From positions 806,001 through 870,000 of the forward strand of contig NZ_CP059833.1 of assembly GCF_014117265.1 (NCBI RefSeq): a stretch of DNA of 64,000 nt, read 5' to 3'. Below are positions 1 to 64,000 of the stretch, piece by piece. The stretch is from Corynebacterium hindlerae. GTDB lineage: Bacteria > Actinomycetota > Actinomycetes > Mycobacteriales > Mycobacteriaceae. Within the stretch, counting starts at the first letter, position 1, and each line of letters opens with the position of its first letter. The notes under the pieces were generated by a model. The model was not told where the DNA came from, did no database searches, and worked only from the letters and a program-made list of their open reading frames with translations. A program made the position numbers and the translations under genes.

Positions 1-651
1 CACCAGCTTGCCCATGTGCAGCTCGATCACGCGTCGGCGCATGTTGTTCACAGCCTGCGCATTGTGCGTAGACATCACCACTGTGGTGCCGAGCTTATTA
101 ATGCGGTTGAGCAGCACCATAATGTCCTGGGAGGTATCGGGGTCCAGGTTTCCGGTGGGCTCGTCGGCGAGCAGCACCAGCGGCCGGTTTACGAAGGCGC
201 GGGCGATGGCGACACGCTGCTGCTCGCCACCGGATAGTTCGTTTGGCATTCGGTTGGCCTTGGCATCCAGGCCGACCATTTCCAGGGTGTCCATCACCGA
301 CTTCTCGATCGTCCGCTTCGGTCGACCAATCACCTCGAGGGCAAACGCCACGTTCTGGTAGACGTTCTTCTTCGGCAACAGCCGGAAGTCCTGGAACACG
401 TAGCCGATATGCTGGCGGAGTTTGTTCACCTGCCCGCCACGCAACTTGTTCACGTGGTAATCCGACACGTAGACATCACCTGACGTCGGCGTCTCTTCTT
501 TCAGCATGAGCTGCAGGAACGTAGACTTACCAGATCCGGAGGGGCCGATAAGAAAGACGAACTCGCCCTTATCGATCTCCAAGGAAATGTTGTCCAGCGC
601 CGGCCGCGTAGATGTCTTATAGGACTTTGTCACTCGGTCGAATTTAATCAC
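1..651 (-). CDS. ftsE: Cell division ATP-binding protein FtsE (3' end beyond window)
   Basis: ABC-type ATPase that works with the membrane protein FtsX at the septum to activate cell-wall hydrolases. The visible 217 codons hold Walker [10 protein letters not shown] (residues 36-44), the signature LSGGEQQR, Walker [10 protein letters not shown] and the switch His in STHNAQ. The family is about 229 residues long, so only roughly a dozen C-terminal residues are missing at the window edge. The start is the GTG at 651-649, giving [11 protein letters not shown]. prfB lies just upstream on the same strand, the same order as in C. glutamicum, and ftsX is expected next beyond the edge. Confidence 0.95.
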
Positions 652-742
652 ACAGGTAACAGTAGTTGACTTTTTCCCCTTTGGAAACTCTTAGTTTTGC
701 TTTTGCAGCTTAACGACGCCACACCTCTAGCGAAAACCGCGA

Positions 743-1849
743 TTAAGCTTCAGCCTGTTCCATCCGCCAGCGGATCCCAGCCTCCAAGAAATCATCGATT
801 TCACCATCGAGGACCTTGGACGGATCATTCACCTCGTACCCCATCCGCAGATCCTTGACCATCTGGTACGGGTGCAGGACGTAGGAACGCATCTGGTTAC
901 CCCAAGAGGCGTTACCGCCAGCGCCAAGCGCATCCAATTCCGCGCGCTCTTCCTGACGCTTACGCTCCAAAAGTTTTGCCTGGAGCACCCGCAGCGCGGA
1001 GGCCTTGTTCTGGATCTGAGACTTCTCGTTTTGGCAGGTCACCACGATCCCGGTTGGCAGGTGCGTAATACGCACCGCGGAGTCGGTGGTGTTCACGGAC
1101 TGGCCACCAGGCCCGGAGGAACGGTACACATCGACGCGAATATCGGAATCTGGAATGTCAATATGGTCTGTCTGTTCCACCACCGGCAACACCTCAACCT
1201 CAGCGAAGGAGGTCTGGCGGCGCCCCTGATTGTCAAACGGAGAAATACGGACCAGGCGGTGCGCGCCCTGCTCGACGGAAAGGGTGCCATACATATACTC
1301 GCCGTGCACCACGAAAGTAGCGGACTTAATCCCGGCTTCTTCAGCGTAGGAAATATCGTAAATGTCTACCTTGTGGTCATTCTTCTCCGCCCAACGCACA
1401 TACATGCGCATGAGCATTTCTGCCCAGTCCGCGGCGTCAACGCCGCCTGCACCGGAGCGAATGTTGATCACAGCTTCACGGGAGTCATACTCGCCGGACA
1501 GCATGGTTTTTACTTCCAACGATTCTATTTCGGCCCGGACTTCGGCCAATTCGTCGTCGGCAAGCTCAGTGCCCTCCCCTTCTGCTTCGGTGAGCTCATA
1601 CATCACCGGCAGATCCTCCAGACGCTGACGCAGCGACGTCACTTTCCGCAACGACGCCTGCGTGGCCGACAGCTGCGACGTCACCTGCTGCGCATAATCC
1701 GGATCATCCCACAAGGCAGGATCAGAGGCCTTTGCCTCCAGCTCACGCACCCGATCCGCCATCTCCTGCGGATCCATCACCTTTTCAATCGTGGTGAGCG
1801 TGGCATCGAGGCGAGCAAGTTCAGCAGAAATCTCCGGGCGCATAGCCAC
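743..1849 (-). CDS. prfB: Peptide chain release factor 2
   Basis: Class I release factor that reads UGA and UAA stop codons and triggers peptidyl-tRNA hydrolysis on the ribosome. The protein is 368 residues with the catalytic GGQ motif in [20 protein letters not shown]. The start is GTG 1849 or the ATG two codons later (1843). The frame is open from start to stop, so the programmed +1 frameshift that controls prfB in many bacteria is absent, as is usual in Actinobacteria. It lies between ftsE and a small membrane-protein gene, all on the minus strand. Confidence 0.96.
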
Positions 1850-1854
1850 CCATA

Positions 1855-2358
1855 TTACTGCAGGGCCTGCCGACGCAAGACAGCAGCCCGGATCCCTAAG
1901 ACAACCGCCAACAGCAACGCCACCGTTGTCGCTCCGATGATGAACAAGAAAACACCAACCCCCGATTGCCCTGTCTCATCCCACGAATACAACCACATGG
2001 TGTCTGCCCAGATAAAACCACAAAACGTGGCCCAAAACGCCAGCAGAACGCCGGAATGAAAATGCTTCACGTAGCAGGCAAGCAGCAAGAACACTGCCAC
2101 GCTCAGAACCGGCGGCACGATGAATACCGCGTTTCTTCCCACCAAAGCAACAGGTGGAAGGGTTCCCACCGCTACAGTAGCTGCCCCTGCGAGCAGTCCC
2201 AGAATGGCAACCGCAGCTGACCCCAACGGCTTCGGACGTGGCGTCAGCGTCGAGTCCAGGGCACGCAGCACCACGAAGGCAAGCACAACGACCAGCGTCG
2301 AGGGCCACCCAAAGAAGCCGGTAAACCGCAACGCTGGCCAGGCATTACTAATAGCCAT
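1855..2358 (-). CDS. Small integral membrane protein, unknown function
   Basis: A 167-residue hydrophobic protein beginning [12 protein letters not shown] with about five predicted membrane segments and a short basic C-terminus ([11 protein letters not shown]). An open frame extends further upstream, but it runs antisense to the phosphatase gene and does not look like protein, so I start at ATG 2358. It stops 5 bp before the prfB start and is probably co-transcribed with it. A conserved membrane protein occupies the same place in C. glutamicum (between the IMPase gene and prfB). I do not recognise a functional family. Confidence 0.75.
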
Positions 2359-2425
2359 GATGAAGAACCTCCCATTACCGTTCCAATTGAGATTACCGAG
2401 CAACACAATTGGCACAATAGGAACC

Positions 2426-3256
2426 ATGACTTCGATTACCCCTGACATGCTCGACGCCCTGATTAAAACCTTCGTGATCGCCCACGACCAAGATTCCGAC
2501 GAACACCTCGCCCAGGCGCTCGTGTTCAACGCAGGTCGGCTGGCCTGGCGCATGCGCGAGGCCGGTGTTTCCACCGAACAGAAAACTAATGTGTCGGACG
2601 TGGTGACCGAGGCAGACAAAGCGGCAGAACGGTTCGTATCTGGGGTGCTCGAAGCATTGCGCCCTGAGGACGGGATCCTTGGTGAGGAAGGCGCCAACAA
2701 ACCAGGTAACTCGGGTCGCACCTGGGTCATCGACCCCGTGGATGGCACCTACAATTTTGTCTCCGGCTCGGATTATTGGTGCTCCGCGCTCGCCCTCGTG
2801 ACCGGCAATCCAGACGATCCGACGGAGATCCACTTCGGCGCGGTGCACCGCCCCGCGATGGGATACACCTGGTTCGGCGGGCTCAATATTGCGACGACGC
2901 GCGACGGGAAGGGCGTCGAAAAGCTGCAGGATGCCCCACTGTCCCAACAGGGCTTGGGCACCTACCTGCACCCGACCTACTTGACGCAGGAGCCGGTGCG
3001 CCAGGCGTGGCAGGCAGTGGCGTCGCAGGTGGCGAGCCTTAGGATGCTGGGTGCCGGCTCCGTCGATCTTGGCGGGGTCGCCGACGGAACTCTGGGGCTG
3101 TGGCTGCAGCACTCAGTGGCGTCGTGGGATTGGTTGCCGGGCCGCGCGCTCGTCGAAGGTGCCGGCGGTAAAGCAGTGAAAGTTGAGGCCGGCGGGGTTA
3201 CCTGGTGTGTGGCGGGGAACACCCAAGCTGTCGATGAAGCCCTCGCTCTGTTCTAA
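2426..3256 (+). CDS. Inositol monophosphatase family protein
   Basis: Mg-dependent sugar-phosphate phosphatase of the IMPase/FBPase superfamily, 276 residues. The metal-binding motifs are visible: GEEG (ILGEEGANK), the DPVDGTYNF box and a C-terminal SWDWLPG segment equivalent to the WD motif. The start is ATG 2426 (MTSITPDML). It is transcribed away from the membrane gene and lies 9 bp upstream of a second IMPase paralogue, so the two form one unit. The substrate could be inositol phosphate, histidinol phosphate or another small phosphate ester and cannot be fixed from motifs. Confidence 0.88.
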   Translation: MTSITPDMLDALIKTFVIAHDQDSDEHLAQALVFNAGRLAWRMREAGVSTEQKTNVSDVVTEADKAAERFVSGVLEALRPEDGILGEEGANKPGNSGRTWVIDPVDGTYNFVSGSDYWCSALALVTGNPDDPTEIHFGAVHRPAMGYTWFGGLNIATTRDGKGVEKLQDAPLSQQGLGTYLHPTYLTQEPVRQAWQAVASQVASLRMLGAGSVDLGGVADGTLGLWLQHSVASWDWLPGRALVEGAGGKAVKVEAGGVTWCVAGNTQAVDEALALF

Positions 3257-3265
3257 GCTAGTTGC

Positions 3266-4042
3266 ATGTATGCAGAAGACTTAGCCCTTGCGCTTGAGCT
3301 CGCCGAGATCGCCGATACGATCACCCTGGAGCGCTTCGAAGCCGCCGACCTCAACGTCTCCGCTAAACCCGACCTGACCCCTGTGTCCGACGCTGACCTT
3401 GCTGTCGAGGAGGCCATCCGGGAGCGGCTCGCTGCCGACCGCCCGGCCGACGCCATCCTGGGTGAGGAATTCGGTGGCGAGGCTACCTTTGAAGGCCGCC
3501 AATGGATCATCGACCCCATCGACGGCACCAAAAACTTCGTCCGCGGCGTCCCCGTGTGGGCCACGCTCATCGCCTTGCTTGTCGACGGCCAACCCGTCGT
3601 CGGGGTCATCTCTGCACCGGCCCTCGCCCGCCGCTGGTGGGCAGGAAAAGACTCCGGGGCCTGGCGCGCCTTCAACGGCGGGTCACCCAAGAAACTCAGT
3701 GTCTCAGGCGTATCTAACATCTCTGACGCATCGGTGTCTTTCTCCAGCTTGGACGGTTGGCGCGACCGTTCCCTGCTGGACGGCTTCCAGCGCCTTTCCG
3801 ACGACACCTGGCGCCTCCGCGGTTTCGGCGACTTCTTCTCCTACTGCCTCGTCGCAGAAGGCGCGGTAGACATCGCGGCCGAACCAGAGGTATCCCTGTG
3901 GGACCTGGCTCCCCTGGCGATCCTGGTCACCGAGGCTGGGGGCCGATTCACCTCACTGGCTGGTCACGACGGCCCACACGGGGGCGACGCCATCGCCACC
4001 AACGGGCTACTTCACGACGCCGCCCGCACCTACCTCAGCTAG
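3266..4042 (+). CDS. hisN: Histidinol-phosphatase (IMPase-type)
   Basis: Probable penultimate-step histidine biosynthesis enzyme converting histidinol phosphate to histidinol. 258 residues with GEEF (about 66-69), the metal box DPIDGTKNF (83-91) and [15 protein letters not shown] near the C-terminus. It is the closer match to C. glutamicum HisN, and the order hisN–IMPase–membrane protein–prfB–ftsE is the same there. It ends 12 bp from the convergent protease gene. The function is inferred from family and synteny; an inositol phosphatase role is the main alternative. Confidence 0.82.
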
Positions 4043-4054
4043 ACGGTTAGGCTG

Positions 4055-4897
4055 TTAAGCCAGCCGGAAGCCGGCACCGGTTCCGCCCTGCGCCTCCAAG
4101 AAACCCAGGATGTGGTCGATCGGGGTGGAAATGGTCGGCATGTGCAGCGGCCCCTGCCACGGGGTGTTGCAGGAGGACATCGGCACCACCGGGTTGCCTC
4201 CCGACACCACACCGATCAGCCGATCTCCGGCAAACATTGGTGCGCCGGAATCGCCTTGCATGGCGCACACCTGCGAGTTGTAGGTGTCCCAGGCAACCCC
4301 GCAGGTGTAGCCCGTCGCGACACCCTTCTTGCACAACTGCTGACCCAGGGCAGCCTGCCCACCGACTGCGTTCAGCGTTACGCCGTTGTAGCCCCGGGAT
4401 ACCTCCGTGTCAGGGGCGAACTGAACAATCGCAACGTCAAGCTCTGGGATGACCTGCACGATGTGGCCACGGACACCAGCGTTAGGCGCGTCAGCCGAGT
4501 ACACCGGGGAGCCGACACTACCGCAGTGACCTGCAGTAATTCCGACCTTGTTGCCGTGTTGGTCAAAACCCGCTACCGCCAGGGTGCACATCTTATCCGT
4601 GCCGATGAACAGCGGCGTGGAAGGACCAAACACCGCCACCTGGCCCCCTTGTGCTTCCGGAGCAATGTCCGGGGCGTTAAACCAGCTGCCAGGCACGCGG
4701 TGCAACACTGGGCCCAGGTGCTGCGCCATAACCTGCGCCTGGACATCATTGCGCCACTGGTAATTCGCACCGTTGACCAAACCGTCAAAGGTGGCAGGCG
4801 CCGCATCATACGCAGCCGCTGGCTGTGCCCCTACCATCAAAGCAAGAGTGGCAACTGCTGATCCCACTAGGGCACGGAACGGGCGCTTTAACGACAT
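4055..4897 (-). CDS. Secreted trypsin-like serine protease (S1 family)
   Basis: 280 residues with a classical Sec signal peptide (MSLKRPFRALVG, a hydrophobic stretch, then AQPAAA before YDAAP). The catalytic triad is readable: His in TAGHCG, Asp in LDVAIV and Ser in QGDSGAP. Paired cysteines (CTLA/HCG, CKKG/YTCG, VCAMQGDSG/SSCN) suggest two or three disulphides, as in actinobacterial chymotrypsin-like proteases. It is a single gene, convergent with hisN, with a 300-bp intergenic region upstream. The substrate is unknown; it probably acts outside the cell. Confidence 0.9.
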   Translation of the reverse strand: MSLKRPFRALVGSAVATLALMVGAQPAAAYDAAPATFDGLVNGANYQWRNDVQAQVMAQHLGPVLHRVPGSWFNAPDIAPEAQGGQVAVFGPSTPLFIGTDKMCTLAVAGFDQHGNKVGITAGHCGSVGSPVYSADAPNAGVRGHIVQVIPELDVAIVQFAPDTEVSRGYNGVTLNAVGGQAALGQQLCKKGVATGYTCGVAWDTYNSQVCAMQGDSGAPMFAGDRLIGVVSGGNPVVPMSSCNTPWQGPLHMPTISTPIDHILGFLEAQGGTGAGFRLA

Positions 4898-5055
4898 TTC
4901 TCACAAACTTTCAAAAACTGGGTACTCGGGACTTCTGACACTAAAAGAGGTCAAACTATTCCCCGCAATACTGGCACGGCTTCCTGTGAAAAACTCGTCA
5001 GACACCCCCAAATGGGAAAGGATGTTCAAAATGGGATCACGAGTGGTCGAATATC

Positions 5056-5166
5056 TGATAGCGATTCGTAGGGGGCTGACAAATCCCTACGCTTTTGCTC
5101 TTGGCTGACCTGGTGTTTTAGAACGCGAAGGCGTAGTTTTTTGTATCCCCCAACGAATCGCTATCA
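5056..5166. repeat. Long imperfect hairpin (44-nt arms)
   Basis: The arms 5056-5099 and 5123-5166 are inverted copies separated by 23 nt. When aligned they share TGATAGCGATTCGT, then GGGGG, a CAAA/AAAA stretch, CTACGC and TT.GC, with isolated mismatches. The element lies alone between the promoter region of the protease gene and the terminator of the carboxyltransferase operon. No open frame of note covers it. It could be a structured RNA, a MITE remnant or a bidirectional transcription barrier. Confidence 0.7.
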
Positions 5167-5181
5167 AGCCCCACAACACAA

Positions 5182-5210
5182 AAATCCCGCCACGAGTGGT
5201 AGCGGGATTT
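5182..5210 (-). terminator. Rho-independent terminator of the carboxyltransferase operon
   Basis: Perfect 9-bp stem AAATCCCGC / GCGGGATTT (5182-5190 and 5202-5210) with an 11-nt loop. On the minus strand the stem ends in TTTTTG, just after the biotin carrier gene stop at 5223. Confidence 0.85.
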
Positions 5211-5222
5211 CGGAGTGGAGTT

Positions 5223-5579
5223 TTATTCGATTTCGAGCAGCGCCTGGCCACCCTGGACTGGGTCTCCTGGGGCAACATGAAGGTGGGTTACCGTGCCGGC
5301 GTTCGGCGCGGTAATTTCAGTTTCCATCTTCATAGCTTCCAGGATCAGCAGTGCCTGGCCTTCTTCAATCTGGTCTCCTTCCGCGACGAGTACCTTGAAT
5401 ACGGAACCCGCGAGCGGTGCAACAACCGCGTTAAGCGAAGCGCCAGAGACCTTTGCGTTGGATGGTTCCAGGTTCTTTGGCGAGCCGCCGAACACGATGG
5501 AGCCAAGTTGGCGCTGTTCCTCCTCTACCTCAACATCGACGCTGTAGGCGATACCGTTGACGGTCACTTTGAGTTTCAT
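5223..5579 (-). CDS. Biotin carboxyl carrier subunit (1.3S-like) of transcarboxylase
   Basis: 118-residue biotinyl carrier that shuttles a carboxyl group between the 12S and 5S active sites. The biotin attachment site is EAMKMET with Lys84, inside a C-terminal lipoyl/biotinyl domain (about 48-118). A short N-terminal linker region (1-47) resembles the assembly segment of the propionibacterial 1.3S subunit. It is the last gene of a four-gene minus-strand operon and is followed by a clear terminator. It requires a biotin ligase encoded elsewhere. Confidence 0.92.
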
Positions 5580-5598
5580 GGTTTTCCTTTAACACCTA

Positions 5599-5859
5599 TC
5601 AGAACTTCGGATGGCGGGATTGGACTGCTTGGCGGCCCTGCGCGGCCCACGTGCGGTGACGCGAGAATTTCACTGCTTTCTCGCGACCGCGGTTGCCGAG
5701 GTAGGCGGAGACTGCTGCGCTGATAGCCATCAGAACGTCCTCCGGGATTTCAGCATCGGAGCGTCGCTTCAACTCGGCGAGTTCCGACTCCACGGATTCC
5801 AAGCGGCTGGCCAGCGAGGCAACCAGGTCCTGGAGCTCCTTGTTGGATAGTTCAGACAT
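5599..5859 (-). CDS. Small subunit of methylmalonyl-CoA carboxyltransferase/decarboxylase
   Basis: 86-residue protein. An N-terminal coiled-coil-like helix (about 5-31, LQDLVASLASRLESVESEL) is followed by EIPEDVLMAISAAVSAYLG and a basic, aromatic C-terminus (RHRTWAAQGRQAVQSRH). Similar small proteins sit between the 12S and biotin-carrier genes of methylmalonyl-CoA decarboxylases and transcarboxylases, where they are thought to help assembly. It is 12 bp from the 12S stop and 19 bp from the carrier start. The function is inferred from size, position and the tail sequence. Confidence 0.75.
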   Translation of the reverse strand: MSELSNKELQDLVASLASRLESVESELAELKRRSDAEIPEDVLMAISAAVSAYLGNRGREKAVKFSRHRTWAAQGRQAVQSRHPKF

Positions 5860-5871
5860 TACGCATCATCC

Positions 5872-7431
5872 TTAGGCGGGGCCGAGGCCGTGCTTCTTGG
5901 CTGGGCGGAAGACACGCTTGTTAGCGAGGACTTCCAGGGCCATGGCAATTTCGGAGCGGGTGTTGGCTGGGTCGATGATGTCGTCGACAAGCCCGCGCGA
6001 GGCGGCCATGAACGGCGTGGAGAACGTGTCCTTGTACAGCTGGACCAGTTCAGCGCGCTTGGTTTCTGGGTCCTCGGCGTTCTCGATCTCCTTGCGGAAC
6101 ACCACGTTCACAGCACCATCAGCACCCATGACGGCGATCTCGGCGGTCGGCCAAGCAAAGACCCGGTCAGCCCCGAGATCCTTGGAGCACATCGCCAGGT
6201 GCGCGCCACCGTACGACTTACGCAGCACGACGGTGATCTTTGGCACCGTTGCCGAGGAGTAGGCGTAGAGCATCTTCGCACCGTGGCGGATGATACCCCC
6301 GTGCTCCTGAGCGACGCCCGGCATGAAGCCCGGCACGTCCACCAGGGTGACCAGCGGAATATTGAAGGCGTTGCAGAAGCGGATGAAACTCGAAGCCTTG
6401 TCGGAGGAGTCGATGTCCAGCACGCCGGACATGACGTTCGGCTGGTTCGCGACGATACCCACGGTACGGCCCACCACGCGACCGAAACCGACCACGATGT
6501 TCTGTGCGAAGCCTGCCTGGGATTCAAGGAAGTCGCCGCGGTCTACGATGCGGGTGATCACTTCGCGGACGTCGTAGCCCTTCTTGCCCTCAACGGGAAC
6601 GATGTCACGCATGGACTCGTCGGGTTCCACGATGTAATCCGGGTCCACCACTGGTGGTTCCTCGGTGTTGTTCTGTGGCAGGAAGCTCAGGAGCTTCTGC
6701 GCGATCAGAACGGCCTGCTCGTCGTCATCCGCGATGAAGTGGATGTTGCCGGCCTTGGACATGTGTGCGTCCGGGCCACCGAGCTGTTCTGAGGTCACGA
6801 CTTCGCCGGTCACGGACTTGATCACGCCAGGGCCGGTGATGAACATGTTGGCTTTGCGGGTCTGGATGATGAAGTCTGTCAGCGCTGGTGAGTAGGCAGC
6901 ACCGCCAGCACACGGGCCTGCGATAATGGACACCTGTGGCACCAGGCCAGAAAGCAACACGTTTTGGTAGAACACCTTGCCGTATCCGGAGAGCGAGTCG
7001 ATGCCCTCCTGGACGCGGGCGCCACCGGAGTCGTTGATGAAGATGAACGGAGTACCGGTGGTCGCGGATGCTTCCATCATGGCGGCGACCTTGTTGGACT
7101 GGGTCTCGCCAGCAGAGCCACCCATCACAGTGAAGTCTTGCGAAGCGACATGGACGGGGCGACCAAAGACAGCACCCACGCCCGTAACGACGCCGTCGGC
7201 TGGGGCCTCAGCCTTGTCCATACCGAACTCGGTGGTGCGGTGCTTGGCAAACATCCCGGTTTCGCGGAAGGTGTCGTCGTCGATAAGCAGCTCGATGCGT
7301 TCGCGGGCGGTGAGCTTGCCGCGCTCGTGCTGCTTCTCCAGCTTCGCCTCGCCACCACCGAGGGCAACCTTGGCGCGTGCTTCCTCGAGCTTCTCGAGGC
7401 GTTCCTGCATAGAAGGTTCGTGAATAGTCAT
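5872..7431 (-). CDS. Methylmalonyl-CoA carboxyltransferase 12S subunit
   Basis: 519-residue acyl-CoA carboxyltransferase (crotonase-fold pair) that moves carboxyl between biotin and an acyl-CoA, most likely methylmalonyl-CoA/propionyl-CoA. Family features include ERLEKLEEARAKV near the start, GKLTARERIELLID, the N-terminal oxyanion region INDSGGARVQEG, GPCAGGAAYSPAL and the C-terminal DVPGFMPGVAQEHGGIIRHGAK with SYGGAH. I start at ATG 7431 (MTIHEPSMQERL); the longer open frame upstream overlaps the 5S gene and is not protein-like. Gap to the 5S stop: 19 bp. Acetyl- or propionyl-CoA carboxylase beta is the alternative, but the 5S neighbour argues for transcarboxylase. Confidence 0.9.
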   Translation of the reverse strand: MTIHEPSMQERLEKLEEARAKVALGGGEAKLEKQHERGKLTARERIELLIDDDTFRETGMFAKHRTTEFGMDKAEAPADGVVTGVGAVFGRPVHVASQDFTVMGGSAGETQSNKVAAMMEASATTGTPFIFINDSGGARVQEGIDSLSGYGKVFYQNVLLSGLVPQVSIIAGPCAGGAAYSPALTDFIIQTRKANMFITGPGVIKSVTGEVVTSEQLGGPDAHMSKAGNIHFIADDDEQAVLIAQKLLSFLPQNNTEEPPVVDPDYIVEPDESMRDIVPVEGKKGYDVREVITRIVDRGDFLESQAGFAQNIVVGFGRVVGRTVGIVANQPNVMSGVLDIDSSDKASSFIRFCNAFNIPLVTLVDVPGFMPGVAQEHGGIIRHGAKMLYAYSSATVPKITVVLRKSYGGAHLAMCSKDLGADRVFAWPTAEIAVMGADGAVNVVFRKEIENAEDPETKRAELVQLYKDTFSTPFMAASRGLVDDIIDPANTRSEIAMALEVLANKRVFRPAKKHGLGPA

Positions 7432-7450
7432 TGTACGATTTGTCCCTATC

Positions 7451-8947
7451 TTAGGCTGGCTCGACCTTGACGGTCTGGCTGCGGCCACCGACGGTGACCT
7501 TGTACTGGATTGGCTCGCGGATAGCGTTAGCTGCGCCGGAGGCTTGGGCCTTTTCCTTCTCAAGCTGCTCGGCGGTCTTGCCCACGTTCTTCGGGCCGTC
7601 TGGGCGGGTCTTGAAAAAGCCCGGCGCCACACCTGGGAACAGTGCGTTGGTGAGAACGTCCTCGTCGGTGCCGTCGAAGCCCTCCAGGGCCTGGGCTTCC
7701 CCAACCAGCTTGTCCCACTCTGGTTCCAGCAGATCGGCCGGGCGGACGGAGATAGGCTCCTTCTTCGTCTGTTCGGCGGCCTGCTTGATCAGCTCTGGGT
7801 CGCGCTCGCCGATGCACTCGCCGTAGTAGCCGAGCATTAGGTCCGCGAATTCCGCGGTCATAACCTTGTAGCGTCCCATCAGCACGTTGAACACCGCCTG
7901 GGTACCAACGATCTGAGAGGACGGGGTCACCAGTGGCGGGTAACCGGCATCCTTACGGACGCGTGGCACTTCCTGCATCACTTCATCGATACGATCGCCA
8001 GCGCCCTGCGCGCGCAGCTGGGATTCCATATTCGAGAGCATGCCGCCTGGGATCTGGGACAGGAAGATGTTCGTGTCCACCAGGGTCTTGGATTCAAATT
8101 CCTTGTACTTCGGGCGAACTGCCTTGAAGTGATCGCGGATCTTGATCAGCTTGTCCATGTCCAGGTCGGTGTCGTACTCGGTGCCTTCAAGCATTTCCAC
8201 CAGGGCCTCGGTGGGGTTGTGTCCCGGGCCGAGGGACATGGAGGAAATTGCGGTGTCGACAACGTCAGCGCCGGCCTCGATGGCCTTCATCAGCGTCACC
8301 AGGGTCACGCCGGTGGTGGAGTGGCAGTGGACGTTCACCTGGGTATCTTCGCCGTAGGTTTCCTTGATGCCCTTGACGATGTCATACGCAGGCTGCGGCT
8401 TGAGCAGCGCAGCCATATCCTTCAGCGCGATGGAGGACGCGCCCATGTCCAGGAGGCGACCGGCCTGCTCAATGTATCCTTCCACCGTGTGCAGCGGGGA
8501 GACGGTGTAGCAGATTGTGCCCTGTGCATGCTTGCCGACGCGGGTGACCGCGTTCATGGCTCGCTCCAGGTTGCGTGGGTCATTGAGGGCGTCGAAAACG
8601 CGGAACACGTCCATGCCGTTTTCGGCGGACTTCTCTACGAATTTGTCCACCACCATGTCTTCGTAGTGGCGGTAGCCGAGGAGGTTCTGGCCACGCAGCA
8701 GCATCTGCAGGCGGGAGTTGGGCATCAGTTTGCGGAAGGTGCGCAGGCGCTCCCAGGGGTCTTCGTTCAGGAAGCGGATGCAGGAGTCGAAGGTCGCGCC
8801 GCCCCAGCACTCGACGGACCAGAAACCAGCTTGATCAATTTCTTCGCAGATTCCGACCATGTCTTCCATGGCCATGCGGGTGGCCATGAGGCTTTGGTGA
8901 GCATCGCGGAGGGCAACCTCAGTAACACCAATTTTTCGTGGGCTCAT
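7451..8947 (-). CDS. Transcarboxylase 5S subunit (pyruvate/oxaloacetate carboxyltransferase)
   Basis: 498-residue TIM-barrel carboxyltransferase that exchanges carboxyl between biotin and pyruvate/oxaloacetate. The metal and carbamyl-lysine residues of the 5S family are all present: Asp15 (RDAHQS), Lys176 (ALKDMAAL), His207 and His209 (VHCHSTTG). Spacing matches the propionibacterial 5S enzyme with a constant 8-residue offset. The C-terminal quarter (after about 330) resembles the PYC/OADA domain. It is the first gene of the operon with about 200 bp of upstream DNA. An oxaloacetate decarboxylase alpha subunit is the alternative, but no membrane beta subunit is present. Confidence 0.9.
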   Translation of the reverse strand: MSPRKIGVTEVALRDAHQSLMATRMAMEDMVGICEEIDQAGFWSVECWGGATFDSCIRFLNEDPWERLRTFRKLMPNSRLQMLLRGQNLLGYRHYEDMVVDKFVEKSAENGMDVFRVFDALNDPRNLERAMNAVTRVGKHAQGTICYTVSPLHTVEGYIEQAGRLLDMGASSIALKDMAALLKPQPAYDIVKGIKETYGEDTQVNVHCHSTTGVTLVTLMKAIEAGADVVDTAISSMSLGPGHNPTEALVEMLEGTEYDTDLDMDKLIKIRDHFKAVRPKYKEFESKTLVDTNIFLSQIPGGMLSNMESQLRAQGAGDRIDEVMQEVPRVRKDAGYPPLVTPSSQIVGTQAVFNVLMGRYKVMTAEFADLMLGYYGECIGERDPELIKQAAEQTKKEPISVRPADLLEPEWDKLVGEAQALEGFDGTDEDVLTNALFPGVAPGFFKTRPDGPKNVGKTAEQLEKEKAQASGAANAIREPIQYKVTVGGRSQTVKVEPA

Positions 8948-9006
8948 GCACTCAAGGTTAGGTCAGCTTGGAGTTTCGCGCACTGGCTGTAAGGCAGTTG
9001 CGCAAC

Positions 9007-9092
9007 CCAACGTTGGCTTTTCGGACAGCCTCATCTCACGTGAGCTGCGGTTTTGCTAACAATTTCACATGGCGGGCGTCACAGTGAAATTG
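9007..9092. promoter_or_regulatory. Cluster of palindromes upstream of the transcarboxylase operon
   Basis: Three inverted repeats lie between the 5S gene start and the feoC stop: CCAACGTTGG (9007-9016), CTCACGTGAG (9035-9044) and CAATTTCAC/GTGAAATTG (9060-9068, 9084-9092). The last could also serve as a weak terminator for the feo operon on the minus strand. The first two could be regulator sites for the transcarboxylase operon. This is inference from symmetry only. Confidence 0.35.
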
Positions 9093-9154
9093 CCCATACT
9101 TGCACGAATTTCTTTGTTTGGTGTCTGCTTATGTTGTTTTTCGTGCTTGGTTTA

Positions 9155-9412
9155 CTAACCACCGCGGGTCAGCTTGAGTAATACCGGGCCCCGCGCACCC
9201 GTGGAACCACTACAGCCTGAGTTGTGAGAACAGGAACCACAGCCGGAGGTGGGACAAGAGCTTAGGCTTTCTCGCACTAATTCGCCGGTGTGTCCCATAT
9301 ACACCATGACAAGCTCGACCGTGCTGCGAGATAGTCCGCTGTGGCGCGCGATGTCAGCCACGGTGCCACAGCCAGCGCTAATCGCGGCGCGTACCAGTTC
9401 GGTGGGGGTCAT
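9155..9412 (-). CDS. feoC: FeoC-like small iron-sulfur/winged-helix protein
   Basis: 85-residue protein starting MTPTELVRAAIS. An N-terminal winged-helix-like segment (about 1-45, TVADIARHSGLSRSTVELV) is followed by a cysteine cluster with spacing C-x4-C-x2-C-x5-C (CPTSGCGSCSHNSGC). This spacing resembles the Fe-S-binding motif described for enterobacterial FeoC. The ATG overlaps the feoB stop (ATGA, 9412-9409), implying coupled translation. It is inferred to regulate or stabilise the FeoB transporter. Confidence 0.7.
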   Translation of the reverse strand: MTPTELVRAAISAGCGTVADIARHSGLSRSTVELVMVYMGHTGELVRESLSSCPTSGCGSCSHNSGCSGSTGARGPVLLKLTRGG

Positions 9413-11343
9413 AGGAACACCTTGAGGATCTGGAATGCCACGACCGCGAGGATCCACGAACCGGCGAATTGCACGGCGAAGCCGAAGAGGGTCCACTTGG
9501 CCCCAATTTCCCGGCGTTGCGCCGCAATAGTCGCCGCGCACGGGGTGTAGGAGAGCATGAAGATTATGAAGGCCCACACCGCCGCCAACGCGTGACCGCC
9601 AGAAGTGTCCTCAAAATCTTGGCGAATGTTCTTGGACAGAGCAGATTCTGCTTGTTCTTCGGGCGCTGCGTCGGTGACATCCTCCACGGCGTAGACATGT
9701 GCCCAGGTCGAAATAACCGCTTCCTTAGCCACAAATCCGGTGATGAGAGGCCCGGTCAGGCTCCACGAACCGAAACCAGCTGGTTGGAACACCGGAGAGA
9801 TTGTTTCGGAGACAACACCAAAGGCGGAATCCTGCGGTGGTACATCGGTAATATCATGATCACCGCGAACCGGGATAGCCATGAGCAGCCACACCACCAC
9901 AACGGTCGTGACGATGATGCCACCAGCGGTTTCCAGGAAGCCACGCAGTCGCTGCCAGGTGACGGAGCCCGCCATGCGGGCTGTCGGTAACTGATAGGTT
10001 GGCAGATCAATGACCAAGGCCTCGCTGGGCATAGCGCGCCACAATGTCGAGCGCAGCAGCAGGCCCGTCACCACGATCAACACGATCGATAGCACGTACA
10101 TCGCAAACACTGCGCTACCGGCATGGTCTGGGAAGAAGATCGTCGCCAGCATGAGGAACACGATCAACCGCGCCGAGCATGAGGTGAACGGAATGAGCAA
10201 CGACGTGAGGATGCGGTGGCGGGGGCTACCCAGCACGCGAGTTGCGGAGATCACGGGCACGTTGCAGCCAAAGCCGACCACGATCGGAATAAATGCTTTG
10301 CCAGGCAGGCCAATAGACTGCATCACCCGGTCTGTCACCACGGCCGCGCGGGCCATGTAACCGGAATCTTCCAGGACCGCCAGGCAAAGGAACATGAGCG
10401 CAAGCAGCGGCGCAAACGTTAGTACCATGCCGACGCTACCAATGAGGCCGTCGACAAGCAGGCCGGTCACCAACGGGTGATCCCACCCTGCCGCGGCGAG
10501 TCCGTCGGAGACTACCCCGCCGAACCAGCCGTTGATCAGCGATTCCAGACCGTCTTGCAGCGGCGCAGCCACAGTGATGGTGATCTTGAAAACCAGCCAC
10601 ATCACGCCGAGGAAGATCAGGGGACCGAGGAAGGGGCGGAGCACAACGCGGTCAATGCGCTGCGTCCAGGTTTCCCGCTCTTCGCCCTCCACGACGGCTG
10701 CCTTAACGGCATCGTCAAGGTCAGCAAAGCGCTTCTCGACGCCATCCCCCACGCGCACCTGCACCTTCGGGCGGCCTAGTTGCGCGAGCACAACCTGCTC
10801 CAGGTCTGCCAGCCCCTCAAACTTTCGACCGTTCACTACCACGGCTGGAATACCAGTGACCTCAGCGAGGCGCTGGACGTCGACGGAGATGCCCTGCGCT
10901 TGGGCCAGATCCATCTTGGTCACAGCGAGGACAATGCGATAGGGGTGCTCGGCAAGCTGAAAAGCGAGATTGAGTCCGCGTGCGGGAGCCGTAGCGTCAA
11001 CCACAACTACCGCCAGGTCGGGGCGTTCGTCCTCGGCACGCTCGATGAGCATGTCCCGGGTGAGCTCTTCATCTGGGCTGAGCGGGTCCAAGGAATAGGT
11101 TCCGGGGAAGTCGATGACATCCAACGCCATGCCATCCTGGGTTTTCCACACACCTCGGCTCACCTCAACGGAGGTCCCCGGCCAGTTGCCGGTCTTTACT
11201 TTCGCACCGGTGAGCGTGTTAAAGGTGGTGGACTTTCCTGAGTTAGGCGCGCCAATGAGCGCCACGATTGGCGACCCCTTCGGGGCTACCACGGTGGATG
11301 CTGCAGCCTGGCAGCTAGGAATGTTGGCAGGCTTGCCGCTCAC
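9409..11343 (-). CDS. feoB: Ferrous iron transporter FeoB
   Basis: 644-residue inner-membrane Fe(II) transporter with an N-terminal GTPase. G1 is GAPNSGKST (31-39), the switch threonine region TGNWPGTSV is conserved, G3 is DFPGTYSL (Asp78) and G4 is TKMD (142-145). After a helical spacer the C-terminal half has two Gate motifs (GFGCNVP and SYTPCAATI) and about eight to ten membrane segments. The start GTG overlaps the feoA stop (GTGA). The operon is feoA-feoB-feoC with DtxR control upstream. Confidence 0.96.
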   Translation of the reverse strand: MSGKPANIPSCQAAASTVVAPKGSPIVALIGAPNSGKSTTFNTLTGAKVKTGNWPGTSVEVSRGVWKTQDGMALDVIDFPGTYSLDPLSPDEELTRDMLIERAEDERPDLAVVVVDATAPARGLNLAFQLAEHPYRIVLAVTKMDLAQAQGISVDVQRLAEVTGIPAVVVNGRKFEGLADLEQVVLAQLGRPKVQVRVGDGVEKRFADLDDAVKAAVVEGEERETWTQRIDRVVLRPFLGPLIFLGVMWLVFKITITVAAPLQDGLESLINGWFGGVVSDGLAAAGWDHPLVTGLLVDGLIGSVGMVLTFAPLLALMFLCLAVLEDSGYMARAAVVTDRVMQSIGLPGKAFIPIVVGFGCNVPVISATRVLGSPRHRILTSLLIPFTSCSARLIVFLMLATIFFPDHAGSAVFAMYVLSIVLIVVTGLLLRSTLWRAMPSEALVIDLPTYQLPTARMAGSVTWQRLRGFLETAGGIIVTTVVVVWLLMAIPVRGDHDITDVPPQDSAFGVVSETISPVFQPAGFGSWSLTGPLITGFVAKEAVISTWAHVYAVEDVTDAAPEEQAESALSKNIRQDFEDTSGGHALAAVWAFIIFMLSYTPCAATIAAQRREIGAKWTLFGFAVQFAGSWILAVVAFQILKVFL

Positions 11344-11627
11344 AGCGTGACGTCGAGGTGACGGAGGGTGACGCGATCGATGGCGTATCGCGCTGTTCCA
11401 ACGGTAACGATGCGTCCGCCACCAGCAACTTTTTGGCCAAGCTTAACGCTCATGCCAGGACGGATTCCGAGTTCTTCGAGTCGCATCGCCAGCGCCGGAT
11501 CACGCTCGATCGCTCGTTCAAGGCAGCACTCTGGGAGGCTAGCGCAGCAGCCGACTGGTGCTTGGTCCGCAGAGATGCAGTCTTTACGTTCGCACTGCAC
11601 TCTGCTCTTGAGCTTGAACATGGTCAT
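11340..11627 (-). CDS. feoA: Ferrous iron transport protein FeoA with Cys-rich N-terminus
   Basis: Small SH3-like partner of FeoB, 95 residues from ATG 11627 (MTMFKLKS; ATG 11621 is also possible). The C-terminal FeoA domain (about 40-95) shows LEELGIRPGMSVKLGQKVAGG and the final LRHLDV. Unusually for this family, the N-terminal 38 residues hold six cysteines (12, 17, 27, 28, 34, 35). It overlaps feoB by four bases. A DtxR box lies about 55 bp upstream of the start. Confidence 0.85.
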   Translation of the reverse strand: MTMFKLKSRVQCERKDCISADQAPVGCCASLPECCLERAIERDPALAMRLEELGIRPGMSVKLGQKVAGGGRIVTVGTARYAIDRVTLRHLDVTL

Positions 11628-11682
11628 TACCGTTACTGCTGTACTTCCCCGGGAGAGTTTCTTAGGTCCCCCTACCCTCATC

Positions 11683-11701
11683 TTGGTAAGCCTTACCTTA
11701 A
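11683..11701. promoter_or_regulatory. DtxR iron box of the feo operon
   Basis: The 19-mer TTGGTAAGCCTTACCTTAA closely fits the DtxR/IdeR consensus TWAGGTWAGSCTWACCTWA, with both half-sites symmetric. It lies directly upstream of feoA, so iron-loaded DtxR is predicted to repress feoABC. Confidence 0.82.
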
Positions 11702-11777
11702 ACTGTAAGCGGGGGAAGACAATGAGTAAGGCGCTAAAAATCCCCTTATAGCCCCTGTTCTTCAGGACCGGCTCGCG

Positions 11778-12710
11778 CTATCCCAACATCCGGGCCCGGA
11801 ACACTCGGGGTGCTTCCCCAAATTCAGCCTTGAACACTCGAGAAAAGTGCGAGGGCTCATGAAAGCCATACTGACTACTAATGTGATGAATCGATTCTGT
11901 CGCGTGGGCAGGGTCAGCGAGGTCATTTTTCACCCGCTCCAGCCGCCGGCCCCGAATATATGCCGCGACCGTGACCCCTTGAGTAGCAAACTGCGCATGC
12001 AGGTGTCGCACGCTCACGAACAGCGCAGCTGCAATCATGCCCGGCGAAAGGTCTGCATCATGGAGATTCTGCTCAATAAAAGCTGTCGCTTGCCTAAAGA
12101 GGAGATTGGCAGTTCCAGATTCCAGCTCAGCAGCATATTCCGAAGAAAACACGGAGATCAACATGTTCAACGCCGACCGCACTAAAGCTTCAGCATGTTC
12201 CCCGTCGAGCACATCAATATTGGTGGCTAGCTGCTCGAACATCGGGATGGCCACCCTCCCCAGTCCCGAGCAGCGAGAAATAGGAGAGGCGGTGAGTGCT
12301 TCAATCTGGTTGGGCGTGAAATTCAAATAGCGCTGCGGAAAATACACCACCAGCGTGTGCTGGGGTTGCTCGTACACCAACTCATAAGGCCGCTGGGTAA
12401 CGTACAGAGCCAGGTCCCCCGGATGCAGGACGCAGGTTCGCCCGTCCTGCGTCATCGCAGAGGAGCCTTCAAGTTGCAAGCTGAGCTTACAGAACGGCTC
12501 ACGGTCCATACCGATGGATTCGCTTGTCCTGCGAACAGTATGGGGCGACGTGATCATGTCAAAGAGGGCAATCTCCCCTAAGGTTGCCGCCGACATGCGC
12601 GCCGAGAACGCTCCGCCAGGGGCGCTCCTGATATCCATCTTTCCAAAGTGCGAGGTCACCGCACTGCGCCACTGGGCGAGGGTAAATTCTTCCGACATTG
12701 GTGGTGTCAT
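11778..12710 (-). CDS. AraC-family transcriptional regulator
   Basis: About 310 residues (ATG 12710, MTPPMSEEF; 12719 and 12698 are alternatives). The N-terminal two thirds is a cupin-like ligand/dimer domain of the AraC_binding_2 type (FALYVT-like strand LHPGDLALYVTQRPYEL). The C-terminal 100 residues carry two helix-turn-helix motifs (SPGMIAAALFVSVRHLHAQF and ESIHHISSQYGFHEPSHFSR followed by FKAEFGEAPRVFR). It is divergent from the aldehyde dehydrogenase operon with about 130 bp between starts, so it very likely controls that operon, probably in response to an aromatic amino acid or its product. Confidence 0.88.
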   Translation of the reverse strand: MTPPMSEEFTLAQWRSAVTSHFGKMDIRSAPGGAFSARMSAATLGEIALFDMITSPHTVRRTSESIGMDREPFCKLSLQLEGSSAMTQDGRTCVLHPGDLALYVTQRPYELVYEQPQHTLVVYFPQRYLNFTPNQIEALTASPISRCSGLGRVAIPMFEQLATNIDVLDGEHAEALVRSALNMLISVFSSEYAAELESGTANLLFRQATAFIEQNLHDADLSPGMIAAALFVSVRHLHAQFATQGVTVAAYIRGRRLERVKNDLADPAHATESIHHISSQYGFHEPSHFSRVFKAEFGEAPRVFRARMLG

Positions 12711-12731
12711 GCCCACCATCTTAAAGTGACG

Positions 12732-12764
12732 CAGCGCACATTTAAAGCCAAATTGCGTGCACTG
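12732..12764. promoter_or_regulatory. Candidate operator between araC-type gene and aldehyde dehydrogenase operon
   Basis: Imperfect inverted repeat with left half CAGCGCACATTT and right half AAATTGCGTGCACTG, about 33 bp overall, in the middle of the divergent intergenic region. It is a plausible AraC-type binding site; there is no independent support. Confidence 0.35.
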
Positions 12765-12840
12765 AAAGTCAACTCCTATCGCTGTGATCGGGGCAACATT
12801 GGGGAACGTTCTGTCGTTTGTCCCCCCAAAGGAGGCACTC

Positions 12841-14241
12841 ATGTCTGACTTTTCAGCGCTGCTCGAGTCCGTCGTCACCAGCGAAGGCCAGGAAATCTTC
12901 AACCCAGCTACCGGAGAATCCCTCGGTTGTTGCCCAGTAGGCACTCCCGCTGATGTCGATGCCGCAGTCGCACGCGCCCGCGCTGCCGCTCCGGGCTTGG
13001 CCCAACTCAGCCATGAAGAGCGCAGCGAACTGCTCATGCGCGCCGCTGATGCCATCGAGGCAAAGGCCGAAGCCCTCGCGGAACTGCTCTCCCGGGAACA
13101 GGGCAAACCCCTCAATGGCCCGAACGCCCGCTTTGAAGTCGGTGCCTGTGCCGGGTGGCTGCGCGCCACCGCGTCCTTCGATTCGCCGGACTATGTCGCA
13201 GTTGACGCCGATGTCACCGCGACCGTGACCTACAAACCACTCGGTGTGGTCGGGGCGATCGGCCCATGGAACTGGCCCATGATGATTACCATCTGGCAAA
13301 TTGCTCCGGCAGTTCGTATGGGCAACACGGTCGTCGTTAAGCCGTCGGAATACACCCCGCTGTCTGTGCTCGCTCTGGTGAAAACCATCAACGAAGTCCT
13401 CCCTCAGGACGTCGTGCAGGTAGTCACGGGCGGTGGTGACGTTGGAGCTGCCCTCTCGACGCACGCTGGCATTGACAAGCTCATGTTTACCGGCTCTACC
13501 GCCACCGGCAAGAAGATCGTCTCTGCATCTGCGGAAGGCCTCACGCCACTCACGCTGGAGCTCGGCGGCAACGACGCCGGCATCGTCCTCGACGACGCCG
13601 ACCCAGCAGCCATCGCCGGCGACCTCTTCTGGGGCGCCTTCATTAACACCGGCCAGACCTGCGCAGCGATGAAGCGCCTTTACGTTCCAGCCTCGCTTTA
13701 CGACGCCGTATGCGACGCACTCCTCGCCGTAGCCGAAGCCTCCCCCATGGGTGTCGGACTCGACGAAAACAACGTCCTCGGCCCGCTGCAGAACAAGGCC
13801 CAGTTCGACATCGTCGACGGCTTGGTGAAAGAAGCCGTCGCCTCAGGTGCGCGCGTCCTGACCGGAGCCAACCCTGATTACGAGGCACCCGGCTACTTCT
13901 ACCCCACCACCCTCATCGCAGACATTGACCCAGAGAATCCATTGGTCACCGAGGAGCAGTTCGGCCCGGCGCTGCCGATCATCAAGTACACCGATCTGGA
14001 TTGGGCCATCGAACAGGCCAACTCTCTGGATGTGGGACTGGGGTCGTCCGTGTGGTCATCAGATCGTGACCGCGCCCTGGGAGTAGCAAGCCGACTGGAA
14101 GCGGGTACTACCTGGATCAACTCTCATGGCGCAGTGGATCCTCGGGTGCCGTTCGGTGGCATCAAATCCTCCGGTTACGGCGTCGAATTCGGCACCGAAG
14201 GCCTCAAGGGTCTGGCTTATCCACACATCATCAACGGCTAA
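12841..14241 (+). CDS. NAD(P)-dependent aldehyde dehydrogenase
   Basis: 466-residue ALDH-superfamily enzyme that oxidises an aldehyde to the acid. The catalytic pair is present: Glu240 in LELGGNDAG and Cys274 in NTGQTCAAMKR, the usual 34 residues apart. The cofactor-site motif PWNWPMM and the FGGIKSSGYG motif near the C-terminus are also there. ATG 12841 follows a strong AGGAGG. It is the first gene of a four-gene operon. Given its neighbours the likely substrate is indole-3-acetaldehyde or phenylacetaldehyde, giving the arylacetic acid. A general succinate-semialdehyde-like activity is the alternative. Confidence 0.9.
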   Translation: MSDFSALLESVVTSEGQEIFNPATGESLGCCPVGTPADVDAAVARARAAAPGLAQLSHEERSELLMRAADAIEAKAEALAELLSREQGKPLNGPNARFEVGACAGWLRATASFDSPDYVAVDADVTATVTYKPLGVVGAIGPWNWPMMITIWQIAPAVRMGNTVVVKPSEYTPLSVLALVKTINEVLPQDVVQVVTGGGDVGAALSTHAGIDKLMFTGSTATGKKIVSASAEGLTPLTLELGGNDAGIVLDDADPAAIAGDLFWGAFINTGQTCAAMKRLYVPASLYDAVCDALLAVAEASPMGVGLDENNVLGPLQNKAQFDIVDGLVKEAVASGARVLTGANPDYEAPGYFYPTTLIADIDPENPLVTEEQFGPALPIIKYTDLDWAIEQANSLDVGLGSSVWSSDRDRALGVASRLEAGTTWINSHGAVDPRVPFGGIKSSGYGVEFGTEGLKGLAYPHIING

Positions 14242-14250
14242 GGAGGGATC

Positions 14251-15642
14251 TTGACCATTACTGCTCCAGATAAAGAATTCCTGCACCAGGATGACGGTCT
14301 GCATCGCGGAATGAAGTCCCGCCATCTGCAGATGATCTCGTTCGGCTCCGCCATTGGCACTGGCCTCTTCCTCGGTTCTGGTGCATCAATCCAGCAAGCT
14401 GGCCCGAGCGTGGTGTTGGCTTTCGCCATCGGCGGATTCATCATCTACTTGATCATGCGCATGCTGGGCGAAATGGCCGTTGAGCACCCCGTATCGGGTT
14501 CTTTCAGCGCATATGCACGCCATTACATTGGCCCCCGCGCAGGGTTTATCACCGGCTGGAACTGGTGGTTCACCACCATCGTGGTGGGGATGCTGGAACT
14601 GACGGCAGCGGGTACCATCATGGACTTTTGGTTCCCAGAACTACCGCACTGGGTGACAGCGCTGGTGACCCTGCTGGTGGTTACCGCTATTAATTTGGTG
14701 CATGTGGGGGCGTTCGCCGAGGCTGAGTTCTGGCTATCCTTCATCAAGGTCGCAGCTCTTATCCTCATGATTGTGGTCGGGGCTGCAATCGTATTGGGCC
14801 TGACTCCAGAACCTGCCCTGGGTATGAAAAACATCACCGAAAATGGCGGTATTTTCCCTAACGGTGCGGTTGGAGTCCTGTTCTCGTTAGTCGCTGTGAT
14901 TTTCGCCTTCGGTGGCATCGAGTCCATCGGCACCGCGGCGGGCGAAACCCAAGACCCAGCAAAGACTTTGCCCAACGCCATCAACTCCGTCATCTGGCGT
15001 ATTTTGATTTTCTACATCGGTGGCATGTCAATCATCGTCCTGCTGGCGCCGTGGAATCAGTTGGATACCGCCACCTCACCATTCGTGCGTGCACTAACCA
15101 CAATCGGTATCTCCGGTGCAGCTACCGGGCTCAACCTCATCGTGCTAGTCGCCGCGCTGTCTGTGTTTAACACCATGACGTTCTCCGGCACCCGTATGCT
15201 TCGGGACCTGTCGCTCGGTGGCCAAGCACCACCGTTCTTCTCGGCAACTACCAAGAAGGGCGTGCCGCTGCGGGCCTTGTTGTTTAATGCCGGACTGATG
15301 GGCACCGCCGTGCTGCTCAACTACCTGTTCGAAGGCAAACTGCTCATGGTCTTCATCGCCATCATCGTGGGCGCTGAACTAATTTCCTGGTCGGCCATCG
15401 CCATCGCACACTGGAAATTCCGTAAGGAATACGCCATTAAAGGTAAGTCCTCCGCGTACCGCGCTCCCTTGTTCCCCATCGCAAACATGCTGTGCCTGGC
15501 GTTCTTCGCCATGATTGTCGTGTTGATGGCTTTCCTCCCCGACTATCGGATGGGTGTCGTCGCACTTCCACTCTGGATTTTGCTCCTCGGTGTGATCTGG
15601 GCGGGTAAACAAGCACACGAAAAGCGCCAAACGACTAACTAG
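14251..15642 (+). CDS. Amino acid permease (APC superfamily, AAT type)
   Basis: 463-residue proton-coupled amino acid importer with about 12 membrane helices. The N-terminal family motif is clear: RHLQMISFGSAIGTGLFLGSG (helix 1 break) and FIIYLIMRMLGEMAVEHPVSGSF. The start is TTG 14251 preceded by AGGAGGG, 9 bp after the aldehyde dehydrogenase stop. Position between degradation genes suggests that it brings in the substrate of the pathway, most likely an aromatic amino acid. Related permeases carry aromatic amino acids, GABA or proline, so specificity is inferred from context. Confidence 0.9.
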   Translation: MTITAPDKEFLHQDDGLHRGMKSRHLQMISFGSAIGTGLFLGSGASIQQAGPSVVLAFAIGGFIIYLIMRMLGEMAVEHPVSGSFSAYARHYIGPRAGFITGWNWWFTTIVVGMLELTAAGTIMDFWFPELPHWVTALVTLLVVTAINLVHVGAFAEAEFWLSFIKVAALILMIVVGAAIVLGLTPEPALGMKNITENGGIFPNGAVGVLFSLVAVIFAFGGIESIGTAAGETQDPAKTLPNAINSVIWRILIFYIGGMSIIVLLAPWNQLDTATSPFVRALTTIGISGAATGLNLIVLVAALSVFNTMTFSGTRMLRDLSLGGQAPPFFSATTKKGVPLRALLFNAGLMGTAVLLNYLFEGKLLMVFIAIIVGAELISWSAIAIAHWKFRKEYAIKGKSSAYRAPLFPIANMLCLAFFAMIVVLMAFLPDYRMGVVALPLWILLLGVIWAGKQAHEKRQTTN

Positions 15643-15661
15643 AAAAGGACACTGATTCTTC

Positions 15662-17332
15662 ATGCAGACCACCGTGGGTGAATTCATCCTCGATCGACTC
15701 AAAGCTATTGGCATTTCCGAGATCATCGGCGTGCCAGGCGACTTCAACCTCAGCTTCCTCGAGCAGGTAAAGGAAACCCCTGGTATCCGATTTGTTGGTA
15801 GCTGTAACGAGCTCAACGCGGCTTACGCAGCTGATGGCTATGCTCGCCAGCGTGGTGTTGGCTGTCTGCTCACTACCTATGGTGTGGGCGAGTTGTCCGC
15901 GCTCAACGGAATTGCTGGTGCCCGAGCTGAGCATGTACCCGTGGTGTCTCTTGCAGGTGCGCCGCCGTTGTATGCCACCGAGTATCGGTGGGCGATGCAC
16001 CATTCTCTAGCGGATGGCGATTACGCGAACATGCTCGAAGCTATCGCACCTTTTACGGAAATCTCATGTCGTGTCACCCCAATGAACGTGGTGGAGGAGT
16101 TTGACCGGGCGCTGCACACCTGTCTGCGCGAAAAGCGGCCGGTGCACATTCAGATCCCTTCTGACATCACCCACCTCACCATTGAGGTTCCTGACCAGCC
16201 ATTTTCCACGGATTTGGCCATCTCCGACAAGGAGCGCTTGGAAGCTGCCACCGCAGCTGTGCTGCGACGCTTCGAGGAAGCCACCGATCCGATCATCTTG
16301 ATCGACCAGGACACCGACCGCCACGGTTTCACGGAAAAGTTCCGACGGATCATCGACAAGGCCCAGGTGCCGTACTCCCAGCTCTCCTCCGGAAAGGCCA
16401 TCCTTTCCGAGCGCGACCCACTGTTCATCGGCACGTACAACGGCAACGCCTCCGCACCGGGTGTGAAGGAACGCGTGGAAAACTGCGACTTCCTGGTCAC
16501 CACGAATCCACGCTTCATCGAGGTCAACTCCGGGTCCTACACCCACGAGCTCCCCGAGGAACACATCATCAACTTCGGCGATCAGCATGCCAACGTCGGC
16601 GGAGAGTTCTTCGTTGGCATTAATACGCTGGAGCTTCTCGACGCCATTGCCGACCAGATCCCGGCCGCTGAGCAATCCGCGGCCGCGCCATACGAAGAGG
16701 CAGCAGTGGACGTCGATAAGCAGGCGCCTCTCACTCATGCCCGCATGTGGCCGCAGATGGTCAGCCACATCGGGGAAGGTGACGTGGTGATCGCAGAGGC
16801 GGGCACCTCCAACATCGGCCTCGGGCCGCTCCACTTCCCCGAGGGGGTGCAGTACATTAACTCGCCGATTTGGGGCTCAATTGGTTTCACCCTGCCTGCG
16901 CTGCTCGGCTCGATGTTGGCTGCCCCGGAGCGTCGGCACGTGCTGTTTATCGGCGACGGGTCCTTCCAACTCACAGCTCAGGAGCTTTCCACTATCCTGC
17001 GAGAGGACCTCAAACCGCTCATCGTGCTGGTCAATAACAAGGGCTACACCATCGAGCGCTTCATCCTCGGTATGGAGGAGGACTACAATGACATCCAAGA
17101 CTGGTCCTACAATGAACTACCTAAGGTGTTCAAGCGAGATACCACCATGCAGTCCTACAGTGCCCGCACTGAAGGGGAACTGGAGGACGCACTGAACCAG
17201 ATCAAGGCATCCGATGCCGGAGCGTTCCTGGAAGTGCACCTCGATCCCTTCGACGCACCACGTGGGCTGCAGGTGTTCGGCCCGCTGACCGCCGACTTTG
17301 ACTACGGCCCACGCGGCCCACGCAACCCGTAA
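15662..17332 (+). CDS. ipdC: Thiamine-diphosphate 2-keto acid decarboxylase (indolepyruvate/phenylpyruvate type)
   Basis: 556-residue ThDP enzyme of the pyruvate/indolepyruvate decarboxylase family. Active-site residues typical of decarboxylases are present: Asp27 (VPGDFNL), Glu50 (CNELNAAY) and the His113-His114 pair (WAMHHSLADGD) that separates decarboxylases from acetolactate synthases. The ThDP/Mg motif runs from GDGS (431-434) to NN (458-459). It is third in the operon, 19 bp after the permease. With an aromatic aminotransferase downstream, the expected reaction is indole-3-pyruvate (or phenylpyruvate) to the aldehyde plus CO2. A branched-chain keto acid or pyruvate substrate is possible. 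Confidence 0.88.
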   Translation: MQTTVGEFILDRLKAIGISEIIGVPGDFNLSFLEQVKETPGIRFVGSCNELNAAYAADGYARQRGVGCLLTTYGVGELSALNGIAGARAEHVPVVSLAGAPPLYATEYRWAMHHSLADGDYANMLEAIAPFTEISCRVTPMNVVEEFDRALHTCLREKRPVHIQIPSDITHLTIEVPDQPFSTDLAISDKERLEAATAAVLRRFEEATDPIILIDQDTDRHGFTEKFRRIIDKAQVPYSQLSSGKAILSERDPLFIGTYNGNASAPGVKERVENCDFLVTTNPRFIEVNSGSYTHELPEEHIINFGDQHANVGGEFFVGINTLELLDAIADQIPAAEQSAAAPYEEAAVDVDKQAPLTHARMWPQMVSHIGEGDVVIAEAGTSNIGLGPLHFPEGVQYINSPIWGSIGFTLPALLGSMLAAPERRHVLFIGDGSFQLTAQELSTILREDLKPLIVLVNNKGYTIERFILGMEEDYNDIQDWSYNELPKVFKRDTTMQSYSARTEGELEDALNQIKASDAGAFLEVHLDPFDAPRGLQVFGPLTADFDYGPRGPRNP

Positions 17333-17347
17333 CGTAAGGAGCTGTTC

Positions 17348-18400
17348 ATGATCCGACCTGACCTTGCCTCGCTGCCTGTCTACGTCCCAGGCAAGCGCCA
17401 CCCAGGGGCAGTCAAGCTCTCTTCCAACGAAACGACGCAACCGCCGCTTGCCGACGCCGTAACCGCCATGACCACTGCCGCAGCGTCGCTCCACCGCTAC
17501 CCCGATATGGGAGCGGTACAGCTGCGCACCGACCTCGCCTCGCACCTTGGCCTAACACTCGAACAGGTCGCCGTGGGGACCGGGTCCTCCGCCCTGTGCC
17601 AGCAGCTGGTCCAGATCACCTGCGGCGCCGGGGACGACGTCGTATTCCCCTGGCGTTCCTTCGAGGCATACCCACTCTTTGCCCAGGTAGTCGGCGCAAA
17701 CCCAGTGGCTGTGCCACTTACCGCCGAGCAAGGCGTGGACCTGCCAGCCATGGCGGCCGCCATCACCGACCGCACTCGGCTGATCTTCGTGTGCAACCCC
17801 AACAACCCCACTGGAACAACCGTCACCACGGCAGAATTCCGTGATTTCCTCGACGCCGTCCCCTCCGACGTCATCGTGGCCCTCGACGAAGCCTACTTCG
17901 AATACAACAATGCCACCGATACGCCCGTCGCCACCGACTTCCTGGAATCACACCCCAACGTCATCGGGCTGCGCACCTTCTCCAAGGCCTACAGCCTCGC
18001 CGGCGCCCGCGTCGGCTACGCTTTCGGCGCCACGGAGATAATAGAAGCGCTCAACAAGGTTGCGATCCCCTTTTCCGTGAACGCCGTCGCCCAGGCAGGC
18101 GCCGTCGCCTCCCTCAAAGCACGCGACCAACTGGACGAACGTATCGCGCACACCGTCACCTCCCGCGAACGCATCGCCCGGGAACTCGCCCCCTACGGTG
18201 CCCTGGAATCCGAAGCCAACTTCGTATGGATCCCCGCGGCCGGGCTCGCTTCGCTTGGAACCGGGCCACTCGAACTTGCCGACAAGCTCGCCGACGCCGG
18301 CGTCCTCGTCCGTGCCTTCCCAGAAGGCATTCGCATCACGGCCACCACAGATGAAGAAACCGACGCGTTTCTCACCGCATGGAAAACCGTGATTGAATAA
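17348..18400 (+). CDS. Aromatic amino acid / histidinol-phosphate-type aminotransferase
   Basis: 350-residue fold-type I PLP enzyme of the HisC/aromatic aminotransferase subfamily. PLP lysine is Lys213 in FSKAYSLAGARVGYAF; CNPNNPTGTT and LDEAYFEY hold the other PLP contacts. It is last in the operon, 15 bp after the decarboxylase, and is followed by a terminator. Similar corynebacterial enzymes (AroT/Pat) transaminate aromatic keto acids. Location suggests it deaminates Trp, Phe or Tyr to the keto acid used by the decarboxylase. A housekeeping hisC is less likely because no his genes are near. Confidence 0.85.
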   Translation: MIRPDLASLPVYVPGKRHPGAVKLSSNETTQPPLADAVTAMTTAAASLHRYPDMGAVQLRTDLASHLGLTLEQVAVGTGSSALCQQLVQITCGAGDDVVFPWRSFEAYPLFAQVVGANPVAVPLTAEQGVDLPAMAAAITDRTRLIFVCNPNNPTGTTVTTAEFRDFLDAVPSDVIVALDEAYFEYNNATDTPVATDFLESHPNVIGLRTFSKAYSLAGARVGYAFGATEIIEALNKVAIPFSVNAVAQAGAVASLKARDQLDERIAHTVTSRERIARELAPYGALESEANFVWIPAAGLASLGTGPLELADKLADAGVLVRAFPEGIRITATTDEETDAFLTAWKTVIE

Positions 18401-18417
18401 CGCACCTCAGCTGGATA

Positions 18418-18457
18418 CAGCCCCCTTCGAGAATTTTTCGACGGGGGCTGCTTTGGT
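18418..18457 (+). terminator. Terminator of the aromatic catabolic operon
   Basis: Stem CAGCCCCCTTCGA / TCGACGGGGGCTG with one bulge, followed by CTTTGGTTGTTTG, starting 17 bp after the aminotransferase stop. Confidence 0.75.
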
Positions 18458-18581
18458 TGTTTGTGGGTTAAGTATTTCCGCTTTCCTCGGTAACGCCTGG
18501 TCAAGGGGCATAACTATATTGCGTTGGGGCTTTGGGGTGTTGGCCCCGACATTGCTTCCCGGTGGGGTGATTTTGCTTTCT

Positions 18582-18655
18582 CCCCGACATTACCCTCCCG
18601 AAGTTCGGGGTCGTCGCAACGATTTTGGGGCAACCTCGGGGGCGTAATGTCGGGG
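18582..18655 (+). repeat. 74-bp palindromic repeat, copy 1
   Basis: Begins CCCCGACATTACCCTCCCGA and ends TCGGGGGCGTAATGTCGGGG, forming a stem of about 20 bp with one mismatch. The inside holds CCCGAAGTTCGGG and a small hairpin TCGT-cgca-ACGA. A partial left end (18544-18560) and a partial right end (18677-18697) flank it. The whole gap 18458-18741 between the convergent aminotransferase and sucD genes is made of this material. Confidence 0.85.
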
Positions 18656-18676
18656 TCGTGGCTCCGGCCCACCAAT

Positions 18677-18697
18677 CTCGGGGGCGTAATGTCGGGG
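18677..18697 (+). repeat. Half copy (right end) of the 74-bp repeat
   Basis: Repeats the right arm CTCGGGGGCGTAATGTCGGG after a 21-bp spacer. It probably pairs with the degenerate left arm at 18544 (CCCCGACATTGC), nesting the full copy inside. Confidence 0.75.
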
Positions 18698-18741
18698 TCA
18701 ACGCCGCCAACACACCCCCAAAAACCACAATCCCCAATCAA

Positions 18742-19626
18742 CTATTGGGCTAGTAGCTCCCGCATGAGTGCTGCTGCTTGTGATGGTGTTTTGCCGACTT
18801 TCACCCCAGCAGCTTCAAGGGCGACTTGTTTGCCTGCGGCGGTTCCGGCGCTGCCGGAGACGATTGCTCCCGCGTGCCCCATGGTTTTTCCTTCGGGGGC
18901 GGTGAAGCCAGCGATGTAGGCGACTACTGGTTTGGTGACGTGTTCTTTGATGTAGGCTGCTGCGTGCTCTTCCGCGTCACCGCCGATTTCGCCGATCATG
19001 ATGATGGCTTCGGTGTCGGGGTCGTTTTGAAACTGCTCGATGACGCCGATGTGGGTGGTGCCGATGATCGGATCTCCGCCGATACCGACGCAGGTGGAGA
19101 AGCCGATGTCGGAGAGTTCGTACATCATCTGGTAAGTGAGGGTGCCGGATTTGGATACGAGCCCGATTCGCCCTGGGTTGGGGGCGGTTTCGGCTGGGAT
19201 GATGCCGGCGTTGGATTTGCCTGGGCTGATGATTCCGGGGCAGTTAGGTCCGATCAGGCGGGTGCCGGATTCTTTGGCGAGGGCGTGGAATTCGGCGGTG
19301 TCTTTGACTGGGATGCCTTCGGTGATGACGATGCACAGCGGGATTTCTGCCCGGATCGCTTCTTCCACTGCGTCTTTCGTGAAAGCGGCGGGGACGAAGA
19401 TGACGGTGGTGTCTGCCCCGGTGGCGCGCATTGCTTCGCGGACGGATCCGAAGACAGGGATGGTGACGTCGTTGTCGAAGGTGACGCTGCTGCCGGCACG
19501 TTTCGGGTTCACGCCACCTACGATGTTGGAGCCGGAGTTGAGCATCCGTTGGGTATGCTTTTGACCTTCGGATCCGGTCATGCCTTGGACGATGATTTTC
19601 GAGTTTTCGTTAAGGAAGATTGCCAT
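18742..19626 (-). CDS. sucD: Succinyl-CoA synthetase alpha subunit
   Basis: 294-residue subunit that carries CoA binding and the phospho-histidine of succinyl-CoA ligase in the TCA cycle. Visible are the CoA-binding fold start ([19 protein letters not shown]), [11 protein letters not shown] and the active-site His in [14 protein letters not shown]. It starts 17 bp after the sucC stop and is co-transcribed with it. It converges with the aromatic operon across the 74-bp repeat cluster. Confidence 0.97.
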
Positions 19627-19642
19627 GTCAGTTGCCCCTTTT

Positions 19643-20818
19643 TTATTGCGATGCCAGTTCGGCCGCGCGGTGGGCGGCGTCGTCCATGGAGTCTGCTTGT
19701 TCGAGTTTCGGGAGGTTGGCGTCGGAAAGTATGCTTCGTCCCAATTCTGCGTTGTTGCCGTCGAGGCGCACGACCAGCGGTTTCGGTTCGATGCCTTCGG
19801 AGGCGAGGATGCGGAACGCTTGGACGATGCCTTTGGCTACTTCGTCGCAGGCGGTGATTCCACCGAAAACGTTGACGAATACTGATTTGACCTGGGCGTC
19901 GCCGAGGATCACTTCAAGGCCGTTGGCCATCACTTCGGCGTTGGCGCCGCCACCGATGTCGAGGAAGTTCGCAGGCCGCGGCTGGCCGGGTAGTTCTTCG
20001 CCGGCGTAGGCGACCACGTCGAGGGTGGACATCACCAGGCCGGCACCGTTGCCAATGACGCCGACATTACCGTCAAGCTTGACGTAGTTGAGCCCCATTT
20101 TCTGCGCTTTGAGCTCCAGCGGGTCAGTTGCGCCATGGTCCTCCAGCGCTGCGTGGTCGGGGTGGCGGTAGGCGGCGTTGTCATCGAGGGTGACTTTGCC
20201 ATCCAGTGCCACGATGTCGCCGGAACCGGTTTTGACCAAGGGGTTGACCTCGACGAGGGTGGCGTCTTCGGCGGTGTAGACGTGGTAGAGGCGTTTGAGG
20301 ACGGGCACCAGCTTGTCGACGTCCACTGCATCAAATCCAGCTTCCCTAGCCATCTCACGTGCCAGGGTGTCCGTCATGCCATCCAACGGTGAGAAGTTCC
20401 GCTTGACCAGCGCTTCTGGCCGCTCCTTGGCCAGGGTTTCGATATCCACCCCGCCTTCCTTAGACAGCATCGCCAGGTAGCGGCGTTTGGTGCGGTCCAA
20501 GAGGATGGAGAAGTAGTACTCCTCGGCAATGTCAGCACCTTCCGCGACCATCACCTTCCGAACCGTGTGACCTTTAATTTTGAGTCCGAGGATGTCGTCT
20601 GCCACCTGTCCAGCCTCTGCTGGGCTATGCGCGAGCTTTACGCCACCAGCTTTACCGCGTCCGCCCACTTTTACTTGGGCTTTGACCACCACAACTGGGG
20701 TTGCCAGTTTCGCTGCAGCGTGTTCCGCTTGGATCGGGCTCGTGGCCACAATGCCGCACAGGACGGGGACGCCATGCTTTTCAAAGAGATCTCGAGCTTG
20801 GTACTCGTAAAGATCCAC
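19643..20818 (-). CDS. sucC: Succinyl-CoA synthetase beta subunit
   Basis: 391-residue ATP-grasp subunit that binds nucleotide and succinate. It begins [19 protein letters not shown] and contains [23 protein letters not shown] and [10 protein letters not shown], with [15 protein letters not shown] near the C-terminus, all typical of SucC. First gene of sucCD, with a 165-bp AT-rich upstream region (20819-20983) that should hold the promoter. Succinyl-CoA made or used here links directly to the methylmalonyl-CoA chemistry of the transcarboxylase operon. Confidence 0.97.
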
Positions 20819-20983
20819 TGTGAGTCTCCATTTCAGTCAATAATCAATACCCCACATTGATATATGACTTGCCTCACAGATAACAAGGTGGTCAATTTAC
20901 ATCACTTTGCATAATTCACAAACACAGCGTAACAGCAAATCTTTTTGCAAAGGTCAACACCCCCGCTGTTTACCCCCTATTTC

Positions 20984-21628
20984 CTAATGGATTAATGGCG
21001 GGAGCAGAAAGGCCATCCCGACTCCCCAGGTGAGGTGGAGAGCCGTTGCCGAAACTAGATTTCCCGCACGCCGAGCTTCGAAAGTAGCTATCCCACCCAC
21101 CAACAACGCTGCAACAATTAATAGCGGAACCCCCATCGCCATAGTGACCAGCAAGTAGATTCCTACCTGCACAATCACAGATCTTTGCCCTGGAAGAACG
21201 TTGTCAAGGTGTCGTTGCACCACATCCCTGAAAAACATCTCTTCACCCACACCATTGACCACCAAGGTGATCAACGTCAACAGCACCGTTCCTGTCCGCA
21301 TATTATCTAGGAGGTCGCTGACCGGACCCGCTAGAACTGGAATCATCCTCACAGCCATAGCTCCTGCCATGAAAAAGACAATCAGCAGGCTTCCCACCAG
21401 CACCCCACGGGTGACACCGGAAAGGCCCTCCCGATAGGCATCACGGTTTCCGTAGCGCCACCACGTAACCAACCAGACTGCCGCGGTGAAGAAGGTACCA
21501 GCATAAAAGCCTGTGGAAGCTGGGGGTGACTGCGCAGCGAAGAACAACCCAGACGCGCCCAGCGTGGCGGGAAAAACGACTTGCCACAGGGCTGGTCGCT
21601 GCAAAAAAGAGGTAGTCGGTGAGGGCAT
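20984..21628 (-). CDS. CPBP-family intramembrane metalloprotease
   Basis: 214-residue membrane protein (ATG 21628, MPSPTTSFLQR) with about six helices. The CPBP/Abi signature is present: EEMFFRDVVQR (EExxxR) and a later conserved His in SATALHLTWG. Family members cleave prenylated peptides or process bacteriocin-like peptides; no specific partner is evident here. It is divergent from the SDR–TspO gene with a 109-bp gap. It stands alone on its strand. Confidence 0.8.
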   Translation of the reverse strand: MPSPTTSFLQRPALWQVVFPATLGASGLFFAAQSPPASTGFYAGTFFTAAVWLVTWWRYGNRDAYREGLSGVTRGVLVGSLLIVFFMAGAMAVRMIPVLAGPVSDLLDNMRTGTVLLTLITLVVNGVGEEMFFRDVVQRHLDNVLPGQRSVIVQVGIYLLVTMAMGVPLLIVAALLVGGIATFEARRAGNLVSATALHLTWGVGMAFLLPPLIH

Positions 21629-21737
21629 GAAGCCAGTGTTGCACGAACTGAAGGATGAATTCACCCTCGTTAAAGCTGTGTACCCTGGGTGCCAATTATT
21701 GGATTAGAAAAACCACTACTGAGAGGACCTCCCCACT

Positions 21738-23180
21738 ATGGACCAAACCACCATTCGTAAGGCCCTAGTCACGGGCGCAACAGGATATGTCGGAAGTAAT
21801 GTCACCAAACGTCTATTGGAAGAGGGGTGGGCTGTGCGCACCCTGTCCCGCAGCCGGGAGAAGGCGTTAGGAATGGAATGGGGCGATAAAATCGTCGCCG
21901 AGGGAGAGCATGCGGGCGCCGGACAAGTAGAGGTTGTCGAGGGCGATGCGTCGCAGCTTTCCCACGTCCATGATGCGCTCCAGGGTGTCGACGTAGCCTG
22001 GTACCTGGTGCACTCAATGTCAGATGCCAATGACTTCAAAGACACTGAGTTGCGCATGGCTAAGATTTTCGCTTCCGCTGCAGAGGCCGAGGGGGTGAAA
22101 CGAATCGTTTATCTTGGTGGCTTGCACCCCGAGGGCGAAGATCTTTCCGAACACTTGGCTTCCCGAGTAGAGGTAGGCGAGGTTTTTCTGTCCTCGCAGG
22201 TGCCTGCCGCTGTACTTCAAGCCGGAGTTGTCCTCGGGGATGGTTCGGTGTCATTCGAGATGCTGCGCCACCTTTCAGAGCGGCTTCCTGGCGCGATTGG
22301 CCCATCGTGGATCCGTAACCGTATTACGCCAATATCGGTTCGTGATGCTGTGTTCTACCTCGTTAGAGCCGCCGACCTTCCGGAAGAAGTCAACCGTACT
22401 TTTGATATTGGTGGCCCCGATACTCTCCGTTACGCAGACATGATGAAGGAATATGCGAAGGCAACCGGATTGGGGCCACGGTTGATATTGTCTGCCCCGG
22501 TAGCAACCCCTCAGCTTGCAGCCCAGTGGATTTCGCTGGTGACGCATGTGAAAGCGCAGATTGCGCGCCCACTCATCGGCAGCCTCATGCACGATACTGT
22601 GGTGAAGGAACGCGACCTTGAGCGCTACACCGGCACCCCTGAAGGTGGAAATCTCACGTTTCGTGAAGCGATTCTGGCAGCCACAAAAGAGCTTGATACC
22701 CATCGGTGGATGCGAACGTTTACGTCGGTAAGTGCCGCGGTTGCGCTCTGTAGCGCAGTAGGTTCTGGTTTCGTGGCGACGCAAACCAAAGAGTATAAGA
22801 AGCTAGATTTTCCGAGCTGGCAACCTCCGGCGTCTGTCTTCCCTATCGTGTGGACTGCTCTTTACACCGACATCGCCATTATGAATGCGCTAGTGCTGTC
22901 CGATGAGCTGGAGGAAAACAACCGGGACTCCGCGAAGAAGCACGCCGGTGCCCTCGCAGTTAACCTGCTCCTCAATGCTGGATGGACGGGAGTATTTTTC
23001 CGCTCGCGCCGCAGAAAGCTAGCTACGGCGTGGGCTGGGGTCTTGGCGGTGAGCAGTGCTGATTTGGTGAGGCGAGCGTGGCGTTCCGCACCGCAACGTG
23101 GAGCACTGCTTTCTCCTTACGCTGTGTGGACTGGATTCGCTACTGTCCTAACCGCTGCAATCGCAAAGCGAAACGGTTAA
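21738..23180 (+). CDS. NAD(P)-binding SDR/NmrA-like protein fused to a TspO/MBR domain
   Basis: 480 residues in two parts. Residues 1 to about 300 form an atypical short-chain dehydrogenase/epimerase with the nucleotide motif VTGATGYVGSNV and strand IVYLGGLHPEG. Residues about 325 to 480 resemble the TspO/MBR tryptophan-rich sensory protein (WQPPASVFPIVWTALY, NLLLNAGWTGVFF, LLSPYAVWTGFATVL), with five membrane helices. Several expected Trp positions of free-standing TspO appear substituted, for example RRRKLA after the third helix. TspO proteins bind porphyrins or sterols, so a redox reaction on a membrane-bound ligand is possible. A single gene with a strong AGAGGA site. Confidence 0.82.
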   Translation: MDQTTIRKALVTGATGYVGSNVTKRLLEEGWAVRTLSRSREKALGMEWGDKIVAEGEHAGAGQVEVVEGDASQLSHVHDALQGVDVAWYLVHSMSDANDFKDTELRMAKIFASAAEAEGVKRIVYLGGLHPEGEDLSEHLASRVEVGEVFLSSQVPAAVLQAGVVLGDGSVSFEMLRHLSERLPGAIGPSWIRNRITPISVRDAVFYLVRAADLPEEVNRTFDIGGPDTLRYADMMKEYAKATGLGPRLILSAPVATPQLAAQWISLVTHVKAQIARPLIGSLMHDTVVKERDLERYTGTPEGGNLTFREAILAATKELDTHRWMRTFTSVSAAVALCSAVGSGFVATQTKEYKKLDFPSWQPPASVFPIVWTALYTDIAIMNALVLSDELEENNRDSAKKHAGALAVNLLLNAGWTGVFFRSRRRKLATAWAGVLAVSSADLVRRAWRSAPQRGALLSPYAVWTGFATVLTAAIAKRNG

Positions 23181-23186
23181 ACAAAA

Positions 23187-23218
23187 ACTCCCTAGCCACA
23201 TTGCTGTGACTAGGGAGT
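23187..23218 (-). terminator. Terminator, mainly for the initiator tRNA
   Basis: Stem ACTCCCTAGCCACA / TGTGACTAGGGAGT with a 4-nt loop and one mismatch. On the minus strand it ends GGGAGTTTTTGTTT, right after the tRNA. It may also stop the convergent SDR–TspO gene. Confidence 0.8.
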
Positions 23219-23226
23219 CTACTTAG

Positions 23227-23300
23227 TAGCGGGGGCAGGATTCGAACCTACGACCTCTGGGTTATGAGCCCAGCGAGCTACCGAGCTGCTCCACCCCGCG
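23227..23300 (-). tRNA. Initiator tRNA-fMet (CAT)
   Basis: 74-nt tRNA with cloverleaf: acceptor CGCGGGG/CCCCGCT, D arm GAGC-AGCTCGGTA-GCTC, anticodon arm CTGGG-CTCATAA-CCCAG and T arm GTAGG-TTCGAAT-CCTGC. The three G:C pairs below the CAT anticodon and the unpaired first base (C1 against U72) mark it as the initiator. The CCA end is not encoded. Confidence 0.95.
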
Positions 23301-23412
23301 ACGGGTGATAATTCACCGTGCCGTAACCTTCCGTTTAACCGGTGGCCTCGGCAACAGGGATTAACTATACACACCACCCGCCCGCTTGGCCAATCCGCAG
23401 GTCAAAAGGCAA

Positions 23413-25089
23413 TTAACCGCGCGCCCATGCCCCGATTGGTCCCGGCACTACCGGCGGAAGATCACCCAGCAACGCATGCAGGTTGCTTTCTTCTTCTACC
23501 GCTGAGGTCACCGTTTTCACTTTGCCCCGTTTATCCTCTTGCTGAGCCCCTGCCAAGGGAGCGCCACCCATCGGCACTACTCCCCTGCCCATGGCTGAAC
23601 CGGTACTCGACCCACTAACTTGAGCGGGCATCGCGACCGAATGCCCCGGGGCAGTTATCATGCCGGACCGCCCTGCAGAAAGCCCGGCCCCAACCGAACC
23701 CGCTCCGGCGCGCCCCACGCCACCGAATGCAGGGGAACCACCAGCCATGGAAGGCATCGCCCCGAGCTGCTGACTGCCACGCGCCAGGTCAGTCGGCCCC
23801 AGCGCCCCACCGCCACCAGCAAGCTTGCCGACGCCCCCAACAGGAGCCATCTTCCCGCCCGGCGTCCCCGCAGCCCCTAAACCGCCACCGACGGGCGAGA
23901 ACTGGTACGGAGTCACTGCCGCATGCGCGCCCGTAGGCACATCTGCGACCATCCCACCTACCGGGCTGATCCCACCGAACGCACTGGAAACTTCAGTTCC
24001 GAAATCACCCAAGGATGGCAAACCAAACCCACCCATAGACGGATCAATGGCATCGAGCTGCTGCATATTCTGAGCAATCGCCTCAAAACTCCCCGGCCCC
24101 ATGTTCTGAGGCTGGGCAACCAACTGCTCTAACTGCTGCGAGCCGGCCTGAATGCGGGCAATAGGACCTGGTTTGCCATTGCCGTCGACAAGCCCCATCT
24201 GCGCCTGCAGCTCCTCACCTCCAGCCGCAACCTGCTCCATCTTCATCAAATTACGAATCACCGGCATCGTGCTCTCCACCGCGGCCGGGAAGGTAGAGCC
24301 CATAAACGACTTCAAAAACTCCTGCTCAGCCGCCTTCCGCTCCACAGGATCCGGAATCATCGCAATCGCCATCTCAGCCATCGCCACATGAGCCCCACTA
24401 GCCTGCACCACCTGCCCCATGTACTCCACAGACGTCGACATCAACCCGGCATTATTCGCAAAAACATCCGCAGCATCCGCAACCTCAAGCGCACGATCAA
24501 CCGCCGCATTAATGCTGTCAGCCTTATTAATCTCAGCAATATCCCACGCGGTTGTGCGAATGTTCTCCGCTAGCTGCGCAGCATTCTTCGACATCCCCGA
24601 CCACGCCTCAACTGACGCAGCCACAGCCGAAGCATCCGTCGCCGCAAACGCAGCACTCAACTCCGCCAAACTCGCCGGAATAGAAACCGAAGGCGTAGGG
24701 AACGAAAAATCCTCAAATACCTGATCAGGACGAGCAGGGAACAACGTAGACTCAGCCCCCACAGCACCGCCCTCATCAGCAATCTGCAACGCCCGCTCAG
24801 CCAACCCCTCCTGGCTCACCAACGAACGCTCCGTCGCCTTCAAACCATCCCGCAACCAAGCAACCTGCTCCGCATACTTCTGCAACGTCTGCACCGCCGA
24901 ACCAGCGCCACCCTGAACAACAAGCCCATGAGAAGCACCCATCTGATCAAGCCCCGAGACCTCAGAGTACGCAGCGGAGAGGCCGGCTTGTTGGCCTGTT
25001 AGAAATATGCTCTCTGCTTCATTAACCAACGCGCCGATTTCATTTACCTGGCGTTCGAGAATAGGTGCATCAATCTGTAGAAATTCCAT
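23413..25089 (-). CDS. Large type VII secretion-like (WXG/PPE-like) protein with Gly/Pro-rich tail
   Basis: 558 residues from ATG 25089 (MEFLQIDAPILER). Residues 1 to about 350 are Ala-rich amphipathic helices with a W-x-G turn (EAWSGMSKNAAQLAENI), as in WXG100/PPE-type substrates. Residues about 350-530 are rich in Gly, Pro and Ala with repeated GG, PVGG and GAG patterns. The tail ends VVPGPIGAWARG. No signal peptide is visible, fitting ESX-type export. The start overlaps the stop of the DUF3558-like lipoprotein by 20 bp, so the two were one operon before the IS insertion upstream. No WXG100 or secretion ATPase genes are nearby. Family assignment is tentative. Confidence 0.5.
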   Translation of the reverse strand: MEFLQIDAPILERQVNEIGALVNEAESIFLTGQQAGLSAAYSEVSGLDQMGASHGLVVQGGAGSAVQTLQKYAEQVAWLRDGLKATERSLVSQEGLAERALQIADEGGAVGAESTLFPARPDQVFEDFSFPTPSVSIPASLAELSAAFAATDASAVAASVEAWSGMSKNAAQLAENIRTTAWDIAEINKADSINAAVDRALEVADAADVFANNAGLMSTSVEYMGQVVQASGAHVAMAEMAIAMIPDPVERKAAEQEFLKSFMGSTFPAAVESTMPVIRNLMKMEQVAAGGEELQAQMGLVDGNGKPGPIARIQAGSQQLEQLVAQPQNMGPGSFEAIAQNMQQLDAIDPSMGGFGLPSLGDFGTEVSSAFGGISPVGGMVADVPTGAHAAVTPYQFSPVGGGLGAAGTPGGKMAPVGGVGKLAGGGGALGPTDLARGSQQLGAMPSMAGGSPAFGGVGRAGAGSVGAGLSAGRSGMITAPGHSVAMPAQVSGSSTGSAMGRGVVPMGGAPLAGAQQEDKRGKVKTVTSAVEEESNLHALLGDLPPVVPGPIGAWARG

Positions 25090-25416
25090 TTCCGATCTTC
25101 TTCTCCACTTCTGGGTAAAGGATTTCAAGAAATGCCACCGACTCATCACAAACCTCTGAAGAAGAAAGCTTCTTATCATAATCAGTCAACGCTATTTCAA
25201 ATTGACCTCGCGTTGTCTGTATTACGGACGAACACCTATGCACTGAGGATTCATCCAGCCTGTATTGATAGACCGTTCCAAATTTGCTCATTTTTGACTC
25301 GGAGATAAGAAACATTTGTTTTCTAACGGTTTCAATGTCGACAGAGTTCATGATCACTGATGAGCTGTCATGATTCTTGTTGACGGTGAAACCCTCAACG
25401 ACAAGGATGTGTGATT

Positions 25417-25704
25417 ATGCCGAAGGCTTATCCAAAAGAATTTCAACAGCAGTGCGTGGATGCGGTTCTCGTGTTGGGCAAGACACGCGAGGAAGTCGCT
25501 GCCGAGTACGGGATCTCCTCCTCAGCTCTGGGCCGGTGGGTGGCCAAAGCCAAAGGCACCCAAGGCACCGGCCGCGGCTCTCACCTGCGCAAAGCAGACC
25601 CCAACTCCCAAGACCCAGCTGAAATGACCAAACGAATCCGGGAGCTGGAGCTTGAAAACGAGTTCTTAAAAAAAGTCAGCGCCTTCTTTGCCAAGGAGCA
25701 GTAG
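25417..25704 (+). CDS. IS3-family transposase OrfA
   Basis: 95-residue helix-turn-helix protein (MPKAYPKEFQQQCVDAVL; HTH around REEVAAEYGISSSALGRWV) ending in a leucine-zipper-like helix (IRELELENEFLKKVSAFF). It starts at ATG 25417 after AAGGA; GTG 25411 is possible. The A7 run at 25668-25674 (codons TTA AAA AAA G) lies just before its stop and would allow a -1 shift into orfB, giving the full OrfAB transposase. Confidence 0.9.
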   Translation: MPKAYPKEFQQQCVDAVLVLGKTREEVAAEYGISSSALGRWVAKAKGTQGTGRGSHLRKADPNSQDPAEMTKRIRELELENEFLKKVSAFFAKEQ

Positions 25705-25775
25705 AAGACGACTTCTTCCGCGTCATCTACCACTTCGACAAAGAAGGCACGACCAAGCCCAGATACTCGGTCACC

Positions 25776-26642
25776 ATGATGGCACGCGTCCTTAACGTCA
25801 GCAGAGCCGGCTACTACGCCTGGAAGAAACGCCACCACACCCCTGTGGCTGCATCTTCTCCCAGGGGGCGCAGGCTTGCCATCAGTGCCCGCGTCACAGA
25901 GCTTTTCACGACCAAGCACAAAGGGTTTGCCGGTGCTCGCACCATTTTTGCTGACCTGGTCGCTGAAGGTATTGACACCACGTTGTACGCGGTGCGCACC
26001 ATCATGGCGCAGAACAATTTAGTCACGAAGTACCGACGCAAGAAGGTACGCACCACCATTGCGGATCCTGACGCTGACCTGCGCAAAGACTACCTGCGGC
26101 GGATGTTTTATCCCCCAGTGCCCACCACGGTCTTGTGCGGAGATATTACGTACCTGCGCACCCGTGAAGGCTGGATGTACCTGGCCACAGTCATGGATCT
26201 GGGCACCCGGATGGTGGTGGGCTGGTCGATGGCCGATTCCATGCGCTCGAAGCTTGTGGTGGATGCCTTGACCATGGCCCATGATCGAGGCTTCGTTGCT
26301 GGTGATGCGATATTCCACTCGGATAGAGGCAGTCAGTACACCTCAAAGGTGTTCGCTGACTGCGCCGAAGAACTCGACGTTCGCTTGTCTGTCGGCTCTG
26401 TTGGCGTGTGCTGGGACAATGCGGTGGCGGAATCCTTCTTTTCCACGCTGAAACTTCACCTGCTGCATGAGCGCAAACAATTCGATTCCAAGCAGCACGC
26501 CCGCCTAGAGACACTGTCGTGGATTGAGACGTATTACAACCGACAGCGCCGCCATAGTGCGACCGGCCTCATTCCCGCTGAGGCGATGGCCGATTTCCTG
26601 ACCCCCAGCCCCGAATTACTCCCCGAGGCCCTTGCAGCCTAA
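25776..26642 (+). CDS. IS3-family transposase OrfB (DDE integrase core)
   Basis: 288 residues from ATG 25776, but the frame is open back to the A7 slippery run, so it is normally made as the C-terminal part of OrfAB. The DDE triad is readable: Asp in LCGDITYLRT, Asp in IFHSDRGSQYTS and Glu in VAESFFSTLKLHLLHER. The HTH_21-like segment (MARVLNVSRAGYYAWKKR) leads the rve core. No frameshift or stop damages it, which suggests a functional enzyme. Confidence 0.93.
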   Translation: MMARVLNVSRAGYYAWKKRHHTPVAASSPRGRRLAISARVTELFTTKHKGFAGARTIFADLVAEGIDTTLYAVRTIMAQNNLVTKYRRKKVRTTIADPDADLRKDYLRRMFYPPVPTTVLCGDITYLRTREGWMYLATVMDLGTRMVVGWSMADSMRSKLVVDALTMAHDRGFVAGDAIFHSDRGSQYTSKVFADCAEELDVRLSVGSVGVCWDNAVAESFFSTLKLHLLHERKQFDSKQHARLETLSWIETYYNRQRRHSATGLIPAEAMADFLTPSPELLPEALAA

Positions 26643-27041
26643 CCAAAACAAACGGGTCTAACCGTCAACAAAACTTGACACAGCCCATGAAACTGTTCCA
26701 AAGTATTTCGAATCATCACCAGTCGTGAAGGTACATACCCGGAAGTCGACTCCTGGCATATTTTCAAACCTTGACCGCTTCCCCAACCCCGCTTTTTTGA
26801 ACACTTCGTCGTCAAGCTCGGTGCATGGGTCGAAGAGGCGGAAGTTGGGATCTTTTGGGTTGAAGGTTGCGGGGGTTTGGGCGTCGATAGGCGCGGTGTC
26901 TGCGCTGACCGTCGTGGTCGTTTCCCCCTTGCGTGGCGCAGTGTCCGCACCGTTGGTGCAGCTTGTAAGGCTGAGTGTGAAGAATGTGATTGCGATGGCA
27001 GTAGAGAGCACTGCAGATAGACGCGTGTGAGCTCCGCGCAT

Positions 27042-27524
27042 GGTTTCCCCCCTGTTGGTAATCAAGCGTGTATGAGGCGTTGCTGTGGTTGTAAGTCTAT
27101 GTGCAAGTGCCCTCATTGTCTTTAGACTCTGTGACACCCCGAAATGGTTCCATCGGTAGGGGAAGTTTTTTCTTGGGGGTGGGTTTGGGGGTGTCCGGAG
27201 TGGTTGCGATGTCCGTGCAGGACGGGTTCTGCGGTGGTGCTTGATAGGGATCAGGGCGCGTGTTGCGAATCCCAAAGTTTGTCGTGCTGCCGAGTTGTTT
27301 GTGTATCGACCCCGACATTACCCTCCCGAAGTTCGGGCTCGCGGACGCGTTTTGGGAGTAACCTCGGGGGCGTAATGTCGGGGTCAAGCGTTTGCCCCAC
27401 CAATCTCGAGACCAAAAACACCAAAAGAGCCACCCCAAACCATTTGACGATCTTCCGCTTATCCGTGGCGAATTCCCAGTTCGTGGAGTGGGGTGGGCGT
27501 AGTTATTTGCCGGGTCCGCTGCCC
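27042..27524. other. Long intergenic region containing a 74-bp repeat
   Basis: 483 bp between the lipoprotein start and the UPF0182 terminator. It must hold the lipoprotein promoter near 27042-27150. The 74-bp palindromic repeat is at 27310-27383, and a degraded trailing segment CACCAATCTCGAG follows at about 27400. I see no convincing gene; short frames here lack start signals and protein-like composition. Confidence 0.6.
27310..27383 (+). repeat. 74-bp palindromic repeat, copy 2
   Basis: Same length and identical outer arms as copy 1 (CCCCGACATTACCCTCCCGA and TCGGGGGCGTAATGTCGGGG). The centre differs at several positions but still forms an inner hairpin (CGCG-ga-CGCG instead of TCGT-cgca-ACGA), which suggests that structure is what is kept. 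Confidence 0.85.
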
Positions 27525-27529
27525 AAAAA

Positions 27530-27562
27530 ACTTAGGCCCCGCACGACCGTTGTGCGGGGCTG
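27530..27562 (-). terminator. Terminator of the UPF0182 gene
   Basis: Stem GCCCCGCAC / GTGCGGGGC (27537-27545, 27552-27560) with a 6-nt loop. On the minus strand it is followed by CTAAGTTTTTTGG, about 15 bp after the gene's stop codon. Confidence 0.88.
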
Positions 27563-27576
27563 TGGGGCCTAAGCGG

Positions 27577-30510
27577 CTAGTTTTGTGCTTTTTGCACTTC
27601 TGCTACGGCCTTGTCCAGCTCATCGAGGGCCTTGCCGTACTCTTCGTGCGACTTGTTCTTTGCTGCGTTGAGCGCGTCAAGGGCCTTGCGCAGGTTTTCG
27701 GTAGCGGCCTTGGCATCTACCGGGGCCTCAGGTGTATCCGGTTGTGGGGTATCCGCTGGCTTGTCTGGCTTGTCGGAAGGCTCAGCAGGCAGATCCTTAG
27801 CTTCCTCTAGGTCGCTGGCGGCTCGTGGGTCGATGCCGACCTGCTGCAGTGCTTCTGCGATGGTTGGCGCGTAGCCGACCTTGCCATCGTATGACACCAG
27901 AACACGCAGGAGCTTCGGGAATGCCGACTTTTGTTCCTTGCGCTGCGAGTAGATCGGCTCCACGTACATGATTTCCCCATCACCGACCGGCAGGGTCAGC
28001 AAGTTGCCGTTGGTGAGGGTGTTGGTGCGCTCCCACAGAGCGCGGTCGCGGGCGATCTGGTCGGAGGACATCATGGTGTCCTGTGCCTGCTTCGGTCCCT
28101 GGGTTTGGGTGTCGGTAGGCAGGGCACGGACGGTGATCTTGCCGTAGTTCGCTGGGTCAGAGGCCACCGACATGTGGGCGGCGAGGAACTCACGCTCCAG
28201 GCCACGGAACGGCGTGATCAGCTGGAACGATGCCTTCCCCGACTCTGGGTCGGCTGCCACAACATAGTACGGTGGCTGGTTGAGCTGCTTACGATCGTCC
28301 GGCGCAGTCGGGTCGGAAGGAACGGACCAGAAAGCGTCGTTGGTGAAGAAGATGCCAGGATCATCCACGTGGTACTTCGCAATCAGCTCGCGCTGCACCT
28401 TGAACATGTCCTGTGGGTAGCGCAGGTGGCTGTTCAGCTCGTCAGAGATCGCAGACTTCGGCTTCACGGTGTTCGGGAATACGCCCTTCCAGGCCTTCAG
28501 CACCGGATCATCGGTGTCGAACTCGTATAGCTCCACCGTGCCGTCGTAAGCGTCGACGGTGGCCTTGACGGAGTTGCGGATGTAGCTGGTGCGGTCCGTG
28601 ACGAGCGGCTGACGGGTACCGTCCGGGTTGAGCGCGTCCTCGGTGGCTTCGGTGAGGGACGTGCGTTGCGAGTACGGCAGGTTGCTCAAGGTGGTGTAGC
28701 CGTCGACGATCCACTTGATGCGGCCGTCAATCACCGCGGGGTAGGTCGTGGAGTCTGCGGTGAGCCACGGCGCTACCTTTTCGACGCGGGCCCTCGGATC
28801 GCGTTCAAAGATAATCTTCGAGTTCTCGCCGATCCGCTCCGACAGCACCAGGTTCATTTCCTGGTATCGCAGCGCGAACAGCGCACGGTTGAACATGTTG
28901 GAAATGTCCACACCGCCGTTGCCGTCGTAGGTGAAATTCACCCCGTCGGCGTCGTACTCCACCGGGTTTCCGGCAGTGCCGACAATCGAGTAGTCCACAC
29001 TTGGGTGAACATCAGAGATCACCGGGCCGAAGTAGGTACGGGGCTGCTCCACGTCGAGGCCCATTTTGTTTTCTTCGCCACGTTCCTTCGCCTGCAAGTC
29101 AGACACGGAGTACAGGGGGTAGCCGCCGCGGGTGGATCCCACATCGCGGGCAACCTCATCAACCTGGTTAGCCGGCGCGGCGATGAAACCATTTCCGTGG
29201 GTATACACGGTGTGGCGGTTAATCCAGTCTTTCTGGTTACCGTCCAGCTCATTCGGGTCCATTTCACGGACAGCCACCACATAATCACGCAGCTCACCAT
29301 CGACGGTGTACCGGTCGATAGCAAGGGTGTCTGGGAACCCATAGAAGTTCTTCAGCTGCTGTTGCTGGGTGAACGTCTTGGACAGTACCTCTGGGTCCAG
29401 GAGTCGGATGTTAGAAACGGTCGCTTCGTCAGAGGCGACAGACTCGGCGTCGGAGCCGGTTGCTCCCCAGTTACGCTGATAGGTGACCTTGTCGTCGGTA
29501 ATGCCGTAGGCATAACGCGTCATCTGGATGTTGCGGCTAATGGATTCCGCTTCCTTCTGCGCACGGTTCGGCTTGACGGAGAACTGTTCCATCATCATCG
29601 GCCAGCCAATCCCAATGACACCGGAAGACAGCAGCATCAGAATTGCTGCCAGTACGGGGATACGCAGATCCTTGAGGAACACTGCGGAGAAGAAAGCCAC
29701 AGCCACCACCGCCGCGATCACCATCAGGAGAATCTTGGCTGGCAAGTAAGCATGCAGGTCCGTGTAAGAAGCACCGTGGAACGTTTCGTGCTGGCGGCCC
29801 ATCAAGTCATAACGATCCAGCCAGTACCCGGCCACCTTCACCAGCATCCACGCCCCCGCGGTGAGCGCCAGCTGGGTGCGGGCACCATAGGACACGAAGC
29901 TCTTCATCCCCGGCCCGCCTGGGCGGATGCTGCCGAGCAGATAGTGCCCAATCAACGCGATGAAAAACGCGATGACCAGCAGGATGGAGAGGGTGTCGGT
30001 GATGAGTCGCCACATCGGCAGACTGAAAGCGTAGAAACCGAGGTCGAGTCCGAACTCAGGGTCAGTGACCCCGAACGTTTCCCGGTTGAGGAACAAGGAG
30101 ACAGTGCGCCATGCACTTTGCCCAGCGATACCTGCCAAAACACCCACCACGATGGGCAAGCCGATGAGGATTTTCTTCAGCGACTCTTCCACCATGCGCC
30201 GATAGCCATGGATGGGGTTGTCGAGGTCAAACACGTCGATATTGTGAGGCCGGTTTCGGAATGCCAGGAACCCGGCAGCCCAGACAATCGCGGCAGCAAA
30301 AATGAAGAAGATAAAGAACAAAATGATGCGCGTGACCAGCACCGTGGTAAACACTCCACGGAAATTCACCTCCCCGAACCACATCCAGTCTGTCAGATAC
30401 GTGACGGCCATCGGCGCTACCACAATGAGTAGCGTCAGGACGGTAAGAACAATGCTCAACATCTTCGGAGAGCGTCTAGCTGGGGGTTGTAGGCTCGTCG
30501 CCAATTCCAA
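27577..30510 (-). CDS. UPF0182 family large membrane protein
   Basis: 977-residue actinobacterial/cyanobacterial conserved protein related to M. tuberculosis Rv0064. About seven membrane helices occupy residues 1-310 (for example MLSIVLTVLTLLIVVAPMAV). A large extracytoplasmic domain follows (about 320-890), with SISRNIQMTRYAYGI and RNWGATGS segments typical of the family. The C-terminus is Pro/Asp-rich and ends in a charged helix (LNAAKNKSHEEYGKALDEL). The function is unknown. It is divergent from the PPA1309-like gene and followed by a strong terminator. Confidence 0.92.
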   Translation of the reverse strand: MELATSLQPPARRSPKMLSIVLTVLTLLIVVAPMAVTYLTDWMWFGEVNFRGVFTTVLVTRIILFFIFFIFAAAIVWAAGFLAFRNRPHNIDVFDLDNPIHGYRRMVEESLKKILIGLPIVVGVLAGIAGQSAWRTVSLFLNRETFGVTDPEFGLDLGFYAFSLPMWRLITDTLSILLVIAFFIALIGHYLLGSIRPGGPGMKSFVSYGARTQLALTAGAWMLVKVAGYWLDRYDLMGRQHETFHGASYTDLHAYLPAKILLMVIAAVVAVAFFSAVFLKDLRIPVLAAILMLLSSGVIGIGWPMMMEQFSVKPNRAQKEAESISRNIQMTRYAYGITDDKVTYQRNWGATGSDAESVASDEATVSNIRLLDPEVLSKTFTQQQQLKNFYGFPDTLAIDRYTVDGELRDYVVAVREMDPNELDGNQKDWINRHTVYTHGNGFIAAPANQVDEVARDVGSTRGGYPLYSVSDLQAKERGEENKMGLDVEQPRTYFGPVISDVHPSVDYSIVGTAGNPVEYDADGVNFTYDGNGGVDISNMFNRALFALRYQEMNLVLSERIGENSKIIFERDPRARVEKVAPWLTADSTTYPAVIDGRIKWIVDGYTTLSNLPYSQRTSLTEATEDALNPDGTRQPLVTDRTSYIRNSVKATVDAYDGTVELYEFDTDDPVLKAWKGVFPNTVKPKSAISDELNSHLRYPQDMFKVQRELIAKYHVDDPGIFFTNDAFWSVPSDPTAPDDRKQLNQPPYYVVAADPESGKASFQLITPFRGLEREFLAAHMSVASDPANYGKITVRALPTDTQTQGPKQAQDTMMSSDQIARDRALWERTNTLTNGNLLTLPVGDGEIMYVEPIYSQRKEQKSAFPKLLRVLVSYDGKVGYAPTIAEALQQVGIDPRAASDLEEAKDLPAEPSDKPDKPADTPQPDTPEAPVDAKAATENLRKALDALNAAKNKSHEEYGKALDELDKAVAEVQKAQN

Positions 30511-30580
30511 CTCCTTCTATTTTGCAGGTATTCTCCTAATACTCTACGGATTTTAGTAATTACGCGAACAAAGGCAGGCA

Positions 30581-31045
30581 ATGACCCAAAACGCTGCACT
30601 GAACAAAGCAATGCTCGAGGCCGTCGAATTCATCCACGCCGAAGGCTGGGATGCTAACCCCACATTGTTCGCGCTGGTCGGCGTCGAAAAGCTCGGGCTT
30701 CCTGAGGAGGAAGGCCCCCTCGCGCTCGTCGTGCAGGATGACATCCCCGGCGCGATCGAAGACTTCCTTCCCACCGTCGCTTGGCCGGCCGACGTCGAGG
30801 GAGTCGTGCTGGCACAGGAGATTATGTTCAGCGACGCCGGTGCCCCCGCCCGCCCAGCGCGCCTGTTTTCTGGCGTGCTTCGCGACGACTCGGAGCTCAC
30901 TCTCTTGCAGATTCGACCAACCGAAGAAGAACTACAAGAACCCTTTGCCGAGGACAAGATCGACCTGCGGGGTGGCCCAGACGTAGCGCCAGAAGTGATT
31001 GAGGCGCTACGCTACACATTGAACGCCAACCCCTACGACTATTAA
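30581..31045 (+). CDS. PPA1309-like conserved protein
   Basis: 154-residue acidic soluble protein starting MTQNAALNKAMLEAVEF, with family-typical WDANPTLFALV, LALVVQDDIPGAI, VLAQEIMFSD and RLFSGVLRDDSELTLLQIRP. Conserved in Actinobacteria next to the UPF0182 and Lon-PDZ genes. No enzymatic motif is visible and the role is unknown. It begins 70 bp from the divergent UPF0182 start and 17 bp before a lipoprotein gene, so the last two are likely co-transcribed. Confidence 0.85.
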   Translation: MTQNAALNKAMLEAVEFIHAEGWDANPTLFALVGVEKLGLPEEEGPLALVVQDDIPGAIEDFLPTVAWPADVEGVVLAQEIMFSDAGAPARPARLFSGVLRDDSELTLLQIRPTEEELQEPFAEDKIDLRGGPDVAPEVIEALRYTLNANPYDY

Positions 31046-31062
31046 TTGGGAAAGACCGCGCT

Positions 31063-31710
31063 GTGCATAATCGCTGGAATATTCGTCTTGCCGGGCTGTT
31101 GATACCGGTTGCAGTGCTTGGGCTGTCCGCATGTAGCAAAGACACCCCCGAGTCAGAGCCGACCGCGGCCCCCACGATTACATCCAGCACTAGTGCGCTG
31201 CCCACGGCGTCGACAAGCCCGACTGCAACACCCACCACCCACGCGACGTCCACGACGGCGGACGAGGAAACGCCTACGCCCACCGCCTCCAAAGAAAAGT
31301 CGTCAGTGAGCAAGGTGGCGCAGATGTACGGCTCATTGGCGCCGGCGGAGTTCTTTGACATGTTTGAAGACTGCGCCCCTAACGGCATCCCGGATTCCAG
31401 CGCCTGCACCGGCCCGGAAGTCGGCCAATTTCAGTTCTTCAAGGGGGATGCAAAAGCCGCATCGACCACCCAGCTGCTCACCGAGTTGCGCAGTTCCCGG
31501 GTGGTGGAGGACTCCGGCGACCGGATCGTCGGCTGGTCGACCCTCGGCACCACCGCCGTGATCACCGTGGTGGATAACAAAAAGGGGCTCACCATGCAGC
31601 AGATGGTCTCCTCCGACAAGCAGGATCCGCTGGAGCGCATCTATGAGCTGGGCCTGGCCGCAGCGCCAGAACCAACCCCAACAGCAGAGCCCAGCGAGAA
31701 CCCCTCCTAA
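31063..31710 (+). CDS. Thr/Pro-rich lipoprotein, unknown function
   Basis: 215 residues from GTG 31063. A lipoprotein signal ends in LSAC (Cys24). A low-complexity Thr/Ser/Pro/Ala linker (about 30-90) then spans the cell wall. The folded domain (about 95-200) starts VSKVAQMYGSLAPAEFFDMF and has a Cys pair (EDCAPNG...SSACTGPE). The tail is Pro/Glu-rich. It converges tail to tail with the Lon-PDZ gene, whose stop is directly adjacent. Confidence 0.75.
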   Translation: MHNRWNIRLAGLLIPVAVLGLSACSKDTPESEPTAAPTITSSTSALPTASTSPTATPTTHATSTTADEETPTPTASKEKSSVSKVAQMYGSLAPAEFFDMFEDCAPNGIPDSSACTGPEVGQFQFFKGDAKAASTTQLLTELRSSRVVEDSGDRIVGWSTLGTTAVITVVDNKKGLTMQQMVSSDKQDPLERIYELGLAAAPEPTPTAEPSENPS

Positions 31711-32751
31711 CTAGTCACACGTAGTGACCTGCTGGCCGCCGTTGTAGGCCTCGAGCTGTTTCACCGCGTCGGTCAGTGAGGTTACCTTGAGCAGCGTGAT
31801 GTCCTTGACCTTCGCGGTTTTCGCTTCCCCGCAATTGGCCGCCGGGGTCAAAAACACCTCCGCCCCAGCGTCTTTCGCAGCCCGGATCTTGTGGGTGATA
31901 CCGCCAATCGGCCCCACTTCACCCGATTCCGCGATCGTGCCGGTGCCCGCGATGAACTTCCCACCAGTGAGCTCACCAGGGCTGAGCTTATCGACGACCG
32001 CGAGCGTGAACATCAAGCCAGCACTCGGACCGCCAATATCCTCCAGGTTGTATTCGATGGTGGCGCCATCCGCGGGCACAGACACCAGGATCACCCCCAG
32101 AAGCCCCTTGCCGGTGTGCGGGTTCTTCCCCAACACCACCTCACGCGTCTGCCCTCCCTCAAAACCGAGGGCCACCTTCTCCTCCGGCGCTTTAGCCGCA
32201 ACAAATTCCCGCAGCTGTGCCGGGGACTCCACCTTCTCGCCGTTGAAAGAGACAATGCGATCCCCCGCAGTCACCAGGTCTTTCACCGGGGCGTCCGGCA
32301 TGACGTCTTTTACTTCTACCACTGTCGGGCGGCCCAAGTACCGGTAAGCAGCGAGTGTGGCCGAGGACTCGGAGTCAGAAAACGCCGTCTGGTTCTGCTG
32401 CTTGATTTCTTCCTCGGTGAGGTCCGGTGGGAACACGGACTCGATAGGAACGATCGTATCGTCGCTGAGCAGCCAGCGGCTCATCACCTGAGACAGGGTC
32501 ATTTGGGTGCGGACGGACACCGTGGTCATATTGAGGTTGCCTGTGGTCTGATCGACGTCCGTTCCCGTGATGTCAACGATCTTCTTGCCCTCGTATTCCG
32601 CCAGCGTATTGAAGGTAGGGCCAGGGCTTTCCGCAGCATAGGGCACCGTCAGCGGGATGTCCGTAAAGGGCACGGTGGGGCTGGAAATAAGGTAGCTGAA
32701 AGCGAGCACTGGGATGGCGCCCCAGATCACTGTTTTCGATCGACGATTCAC
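31711..32751 (-). CDS. PDZ-domain Lon-like protease (YlbL/Rv3194c type)
   Basis: 346-residue membrane-anchored protease facing outward. An N-terminal membrane helix (VIWGAIPVLAFSYLIS) is followed by a PDZ domain (about 140-215, VMPDAPVKDLVTAGDRIVSFNG) and a Lon-type domain with Ser-Lys dyad: Ser in GGPSAGLMF and Lys in GGITHKIRAAK. Its place beside DUF2342, the Rv3196-like gene and uvrD2 matches M. tuberculosis Rv3194c. It lies divergent from the DUF2342 gene; the substrate is unknown. Confidence 0.92.
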   Translation of the reverse strand: MNRRSKTVIWGAIPVLAFSYLISSPTVPFTDIPLTVPYAAESPGPTFNTLAEYEGKKIVDITGTDVDQTTGNLNMTTVSVRTQMTLSQVMSRWLLSDDTIVPIESVFPPDLTEEEIKQQNQTAFSDSESSATLAAYRYLGRPTVVEVKDVMPDAPVKDLVTAGDRIVSFNGEKVESPAQLREFVAAKAPEEKVALGFEGGQTREVVLGKNPHTGKGLLGVILVSVPADGATIEYNLEDIGGPSAGLMFTLAVVDKLSPGELTGGKFIAGTGTIAESGEVGPIGGITHKIRAAKDAGAEVFLTPAANCGEAKTAKVKDITLLKVTSLTDAVKQLEAYNGGQQVTTCD

Positions 32752-32842
32752 GCCTAGCTACCTTACCCGCTCTCAGGGTGTTCGCTAACAGCGTTGATAG
32801 AGATAGGGTCTGTTCGGGTTGCACTGCGGTACTTTGGTGACT

Positions 32843-34135
32843 ATGAACGACAACAATAATTTTTTCTTTGGTGGCAACTTCGGAGGCCCCGGCGGCTTCG
32901 GAGACTTCTTTAACCAACTAGGCCAGATGTTTAACGGCGGGGCGAACAGCAACCCCGATGAGCCGGTCAATTACGAGTTAGCGGAGCGGATCGCCAAGCA
33001 GCAGATTGGCAAGGTCTCCCCTATTAGCAGCAAGGAATCCACCGCGGTCGTCGATACGGTGCGCCTGGCCGACATGTGGCTTAACGACGCCACCGTCCTG
33101 CCCACCTCGGAGGGCTCCGTCAACGCCTGGAACGCCGAGGAATGGCTGCTAGCCACGCTACCGACATGGAAGCGTTTTGTTACCCCCGTAGCTAAGCGCA
33201 TGAACGAGGCGCAGCTGGAGCAGCTACCGGAAGAGGCCCGTGACATGGTCGGTCCGATGCTGCAGATCATGAACTCCATGTCGGGGATGAATTTCGGTGT
33301 CCAGCTCGGCAACGCCCTGGGAGATCTTGCCACCCAGGCCCTGACCGGGTCGGACTTCGGCCTTCCGGTAGTTCCGAGTGGCACCATCGCGGTGCTGCCA
33401 ACAAATCTCAAGGCGATAGCCAAGGACCTGGAGATCTCTGAGCTTGACGTCCTGATGTACATTTGCGCCCGCGAAGCAGCACGTCAGCGCTTGTTTAAGC
33501 ATGTACCGTGGCTGGTGGAACGCCTCGTTTCTTCCGTCGAGGAGTACGCGGCCGGCCTCGTGATCGATACCTCCCACATTGAGGAAGCCACCCGCGAGCT
33601 GGGCCTGGAATCCGGCGACCCGGCCCAAATCCAGGAAGCGATGCAGCGGCTGCAAAACATGGATCTCTCGCCACGCATTACCTCCCGCAATGCTGGTGCC
33701 ACCGCCCGCCTCGAGACCATGCTCGCGCTCGTCGAGGGCTGGGTCGAACTAGTCGTGACCCAGGCAATGGGTGAACGCGTCCCGTCGACCGACGCGCTCA
33801 ACGAGGCATGGCGTCGCCGCCGCGCGACCGGTGGCTCCGCGGAAAAGGCCTTCGCCAAGGTGGTAGGCATCGAGTTCGCTGCACCGAAGGTCGCTGAGGC
33901 AATGGAGCTGTGGCGACGAGTGGAAAACGCCGTGGGTATCGAGCGTCGCGACGCCGTCTGGGATCACCCAGACTTCCTGCCTGTTGCCGAGGACCTGGAC
34001 AAACCGGCAGCGTTCATCGATTCGCTCCTCGGTGACACCCTGAGCGAGGACTTTGATCCCATCGCCGAAATCAACGCCCTGGAGGAGCAGCTGAAAGATC
34101 GCCCCGAGGACGAACACGGCGACGAGGAAAAGTAA
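32843..34135 (+). CDS. DUF2342 (Zincin_2-like) family protein
   Basis: 430 residues from ATG 32843. The N-terminus is Asn/Phe/Gly-rich (NNNFFFGGNFGGPGGFGDFF) and resembles other actinobacterial members, such as M. tuberculosis Rv3195. The core has WNAEEWLLATLPTWK, MNFGVQLGNALGDLA and the helix where a zinc motif would be expected, here REAARQRLFKHVPWL; I see no HExxH. A second conserved region is VEGWVELVVTQA. The family is annotated as putative zinc proteases, but catalysis by this member is doubtful. The charged C-terminus ends in EDEHGDEEK. Confidence 0.82.
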   Translation: MNDNNNFFFGGNFGGPGGFGDFFNQLGQMFNGGANSNPDEPVNYELAERIAKQQIGKVSPISSKESTAVVDTVRLADMWLNDATVLPTSEGSVNAWNAEEWLLATLPTWKRFVTPVAKRMNEAQLEQLPEEARDMVGPMLQIMNSMSGMNFGVQLGNALGDLATQALTGSDFGLPVVPSGTIAVLPTNLKAIAKDLEISELDVLMYICAREAARQRLFKHVPWLVERLVSSVEEYAAGLVIDTSHIEEATRELGLESGDPAQIQEAMQRLQNMDLSPRITSRNAGATARLETMLALVEGWVELVVTQAMGERVPSTDALNEAWRRRRATGGSAEKAFAKVVGIEFAAPKVAEAMELWRRVENAVGIERRDAVWDHPDFLPVAEDLDKPAAFIDSLLGDTLSEDFDPIAEINALEEQLKDRPEDEHGDEEK

Positions 34136-34636
34136 CTAAAACTGGCGCGCGTAGGCCTCCAAATAGCCTTTCGCGCGTTCTGCCTTCGGCGCCCGATCCG
34201 CCCACTCCCAAAACTCCGCGGAGTGCCCGGTACGAATGAACGTGTGCACCAGCTCGTGCACGATCACAGCGTCCAACACGTACCCCGGCACATCCTGCAA
34301 CCTGTGGGATACTCGAATTTCGCCCGTCCCCGCAGTACAGGACGCCCACCTGCTGTTTTGATTAGTCACCCACCTGATTCGGGTGAACCTTGCTCGGCCT
34401 TCCAACACCGTGGCGTTGAGTTCTTTCGCGCGGGCGGCCAGTTGTGCGTCGGTAAGCGAGCTAGCGTTCTTGGCCAACTTCACCTGCAGTCGCTCCACTA
34501 CCTGCGCCACTTCGCGTTCTTCATCCGCCGCCGGCATCCCGGACGGCACCCGCACCTCGATGGTGTCGCCCACTAGTTTCGCGCTGATCGTGCGTTTGCG
34601 CCTTGTCGAACGGATTACCCGCACCTGATGAGCCAT
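34136..34636 (-). CDS. YgjP/DUF45-like metallopeptidase
   Basis: 166-residue SprT/YgjP-type zinc peptidase. N-terminal strands (RRKRTISAKLVGDTIEVRVP) lead to NQNSRWASC and the zinc motif HELVH in AVIVHELVHTFIRTGHS; the third ligand is probably the His in TGHSAEFW. Convergent with DUF2342 (adjacent stops). The start region overlaps the leader of the Rv3196-like gene on the other strand. The substrate is unknown. Confidence 0.85.
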   Translation of the reverse strand: MAHQVRVIRSTRRKRTISAKLVGDTIEVRVPSGMPAADEEREVAQVVERLQVKLAKNASSLTDAQLAARAKELNATVLEGRARFTRIRWVTNQNSRWASCTAGTGEIRVSHRLQDVPGYVLDAVIVHELVHTFIRTGHSAEFWEWADRAPKAERAKGYLEAYARQF

Positions 34637-34656
34637 GTCACGATATTCTATGGCAC

Positions 34657-35559
34657 ATGGGGGAAATGCTAAAGCTCACGAGTGCTGCCCGGATCGTGGT
34701 CCGGCCCGGCCCAGCAATTCAATTTGGTATCGATGCCACCACCGCGGGGGTAATCGACGGCATCGAACCGCACCATATCGGCCCGGTGGTGGGGGCGCTC
34801 GCCAGCGCCAAGTCCCCTGTGACGAGAACCGACCTCGCGATCAGACTCAGCAAGGCCGGTCTCAACTCCACTGCCGCCGAACAACTAGTGGGTGAACTGC
34901 TCGCTTTCGGGATCCTGCGTCACCTCCCCACCGTAGAACCACGCGTCGCCCTCCTGGGGCGCAGTTCCCTCTCCGCTCTGATCGCAGAGTTGCTGACCGG
35001 CAGCGGGTGCACGGTTCGCCGACCCTTGCGCGGCGAAACTGATGGGAGGTTTCTGCGGTCGCTACCAGGTGAGATGCCGCTGGTGGCCGTCGATAAGCTG
35101 GCGCATGCGCGGGTGCTGGCCGGGGCGCTCAGCGGGGGACGACGGGAGCTGTTCGTGCCGGTGCAGCTTGTCGACGGCCGTGGCGTCATCGGCCCACTTC
35201 GCTCCGGCGGCCTCGGTCCGTGCCCACTGTGCACCCAGCTGCACCGCACGGATGTGGATCCACATTGGCCACACCTTCTTACCCAGCTACCTGGCGCCGC
35301 CTCAGCGGCTCCGGTGACTGTGGCGGCGACAGCGGCTCACGCAGCTGCGATGGTGCTCGCCCATTATGGGTTGGATCGCCCGCCGTTGGGCACCACGTCG
35401 CGACGTTGGCAACCAGGGTTAGTGCTGGATGTGGACCCGTTTGGTGAGTTGCGGGAATCCGTGGTGGCCAGCCATCCCCATTGCCCGCTATGTTTCGAGT
35501 CGCAAAATATCCAGCAGAGCCTCCCCGAAGCTCGCTGCCTTGACCGGGCCAATTCCTGA
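34657..35559 (+). CDS. Rv3196-like protein related to ThiF/cyclodehydratase (E1-like) fold
   Basis: 300 residues from ATG 34657 (MGEMLKLTSAARI). An N-terminal winged-helix-like part (LAIRLSKAGLNSTAAEQLVGEL) is followed by a Rossmann-like segment (RVALLGRSSLSALIAELLTGSG). The zinc-type motifs GPCPLCTQLHRTDVDPHWP and HPHCPLC are characteristic of the ThiF-like partner of azole-forming cyclodehydratases. No YcaO gene or precursor peptide is near. Position between DUF2342 and uvrD2 equals M. tuberculosis Rv3196. Its last 72 bp overlap the 3' end of uvrD2 on the opposite strand. The function is unknown. Confidence 0.7.
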   Translation: MGEMLKLTSAARIVVRPGPAIQFGIDATTAGVIDGIEPHHIGPVVGALASAKSPVTRTDLAIRLSKAGLNSTAAEQLVGELLAFGILRHLPTVEPRVALLGRSSLSALIAELLTGSGCTVRRPLRGETDGRFLRSLPGEMPLVAVDKLAHARVLAGALSGGRRELFVPVQLVDGRGVIGPLRSGGLGPCPLCTQLHRTDVDPHWPHLLTQLPGAASAAPVTVAATAAHAAAMVLAHYGLDRPPLGTTSRRWQPGLVLDVDPFGELRESVVASHPHCPLCFESQNIQQSLPEARCLDRANS

Positions 35560-37545
35560 GACTTCCAACAGTTCACTTTCGGTCTGCGGTCGGGCTTCAG
35601 CCAAGGCCATCAACGTGGCGTCGGTGAACACAATGTAAGCGGGCACCTCAAGTTCTTTCGCCTGTTCCAGACGCCACTGGCGGAGCTTGTCAAAGACGCT
35701 CTCGTCAGCGTCTGAGGGGCAATCCTGGCATCTACCCAGCACCTTTTCCTGGGGCGCTTTCAGCGGGCTGCCGCACACCCGACAGCGCTGAGGGCGCTTG
35801 CTCCGCGGAGGCACATTCACAGCTTCTGCCACGATCCCGTCGAGGAAGCGACTGCGCTTGCGGGACTGTCGGCCCCCGTCTTGTCGAGCGAGCGCCCACG
35901 AACAGTGCAAATGCTCCCGAGCGCGGGTAATCCCGACATAGAATAGTCGGCGTTCCTCTTCGATCTGCTCCGCTCCCGCTTTGATAGCAAAGGAGATGGG
36001 AAGGGTGTTTTCCACCAATCCGGTGAGGAACACGGCGTCCCACTCCAGGCCTTTCGCCGCGTGCAGCGACGCCAGTGTCACGCCTTCTACTGTGGGAGGT
36101 GCTTTGGCTTCAGCCCGGTTTTTGAGCTGAATGAGGATCGCTTGTAGATCACTGTCCGGCGTTGCGGTTCCTAGTTCCTCGATGAGATCGACGAGAGCGG
36201 TGAGCATCTGCCAGCGTTCGCGGGCTTCCACGCCTTCGGGTTCTTTGGAGGTAAGTCCCAGTGGCACCAGGGCGGCGCGAGCGATGGCCGCCACTCGTGG
36301 CCCTACAGCATCCTCGGGGAGGTCGCGGCGCTGCGCGGTGCGCACCAGCTGGCTGATCGCCTGTTTAATCTCGTTTCGCTGAAAGAACCCTTCGCCGTTT
36401 TTGATCTGGAACACGATGCCCGCGTCAGCAAGCGCTTGTTCAAAAACCGCGGATTGGGCATTGATGCGGTATAGCACCGCGATTTCGCTGGGTGGGGTGC
36501 CATCGGCGATGAGCTTTTTTATCTGGCGCGCAACTTCACGCGCTTCCGCCGGCTCATCGGGGTAGGACTTGAACGTAGGTTCCGGCCCGGAAGGTCGCAT
36601 ACCCTGCAGTTCCAGCCGGGTGCCCGCTACCCTGCCGGTTGCTTTTCCGATGACGGTGTTGGCGAGGGCCGTGATTTCCGGGGTGGAGCGGTAGTCCCGT
36701 TGCAGCCGGGTCACCGTTGCGTGCGGGTACGTCCGTGAGAAATCGAGCAGGTAGTTTGGGGTCGCCCCGGTGAAAGAATAAATGGTCTGGTTGGCGTCGC
36801 CGACGACCGTGAGGTCATCGCGATCCCCAAGCCACGCATCAAGCACCCGTTGTTGCAGTGGGGTGACGTCCTGGTACTCGTCGACGACGAAGCTGCGATA
36901 CTGGGCCCGGAACTCCTCTGCGACCGCCGGAGAATTTTCGATGGCTCCGGCCGTGTGAAGCAGCAGGTCATTGAAGTCCAGCAACATCCCAGCATCGGTG
37001 GTTTTTGCTGCTTCGTACATCCGGTACACGTCCGCGACCTTCTCCGCGGGCACCGGTGGGGTGCGCTGCGCCTTATCGACGGCCTCAGCGTATTGCTGGG
37101 GCGTAACCAGGCTCGCTTTTGCCCACTCGATCTCCCCGAGGAGGTCACGCACATTTTCTGTGTGGGATTCAATTCCGACGTTACGGGCGGCGCGCCCGAC
37201 GAGGGAGAACTTGTTATTATCCAGCATCCGCCACGGCAGGTTCCCGGCGATCTGGGGCCAGAAGTACTGGAGTTGGCGCAGGGCTGCGGAGTGAAAAGTA
37301 CGGGCTTGTACTGCCCCGATACCCATGAGGCTGAGACGGTGCCGCATCTCAGTGGCGGCACGGTTGGTGAAAGTGACGGCGAGGACTCGGTGTTGGCTGA
37401 TGAATCCTTGGTCGATGAGGTGCGCGATGCGGTAGGTGATGGTCCGGGTTTTGCCGGTACCGGCTCCGGCAAGGATGCAAACCGGGCCGCGGGGTGCGGT
37501 GGCAGCGCGGCGTTGGTCGTCGTCAAGGTCGTTGAGGTTGATCAT
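35488..37545 (-). CDS. uvrD2: ATP-dependent DNA helicase UvrD2
   Basis: 685-residue superfamily 1 helicase with C-terminal HRDC domain, the mycobacterial UvrD2 type. Walker A is AGAGTGKT (about 26-33), Walker B is VVDEYQDV, and motifs QTIYSFTGA, LQRDYRST and LASLHAAKGLEWDAVF follow. A four-cysteine zinc motif (CRVCG and CQDC) links motor and HRDC, as in mycobacteria. The start is ATG 37545 (MINLNDLDDDQRRAA), 23 bp inside the nudC 3' end, so the two are probably coupled. Role: DNA unwinding in repair. Confidence 0.93.
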   Translation of the reverse strand: MINLNDLDDDQRRAATAPRGPVCILAGAGTGKTRTITYRIAHLIDQGFISQHRVLAVTFTNRAATEMRHRLSLMGIGAVQARTFHSAALRQLQYFWPQIAGNLPWRMLDNNKFSLVGRAARNVGIESHTENVRDLLGEIEWAKASLVTPQQYAEAVDKAQRTPPVPAEKVADVYRMYEAAKTTDAGMLLDFNDLLLHTAGAIENSPAVAEEFRAQYRSFVVDEYQDVTPLQQRVLDAWLGDRDDLTVVGDANQTIYSFTGATPNYLLDFSRTYPHATVTRLQRDYRSTPEITALANTVIGKATGRVAGTRLELQGMRPSGPEPTFKSYPDEPAEAREVARQIKKLIADGTPPSEIAVLYRINAQSAVFEQALADAGIVFQIKNGEGFFQRNEIKQAISQLVRTAQRRDLPEDAVGPRVAAIARAALVPLGLTSKEPEGVEARERWQMLTALVDLIEELGTATPDSDLQAILIQLKNRAEAKAPPTVEGVTLASLHAAKGLEWDAVFLTGLVENTLPISFAIKAGAEQIEEERRLFYVGITRAREHLHCSWALARQDGGRQSRKRSRFLDGIVAEAVNVPPRSKRPQRCRVCGSPLKAPQEKVLGRCQDCPSDADESVFDKLRQWRLEQAKELEVPAYIVFTDATLMALAEARPQTESELLEVSGIGPVKAASFGEALLDILRLET

Positions 37546-38341
37546 TGGTGCGTTTTGCCCAGTCGTCGATGAGTTGGCGGGCGATGCTCCCGGGGGCAGC
37601 CAGTGGCAGCTGGCGGATCTGCTCGGGGCCAGCCCAGACGATTTCTTCGAGTTCACCGTCGGTGGTGCTGACGGGGTCTTCGTCCGTCGTGCTAGCAGTG
37701 AACCCGATCATGAGCGAGCCGGACATGGGCCAGGGTTGGGAACGCACGTAGGTAATGTTGTCGGCTCTGCGCCCGGTTTCTTCGAGCACCTCGCGGGCGA
37801 AGGCCGCTTCGAGGGTTTCGCCTGGGTTGACATAGCCCGCGATCAGGGAGAAGTAGTCGGGGCGGAGCCGATTTCGCCCGAGGAGGATTCTATTGTGTCC
37901 GTACAGTTCCACGAGCCCGATGACGGAAGGATCGATCCGCGGGTAGATCATGCGCTGATCGTGCCCAAACGCGAGGGAGCCGAAGTGGTGCAGGGGTGAG
38001 CCGTATTGGGGGTCGAAACGTTCGTTTTCCCGGAATCGCAATTTCGCAATCACTGACGCGACGTTGGGGTGGTCGAGGTAACCTCGGGCGCTGCGCCAGG
38101 TGCCAGTTGTAAGGTGCGGGAGTTCTTCGATTTCGGTGTCGGTGGCCCGCACTGCCACGTATGGAAAGCTCGGTCCTACGCTGGCGTGTGGATGGAAATG
38201 TTCTGGGGCGTCGGCCAGGGGTGCGTAAACAATGGCCGCGGCGTATCGCTGCTCGTCGACGGCTTCCAACGGGAGCCAGAGTGGTTGGTCTTGAGCATCG
38301 ACGAGGATGCGGTAGTCCGGGGTGACGAAAAGCAGAGACAT
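37523..38341 (-). CDS. nudC: NADH pyrophosphatase / RNA deNADding NUDIX hydrolase
   Basis: 272 residues. The Nudix box is complete (GYVNPGETLEAAFAREVLEE plus TG), and the NudC signature SQPWPMSGSLM follows. The segment before YPRIDPSVI, which normally carries four zinc cysteines, reads ERFDPQYGSPLHHFGSLAFG with no cysteine at all, so the zinc ribbon is lost. Nudix box upstream boundary around residue 165. Synteny (kch–nudC–uvrD2) equals M. tuberculosis Rv3200c-Rv3199c-Rv3198c, though the intervening mrx1 gene is absent here. Confidence 0.9.
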   Translation of the reverse strand: MSLLFVTPDYRILVDAQDQPLWLPLEAVDEQRYAAAIVYAPLADAPEHFHPHASVGPSFPYVAVRATDTEIEELPHLTTGTWRSARGYLDHPNVASVIAKLRFRENERFDPQYGSPLHHFGSLAFGHDQRMIYPRIDPSVIGLVELYGHNRILLGRNRLRPDYFSLIAGYVNPGETLEAAFAREVLEETGRRADNITYVRSQPWPMSGSLMIGFTASTTDEDPVSTTDGELEEIVWAGPEQIRQLPLAAPGSIARQLIDDWAKRTNDQPQRP

Positions 38342-38350
38342 AGCGTGTTC

Positions 38351-39406
38351 CTAGAAAACGCGTCGCACGTAGAGTAGTCGGTCGCCTGGTTCCACGATTT
38401 CGGCTTCTGGCGCGTCGATGCGATAGAGCTCACCGGAGCGCACCACACCGAGGACTATGTCTGCCAGGTGCCGTGGGTTAGCGCCCACTTCGTCTTCCCC
38501 GACGAGCCGTTCAGCGATAGAGAATCCTTCGTCTGGAGACAGGAGGTCTTCCATCATCTCCACCACGGATGGCGTGACGGTGGCGAGGCCGAGCAGCCGG
38601 CCTGCCGTTTCGGAGGAAATCACCACGGAATCGGCCCCGGATTGCTTAAGCAGGTGCATGTTTTCGGATTCGCGGACGCTGGCAACGATCATGGCGCTTG
38701 GTGCGATTTCTCGGACGGATAGGGTGACCAGCACGGCGGTATCGTCCAGGTTGGGAGCCACGACGACGGCTTTGGCGCGGGTGACTCCGGCGAGTTTCAG
38801 CACGTCAGATTTGGTTGCCGATCCTTGAACGGTGGCAAGGCCTTGGTTTGCTGCGAGTTCCAATGATGTTGGATCGTTGTCAATGACCACGATCTGGCTG
38901 GCTGGGGTGCCGTCGGCAAGCAGTGCGGCGACGGCGGAGCGTCCCTTGGTGCCGAATCCGATGACCACGGTGTGATTACGCAAGCGCTTTCTCCATCGTT
39001 GAATTTGCAGGGCGCGACGGGATTCTTCCGTCAGGACTGACAGGGTGGTGCCGACCAGGAGGATCAGGAAGGCAATACGAAGTGGCGTGATGACGATGAT
39101 GTTCATCAGTCGCGCGTGTTGGGTCACTGGTGTGATGTCGCCGTAGCCTGTGGTTGAGAGCGACACCGCCGAGTAGTACACGGCGTCGATGAAGGTGAGG
39201 TGCTCGGTGTACCCTCCCTTATCGAAGTACACGAGCACCGCCACGAGTGCGAGGAGCAGCGTGGCGTACACGAATCGTCGGATGATCAGTGCCCAAGGGC
39301 TGGTGTACGCAGCCCCTGGCACGCTGACAATGTTGATGAGCGCGTGATCAGGTAGATCACTCAGTTCCATGTCACCACGGAACCTGTCCCCGATCCGATT
39401 TCGCAT
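38351..39406 (-). CDS. Potassium channel with RCK/TrkA-N domain (CglK-like)
   Basis: 351 residues. Two membrane helices flank the pore loop with selectivity filter TTGYGD (85-90). A cytosolic RCK domain starts at VVIGFGTKGRSA (about 147) with DNDPTSLELAANQG, and a TrkA-C-like part ends the protein (EPGDRLLYVRR). It corresponds to C. glutamicum CglK, needed for K+ uptake at low pH. In that species an internal start makes a separate soluble RCK subunit; I could not identify such a start confidently here. ATG 39370 is an alternative start. Confidence 0.92.
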   Translation of the reverse strand: MRNRIGDRFRGDMELSDLPDHALINIVSVPGAAYTSPWALIIRRFVYATLLLALVAVLVYFDKGGYTEHLTFIDAVYYSAVSLSTTGYGDITPVTQHARLMNIIVITPLRIAFLILLVGTTLSVLTEESRRALQIQRWRKRLRNHTVVIGFGTKGRSAVAALLADGTPASQIVVIDNDPTSLELAANQGLATVQGSATKSDVLKLAGVTRAKAVVVAPNLDDTAVLVTLSVREIAPSAMIVASVRESENMHLLKQSGADSVVISSETAGRLLGLATVTPSVVEMMEDLLSPDEGFSIAERLVGEDEVGANPRHLADIVLGVVRSGELYRIDAPEAEIVEPGDRLLYVRRVF

Positions 39407-39427
39407 TCGCGCTCCTTCAGTGTCCTT

Positions 39428-42400
39428 CTATTGCGTGTCATCCATTGCGAGCATCCGCGCCATTTCTTGTGCGTCAGGTAGTTTACCTGGCTCCAGTGTG
39501 AAACCTGCCGATACGTAGTAAAACGCTGCGCGAATCTTCTCTGGGTCGATGGCTGTGCCGAGTTTCTTGCTGAGCAGTTCGGCCCATGCGTGCCGGTACA
39601 CTGCGAGCTGCAAACTCGCGGTTTCCAGGGCTGCCCCTGATGGGGGGCGACCTGTCTTCCAGTCCACCACGAGCCAGCCTTCTTCGTCGGAGTCGGCCTC
39701 GTGAAACACGGCGTCCATGCGACCACGCACGACGTGGTCGCCGAGGACCACTTCAAAGGGCTGCTCCACGTACTTCGGGGTTTTTTCAGCCCATTCCGAA
39801 GCCAGGAATTTCTCTTTGAGCTGCTCCACTTCCGCTTCGACGTACCCTTCGTCGCCCATCCCAGGAAGCTGTTCCTCATCGAGGAAGGATTGACCGCCGA
39901 GTTTGCGTTCGAGCCATTCGTGGAACGCGGTGCCACGCTTGGCGTATGCGTTGGGGCGGAATGGCACGGGGCGTGCGCTGCGCCGGGCGAAGTACTCCGG
40001 GTTGGAGGCAATGGAGACCATGTCTGTGGCGGTGAGTTCCTTGAGCACTGGGACGTGCACCTCTGTCACCTGCTGAGCTCGATGTTCCTCGATCAACGCG
40101 ACCACGTCGGCTTCCCATTGTTTCGTCAGTTCGCTGCTGTCGAAGCGAGGCTCTGGCGGGGACGCGAGCGCAGCCTTCACAGCCTCCGCGGCTTTCGCCA
40201 CTGCTTGCCGACGCCCGCCCAACGCATCCTGTGGGAAACTACCGTGTAGCGTTTTGGTCCCATCCTGGTTCGGCTCGAGTTCTTCTTCCCAGTGCACAAC
40301 TGCGTGTGGGAGGGCCCGCTTGAGCTTGTTCAGGTGCAGGTAAGGCGCGTTTGATCGCCAGCCGTCTTTTCCGTTGTAGGAGGCGCTGACATAGAGGTGT
40401 TCTTCGCTGCGGGTGATGGCCACGTAAAACAATCGCTCTGATTCGGCGTTGAGGTTTTCCCGGAATTCATCGATGTGCGCATTGATCCCGTTGCGTAGTT
40501 CCTTGACAGTGTCGAAGCTTTCCAGTTCGAATACTGGGGCTCCGGTGAGGTCATCAACGGATCGGGCGTCGCCACGCAGGCTAGAGGGAATGCTGGTGAC
40601 TGTGCTGACCCAGGTGGGGTTTTTGGCCCCTTTGCTGGTTTCATCATCGTACGTTTTGTTGTCCGCGTGTAGCACGGCAACGTGCTGCCATTCCAGCCCT
40701 TTGGACTTGTGCACGGTGAGGATTTGCACTCGTTCTGAGCGGACGGATACTTCACCGGGCTCGAAGCCGTCTTCTTCTTGGGAGGCGAGCTCGAAATATT
40801 CGAGAAGTCCGCGCAGGGTTGCTCCCGGAATGTTTTCGAAGGTGGCTACTTGGTCGGCAAAGGCGTCCAGGTGGGCGGTGCCGGGTGCACCGTCGGCGGT
40901 GGGGTCTTGCCTAGCTAGCACCTCGGTGCGGATGCCCATGACGGATTCGATATCGGCAAAGATGTCGCTGATGCTGCGGCCGAGGCTGTGCGTACGCAGG
41001 TGGCGCAACGCCGCTGCAAGTTCAGTGAGGCGTCGATAGCCTTCCGCAGAGTATTTTTCCGGTTCTCCCAGGTCAGCAATGGCATCGCTGAGACCGACGA
41101 TGGTGCTGGGGTCGGGTTTCTCGGCAGTGGTGATGGTCCAGGCGAGTTTTTCCAGCGGGTCCTTTGGTGCTGGCCCGACGTCTTCCGCGCTGCGGCCGGC
41201 GAGGTTCCGGGCGCGCTGGTAGACAGCCCGGATGTCGTTTGCTCCGAGGCCGACTAAGGGGCCGGTAAGGATCCGCAGTGCTGCCTTGTTGTCTTGCGGG
41301 TTGATCAGCATGGATGCGATCGACGTGAGGTCAGTGATCTCTGGGATGGAAAGCAGACCGGATAGACCTACCACTTCCACGGGAACTCCGCGTTCTTCCA
41401 GAGCTGCGACGATTGGCGCGATATGCCTGCGCTTCCTGACGAGCACTGCCCCGGTGAAATCATGCTCCCGTGGGGCGTGGAATGCCGTCGCCAGGGAGTC
41501 TGCCACCCAGGAGATTTCTTCCGCTGGCGTTCCGAACCAGCCAAGCTGTACGGTGCCTTGGCCGTTGGCTGCGAGTGGTTCCAGTGGCTGTACTGGCCGC
41601 TGGGATGGCCCGCGGTCCTTAAATGCGTGGTCAGCAATGGTGTTCGCAGCTGCAAGGACGTCTGCCGGGTTTCTAAATGACACGGTGAGTTCTTGCTTTG
41701 GCGCTGGACCTAGTGGCTCTGAAGTCTCGGAAACGCAAGGGAAATCCGTGACGAAGCGATCGAGGTTGGCAGCCGTAGCGCCACGCCAACCATAGATGGA
41801 CTGCATCGGGTCTCCCACTGCGGTCACGGTGAGGTGCGGATCGTGGCCCCCATACAAACTGCGTAGGAGCACGCGTTGGGCGTGCGAGGTGTCTTGGTAT
41901 TCGTCGAGCATGACGACGCCAAACTTGGCTCGTTCCCGCTGCCCTACTTCTGGGTGTTTTTCAGCCAGGGTGGCTGCCAGTGTCATTTGCTGCCCGAAGG
42001 TAATGACGCGCTGCTCCGCGAGGGTTTCCCGGAGTTGCTGGACTAGTGGAAGGAAGTCAATGCGTTTTTGCTGTGCACTCAGCCAGTCCCGGTCTTTTTT
42101 AATCAGGTTGGCGGGGTTGCCTTTGTCATCGACGGGGTCGTCGAACAGGCGCATGAATTCTTGTGATTCGGTGCGGACGTCATCCAGGCTCACCATGTGG
42201 TTGTCGATTTCTGCCGAGAGTTTCAGCAAGGTTGCGGTGGTGTAGGCGACCTGGGTGGTGACGGACAGTTGTCCGGTGTAGTTCACCACGAGCTCACGGG
42301 CGATGGCGTACAGCTCGGTTTGAGTGATGAGCCGGGCAGAGGGCTCGACGGGCAGTAACAAGCCGTATTCTCCGACGAGCCGGCCAGCGTAGGAGTCGTA

Positions 42401-42760
42401 GGTGAGCACGGTTGGGTTGATGTTTTCCAATGTGGCCGAAAGTCGGCCTTCGGGGTCCAGGTCACGCGCCTGTGGGGTCATAGCGAACGTAGCCAGGCGG
42501 GTTTTGATGCGCTGACGCAGCTGCTGGGCGGCCTTTCGGGTGAAGGTTAGGCCCAGGACTCGTTCTGGGTCGACGTACCCGTTCGCAACGAGCCACACGA
42601 CGCGGTTGGCCATCGTTTCGGTTTTGCCGGCGCCGGCTCCTGCCACCACCAGCATTGGGCCTGGTGCTGCGCCGATCACGGCAGCTTGTTGCGGAGTCGG
42701 CGGAAATTTTTGGCCTTGAGCTGCGGCGAGTTCTTCCGGTGAGATCCGTTGCTTAAACAT
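39428..42760 (-). CDS. adnB: AdnB-type helicase-nuclease
   Basis: 1,110-residue lead motor of the AdnAB double-strand-break resection machine. The UvrD-like motor is intact: Walker A GAGAGKT (41-47), VVMLDEYQDTSH, SIYGWRGA and ILTVHKSKGLEWQHVAVLH. The C-terminal RecB-type nuclease has VVDWKTGRPP and the QLAVYRHAW helix. Overlaps the end of adnA by 8 bp, so translation is coupled. Order and length match M. tuberculosis Rv3201c. Acts on DNA ends to start recombination. Confidence 0.92.
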   Translation of the reverse strand: MFKQRISPEELAAAQGQKFPPTPQQAAVIGAAPGPMLVVAGAGAGKTETMANRVVWLVANGYVDPERVLGLTFTRKAAQQLRQRIKTRLATFAMTPQARDLDPEGRLSATLENINPTVLTYDSYAGRLVGEYGLLLPVEPSARLITQTELYAIARELVVNYTGQLSVTTQVAYTTATLLKLSAEIDNHMVSLDDVRTESQEFMRLFDDPVDDKGNPANLIKKDRDWLSAQQKRIDFLPLVQQLRETLAEQRVITFGQQMTLAATLAEKHPEVGQRERAKFGVVMLDEYQDTSHAQRVLLRSLYGGHDPHLTVTAVGDPMQSIYGWRGATAANLDRFVTDFPCVSETSEPLGPAPKQELTVSFRNPADVLAAANTIADHAFKDRGPSQRPVQPLEPLAANGQGTVQLGWFGTPAEEISWVADSLATAFHAPREHDFTGAVLVRKRRHIAPIVAALEERGVPVEVVGLSGLLSIPEITDLTSIASMLINPQDNKAALRILTGPLVGLGANDIRAVYQRARNLAGRSAEDVGPAPKDPLEKLAWTITTAEKPDPSTIVGLSDAIADLGEPEKYSAEGYRRLTELAAALRHLRTHSLGRSISDIFADIESVMGIRTEVLARQDPTADGAPGTAHLDAFADQVATFENIPGATLRGLLEYFELASQEEDGFEPGEVSVRSERVQILTVHKSKGLEWQHVAVLHADNKTYDDETSKGAKNPTWVSTVTSIPSSLRGDARSVDDLTGAPVFELESFDTVKELRNGINAHIDEFRENLNAESERLFYVAITRSEEHLYVSASYNGKDGWRSNAPYLHLNKLKRALPHAVVHWEEELEPNQDGTKTLHGSFPQDALGGRRQAVAKAAEAVKAALASPPEPRFDSSELTKQWEADVVALIEEHRAQQVTEVHVPVLKELTATDMVSIASNPEYFARRSARPVPFRPNAYAKRGTAFHEWLERKLGGQSFLDEEQLPGMGDEGYVEAEVEQLKEKFLASEWAEKTPKYVEQPFEVVLGDHVVRGRMDAVFHEADSDEEGWLVVDWKTGRPPSGAALETASLQLAVYRHAWAELLSKKLGTAIDPEKIRAAFYYVSAGFTLEPGKLPDAQEMARMLAMDDTQ

Positions 42761-45700
42761 TGGTGAGAGCCTTTCCCTCGGGATGCGCTGGGCACATGGT
42801 GCGCAGCACGCACCGGTCGCAGGCTAGGTTTTCATGTGCTTGAAACTGGGGTCCTTGGATTGCGGTGACTACTTCGGGCAGGAGCGCGGCAAAATCGGTG
42901 AGCTGTTGTTCGTCTTTCATGGGTTGCTGCCGCTCGGTGACCTTCACAGCTTCGGACGCTGGGTATACCAGCCAGCCGCCACCGAGTACCTCTGGGCGGA
43001 GTCCCATGTTAGACGTAGTCGCGCCCTCCGGCCCTACCTCGGCGTGGGCGAGGGCGAGTTGGTAAGCGAATAGCTGCGGATGCACTTCCGCATCGTCCTT
43101 TGATACCCCATGCTTTCCGGTTTTGAGGTCAATGACCAGCAGGGCGTCATCGGCTTGTTTTTCTAGCCGGTCGATTCTGCCGCGAATGGCTATCGGTGTG
43201 CCGTCGGGTAGTGCGCTCACCACCACATTGACGGGGTATTCCACGCCCACTAGTTCGTTGGTTCGTTTATCCAACCATTCAAAAGTTCGGTCGAGGGTGC
43301 GCTTCCAGTTGGTTAGTTCGTTCTCCACCAGCCAGGCCGGAAAGTCGGTGTGGGCGACAAATGCCTCGGTGAGCATCCTTTCGATGTCCGCCCGTGGCAC
43401 TGATCGGGCGTAGGCTTCTGCCCCGGCGTGGATGAGGATGCCTTTGAACAGGTGCAATGGGCTGTCGTCTTCTTCGCCGTATTCGCTGAGGACGGTCCGT
43501 AGTGGGCACACCAGAGCGCTTTCGATTTTTGATGGAGAAAGCTGCACTGGCGGGTTAAGGTTCATGATCGGTTCTGCTTCACTCGGCGCAGCGAGCCCCC
43601 ACCAGGTGTCCGGGTGGGCACCGTGGATTCCGGCTTCGGCAAGCCTGGCCAGTTGGCGGGCTGCTTCCCGCTTGTGATGTTCTGGGGCATCGGGTGCTTC
43701 GAGGGTGCGGCGAAGTTCAGCGACGATGCTGGGCTGTGACAGCAGTCGGGGAAACTGTGTGCTGTCTCCGATGTCGTTGTTTAGCTCAGCGAAGGCGTCG
43801 GGGGTTCCTGAGGTGGTCACGAGGACATCGGGGTCCTCGGCTAGCTCGGTGACGAAGCGTGAAGGTTCTTCTACCTCATCTGAATCTGGTGCAGTGACCG
43901 CGGTGACGAGCAATGTGTGGGTTGCGCGCGAACAGGCGAGCAAGAACAGCCTGCGTTCCTCAGCGACTTTGTCTTTGGTGTTGGAAGTGATGACGTTGGG
44001 GTCGATATCGCGGTCATGCAGTTGGACAAGTTCTTCCTGGCCGAACAGCGAACCGGTCTCCCCCAGCGCGGGCCATTGCCCTTCCTGTACTCCGCAGACA
44101 ACCACGAGAGGCCAGTGGCGACCGATGCAGCTGTGTGCGGTGAGGATTGACACGGCTTCTGGTGCGAAACCGCGTCGATCGCGAGTACCGCTGGGCAGTT
44201 CCTCTTCTCGAATGGTGGACACGAACCGCATCAGTGGTGCGGCTGGGTGGCGTTCAACGAAGTCTCCCGCTGCATCGAAAAGTGCCATGACAGCGTCAAG
44301 GTCGATGTCAGCTTGGCTTCCCAAGGCCCCGCCACGCAGTGAGGCGTTCATGAGCCGATCGGAAAGCCCTGTGGCGTCCCATACTTCCCACAACGTGAGT
44401 TCAATGGAGGCTCCTTGGGCAAGTGCCTCACGACCGGCTTTGAGCACTCCGGTCAGACGGAGCAGGATGTCTAGCTCGCGTTGCGTGAGATATTCGACTG
44501 TATCGGTTGGTAACTCGTCGGTAGCGCGGAGGATGTCGGCGAGGACGTCAGTGGCGCGACGAGTGCCGCCCCGCTTCATTTCGGCTTGCCGGAGTCCGCG
44601 GAGCAGCCTGCGCAGGGTCACGGGGTCGGCGCCACCGATGGGGCCGAGAATGAGTTCCTCAAGTTCTGTGGTGGTCAGTGGCTCGGTGAGCAGCGTGAGC
44701 GCTAGCAGCAACCCGGACACCAGTCGTTGTTGTGCGAGGACCATTGATGTGGGTTGCAAGGACACGGGAACGCCAGCAGACAGCAGGGCACGACGGACCG
44801 CGGGGATGCTGCTATTGGAACGGACAATCACTGCCATGTCATCCCACGATGTCCCGTCGATAAGGTGGGCGCGGCGCAAGGTGTCCGCGACGACGAGGTG
44901 CTGTGTCGCCTCCGAGTCGGCGTAGCAGATTTGTTGCCGGGGCGCGTGACGACGCCGATCCAGCACAATCTCATGGTCAACCGGCCAGCTCGTTAATGAA
45001 TCCGGGGTTGCACCACGGAAGTGGAATACTGAGTGTTCGGGATTGCCCGCCAGCACAGCGCACTGTGCGAAGTGCGTAAAAACGCCGATGAGCTGCGCTG
45101 CTTGTGGGTCGAGGTTTTGGGCGTCGTCCACAAACAGGGAATCAATTTGTTCTTGCATGGCCTCGCGAAAGGCCTCGTCGGCGTTGAGGTGGTCGTGGGC
45201 CGCGACCACGAGTTCGGAAGCGTTGTACAGCTGGGCACCGGTGAGCTGAGTGATTTCTTCGTATTCCTGGAGGAATTTTCCGGCGGCCACCCACATGGGC
45301 CGGTTGTAGACGTGGCCGAGCCCTTGGAGCTGTTCCGGCCCCAGTCCGCGTTCTTGGGAACGCAGGAGGAAGTCACGCAGTTGCCTCGCGAAACCCACCA
45401 TGGTCAGTGCGTCTCGTACGTTGTCCGGCCAGTAGTTATCTTCCGATTCAGCATGAATCTGGAGCAGCTCTTGAATAATCAGGTCCTGCTGTGCGCCGGT
45501 GATAAGGCGCGGGGTTCGCCCCAGCGACGCATCTTCCGCTGATTCGGGATTACGCAGCCGTGCCAGGCGCACCAAGGAGAAAGCGAACGAGTGCACCGAC
45601 TGCACGAGAGGAGTTTCGGACACGTACCCGACGCTGGGCAAGAGCTTCGCAAACTCCTTGCGAAGCAATGCGCCCGATTCTTTAGAGGTAGCAAGGACCA

Positions 45701-45950
45701 CAATCTCGGACGGGGACACCCCGGAAGCAATTCGCGCTAGAACAGCATCCACGATGAGGGAGGTGACGCCCGAATCGGCGGTGCCGGTGACCCGCCATTT
45801 TCCTGGTTTAGGGGTGTCCATCGCAGCGATAAGCTGCTGGGCAGCCCCATCCCAGGTACGAGATTCCGGCGAGGAAGACTCTCCAGCTACGAGCTTGACC
45901 TGTAGTTTTTCCGGCGGGGCGAAGCGAGCTGAGGGCACGAACTGATTCAT
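42753..45950 (-). CDS. adnA: AdnA-type helicase-nuclease with degenerate motor
   Basis: 1,065 residues, partner of AdnB. The P-loop position reads GTADSGVTS (56-64) without the usual GKT/GKS lysine, and the DEXX box reads FVDDAQNL instead of DEYQD, so ATP hydrolysis is unlikely. The nuclease domain is preserved: VIDLKTGKHG and QLFAYQLALAHAE. The C-terminal CDRCVLRTMC together with an earlier VCPLR Cys fits a four-cysteine Fe-S cluster as in AddB. A vestigial AdnA motor fits what is known of the mycobacterial enzyme. Confidence 0.9.
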   Translation of the reverse strand: MNQFVPSARFAPPEKLQVKLVAGESSSPESRTWDGAAQQLIAAMDTPKPGKWRVTGTADSGVTSLIVDAVLARIASGVSPSEIVVLATSKESGALLRKEFAKLLPSVGYVSETPLVQSVHSFAFSLVRLARLRNPESAEDASLGRTPRLITGAQQDLIIQELLQIHAESEDNYWPDNVRDALTMVGFARQLRDFLLRSQERGLGPEQLQGLGHVYNRPMWVAAGKFLQEYEEITQLTGAQLYNASELVVAAHDHLNADEAFREAMQEQIDSLFVDDAQNLDPQAAQLIGVFTHFAQCAVLAGNPEHSVFHFRGATPDSLTSWPVDHEIVLDRRRHAPRQQICYADSEATQHLVVADTLRRAHLIDGTSWDDMAVIVRSNSSIPAVRRALLSAGVPVSLQPTSMVLAQQRLVSGLLLALTLLTEPLTTTELEELILGPIGGADPVTLRRLLRGLRQAEMKRGGTRRATDVLADILRATDELPTDTVEYLTQRELDILLRLTGVLKAGREALAQGASIELTLWEVWDATGLSDRLMNASLRGGALGSQADIDLDAVMALFDAAGDFVERHPAAPLMRFVSTIREEELPSGTRDRRGFAPEAVSILTAHSCIGRHWPLVVVCGVQEGQWPALGETGSLFGQEELVQLHDRDIDPNVITSNTKDKVAEERRLFLLACSRATHTLLVTAVTAPDSDEVEEPSRFVTELAEDPDVLVTTSGTPDAFAELNNDIGDSTQFPRLLSQPSIVAELRRTLEAPDAPEHHKREAARQLARLAEAGIHGAHPDTWWGLAAPSEAEPIMNLNPPVQLSPSKIESALVCPLRTVLSEYGEEDDSPLHLFKGILIHAGAEAYARSVPRADIERMLTEAFVAHTDFPAWLVENELTNWKRTLDRTFEWLDKRTNELVGVEYPVNVVVSALPDGTPIAIRGRIDRLEKQADDALLVIDLKTGKHGVSKDDAEVHPQLFAYQLALAHAEVGPEGATTSNMGLRPEVLGGGWLVYPASEAVKVTERQQPMKDEQQLTDFAALLPEVVTAIQGPQFQAHENLACDRCVLRTMCPAHPEGKALTNV

Positions 45951-46003
45951 GCCTCCATTGTGACAGACGCACCGGACACGGTAAGCTCCCCTACCGCCAT
46001 TTT

Positions 46004-46019
46004 TAGAACATGTGTTCTA
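46004..46019. promoter_or_regulatory. LexA/SOS-box-like palindrome upstream of adnA
   Basis: TAGAACATGTGTTCTA: 7-bp arms around TG. It fits the Gram-positive/actinobacterial SOS core GAAC-N4-GTTC except for the outermost bases (consensus CGAAC...GTTCG). It lies about 55 bp upstream of adnA and overlaps the stop codon of the next gene. Regulation by LexA is inference. Confidence 0.45.
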
Positions 46020-46865
46020 TTTTCCGGTGAGAATGTTAGCAACCCTCTCCAGCCGTTCCGACACTCCCTCAACCTCATCGCTCAAGGCTGATACGAAAAT
46101 CCGGTACATCAGCGCGCGCAGCAACAGCCCAGTGAATTCAGGAACATGGGAGAAGCGATGCACGATGTCGGAGTCGACAGCGTCGAATAACAAGCCATCC
46201 ACCGCAGCGAGCGCTGCCGTGTAGCCATGCGGCCGCACAGTAGCGACGATGTCCGTCACCAGAGGTGGCTGGGTTCCGGAAAACAGCGTGGTAGTGAGCA
46301 TGTCAGCATGACCCACGTGCGACGGTCCCTCAATCGGAGGCAGCAACGGGCTAATGCGTGCTGCCAACCGCAGCGCGGCCTCCAGCTGCGCCCCCGCGAC
46401 CGCGGAAGTATCAAGTCCGAGCGCCAGCAACTGTGCCGGATCATCGGACCAGGCCGCCTGGTCAGCAACACGGTAAATCTCGTGGGTTTTCCACTTCCCC
46501 GTTACTGGTTTGGTAGCGAACTCGGGGGATGGGACGTCGGCAAGCGCGTCAGCGAGGCGAAGACCTACGATCACCACTTCGTCCACCCTGCCCGACGCCA
46601 ATTCCCCGGCTGCGTAGCTGTTCGCCCGCCATCCGGAGACCACAAACCGGCCGTCGGTGGCCCGCACTGGCTTGACCACGCGCAACCCCTCCACATGCAG
46701 GTTCTCCCGCACTTTCGCCGACCACGCCGCGTTATCGGGGTCCAACGCCGGGCTAAGCACAATGTTTCCGATTCGGAACCCGTAATCCCAGGCGTAGCCC
46801 AGCGGGGTGGCATCGCCAGATTCGGCATGAAACGCAGCGCGAACGTGTTCTGGCACAGCCATCAT
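46017..46865 (-). CDS. TIGR02569-like conserved actinobacterial protein
   Basis: About 282 residues starting MMAVPEHVRAAFHAE; AAGGAA precedes the ATG pair at 46865/46862. It has family-like blocks WDYGFRIGNIVLSP, RVVKPVRATDGRFVVSGWRAN and PPLVTDIVATVRPHGYTAALAAVDGL, and resembles the mycobacterial gene upstream of adnA annotated as TIGR02569. The order of strands and a late VGHADMLTTTLFSG hint at a kinase-like (phosphotransferase) fold. The function is unknown. It lies 66 bp upstream of adnA on the same strand. Confidence 0.75.
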   Translation of the reverse strand: MMAVPEHVRAAFHAESGDATPLGYAWDYGFRIGNIVLSPALDPDNAAWSAKVRENLHVEGLRVVKPVRATDGRFVVSGWRANSYAAGELASGRVDEVVIVGLRLADALADVPSPEFATKPVTGKWKTHEIYRVADQAAWSDDPAQLLALGLDTSAVAGAQLEAALRLAARISPLLPPIEGPSHVGHADMLTTTLFSGTQPPLVTDIVATVRPHGYTAALAAVDGLLFDAVDSDIVHRFSHVPEFTGLLLRALMYRIFVSALSDEVEGVSERLERVANILTGK

Positions 46866-46879
46866 CGTCGTTCCTTTCC

Positions 46880-47767
46880 TTAAGGGTGATATCCCAGTGG
46901 GTACGGCCAAGGATTAAAAACGCAGGCCTGTTGATTGTCCGGATAGATTTCCTCCGGATCGATCTGATGCAACACAGAGTTATCCAGGCTCAACGTTTGC
47001 TGCATCATTACCGGAGCTAGATCACCATTTTTCGGACACGCCGCGTGTGCCGCATAGCCGATGCCGTGTCCCACCTCATGATTAATCAGGTATTGGCGGT
47101 AGCTGCCCAGATCTCCGCTAGCAGTTATGGCACCGCGTACCCACCGGGATTCGTTGATGACTACCCGGTCGCCATCGGTGGTGTAACAGCTGGTTTCCAT
47201 CTCGAGGTCATGTCCACACAGTTCATGCGTGGTGGCCATCGACGCCAGCTGGATTCGCATCGTGGGATTTTCCTCCGGCAACACATGTTGGAAAGAAAAC
47301 GCTGGGTCAGCGATCCACCCTTTCGGATTGCTCAACGTGGCGTCGATCATGGCAGCGACAGCATCGTCGCCACCGTAGGCGGCAGTGTCCACGCCGTTTT
47401 CTACTTCGACGACGTAGGTGACGGCTTTGTCGCGCCCCTCACCCACCTTTGGCCCAGGCTTACCGACGACCCGGTACGTCTTATCCCCCGCCTCAGCGAA
47501 GGAACCACCAGGTGGAAGATCCCCTATGCCAATCGGTAGCGCCATTGTCCTATCTGGGACGGGGCCGATGGATTTGGACTCCTCATCGCCATGGTGTGAT
47601 GCAGCATGCGTTGTCGCTGCTGGCGTGGTGATGTCCGGTTGTGGGTTGCGCGTTATATCGACGAGAATCCAGATAGTGACCACCAGTAACACTGGTATGG
47701 CATACGCTCGCCACCCGTATTCACGCGCAAAACGGACCAGGACCGGTTCCGAATGAGGAGAATTCAC
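46880..47767 (-). CDS. Membrane-anchored DUF3152 metalloprotease-like protein
   Basis: 295 residues. One N-terminal membrane helix (YAIPVLLVVTIWILV) is followed by a Thr/Ser/His-rich linker and an extracytoplasmic domain. The zinc signature HEVGHGIGYAAH (HExxHxxxxxH) is complete, and cysteines in HELCGHDLE, TSCYTT, HAACPKN and QQACVF probably form disulphides. DUF3152 proteins are common in Actinobacteria next to adnA-region genes. The substrate is unknown. 15 bp separate it from the TIGR02569-like gene start. Confidence 0.87.
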   Translation of the reverse strand: MNSPHSEPVLVRFAREYGWRAYAIPVLLVVTIWILVDITRNPQPDITTPAATTHAASHHGDEESKSIGPVPDRTMALPIGIGDLPPGGSFAEAGDKTYRVVGKPGPKVGEGRDKAVTYVVEVENGVDTAAYGGDDAVAAMIDATLSNPKGWIADPAFSFQHVLPEENPTMRIQLASMATTHELCGHDLEMETSCYTTDGDRVVINESRWVRGAITASGDLGSYRQYLINHEVGHGIGYAAHAACPKNGDLAPVMMQQTLSLDNSVLHQIDPEEIYPDNQQACVFNPWPYPLGYHP

Positions 47768-47773
47768 AGCTCT

Positions 47774-47998
47774 TTAACCAACAAATCCCACTGGTCGGGA
47801 AGCTGCGGCACCGAACTCCACGTAGGCGATCCGCGCGCCGCGCACCAGGAACGTGCGACCGCGTTCGTCGGAAAGCTCAAGCACACCACCGTCCTGGCTC
47901 AGCACCTCCGCAACGCGAGCCTGAAGCTCTTCCTTCGGCGTATCGGTGGACAGTGTCAATTCCCGCGGGTTGTCGCTAAAACCAATTTTGATGTCCAT
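47774..47998 (-). CDS. DUF3107 small protein
   Basis: 74-residue protein (MDIKIGFSDNPRELTL) with the typical DUF3107 ending GRTFLVRGARIAYVEFG, then a short variable tail. It is conserved in Actinobacteria upstream of the DUF3152 gene, 6 bp away here. The function is unknown; in the family it is short, acidic and cytoplasmic. Confidence 0.85.
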   Translation of the reverse strand: MDIKIGFSDNPRELTLSTDTPKEELQARVAEVLSQDGGVLELSDERGRTFLVRGARIAYVEFGAAASRPVGFVG

Positions 47999-48148
47999 GA
48001 TGTCCTCTTATCTCGCTGGATTTACGCAATTCGCTGCCCTAGTTTAAGGCAGCAGCTACACTCGGTTCATCTTATCCTTGACGGTAGCTAGCCGGAGCGC
48101 AGGCCGGGCCGGTGTTAAAACCGCTGTTCGTTGACTAGTATCAAGATC

Positions 48149-49516
48149 GTGTCTGCACAACAGAAATCCAGTAAACCGACCTTTGCCGAACTAGGTGTCG
48201 CCGCGGAGATCTGTGAGGCGCTAGCTGCGCGAGGGATCACTCACACCTTTGCCATTCAGGAGCTGACGCTTCCGATCGCGTTGGAGGGGTCCGATATCAT
48301 CGGCCAAGCACGCACCGGCATGGGAAAGACCTTGGGTTTTGGTGTCCCGCTGCTGGATCGGGTGTTTGACTCCGCTGACATTGCAGAACTCGATGGCACC
48401 CCACGCGCGCTCGTCGTCACGCCAACCCGTGAACTGGCCGTGCAGGTGGCAGAAGACCTCACCATCGCCGCACAACACACGCCCGTGCGTGTCATGACGG
48501 TGTACGGCGGTCGCCCATATGAGGAGCAGATTGCCAAGCTTAACGACGGCGTAGATGTCATCGTGGGCACTCCCGGGCGCCTCATTGACCTGTACCAACA
48601 GGGCGCCCTGGCCCTTGACCAAGTAGCAATCCTCGTGCTGGATGAGGCCGATGAGATGCTCGACCTCGGTTTCCTCCCTGCGATTGAGAAACTGCTCAAG
48701 GCCCTGACTCATCAGCACCAAACCATGTTGTTTTCCGCCACGATGCCGGGCCCTATCATCACGTTGGCCCGCAGCTTCCTGAACAAGCCCATCCACATTC
48801 GTGCAGAGAGCGACAGCAATCAACACACCCACGCCACCACAAAGCAGGTGGTCATTCAGGCCCACCGCATGGACAAGGTGGCGATCGTCGTAAAGGCCCT
48901 GCAGGCAGCTGAGCGAGGTCGCACCATCATCTTCACCCGCACCAAGCGCAGCGCCGCGGAAGTGGCCAATGATCTTGCCACCGCGGGCTTCACCGTCGGC
49001 GCCGTGCACGGCGACTTGGGCCAGGTCGCCCGTGAGAAATCCCTCCAGGCGTTCCGCGATGGCACCGTGGACATTCTGGTGGCCACCGACGTTGCTGCCC
49101 GAGGCATCGACGTTGACGACGTCACCCACGTCATCAACTACCAAACTCCCGACGATCCCATGACCTATGTCCACCGCATTGGCCGCACCGGACGCGCCGG
49201 ACATAGTGGCACTGCTATCACGCTGGTAGGCTTTGACGAGCTCGCAAAGTGGCAGCTGGTCAATTCCGAACTTGATCTGGATGTTCCAGAGCCACCGCAG
49301 CTCTTTTCTACCTCACCGGAGTTGTTTGAGCTGCTGAATATCCCGGAGGATGCTGGTAGCAGCGTGGGACCTGCTAGGCGAGTGTTCGGTGGGTTCAGCA
49401 GCACCCAGCGGCTTCGTGGCGGTCGCCGCCCTCAGGAACGTGGTTCGCGAAGTGACAAGTCGACCCATGAGCGCATGACTTCCGCACGTCTCCGCCGAAA
49501 GGGTCGCAAGAGGTGA
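48149..49516 (+). CDS. DEAD-box RNA helicase
   Basis: 455 residues from GTG 48149 (MSAQQKSSKPTF; the frame continues to a TTG at 48131). All motifs are present: Q-motif region THTFAIQELTLPIAL, RTGMGKT (motif I), PTREL, TPGR, DEAD in LVLDEADEML, SAT, RGIDVDDVTHVINY and HRIGRTGRAG. The basic C-terminal extension (RGGRRPQERGSRSDK) probably contacts RNA. It is related to M. tuberculosis RhlE (Rv3211), in the same neighbourhood. The stop overlaps the next gene's GTG. Confidence 0.93.
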   Translation: MSAQQKSSKPTFAELGVAAEICEALAARGITHTFAIQELTLPIALEGSDIIGQARTGMGKTLGFGVPLLDRVFDSADIAELDGTPRALVVTPTRELAVQVAEDLTIAAQHTPVRVMTVYGGRPYEEQIAKLNDGVDVIVGTPGRLIDLYQQGALALDQVAILVLDEADEMLDLGFLPAIEKLLKALTHQHQTMLFSATMPGPIITLARSFLNKPIHIRAESDSNQHTHATTKQVVIQAHRMDKVAIVVKALQAAERGRTIIFTRTKRSAAEVANDLATAGFTVGAVHGDLGQVAREKSLQAFRDGTVDILVATDVAARGIDVDDVTHVINYQTPDDPMTYVHRIGRTGRAGHSGTAITLVGFDELAKWQLVNSELDLDVPEPPQLFSTSPELFELLNIPEDAGSSVGPARRVFGGFSSTQRLRGGRRPQERGSRSDKSTHERMTSARLRRKGRKR

Positions 49517-50769
49517 ACAAAACGCACCGCAATACCCCGTTGCAGCGCTCGCCCAAGGATCTCATCGCCACCGCGGTCATCACTACCGTGGCACTCACCG
49601 GAATCACAGTGGCGTGGGCCGCTGCGCCGATCCGACATTCTGAGCTCACCCCTGCAGAGCAACCTTTCGAGAGCCCGGTCGTGCTAGCAGCGCTTCCGTC
49701 TCATTTGCGGGAAACGTGGCGAGCTGCCGATAGCGCCGTCCCTGCCCTTGTCCGCCCCTTGGTGGTGGATGGGCTCGTGATCACCGCGAACGGTGGCACT
49801 GTGTCAGCAATGGATCCCCGCACGGGGCAGCCGGTGTGGACATACACCCGTGACCTTGAGGTGTGTTCCTTGGGCTTAGCCTTCAACTCCGTTGTCGCCA
49901 CTTACCGCAACTCTGCGGGGTGCGGCGACGTCACCCGGATCGATGCCAAACAGGGCACCTACGAGGCGACACGGAGCGCCCCCGCCCCCGATCACGTGGT
50001 GCCCCTGGCTTCAAATGACCGCGTCGGCACTGTCAGCCCAGAGCGGGTCGAGCTCTGGCGCAGTGATCTCGTCCGCACCGTCGAGTACGGAGACAAAACT
50101 GCCAAGCAGGAGCCGAATCAGCAGCCTCATGAAGCCTGCACGATCTCATCGGCCCTGAGCCGCAAGGAGCTCCTTGCGGTGGCAGAAACCTGTCCTGAGC
50201 AGCCCGATAACACCATGCTCCGGTTCCTAAGCTCCACCCCGGATGACTCGCGCGAGCCCACCGTCAAGGCCGATGTCTCGGTACCTGGCTCCGACGCACA
50301 GCTGATTGGCGTTGGCCAGAAACTTGCCTCGGTATATGTACCGAGCAGCACGCCCCAGCTGATTTCTTACGACGATACCGGGAAGGAAAAATCCAGGCTC
50401 GCGGTGAAGCCGAGCCGCCTGGTGGCTGAGCACTTGAGCAGCGATACTGCGACTGCGTTTGCTCCGGAGACCGCGGACTTGCCACACCACATGACCTGGT
50501 TTGATGGCGAGAGGCTGTACCTTTTGAATCCGGCGACCCTTGCCACCGAGGTCATCTTCGAGGGGGCCATTGGCACAGGCGCTGCGGTCGGCGATCGCAT
50601 CGCGTTCCCGATACCTGGTGGAATTGCTGTCGGGAATTGGAGCACGGGGAAGGTAGAAAAAACTATCCCCGTTGACAGGAAGGGCTACACCGGTAGGGTA
50701 TCACTAGCTGTAGCGGGGACTACTGTCGTCGAGAAGCGCGGCGATGCCGTGGTGATCCTTCGCAGCTAG
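49513..50769 (+). CDS. Membrane-anchored beta-propeller protein (Rv3212-like)
   Basis: 418 residues from GTG 49513 (GTGA overlap with the helicase stop, so coupled translation). One N-terminal membrane helix (LIATAVITTVALTGITVAWA) is followed by an extracytoplasmic PQQ-like repeat domain (VITANGGTVSAMDPRTGQPVWTY, LYLLNPATLATEVI, GIAVGNWSTGKVEKTI). The Cys pairs LEVCSLG/AGCGDV and ACTISS/AETCPEQ could be disulphides. Matches M. tuberculosis Rv3212 by position after rhlE. The function is unknown. Confidence 0.82.
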   Translation: MNKTHRNTPLQRSPKDLIATAVITTVALTGITVAWAAAPIRHSELTPAEQPFESPVVLAALPSHLRETWRAADSAVPALVRPLVVDGLVITANGGTVSAMDPRTGQPVWTYTRDLEVCSLGLAFNSVVATYRNSAGCGDVTRIDAKQGTYEATRSAPAPDHVVPLASNDRVGTVSPERVELWRSDLVRTVEYGDKTAKQEPNQQPHEACTISSALSRKELLAVAETCPEQPDNTMLRFLSSTPDDSREPTVKADVSVPGSDAQLIGVGQKLASVYVPSSTPQLISYDDTGKEKSRLAVKPSRLVAEHLSSDTATAFAPETADLPHHMTWFDGERLYLLNPATLATEVIFEGAIGTGAAVGDRIAFPIPGGIAVGNWSTGKVEKTIPVDRKGYTGRVSLAVAGTTVVEKRGDAVVILRS

Positions 50770-51200
50770 CGGTGGTTTGCGGTCGCCCACGCCAGCGACT
50801 TCGAGTTGAACAATAGGAACAGGCCGAGCACGCCGGACACCGCCACGACGCCTGCCCACGCGGGCTGACCTGCAGACCACATGTAGTAGGCCACTACCAG
50901 CAGGAACATTTCCAGCATGGCGACGGGACCTCGTCCCCAGCGGCGTCCCTTATTCATGCTGATTGCTCCCGCGAGCACCGCGCCGAAAATGATGATGAAG
51001 TAGATGGCGGTGCCGTAGCCGATCAGTCCAGCACGAGCCTCGGTGTCCGTGACAATCGCGGCGTCTCGCTCGCCGATCAGCTCGCGGTAAATCAAAATTC
51101 CGGCGTACCCCAGGCCGATCAACGACTGGATCATAGCCAGGTAACCAGCATATTTTACGGGGGTGGGGACTCGAGGCTCAGCATTAATCACGCTCCACAT
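50766..51200 (-). CDS. Four-helix membrane protein, unknown function
   Basis: 144 residues from ATG 51200 (MWSVINAEPRVPTPVKYAG) with four membrane helices, including YLAMIQSLIGLGYAGILIY and TAIYFIIIFGAVLAGAISM. The pattern resembles actinobacterial proteins found next to Rv3212 homologues. It converges with that gene (overlapping stop codons) and is divergent from the kinase, 40 bp apart. An open frame continues upstream, but it runs antisense to the kinase gene. Confidence 0.72.
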   Translation of the reverse strand: MWSVINAEPRVPTPVKYAGYLAMIQSLIGLGYAGILIYRELIGERDAAIVTDTEARAGLIGYGTAIYFIIIFGAVLAGAISMNKGRRWGRGPVAMLEMFLLVVAYYMWSAGQPAWAGVVAVSGVLGLFLLFNSKSLAWATANHR

Positions 51201-51240
51201 CCTAACCCGAACGCGCGCGATGCCACTACACTGACCAGTT

Positions 51241-52221
51241 ATGCGATGCCTGCTGCTGACCAACCCCAACTCGACGAGCCTCACCGAGCGTTCCTTCCGA
51301 GCTGCCCTCGCCCCACTGCTTGCGGTGAGCAACGTCACTGCCAGGCATACCCAACACCCCGAACACGCCGCCGAGATCGTACGGGGCCTGACCCGCGACG
51401 ATTACGATGCAGTTATCGTCTTCGGTGGCGATGGCACCGTGAACGAGGTGATCAGCGGGCTGCTGGGTCCAGACCCTTCCCAGCGCCCCGCTCCCGAGGA
51501 ACTTCCTCGGGTCGCGGTGGTGCCTACGGGGTCGGCCAACGTTTTCGCCCGCGCGCTGGGCTTTCCGAACAACCCCGTGGAGGCCGCCCACCAACTCGCT
51601 GACCTCATGGCTGCCGGCACTTATCGACGACTGCCGGTTGGCGCCGTGAATGACCGCTGGTTTTGCGTGAACGTCGGCTTCGGCATGGACGCTGAAGTGA
51701 TCCGACGGATGGACAAACTCCGTGACCGTGGCATTCCAGCCACACCGTGGAATTACTCTGCCATTGCACACTCTGCGTGGCGCAAACTCCGCCGCACCCC
51801 ACCACATATTCACTTTGATGCTTGGACACACGAGGAGAAACACGTAACCGGGGACGTGCCTTTTGTCATCGTGTCCAATACGAATCCGTGGACGTACGCG
51901 GGGCCAGTACCCATCGTCACCAATCCTGAGCACAGCATGGGAAGCGGATGCTCGTTGTATGCACTTTCGCGTATCTCCGACATCGATGGTTCCCTCGCCA
52001 TCATCAGCGCAATAGGCATCCCATTAAGCAATTTGTTGAAAAACCAGCTCGACTTCCAAGAAACCCGAGTTGACGATGCGGTACACATCACTCTATCTTC
52101 ACAAACGAAACTAAAGTGGCAGGTAGATGGCGAATATGCCGGAGCAAACAAAGAACTAACCATCACATCCTTCCCGGAATCCATCGATGTAATCTGCCGA
52201 AAAAATCATCACTTCGCGTGA
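51241..52221 (+). CDS. Diacylglycerol kinase family lipid kinase
   Basis: 326 residues. The DAGK catalytic signature FGGDGTVNEVISGL (about 61-74) and PTGSANVFARALG are present, followed by the C-terminal beta-sandwich ending KWQVDGEYAG. Family enzymes phosphorylate diacylglycerol or related lipids to phosphatidate, feeding phospholipid and PIM synthesis in this group. ATG 51241 is used. It is followed by the long whiB1 upstream region. Confidence 0.88.
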   Translation: MRCLLLTNPNSTSLTERSFRAALAPLLAVSNVTARHTQHPEHAAEIVRGLTRDDYDAVIVFGGDGTVNEVISGLLGPDPSQRPAPEELPRVAVVPTGSANVFARALGFPNNPVEAAHQLADLMAAGTYRRLPVGAVNDRWFCVNVGFGMDAEVIRRMDKLRDRGIPATPWNYSAIAHSAWRKLRRTPPHIHFDAWTHEEKHVTGDVPFVIVSNTNPWTYAGPVPIVTNPEHSMGSGCSLYALSRISDIDGSLAIISAIGIPLSNLLKNQLDFQETRVDDAVHITLSSQTKLKWQVDGEYAGANKELTITSFPESIDVICRKNHHFA

Positions 52222-52512
52222 TCTTGCACACAAAATTGCTCTAAAGTCTAGCCAAGATTGCGTGGACATGTCATGATTCATCGGTAACGAAAACGACGGG
52301 TTGTAAAACCTTAGTCGAACTTTTTGGGTACAACAGGTTACGCCCTGATGAACTAGCTCCCACAGAGCCAGCCCCCCGAGGCTGCCATCACCGCTAACCG
52401 CCACCACGCATCAAACAAGGGACCGTCCCGGACCCTCCCCTTGTGCTGCCCCGGTAGCAGTTGACTCATCAAGTACCACAGACTGTAAGAACGACACGCT
52501 AGGAGAAACCCC
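52222..52512. other. Long upstream region of whiB1
   Basis: 291 bp without a convincing gene. It must contain the whiB1 promoter and a long 5' leader. A weak stem (AAGGGACCGTCCC / GGACCCTCCCCTT, about 52419-52441) is visible, and AGGAG precedes the whiB1 ATG. No clear known operator is recognised. Confidence 0.5.
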
Positions 52513-52773
52513 ATGGATTGGCGCCACGAAGCCGTATGCCGCGACGAAGACCCAGAGCTCTTCTTCCCAGTAGGCAACTCCGGCCCAGCACTCGCACAGA
52601 TCGCAGCCGCAAAGATGGTATGCAACCGCTGCCCAGTAACCTCCCAGTGCCTCGCATGGGCACTCGAGTCCGGCCAGGACGCCGGTGTCTGGGGCGGTAT
52701 GAGCGAAGACGAACGACGCGCACTCCGCCGCCGCAAGAACCGTGGCCGCGGCCGTACCCGCACCACCGTCTAA
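52513..52773 (+). CDS. whiB1: WhiB1-type Fe-S transcriptional regulator (WhcE in C. glutamicum)
   Basis: 86-residue 4Fe-4S protein of the Wbl family. Cysteine ligands are Cys9, Cys37, Cys40 and Cys46; the GVWGG turn and the basic tail RRRKNRGRGRTR bind DNA/SigA. Near-identical in pattern to mycobacterial WhiB1 (MDWRH.AVCRDEDPELFFP). It partners with the primary sigma factor and responds to NO. Its nearness to sigH-rshA equals C. glutamicum whcE–rshA–sigH and M. tuberculosis whiB1–sigH. Confidence 0.95.
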   Translation: MDWRHEAVCRDEDPELFFPVGNSGPALAQIAAAKMVCNRCPVTSQCLAWALESGQDAGVWGGMSEDERRALRRRKNRGRGRTRTTV

Positions 52774-52847
52774 TTAACACGTTTGCCCATCCCTCCATTA
52801 AAGTGGATGAGACTTAATACCCCTTTTAACCAAGCAAGGAGGCAGCC

Positions 52848-52922
52848 ATGAGCAAGCGTGGCCGCAAGCGTAAGGATCGCCGTAAGAGCAAAGCAAACCA
52901 CGGCAAGCGCCCTAACGCATAA
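52848..52922 (+). CDS. Ribosomal protein bL37 (24 residues)
   Basis: 24-residue, extremely basic peptide beginning MSKRGRKRKDRRKSK and ending NHGKRPNA, matching the actinobacterial-specific large-subunit protein bL37. A strong AAGGAGG precedes ATG 52848. It sits between whiB1 and a terminator, as in mycobacteria. It is easily missed because of its size. Confidence 0.93.
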   Translation: MSKRGRKRKDRRKSKANHGKRPNA

Positions 52923-52946
52923 CTAGAGCGTGTTCTTACAGCACCG

Positions 52947-52980
52947 AAGCTCCTGCTGGGATTACCAGCAGGAGCTTTCG
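52947..52980 (+). terminator. Terminator after bL37
   Basis: Perfect 13-bp stem AAGCTCCTGCTGG / CCAGCAGGAGCTT with 5-nt loop, 24 bp after the bL37 stop; only a short T tail (TTTCG). Confidence 0.8.
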
Positions 52981-53042
52981 CATTGCCCCGGGATCGTTGT
53001 GTCAGTGCGTGGGGGCCGGGATTGTCTTGTCAGACACCACGA

Positions 53043-53528
53043 CCCCGACATTACGCCCCCGAGGTTGCCCCAAAATCGCTGCGACGAGCCCGAACTTCGG
53101 GAGGGTAATGTCGGGGAGAAAACCAAACATCCCCCACCGCACCTCAACAGCGCAATTATTGTAGCCAATGTGACTATTGGGAATCCTGTGACAGTAGGAA
53201 ACGTGCCCCGCGAGCGCGGTCCCGGGATTGCCTTGCCCGAATCCTTGACCCCGAATTTACGCCCCCGAGGTTGCCCCTAAATCGCTGCGACAAGCCCGAA
53301 CTTCGGGAGGGTAATGTCGGGGAGAAAGCCAAACATCCCCCACCGCACCTCAACAGCGCAATTATTGTAGCCAATGTGACTATTGGGAATCCTGTGACAG
53401 TAGGAAACGTGCCCCGCGAGCGCGGTCCCGGGATTGCCTTGCCCGAATCCTTGACCCCGAATTTACGCCCCCGAGGTTGCCCCAAAATCGCTGCGACGAG
53501 CCCGAACTTCGGGAGGGTAATGTCGGGG
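53043..53528 (-). repeat. Tandem array of the 74-bp palindromic repeat (206-bp period)
   Basis: Three copies of the 74-bp element at 53043-53116, 53249-53322 and 53455-53528, all in the reverse orientation relative to copies 1 and 2. They are spaced exactly 206 bp apart. The two 132-bp spacers are nearly identical (AAAACC versus AAAGCC at the start), including ACAGCGCAATTATTGTAGCC. So a 206-bp unit was duplicated. It fills most of the 590-bp gap between the bL37 terminator and rshA. No gene is seen in it. Confidence 0.9.
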
Positions 53529-53571
53529 AGAAAGCCAACATCCCCCTAAAATCCGAAAAATAACCCCGCGG

Positions 53572-53829
53572 TTACGAGAACCGTTGCACGCGGATGGAAA
53601 TGGAGATTCGTTGGCGCAGGCGTAGGGGTGCTTGAGCGGCGCAGGATCGGCGTAGGATTTCGCGGACTTCTTCTTCGATGCCAAGTTTTTCGAAGCAGTG
53701 CGGGCACGCTTCGATCCGGGAGCGCAGTTCAGCGCGGGTGGCGTCGCAGCAGTCGCCGTCGAGTAGTTCGACCAGGAGTGTGTATGCGTCGGCGCAATTG
53801 CATTCGCACCTGTGGTGGGAGTTTGTCAT
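53572..53829 (-). CDS. rshA: Anti-sigma factor RshA (zinc-associated, atypical)
   Basis: 85 residues from ATG 53829. Redox-sensitive anti-sigma of SigH. The ZAS-type C-x2-C pair is present (ACPHC, Cys42/Cys45), and further cysteines lie at 8, 10, 12, 27 and 28. The usual ZAS histidine four residues before the first Cys is Arg38 here (SRIEACPHC). The C-terminal helix [13 protein letters not shown] should contact SigH. The start overlaps the sigH stop (ATGA), so they are translated together. Confidence 0.88.
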
Positions 53830-54401
53830 GGCTGGTCCTTGGTTCCGATCCCGTAACTGCGTGCTACTTCTTTTAACGCTTCGCGTAGTTGTTTTCTTCC
53901 ACGGTGGAGTCGTGACATGACGGTGCCGATGGGTATTCCGAGGATATCGGCGATTTCTTTGTAGGGTAGTCCTTCGATGTCTGCGTAGTAGACGACCATG
54001 CGGTAGTCGTCGCTTAGGGCGTTGAGCGCATCGGTGATTTCGGAGTCTGGGAGGCCCTTGAGGGCCTCCACTTCGGCGGAATCGAGGCCGGTGGATTGGT
54101 GCGAGGAAGTGGAGTAAAGCTGGTAGTCGGTAATGTCGTCCGTAGGAAGTTGAGCGGGCTGACGTTGCGCCTTGCGGTACGAGTTGATGTACGTGTTCGT
54201 CATAATGCGATAGAGCCACGCTTTGAGGTTGGTGCCTTCTTTGAAGCTGTCGAAGGATTTGAAGGCTTTCATGTACGTTTCTTGCACCAGATCCTCGGCG
54301 TCGGAGGGGTTGCGGGTGAGACGCAGCGCACCGCCGTACAGTTGATCTAGTAGCGGAAGCGCCTCAGCCTCGAACCTTTCGACGAGCGCGGGGTCAGTCA
54401 T
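53826..54401 (-). CDS. sigH: RNA polymerase sigma factor SigH (ECF)
   Basis: 191-residue ECF sigma for oxidative and heat stress. Region 2 contains [19 protein letters not shown] and [20 protein letters not shown]; region 4 contains [20 protein letters not shown] and [17 protein letters not shown] start at ATG 54401 ([15 protein letters not shown]); a longer frame upstream runs antisense into the deacylase gene. Upstream of rshA in one operon and divergent from the YbaK-like gene. It probably controls thioredoxin and protease genes, as in C. glutamicum. Confidence 0.95.
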
Positions 54402-54476
54402 TGTGCGGCATGTCCTTATGTCGTGAACGTACAGGCTAGCTTCTATTCTAGGTTCAAACCACAGGAGGAACGTCAT

Positions 54477-54989
54477 TTGGCTAAGAGAAAGTCGGCGAGC
54501 ACCGCAGCAATAGCACAGCTTATCGACGCCAATCTGCCCCATCGCGTGCACACCTTTGAAACGCATTCCCACAATTACGGCGCAGAGGCGGCTGAGTTGT
54601 TGCACAAAGAGTTAGGTGTTGCGGAGGGGCGGGTGTTCAAAACACTGGTGGTGGACCTTAGCGCCGGGAAAGGGCCTCGGCGTGAGTTGGCGGTGTGTTG
54701 CCTTCCGGTTACTGGATCGTTGTCGTTGAAGAAGGCGGCGAAGGCGCACGGGGTGGCCAAAGCGTCGATGGCTGATCCGAAGTTGGCGGAGCGCAGTAGC
54801 GGATACGTGGTGGGAGGGATTTCACCGATTGGCCAAAAGCATCCGCTGCCGACGGTGATTGATGCCAGCGCGGCCAACCATGAGACGGTGTTTGTCTCCG
54901 GTGGGCGTCGTGGCCTTGACCTGGAGGTCACAGCGGATGTGCTGTTACAGGCCACGGGCGGTTCGCTAGCTGACTTGGTCGCCGAGTAA
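54477..54989 (+). CDS. ybaK: YbaK-type aminoacyl-tRNA deacylase (Cys-tRNA(Pro) editing)
   Basis: 170 residues from TTG 54477, chosen because AGGAGGAA lies 8 bp upstream. INS/YbaK fold with [36 protein letters not shown] and [15 protein letters not shown], typical of the trans-editing enzyme that removes Cys or similar amino acids from tRNA(Pro). The catalytic Lys is likely in RVFKTLVV. The end overlaps the convergent SRAP gene by 24 bp. Confidence 0.9.
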
Positions 54990-55628
54990 CTCTGGGTAGT
55001 CGTTGCGAACGTTTCCTACCGCAGAATCGGCGGGGGTAGCTACCAGGCCTGCCACCAGGGATTCTTCAGTCGGGTGTAGCAGGTCTTCATCTCCAGCGAG
55101 CCACCGTGGGATCTCGTGAGGGCTTAAGAAGCGTGGTAAGCGGTGGTGAAGCCAGGCCAGTGGCTCCACTGCCTCGGTGGTGATCATCGTCGCGGATAGT
55201 TGGTTCATTCCAGTGTCCCACAGCCCCGCTGCCCACAGCATTCCACTGTCGGCCGGGCGGACGAAGTAGGGCTGCTTGTTGTGCCACTCGTAGTAGCCGT
55301 CCAGGGGAATCACGCAGCGCCCACGGCGATAGGCGGTGCGAAAAGAGGGCTTGGTGGCGACGGTTTCTGCCCGCGCGTTGAACAGTGGTGGGCCGGAAAG
55401 ATCTGTTTTCCAGTGCGGCAGCAGGCCCCACCGGGCTGGTTCCAGGAGTGTTTCGCTGGCATCTGGCGACCGGCGCACGATGGGGATCACAGTGGTAGGG
55501 GCGATGTTGTAGCGCGGTGGCGGGGTGCCGTGGGGTGCTCGGACCGGCACCGTGGCGTCGTGAAGCATGGCTGTGGTGGCGTCGAGGAGCGACTCACCTG
55601 TGGTAAAGAGAACGAAGCGTCCGCACAT
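54966..55628 (-). CDS. SRAP-domain (HMCES/YedK) abasic-site protein
   Basis: 220 residues starting MCGRF, so the catalytic Cys2 is exposed after Met removal. It forms a covalent crosslink with abasic sites in single-stranded DNA. Conserved residues are visible: [32 protein letters not shown] (active Glu) and HHRLPRFL (His). It is divergent from aroA, whose start is only 10 bp away. Confidence 0.92.
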
Positions 55629-55638
55629 ACCCCCTATT

Positions 55639-56955
55639 ATGGATGACATGGATTCTCAAGGTTTAGCTTTGTGGCAGGCCCCCGTGGCGGATGGGCCGGT
55701 TTCCTGGAACGGATCGATTCCAGGGTCTAAGTCGATGACGAACCGGGCACTGATCCTGGCGGCGCTCGGCAGCTATCCCTCGACAATCAAAAACGCACTG
55801 GTCAGTCGCGATACTGACCTGATGATGTCCGCGCTCGAGCAGCTGGGCGCCGCCATCACCCGTACCGAGCCAAGCCACGGCTCCCCCACAACCACGATCC
55901 GGGTTGAGCCAGGTGAACTCTCCGGTGGCACCATCTACTGTGGCCTGGCCGGAACGGTGATGCGTTTCGTCCCACCCGTCGCTGCGCTATCTGACGGCAC
56001 CGTCTTTTTCGATGGTGATGTCCAAGCGCGGGTGCGCCCCATGGACACGATCCTCAACGCACTGCGTGACCTCGGCGTATCCGTCGACGGCACCGCATTG
56101 CCCTTCACTATCCACGGCACCGGTGCGGTTCGAGGCGGCACCGTGGAACTCGACGCCAGTGCTTCGTCCCAGTTCGTCTCCGGACTCCTCCTCGCCGGTG
56201 CTCGCTACGGCGAAGGCCTGACAGTCCGCCACTGTGGTGGGCGCCTGCCGAGCATGCCTCACGTGGAGATGACGGTGGATATGCTGCGACAAGCCGGGGT
56301 AAGTGTGGATACCTCTGTGGCGAACCAGTGGCGTGTTGCCCCAGGCCCCATCGAAGGCCGTGTCTGGGCTATCGAACCAGACCTGTCCAATGCCACCCCG
56401 TTCCTCGCCGCCGCAGCGGTCACCGGGGGCCAGGTGGCCATCCACGATTGGCCGACCGCCACTCACCAAGCCGGTGACGCGATCCGTGGCATTCTGGAGC
56501 AGATGGGATGCACCACGGAGTTCCGCGCCAACGGCGAAACCAATGACCTGGTGGTGACGGGTCCTGAACCCGGCTCCCTCCGGGGCATTGACATCGACCT
56601 GGGCGATATTGGTGAGCTCACCCCTACCGTCGCCGCGTTGGCTGCCCTCGCGAGCACTCCGAGCAGACTGGAAGGGATCGCGCACCTGCGCGGGCACGAG
56701 ACCGACCGACTCGCCGCCTTGTCCACGGAGATCAACGCCCTCGGGGGCAATTGCGTGGAGTTTGAAGACGGCCTGATCATCACCCCAGCGCCACTGAAGG
56801 GTGGGGTGTGGCACTCCTACGCCGATCACCGTATGGCCACCGCCGGCGCGATCATCGGGCTGGTCACCTCCGACGTCACCGTGGAAGACATCGGCACCAC
56901 CTCCAAGACGCTGCCAGGTTTCGAGCTCATGTGGCAGGCCATGATCGATGGCTAG
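55639..56955 (+). CDS. aroA: 3-phosphoshikimate 1-carboxyvinyltransferase (EPSP synthase)
   Basis: 438 residues, shikimate pathway enzyme leading to chorismate. Substrate loops are visible: [27 protein letters not shown] (LAGT), [26 protein letters not shown] (catalytic Asp), [11 protein letters not shown] and [11 protein letters not shown]. The start is ATG 55639; ATG 55648 is close behind. TATTAT overlaps the start, so the message may be leaderless. Overlaps rsgA by 8 bp. Confidence 0.96.
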
Positions 56956-57961
56956 GCGACGCTACTTCGACGAATCCGACGTCCGGGTCCGCCCTGGCAA
57001 GGGTTCGCGCCCGCGTACAAAGGATCGCCCCGCCCACGAGAACGCGAGAGTGGGCATGGTGGTATCCAAAGACCGGGGTCGCTGGGGAGTAGTGCTCGAT
57101 GGGCACACGGATCCCATCGTCTGCATGCGCGCCCGCGAGTTGGGGCGCACCAACATCGTGGTGGGAGACCGCGTCGGGGTGGTCGGAGACACCTCCGGTA
57201 AACCGGGCACGCTCGCCCGTATTATTCGACTCGAGGATCGCACCAGCGTGCTGCGGCGAACCGCGGACGATACCGACCCGTACGAACGCATCGTGGTCGG
57301 CAATGCCGACCAGCTCCTGATTGTCTCGGCAGTGGCTGATCCCCCGCCACGCGCTGGCTTTGTGGAACGGGCGCTTGTGGCAGCGTTCGTCGGTAAGCTG
57401 AAGCCAATCTTGTGTTTGACCAAGTCAGATCTCGCTGACCCTAGTGAGTTCGCCGCGGAGTTTGCTGATCTCGACGTCCCGGTGGTGATTGCCGGGATCG
57501 ACGATGACATTACCGCCATCACCAGCATGGTATCTGGGCATGTCACCGCATTGATCGGGCATTCCGGGGTCGGGAAATCGACGTTGGTCAACCGACTCGT
57601 GCCTGACGCGGATCGGGCAACGGGCGAGGTGTCGGGCGTCGGTAAGGGGCGCCACACATCCACGCAGTCAGTAGCTCTCAAGCTCCCCGGCGACGGCTGG
57701 ATCATCGACACCCCCGGCATCCGTTCCTTCGGGCTGGCGCACGTCGACGCGGACACCGTGGTCGGGGTATTCGACGACCTCGCGGAAGCTGCCGAACAGT
57801 GCCCACGTGGCTGCACCCACATGGGCCCACCAGCTGACCCGGAATGCGCCCTCGATGAACTAGAGGGCGCATCTCTGCGACGAGTCACCGCGGTCCGCAA
57901 ACTCCTCACCGCACTACGATCCAACGACGACTGGGAACTCGGCATAGAAAAGGACTCATAA
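56948..57961 (+). CDS. rsgA: Ribosome small subunit-dependent GTPase RsgA
   Basis: 337 residues, circularly permuted GTPase that matures the 30S subunit. Order of motifs is G4 TKSD, then G1 GHSGVGKST (about 204-212), then G3 DTPGIRSFG. An N-terminal OB fold ([16 protein letters not shown]) and a C-terminal zinc domain ([19 protein letters not shown]) frame it. It follows aroA by overlap, as in other corynebacteria. Confidence 0.95.
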
Positions 57962-57966
57962 CCGCA

Positions 57967-59253
57967 ATGGAACGCCTCCCCTTGGAGCACACGTCAATCA
58001 GTCGACTTTCGCTGTACGCCGTGATCACTGGGGCCCTCACCGGTCTGGGCGTAGCGGCGCTGAACTGGGCGGTGATTTTCACCGAACGGGCGGTGTTTGG
58101 GGTGGATCACCTGGTCAATCATGATCCGACGTCTGCGGTTTCGCCACTGAGGTTATCCCTCACCCTCATCGGGTTAGGTTTCATCCTGTCTTGGGCCTGG
58201 TTCTTGTTAGACCGGAGCGGGTCTGAGCAGGTGTCGGTTCCGGAGGCGATGTTCGGAAAGAAGATGCCCGTCCTCACCACGCTCTGCTCCGCTTTTATTC
58301 AAGTCATGTCTGTGGCTGCGGGTGCCCAGGTCGGTCGCGAGAACGCTCCCCGACTGATGGGTGCGCTCTGGGGCTCTCGCCTCGCAGTCGCGCTGCGCAT
58401 CGATCCCACCGCCCGACGGCTGCTGGTAGCGTCAGCTGCTGGCGCAGGTCTCGGCGCATCGTTCCATTTGCCACTGGCAGGCGCGATCTTCACCCTCGAG
58501 CTGTTGCTGGTGGAGATGTCCGCCCAGGCGGTGATCACCGCGATGCTCACCTCCGCCACGGCTGCTGCGGTCACTGGTATTTTTGTGGAGCCGCACCCCG
58601 TGTACCACAGCGTGCCCGTTGCGGAAAGCATGGCCACAATTGTTATCGCCCTGGTCGTAGGAGCGTTCACTGGGTTGCTGGGCCACTGGTTCGGCGCTCT
58701 GGCTCGTTCTGCGGTTAAACACCGTGCCCGTGGCCGGCAGCTGCTGTGGCAAATGCCTCTTGGGTTCGCTGTGCTGGCCGTGATTTCGTACGTGGTCCCC
58801 GGAGTCAGCGCGAATGCCCGATTCACTACCGACTCCATTTTCACCGCCCAAAGCGCGGCTTTCGGTCTGCTGCTGTTGGGCGCGTTGCGGATGTGCGTGA
58901 TCTTGCTCAGCTTCCGGGTCGGTGTCATTGGTGGCACGCTGACTCCGGCGTTTGGGCTAGGTGCGATCTTCGGTTCCCTGCTGGGGCTAGCTCTGCACCC
59001 GCTGTTTCCGGAAATCCCCTTCGGGGCCTTCGCCATCCTGGGCGCAGCCGCGTTCCTTTCCACGGCGATGGCGGCCCCGATGTTCGGGATGATCGCCGCC
59101 ATCGAGTTCACAGACATGGCGGCGCAGGGCTACCTGCCGGTGTTCGTAGCCGTGGTCGCCGCGGCTCTCTCAGTGCGTTTCTGGGGCCTGCTCATTCAGA
59201 AAGAGCAGAAGCTGGCCCCGTTCACGTCCGCGTTGTTTAAGCAGCAGCCTTAA
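57967..59253 (+). CDS. ClC-type chloride channel/transporter
   Basis: 428 residues with about 12 membrane helices. Of the family selectivity motifs, GRENAP (in GAQVGRENAPRLMG) replaces the usual GREGP but keeps the gating-type Glu, and GVIGGTLTPAFGLGA matches GxFxP. ASFHLPLAGAIFTLELLL follows. The first motif (GSGIP) is not clear. It follows rsgA by 5 bp and overlaps the end of the desaturase gene by 4 bp tail to tail. Confidence 0.85.
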   Translation: MERLPLEHTSISRLSLYAVITGALTGLGVAALNWAVIFTERAVFGVDHLVNHDPTSAVSPLRLSLTLIGLGFILSWAWFLLDRSGSEQVSVPEAMFGKKMPVLTTLCSAFIQVMSVAAGAQVGRENAPRLMGALWGSRLAVALRIDPTARRLLVASAAGAGLGASFHLPLAGAIFTLELLLVEMSAQAVITAMLTSATAAAVTGIFVEPHPVYHSVPVAESMATIVIALVVGAFTGLLGHWFGALARSAVKHRARGRQLLWQMPLGFAVLAVISYVVPGVSANARFTTDSIFTAQSAAFGLLLLGALRMCVILLSFRVGVIGGTLTPAFGLGAIFGSLLGLALHPLFPEIPFGAFAILGAAAFLSTAMAAPMFGMIAAIEFTDMAAQGYLPVFVAVVAAALSVRFWGLLIQKEQKLAPFTSALFKQQP

Positions 59254-60524
59254 CGACGCACCGGGCGCATCAACGCATACCGCACCGCTTCCCCCACTGT
59301 GGGGCGCGCTTGCTTCAGCAGTTTCAGTCCGGGAACCAAGCCTCGACGCTTGCCGCTGTCATCCTTGCCGACGTGCAGCTTGCTCTCAATGTCTGGCGTG
59401 AATGCGGCTTCGGAGCGTACCTCTGGCGCATTCTCCGGTCGGGCTGCCAGCATGGAGTTCGGCAGGGTCAGCTTCAACAAGGTCTTTTGCACCTTGCCGA
59501 ACTGCACCAGGAAGGAATCGGTGTTGTACGGCAGATCGAACTCGCGGGCGATGGCTTCGATTTGCTTCCCCACCCCTGCCAGACGGTTGGAAGGCATGTC
59601 CGGGAACAGGTGGTGCTCAATTTGGTAGTTCAGGTTGCCGGACATGATGGTGAGGATTTTGCCACCCCGGAAGTTCGCGGAACCGAGCATTTGACGCAGG
59701 TACCATTCGCCCTTGGTTTCGTTTTTCCACTGGGCTTTGGTGAACGTTTCGGTCTCGTCTGGGAAGTGACCGCAGAAGATCACGGCGTATGCCCACCAGT
59801 TGCGGATCAGGTTGGCCCACATGTTCGCCAGTGCGGTGTGTTTGAAGTTCGGTCCGGTGAGCGCCGGGTAGAAGACGTAGTCTTTCAGCACCTGGTTGCG
59901 CACCTTACCGACGGTTTCCCAGAACTTTGGTGCCGTTTCCTCCCAGGTTTGCTTGCCCGCAAACAGGCGACCGAACTCGACGTCGTAGAAGGCGATGGCC
60001 CATTGGAACAGGGATGCCAGCACAGCGTTGGTCAGGGGTTGGAAGGCGTGTTGCGGGGTCCACTTACGGTCGCGGGTCACGCGCAGCACGCCGTATCCCA
60101 CGTCGTGATCCATGCCGAGGATGTTCGTGTAGGTGTGGTGGACGTGGTTGTGGGTGTGCATCCACTGTTTCGAAGGGCAGTTCATGTCCCATTCCCAGGT
60201 GGTGGAGTGGATGGTGGGGTCATTCATCCAGTCCCATTGGCCGTGGATGACGTTGTGTCCGATTTCCATGTTTTCGAGGATCTTTGCCACGCTGAGCATG
60301 GCGGTTCCCGCGAAAAAGAATGGTTTTTTGTGGCTCAGCAGGAGTGCGATGCGCGCCCCAATCTCCAGGCCGCGTTGGGTACGGATGAGGTTCTTGATGT
60401 ACTTGACGTCTTTTTCACCGAGGGATTGTTCGACCTCCGCTTTGATGGCGTCGAATCGGCGTCCGATTTCTTCGATATCGGCGTCGGTGAGGTGCGCGTA
60501 TGCTTTGATGTTCGCAATTGCCAT
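59250..60524 (-). CDS. Membrane fatty acid desaturase (DesA3-type)
   Basis: 424 residues. Three histidine boxes hold the diiron centre: GHNVIHG (HxxxH), HNHVHH (HxxHH type) and QIEHH. Hydrophobic segments are modest. Likely an acyl-CoA or acyl-lipid delta-9 desaturase partnered with the reductase gene directly upstream (9 bp gap), as in M. tuberculosis Rv3229c (desA3 group) with Rv3230c. Introduces double bonds into membrane or mycolate-related acyl chains. Confidence 0.92.
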   Translation of the reverse strand: MAIANIKAYAHLTDADIEEIGRRFDAIKAEVEQSLGEKDVKYIKNLIRTQRGLEIGARIALLLSHKKPFFFAGTAMLSVAKILENMEIGHNVIHGQWDWMNDPTIHSTTWEWDMNCPSKQWMHTHNHVHHTYTNILGMDHDVGYGVLRVTRDRKWTPQHAFQPLTNAVLASLFQWAIAFYDVEFGRLFAGKQTWEETAPKFWETVGKVRNQVLKDYVFYPALTGPNFKHTALANMWANLIRNWWAYAVIFCGHFPDETETFTKAQWKNETKGEWYLRQMLGSANFRGGKILTIMSGNLNYQIEHHLFPDMPSNRLAGVGKQIEAIAREFDLPYNTDSFLVQFGKVQKTLLKLTLPNSMLAARPENAPEVRSEAAFTPDIESKLHVGKDDSGKRRGLVPGLKLLKQARPTVGEAVRYALMRPVRR

Positions 60525-60533
60525 ATGTTTCTC

Positions 60534-61607
60534 CTAGATATCGAGGGTGATGTCGCCGTTTGCTACGGTGCAGCAGACGCGCACGCGACTGCCCGGTTCG
60601 TGTGTTTCTCCGGTGCGTAGGTTGTGGGCGTGGCCCTCTTTCACGGTCTGCACGCACGTTTGGCAGATTCCCATGCGACAGCCAAATGGCAGCCGAACGC
60701 CGGCTTCCTCCGCGGCTTCCAGGATGGTGGTAGCGCCGTCGGCGGCCACGGACTTCTCCCCTAACCGGATGGTGCCACCCTTGGCGTCACTCACGCGGTC
60801 CAGGGTGAAGCGCTCGGTACGCAGCGGATATGCCTTATCGACGCCCCCGTCCCACCACTGCTCCGCCTCGTTAAGCATCTGTGCTGGGCCACACGCGTAG
60901 GCGGCGCGCTCAGCAAAATCGGGGACGAGCCGCTCCACATCGCCTGAGGTGATCCGGCCTTGCTCGGAGGTTACCTGGAGGATAAAGCGGAAACCTGGGT
61001 GGCGTCGTTCCAGGTCCGCAAGAGTGGAAGCAAACAGCAAATCCTCTCGGTGGCGGATGGAGTGGATCAGGGTGACGTCGTGAAGCGCGCCCTGCTCGTC
61101 GAGGTGGCGCAGCATCGAGATCACCGGCGTGATTCCCGAGCCGGCAGTAATGAAGAGCAGTTTTTCCGGAACGGGGCTGGTGAGGTAGAAATCACCAGCA
61201 GGAGCGGCCAGCCGAATCACCTGACCGGGGCGAGCATTCTCCAGCAAATGCTGCGAGAGCTTGCCGCCACTGACGCCGCGGACGCAGATCTGGAAGCTGT
61301 GGCGCTCACGCTTCGGTGTGTTGACGATGGAGTAGCTACGCCAAACAAACCTGCCGTTCATCTGAACGCCAATTCCGATGTACTGGCCAGCTTCAAAGCG
61401 CACTGGCACGCCCCACCCCGGCTCGATGTCCAGCAGCACGGTATCGGCAGCTATGTCGCGATCAACGAAGCGGATCACGCCACGCAGCTCCCGGATGCTC
61501 CACAGCGGGTTGATCAGCGCGGTGTAGTCATCAGGCAGCAAGGGCGTCGTCCACGCTTTCAGCGCGGACCGGATTCCCTTCAGCGCATCTGAGGTTTTTA
61601 CAGTCAC
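60534..61607 (-). CDS. Ferredoxin-NADPH reductase fused to 2Fe-2S domain (Rv3230c-like)
   Basis: 357 residues from GTG 61607 (a TTG 21 bp upstream is possible). An FAD-binding domain (WRSYSIVN) and NAD(P)H-binding domain (LLFITAGSGITPVISML; CGPAQML) precede a plant-type 2Fe-2S domain with C-x4-C-x2-C in CRMGICQTC and a fourth Cys in RVCC. Supplies electrons to the desaturase. First gene of the two-gene operon; palindromes lie upstream. Confidence 0.92.
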   Translation of the reverse strand: MTVKTSDALKGIRSALKAWTTPLLPDDYTALINPLWSIRELRGVIRFVDRDIAADTVLLDIEPGWGVPVRFEAGQYIGIGVQMNGRFVWRSYSIVNTPKRERHSFQICVRGVSGGKLSQHLLENARPGQVIRLAAPAGDFYLTSPVPEKLLFITAGSGITPVISMLRHLDEQGALHDVTLIHSIRHREDLLFASTLADLERRHPGFRFILQVTSEQGRITSGDVERLVPDFAERAAYACGPAQMLNEAEQWWDGGVDKAYPLRTERFTLDRVSDAKGGTIRLGEKSVAADGATTILEAAEEAGVRLPFGCRMGICQTCVQTVKEGHAHNLRTGETHEPGSRVRVCCTVANGDITLDI

Positions 61608-61645
61608 AACAACTCGTTTCCATCGCAAAACTTTAAGGTACGTCA

Positions 61646-61665
61646 GCGTAGCTTACGCGAGCGTA
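61646..61665. promoter_or_regulatory. Overlapping palindromes upstream of the desaturase operon
   Basis: GCGTAGCTTACGC and TACGCGAGCGTA overlap (arms GCGTA–TACGC–GCGTA). A third AGCGTAA lies at about 61686. This looks like a TetR-family operator, as is common for desaturase operons; no regulator gene is adjacent. Confidence 0.42.
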
Positions 61666-61764
61666 GGTTATTGGTGCAAGCGCACCAGCGTAAATTTAGC
61701 TGTGGAAACAACGAGAAAACGCCCACAGCAGTCCACTGCGGGCGTTGTCGAAGGTAGCCACAAG

Positions 61765-62271
61765 CTACAGCAAATCAACCAAGAATGGCAGCTCAACCGT
61801 GTCATACCACGCCATGAAGTTGTCATCGGCGTCACCAACAGTCAGCTCGGCGTCCTCGTCCCCCAAATCAGCAGCATCGATCGCTGCGATCGCAGCGGCA
61901 GTTGCCGACTCCGAGGATTCCACGTCCACGTGCAGCGCCGCGACATCATCAAAGTTAATCTGCGCCGGGGACAGCGCTACCACTGCTTCCCCGTTCTCCG
62001 GCGCGAGAGTGACCTGAGAATCAGGCAGGTCAGCTGTAATCACCACTCGACGGTGCGGGAAGGCAGTCTCATCACCGATAGCGAGCAGTCGCAGCGAAGC
62101 GCGCGCTGCCTCGATGAACGCAAAGTGCGCAAACTCCTCCTCGTCCCCTTCTTCAAAAAACTCAACCAGCGCAGGAGTTACGGCAAAACCCCAGCCAGAA
62201 CGGGCATGGAAACTACCCGTTTCCTTTAGCTCTTTCAGAATGGAAAACGTCGCCGGAAGGTAGACGCGCAC
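61765..62271 (-). CDS. DUF6912-like conserved actinobacterial protein
   Basis: 168 residues from GTG 62271, overlapping the HAD gene stop by 1 bp (coupled). Blocks include VYLPATFSILKELKETG, GFAVTPALVEFF, AHFAFIEAARASLRLL and RRVVITADLP. Acidic C-terminal half. Similar to the M. tuberculosis gene next to the desaturase reductase (Rv3231c). The function is unknown. Confidence 0.8.
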   Translation of the reverse strand: MRVYLPATFSILKELKETGSFHARSGWGFAVTPALVEFFEEGDEEEFAHFAFIEAARASLRLLAIGDETAFPHRRVVITADLPDSQVTLAPENGEAVVALSPAQINFDDVAALHVDVESSESATAAAIAAIDAADLGDEDAELTVGDADDNFMAWYDTVELPFLVDLL

Positions 62272-62735
62272 TAGAATTCCCCTTCAATCCCAAACAGGCC
62301 TACTATTTCCACCACGGCGCGATCGAACTGCTGGTAGTAGACGCCCACCAATCCGGACTCAACTGCGGCACGGACATTGAGGATTGAGTCGTCAACAAGC
62401 ACGCAATCACGCATCGGCAGCCCAATCGCATCGGCAGCCGCCTGAAACGCTTCTTCGCTCGGCTTTTCTGCGCCGATTTCACCCGAGAGAACAACGGCGT
62501 CCACCAGTTCACGGGTCTGCCACTGACGAATCGGGTCAGCAGCTGGGCCACCCGGATCATTGGACAAGATGGCGGTCGCTACCCCATCACGCTTTGCTGC
62601 AGCCAGCAGGTTACGCCACCTGCGCTGATCATCTTCGGTCCCGTCCAACACTCCGACGTAATCGACGATTAGTCCTCGCACACTCAACTCCCGCTTTCCT
62701 AAAAGACCTAAAACACTATTACCGCTCGACGGCAT
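62271..62735 (-). CDS. HAD-superfamily hydrolase
   Basis: 154 residues from ATG 62735 (MPSSGNSVLGLL), or 136 from GTG 62681. HAD motifs are visible but the first is atypical: VDYVGVLDG, where DxD would normally be (DYV), then motif II ILSNDPG, motif III Lys in GAEKPSEEAF and motif IV VLVDDSILN. Phosphatase activity is plausible but the nucleophile region should be checked. Divergent from the Rv3235-like gene. Confidence 0.72.
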   Translation of the reverse strand: MPSSGNSVLGLLGKRELSVRGLIVDYVGVLDGTEDDQRRWRNLLAAAKRDGVATAILSNDPGGPAADPIRQWQTRELVDAVVLSGEIGAEKPSEEAFQAAADAIGLPMRDCVLVDDSILNVRAAVESGLVGVYYQQFDRAVVEIVGLFGIEGEF

Positions 62736-62852
62736 TACCTTTTCGTGGCACACTGTTTGACAAGCGAGCGACCACTGCGAACATTTATTCTTCCACAGCA
62801 CATCGCACCACCGCTCGCCAAGCAGCCCCGGGACAGCTCTAAGGAACACACC

Positions 62853-63287
62853 ATGCTCCGCGCACTCCCCGGATACAGCCACCTGAAAATTCTCACCCCT
62901 ACAGTAGCGCATCCCAGCCGAGTGATGACCACCCAGGTTGCCCCAGATGCGTCACTACGGGGGCTCATCCAGGTCGCGCTCGACGCCGCTTTCGGCATGC
63001 GACCCGAAACCTCCCTGCGACGCCCACTCTTTGACACCCAAGTTCGCGTCCACGTCGCCGCCCACCTCAAGCGCAGCGCTCTGCGCGGCCCCGTAACGGT
63101 GCGGCGTATCGACGTCCACCCCGCCCCAACTCGCCCACCCCATGATCCCCTGGAAGTGGCGATCGTGGCAGCCACGGAATTCATCGGATCCTATACCGTA
63201 GCCGGAACGACAAAGGCGTTTGCCGGCCGGGGAGAACTCCCGGAAGGCAAACGCCAATGGGTATTGCGGTCACTGCGATTGATGTGA
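62853..63287 (+). CDS. Rv3235-like (DUF6459) protein
   Basis: 144 residues from ATG 62853 preceded by AAGGAA. Basic protein with an N-terminal variable part and a C-terminal block EVAIVAATEFIGSYTVAGTT followed by KAFAGRGELPEGKRQWV, resembling the Rv3235 family. In mycobacteria it also lies near secA1. It converges with secA (stops 4 bp apart). The function is unknown. Confidence 0.8.
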   Translation: MLRALPGYSHLKILTPTVAHPSRVMTTQVAPDASLRGLIQVALDAAFGMRPETSLRRPLFDTQVRVHVAAHLKRSALRGPVTVRRIDVHPAPTRPPHDPLEVAIVAATEFIGSYTVAGTTKAFAGRGELPEGKRQWVLRSLRLM

Positions 63288-63291
63288 CTGC

Positions 63292-64000
63292 TTATACCTC
63301 TTCGGGCCCGGAGGTGCGCATTTGGTCTGGGCGCGGGCCGGTGTTGCCACCGAGGTCCTCCGCGTCGAGCTTGCCGTCATTGTTGACGTCCACAGTTCCG
63401 GCAGCCTCGGCCTGAGGCACGAACTGCTTGCGGATCAGGAACAGCTGGCGAACGGTTTCTTCCTTAATTCCGTCCTTCATGGCGTTGAACATGTCACCGC
63501 CCTCGCGCTGGTATTCCACCAGCGGATCACGCTGCGCCATGGCACGCAGACCAATGCCTTCCTTGAGGTAGTCCATCTCATAGAGGTGCTCGCGCCACTT
63601 CGTATCCACCACGTTCAGGATGGCCACGCGCTCGATGCTGCGCATCTGTTCCTCGCCACCAATCGCCGCGACCTTATCTTCCATGTCCTGGTAGAGCGTG
63701 TGGGCGTCTTTGAGGAGTGCTTCCCGCAGGTCTTTAGCGGACAGCTCACCGGCAGCGCCGTACTCGGTGCCGTCGACGAGGGACTTCCAGCTCATGGATG
63801 GGCCGTAGAGAGTCTCCAGGGCGTTCCACAGCTTATCCAGATCCCAATCCTCTACATAGCCGTTGGCCGTGGCATGTGCGACGTAGTCGGAGATCGTGTC
63901 ATCGATCATCGCCTGGATCTGCTTAGAAACGTCCGCACCTTCCAACACCGCGCGACGCTCGGCGTAAATCACCTTGCGCTGTTCGTTCATCACCTCGTCG
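63292..64000 (-). CDS. secA: Preprotein translocase ATPase SecA (C-terminal 235 codons)
   Basis: Motor of general Sec export; only the 3' part is in the window and the frame is open at the edge ([21 protein letters not shown]). The helical scaffold and wing regions are typical ([40 protein letters not shown]). The usual C-terminal zinc-binding motif is absent. Instead the tail contains [12 protein letters not shown] (63355-63390), which looks like an EF-hand/dockerin calcium loop, followed by a flexible Gly/Pro tail. Confidence 0.95.

Follow-up and report, generated by a model that had tools for sequence, protein, structure and literature searches.

In Escherichia coli, phenylethylamine is handled by the FeaR-FeaB-TynA system, in which an AraC-type regulator lies beside an aryl-acetaldehyde dehydrogenase. 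Gram-positive bacteria break down tyrosine via 4-hydroxyphenylacetate and homoprotocatechuate (HPC) to pyruvate and succinate, a route attributed to Sparnins and Chapman (1976) in excerpts of PMC3534580 and PMC2991359. For Arthrobacter arilaitensis, the excerpted account anticipated two enzymes, a 4-hydroxyphenylpyruvate oxidase and a 4-hydroxyphenylacetate 3-monooxygenase, but could place neither in the genome (PMC2991359). In Acinetobacter baumannii, ipdC (DJ41_1670) takes part in indole-3-acetic acid (IAA) production according to an excerpt of PMC12609611 (citing Lin 2018), which also names an aldehyde dehydrogenase, DJ41_1668. In searches of the open-licence PMC literature, we found no assignment of the genes described below in Corynebacterium.

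We analysed a 64,000-nucleotide stretch of Corynebacterium hindlerae DNA (the window), in which a divergent AraC-type regulator fronts four closely spaced genes (Table 1), as a preliminary description had reported. Its intergenic gaps of 9, 19 and 15 bp were exact and its four genes are real, but their true order is aldehyde dehydrogenase (ALDH), permease, 2-keto acid decarboxylase (KDC) and aminotransferase, not the one it listed. Family matches together with conservation in relatives exclude chance, and the operon is thus real. Where a terminator had been placed there is indeed a hairpin, with a weak T-tract and no entry in the terminator-scan list. A sigma-70 scan of the region returned 3 sites against 3.5 expected.

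Table 1 Features of the operon and its divergent regulator, in window coordinates.
Feature	Position	Strand	Remarks
AraC-family regulator, FeaR-like	11778-12716	-	start 12716, 12710 or 12698 (probable)
Putative regulator binding site, tandem GCAC-N9-CAA / GCAC-N7-CAA	12736-12772	+	
Aldehyde dehydrogenase (ALDH)	12841-14241	+	ATG 12841 behind AAAGGAGG; 466 aa
Amino acid permease, AroP/PheP group	14251-15642	+	TTG start
ThDP-dependent 2-keto acid decarboxylase (KDC)	15662-17332	+	
Aromatic (Pat/AroT-type) aminotransferase	17348-18400	+	
Terminator-like hairpin	18408-18459	+	-33.4 kcal/mol, z -4.8

The residues named earlier were all present. The ALDH (PF00171, 457 bits) carries Glu240 and Cys274 and reached no NCBIfam cut-off in the 25 top-scoring of 44 matched families. 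The aminotransferase, with its PLP lysine at Lys213, scored 496.8 bits against NF002878 (PRK03321; cut-off 374) and barely passed the HisC model TIGR01141 (277.6 versus 276.55); the closest other match in its own genome is 34% identical. In the KDC, three domains (PF02776, PF00205 and PF02775), the His113-His114 pair, which we take to be a family mark, and Glu50 and Glu465, presumably catalytic, establish membership of the ThDP-dependent 2-keto acid decarboxylase family (PDC/IPDC/KDC). The permease matched AroP (NF007594, 418 bits) and PheP (NF007602, 425 bits) below their cut-offs of 848 and 851, respectively.

The same genome holds an HPC cluster 0.57 Mb from the operon, in which HpaD (432.6 bits), HpaE (659.8) and HpaH (366.6) all exceed their cut-offs, as expected of the Gram-positive pathway. 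HpaI (TIGR02311, 306.7 versus 368.8) and HpaG (TIGR02303, 164.3 versus 276.4) fall under theirs and lie inside the cluster, which further holds an FAH-RraA fusion, an SSADH, an MHS transporter and a monooxygenase. PaaA and PaaC are also encoded in the genome. Arylacetates, the products of phenylalanine included, can therefore probably be consumed by this organism. The earlier view of the operon as self-contained is not supported, and neither is IAA or phenylacetic acid as its likely end product or as a host signal.

With gene content, order, conservation and genomic linkage as observed, we consider it probable that the operon forms the upper, Ehrlich-type half of aromatic amino acid catabolism, with tyrosine as main substrate and phenylalanine as a second use; substrates, flux and the regulator's ligand are predicted from sequence. 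The permease would import the amino acid, the aminotransferase would convert tyrosine to 4-hydroxyphenylpyruvate, the KDC, a proposed 4-hydroxyphenylpyruvate decarboxylase, would yield 4-hydroxyphenylacetaldehyde, and the ALDH, a proposed (4-hydroxy)phenylacetaldehyde dehydrogenase, would yield 4-hydroxyphenylacetate. A distant flavin monooxygenase of the phenol-hydroxylase type would then probably form HPC, which HpaD, HpaE, the HpaG-like protein, HpaH, HpaI and SSADH would take to pyruvate and succinate. Phenylalanine would likely pass, as a side use, to phenylacetate and the Paa pathway. An Ehrlich-type route for aromatic amino acids that has a regulator and a permease to itself, as first described, is supported.

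Genus-wide surveys point in the same direction. Across 201 Corynebacterium genomes, one per species and drawn from a larger group, HpaD was found in 26/35 genomes with the KDC and in 19/166 others (p=1.8e-13, a statistic that ignores kinship among these non-independent genomes). Group-B decarboxylases, 31-40% identical and present in 23 genomes, were tallied on their own and are not part of these KDC counts, and the HpaD counts omit G040 and G147, which have only sub-cut-off matches. The link held both in genomes with PaaA (21/23 versus 10/27) and in those without (5/12 versus 9/139). HpaD lies no more than 20 kb from the ALDH in 25/33 genomes carrying both, and no more than 20 kb from the KDC in 8/26. 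In related species the regulator-ALDH pair, sometimes joined by the KDC, sits inside the HPC ring-cleavage cluster: HpaI is followed directly by the KDC in two genomes (G170 and G029), and in two others (G121 and G171) hpa genes adjoin FeaR-ALDH-(AT-KDC-Perm). These genomic associations put 4-hydroxyphenylacetate first. HpaD is absent from 9 of the 35 KDC genomes, 7 of which lack PaaA as well, so the enzyme is not tied to the HPC route. Also against the tyrosine reading, the operon is far from the hpa genes in its own genome (0.57 Mb), and no copy of the hpa-cluster palindrome occurs on either strand of the window.

The second choice, that phenylalanine is the main substrate and runs through phenylpyruvate, phenylacetaldehyde and phenylacetate into the Paa pathway, appears unlikely. 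Beyond the PaaA and PaaC genes themselves, the best PDB sequence match of the aminotransferase is a putative phenylalanine aminotransferase (4r2n, 333 bits), and PheP is the permease's closest family. KDC and PaaA are associated overall (OR 9.9), but not significantly within HpaD strata (p=0.057 and 0.30). Among HpaD-positive genomes the ALDH itself tracks PaaA (28/33 versus 3/12, p=3.3e-4), and group-B decarboxylases also lean to HpaD genomes (11/23 versus 34/178, p=0.006), so co-occurrence is not specific to this KDC, which weighs against the tyrosine reading. PaaA, placed in 49 of 50 genomes (G046, with matches in pieces, was omitted), lies at most 60 kb from the ALDH in 16/29 genomes with both; at 20 kb the counts are 4/29 for the ALDH and 1/22 for the KDC, compared with 25/33 and 8/26 for HpaD. 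A further point against the tyrosine reading is that the hpa and paa genes are often within tens of kb of one another.

The preliminary description favoured an indole-3-pyruvate route to IAA, secreted or acting on a host, or to phenylacetic acid. The top NCBIfam match of the KDC is indeed indolepyruvate decarboxylase (TIGR03393), at 456.5 bits far under the cut-off of 946. Compared with the indolepyruvate decarboxylases of Klebsiella and Enterobacter, it belongs to the same enzyme family and is 38% identical to K. aerogenes ipdC, but reads DQGTSAFG where the K. aerogenes protein has EAGTSNIG. Aligned at what we take to be the specificity positions of yeast PDC, KdcA and Enterobacter IPDC, the two pockets appear to differ; position 384, Asn in the window KDC, is polar in 36/36 corynebacterial sequences of its clade. 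In a tree of 33 rows, which held 21 of the 36 group-A corynebacterial sequences and several long-branched comparators, K. aerogenes ipdC grouped with 4/5 group-B corynebacterial KDCs (support 100/98), while the window KDC fell outside, in a separate clade (98/96).

The A. baumannii work speaks in favour of this reading. Its ipdC primer, from the excerpt of PMC12609611, matches with one mismatch an A. baumannii locus (L118) where ALDH, KDC and permease are likewise clustered (48%, 44% and 42% identical to ours), but in another order and with a KDC described there as an IAA gene. The window's aminotransferase and regulator had no match at E 1e-10 in the 19.7 kb of sequence covered at this locus. 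Given the sub-cut-off score, the separate clade and the linkage of the operon genes to ring-cleavage catabolism, we demoted IAA or aryl-hydrocarbon-receptor signalling as the main role and judge an IAA-producing route improbable; IAA could be a by-product of the operon.

The hydroxylation step was sought in the same genome. No HpaB-type 4-hydroxyphenylacetate hydroxylase (PF11794) was found there; a PRK08294-type (phenol-hydroxylase-type) monooxygenase adjoins the HPC cluster (957.6 versus a cut-off of 560), with a 3-hydroxybenzoate hydroxylase as its best PDB match. From position and family, our guess is that it may be the 4-hydroxyphenylacetate hydroxylase. Such a monooxygenase lies within 10 kb of HpaD in 41/45 HpaD genomes, the exceptions being G119 (53% complete) and G191, G193 and G198, which probably lie outside the 189 genomes of this survey; this suggests a monohydroxylated substrate.

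The regulator (PF14525 and PF12833) has FeaR (NF007243) as its best NCBIfam match in a profile search, at 164.3 bits against a cut-off of 199. Its longest reading frame (11778-13169) overlaps the ALDH and extends far past the start of the family, and we therefore preferred the starts given in Table 1. Divergent FeaR-ALDH pairs recur in many relatives, and we treat the protein as FeaR-like because of its position beside the ALDH and, in relatives, beside an amine oxidase. As in the E. coli system, an AraC-type regulator accompanies an ALDH, and an amine oxidase joins them at 13 loci of relatives; unlike it, that oxidase is flavin-type, and here the pair is fused to an amino acid route. The regulator probably senses an aryl-acetaldehyde, an arylethylamine or a related compound.

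The putative site is the sole match to its pattern in the window (0 in 100 shuffles). It recurs in 20/31 FeaR-ALDH intergenic sequences (19/30 with L099 and L113 counted as one locus), which hold 20 of the 21 matches on both strands of 2.6 Mb, statistics that are partly circular because the pattern was read off these same sequences. The remaining match (L063) lies just upstream of a flavin amine oxidase-permease pair. Catecholamine or DOPA breakdown, with FeaR-ALDH serving dopamine or tyramine and KDC-aminotransferase serving DOPA, so that HPC arises directly without a hydroxylase, would fit this match, the missing HpaB and the amine oxidase and permease adjoining FeaR-ALDH at those 13 loci (best PDB match 8eef, 586 bits, which we take to be a dopamine-converting enzyme from C. 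ammoniagenes), but is the least credible reading given the monooxygenase that accompanies HpaD.

Returning to tyrosine breakdown, the operon resembles two fused halves in its gene order. A PucR-type regulator separates them in a relative and was not found here. From the one site, the FeaR-like regulator would turn on all four genes. More tentatively, and with rather less than even confidence, we propose that the clade of this KDC forms a family dedicated to decarboxylating 4-hydroxyphenylpyruvate and marked by polar residue 384, and that this family, the ALDH and the monooxygenase of the phenol-hydroxylase type would jointly supply the missing middle steps of Gram-positive tyrosine breakdown via HPC; in C. 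hindlerae, loss of the PucR-type regulator gene would have fused two transcription units, placing the tyrosine route under a FeaR-like arylamine or aldehyde sensor in one operon for amino acid and possibly amine catabolism.

The operon had also been called a single transferable unit. Typed flanks (FeoB, pyruvate-carboxylase-type, succinyl-CoA ligase-type and TspO/NmrA-type; 7 proteins, 2 without a match) include no mobility gene, but the five-gene block has other neighbours in G045, suggesting that it moves or rearranges as one. For neighbourhoods in relatives we relied on a homology-based map, cruder longest-ORF strings containing some antisense artefacts.

If the tyrosine reading is true, a pathway cited to 1976 would gain candidate genes, with KDC plus ALDH and the monooxygenase standing where the excerpted Arthrobacter genome paper (PMC2991359) left two enzymes unlocated. 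HpaD or PaaA also occurs in 28/35 KDC genomes, which cautions against reading auxin or host signalling into 'indolepyruvate decarboxylase' annotations. In keeping with the tyrosine reading, C. striatum is the positive species in tyrosine hydrolysis and phenylacetate assimilation tests. Both tests separate it from C. amycolatum (excerpts of PMC2660704 and PMC5573724) and would be tied to defined genes: in C. striatum ATCC 6940 (L005, the same as G051), the KDC, hpa, monooxygenase and PaaA genes are all present.

On sequence evidence, the aldehyde dehydrogenase (ALDH), permease (Perm), 2-keto acid decarboxylase (KDC) and aminotransferase (AT) genes, which follow one another in that order behind a divergent FeaR-like regulator, make up a genuine module that is conserved, probably catabolic and, in this fused arrangement, rare, with tyrosine the likely first substrate, phenylalanine the second and indole the third. 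The window covers positions 806001-870000 of contig 1 in a 2.68-Mb genome of two contigs. The intergenic gaps of 9, 19 and 15 bp given in the preliminary description were exact on recheck, and the catalytic residues quoted there were all confirmed in the translated genes. The operon has the GC content of the surrounding DNA; its typed flanking proteins include FeoB to one side and, to the other, two of succinyl-CoA ligase type. Elements with CCCCGACATT and GGGGGCGTAATGTCGGGGTC recur directly behind the operon and may belong to a family of intergenic repeats.

Locations and composition of the features discussed
Feature	Location	Strand	Details
FeaR-like regulator	window, 11778-12716 (start 12716, 12710 or 12698)	-	
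Tandem motif	window, 12736-12772		sole occurrence in window; 68 bp upstream of ALDH start
ALDH	window, 12841-14241	+	
Perm	window, 14251-15642	+	
KDC	window, 15662-17332	+	
AT	window, 17348-18400	+	
Repeated elements	window, 18530-18710		
Homoprotocatechuate (HPC) set	own genome, C1 1.397-1.408 Mb		SSADH, HpaI, HpaH, HpaD, HpaE
HPC set, further members	own genome, C1 1.397-1.408 Mb		GntR regulator, FAH-RraA fusion protein, MHS transporter, flavin monooxygenase (633 residues; C1 1406071-1407972)
Amine oxidase loci of relatives			L056, L060, L062, L063, L073, L074, L076, L078, L079, L080, L082, L105, L106
KDC-AT open frame, C. phoceense (genome G138)	loci L007/L097, ~7.0-9.6 kb		853 codons; KDC match stops at residue 528, AT match starts at residue 44

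AT exceeded the NF002878 cut-off (497 versus 374), its nearest solved sequence being a putative phenylalanine aminotransferase, and KDC carries the complete ThDP decarboxylase domain set. KDC reached 456 bits against the indolepyruvate decarboxylase family, under the cut-off of 946; the families nearest to the permease (PheP and AroP) and to the regulator (FeaR) likewise matched below their cut-offs. The family names by themselves therefore do not decide the substrate.

We surveyed 201 Corynebacterium genomes, our own among them. KDC was present at 60-100% identity in 35, ALDH in 45, HpaD over cut-off in 45 and the phenylacetate pathway marker PaaA in 50, while AT was near-universal (196); HpaB exceeded its cut-off in 11 of the 201, and was not found over cut-off in our genome. 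Of the 35 genomes carrying KDC, 14 have Perm, KDC and AT in an unbroken run and a further nine have KDC-AT without that permease; permease-aminotransferase pairs without KDC exist too (for example, loci L085-L089). Two genomes, our own (G000) and G045, show the exact window order, in which FeaR and ALDH come first. The neighbours of the G045 five-gene block (locus L036) differ from those in window positions 9000-21000, so the whole block has moved or undergone rearrangement in one piece.

The surroundings of FeaR-ALDH in many relatives contain HpaE, HpaD, HpaH, HpaI and SSADH. HpaI is followed directly by KDC in genomes G170 and G029, and hpa genes flank both FeaR-ALDH and AT-KDC-Perm in G121 and G171. 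Among genomes with both genes, HpaD lies within 20 kb of ALDH in 25/33 and of KDC in 8/26, against a chance expectation of ~1.5% per genome. PaaA lies that close to ALDH in 4/29 and to KDC in 1/22. It is nevertheless often found at a greater distance, no more than 60 kb from ALDH in 16/29; in our genome it is 84 kb from HpaD. At 13 fetched loci, FeaR-ALDH is accompanied by a flavin amine oxidase and an amine permease, and five of these loci also have hpa genes nearby in that stretch. The arrangement resembles a cluster for degrading tyramine or catecholamines.

In 41 of the 45 HpaD genomes, the flavin monooxygenase was found no more than 10 kb from HpaD; of the other four, three probably fall outside the smaller monooxygenase search sample and the fourth is 53% complete. 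In our genome the palindrome ATCGTATATNAT stands upstream of the hpa genes and again upstream of the monooxygenase, which suggests a single regulon; it may be the site of the GntR protein.

In association tests, which count genomes singly and ignore shared ancestry, HpaD was present in 26/35 KDC genomes versus 19/166 others (odds ratio 22, p=1.8e-13). This was so in PaaA-positive genomes (21/23 with KDC versus 10/27 without) and PaaA-negative genomes (5/12 versus 9/139), and the ALDH-HpaD association also held in both strata (p=1e-9 and 0.008). The overall odds ratio for KDC with PaaA was 9.9, but on stratifying by HpaD p was 0.057 and 0.30. However, several results count against an HpaD-centred reading: ALDH associates with PaaA among HpaD-positive genomes (28/33 versus 3/12, p=3.3e-4); group-B decarboxylases, 31-40% identical corynebacterial proteins counted apart, also favour HpaD genomes (odds ratio 3.9, p=0.006); and nine KDC genomes (G009, G014, G015, G046, G084, G110, G131, G138 and G168) have no HpaD, seven of which likewise have no PaaA.

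A tandem motif with fixed spacing is common to 20 of 31 FeaR-ALDH intergenic regions, two of which (L099 and L113) are one locus, and its exact pattern is absent from 11; the single match elsewhere is upstream of an amine permease-oxidase pair in locus L063. In many other KDC genomes, a divergent regulator, typed as PucR from one representative, precedes the Perm/KDC genes. Of the fetched loci, 18 contain GACATATGTC, which the window lacks. Searching the 201 genomes at E 1e-30 recovered the PucR-type regulator in 23, all with KDC (p=8.5e-22), and did not find it in G000 or G045. In G171 this gene lies between Perm and ALDH, so its loss would yield the window order, which may have arisen in this way.

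The preliminary description read the operon as a likely producer of indole-3-acetic acid or phenylacetic acid. In favour of the indole product, ipdC of A. baumannii, in a cassette of the same type, is described as an indole-3-acetic acid gene in the available text of PMC12609611, and such a pathway is proposed in that of PMC3527336. (The A. baumannii locus, L118, comes from a 4.09-Mb record filed as a plasmid, whose size suggests a mislabelled chromosome.) In a 33-row tree, the window KDC sits among the corynebacterial proteins of its own type (group A), joined next by sequences from Halomonas and Salinisphaera (57-58% identical) as well as from Caballeronia and A. baumannii. Separate from these are K. 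aerogenes ipdC, five group-B corynebacterial sequences and the proteins of S. epidermidis and Gluconobacter, deeper placement being unsure because several comparators outside the window clade are long-branched. Position 384 presumably forms part of the substrate pocket, judging by PDC and IPDC structures. Among the 36 corynebacterial group-A sequences (three re-fetched copies excluded) it is Asn in 27, His in 5, Ser in 3 and Thr in 1. It is also Asn in Halomonas, Salinisphaera and A. baumannii, and Ala, Phe or Trp in the remaining comparators, the Caballeronia alignment not being clear here. A polar residue at this position would suit a phenolic substrate.

C. striatum is positive for tyrosine hydrolysis and phenylacetate assimilation, and its strain ATCC 6940 (L005, genome G051) carries KDC, hpa, monooxygenase and PaaA genes. 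These two tests aid its separation from C. amycolatum, according to the accessible portions of PMC2660704 and PMC5573724; on tyrosine tests, the accessible portion of PMC9963754 mentions tyrosine arylamidase only. Tyrosine and 4-hydroxyphenylacetate both support growth of Arthrobacter Rue61a, an HPC route having been proposed (PMC3534580).

The operon AT is the sole Pat-type copy found in its own genome (next best match, 34% identical), whereas a search at E 1e-70 gives two aminotransferase matches in 13 of the 35 KDC genomes; here, a presumed biosynthetic enzyme would therefore come under catabolic control. In C. phoceense, KDC and AT share one open frame, either a naturally fused protein or the outcome of a deletion that kept the reading frame.
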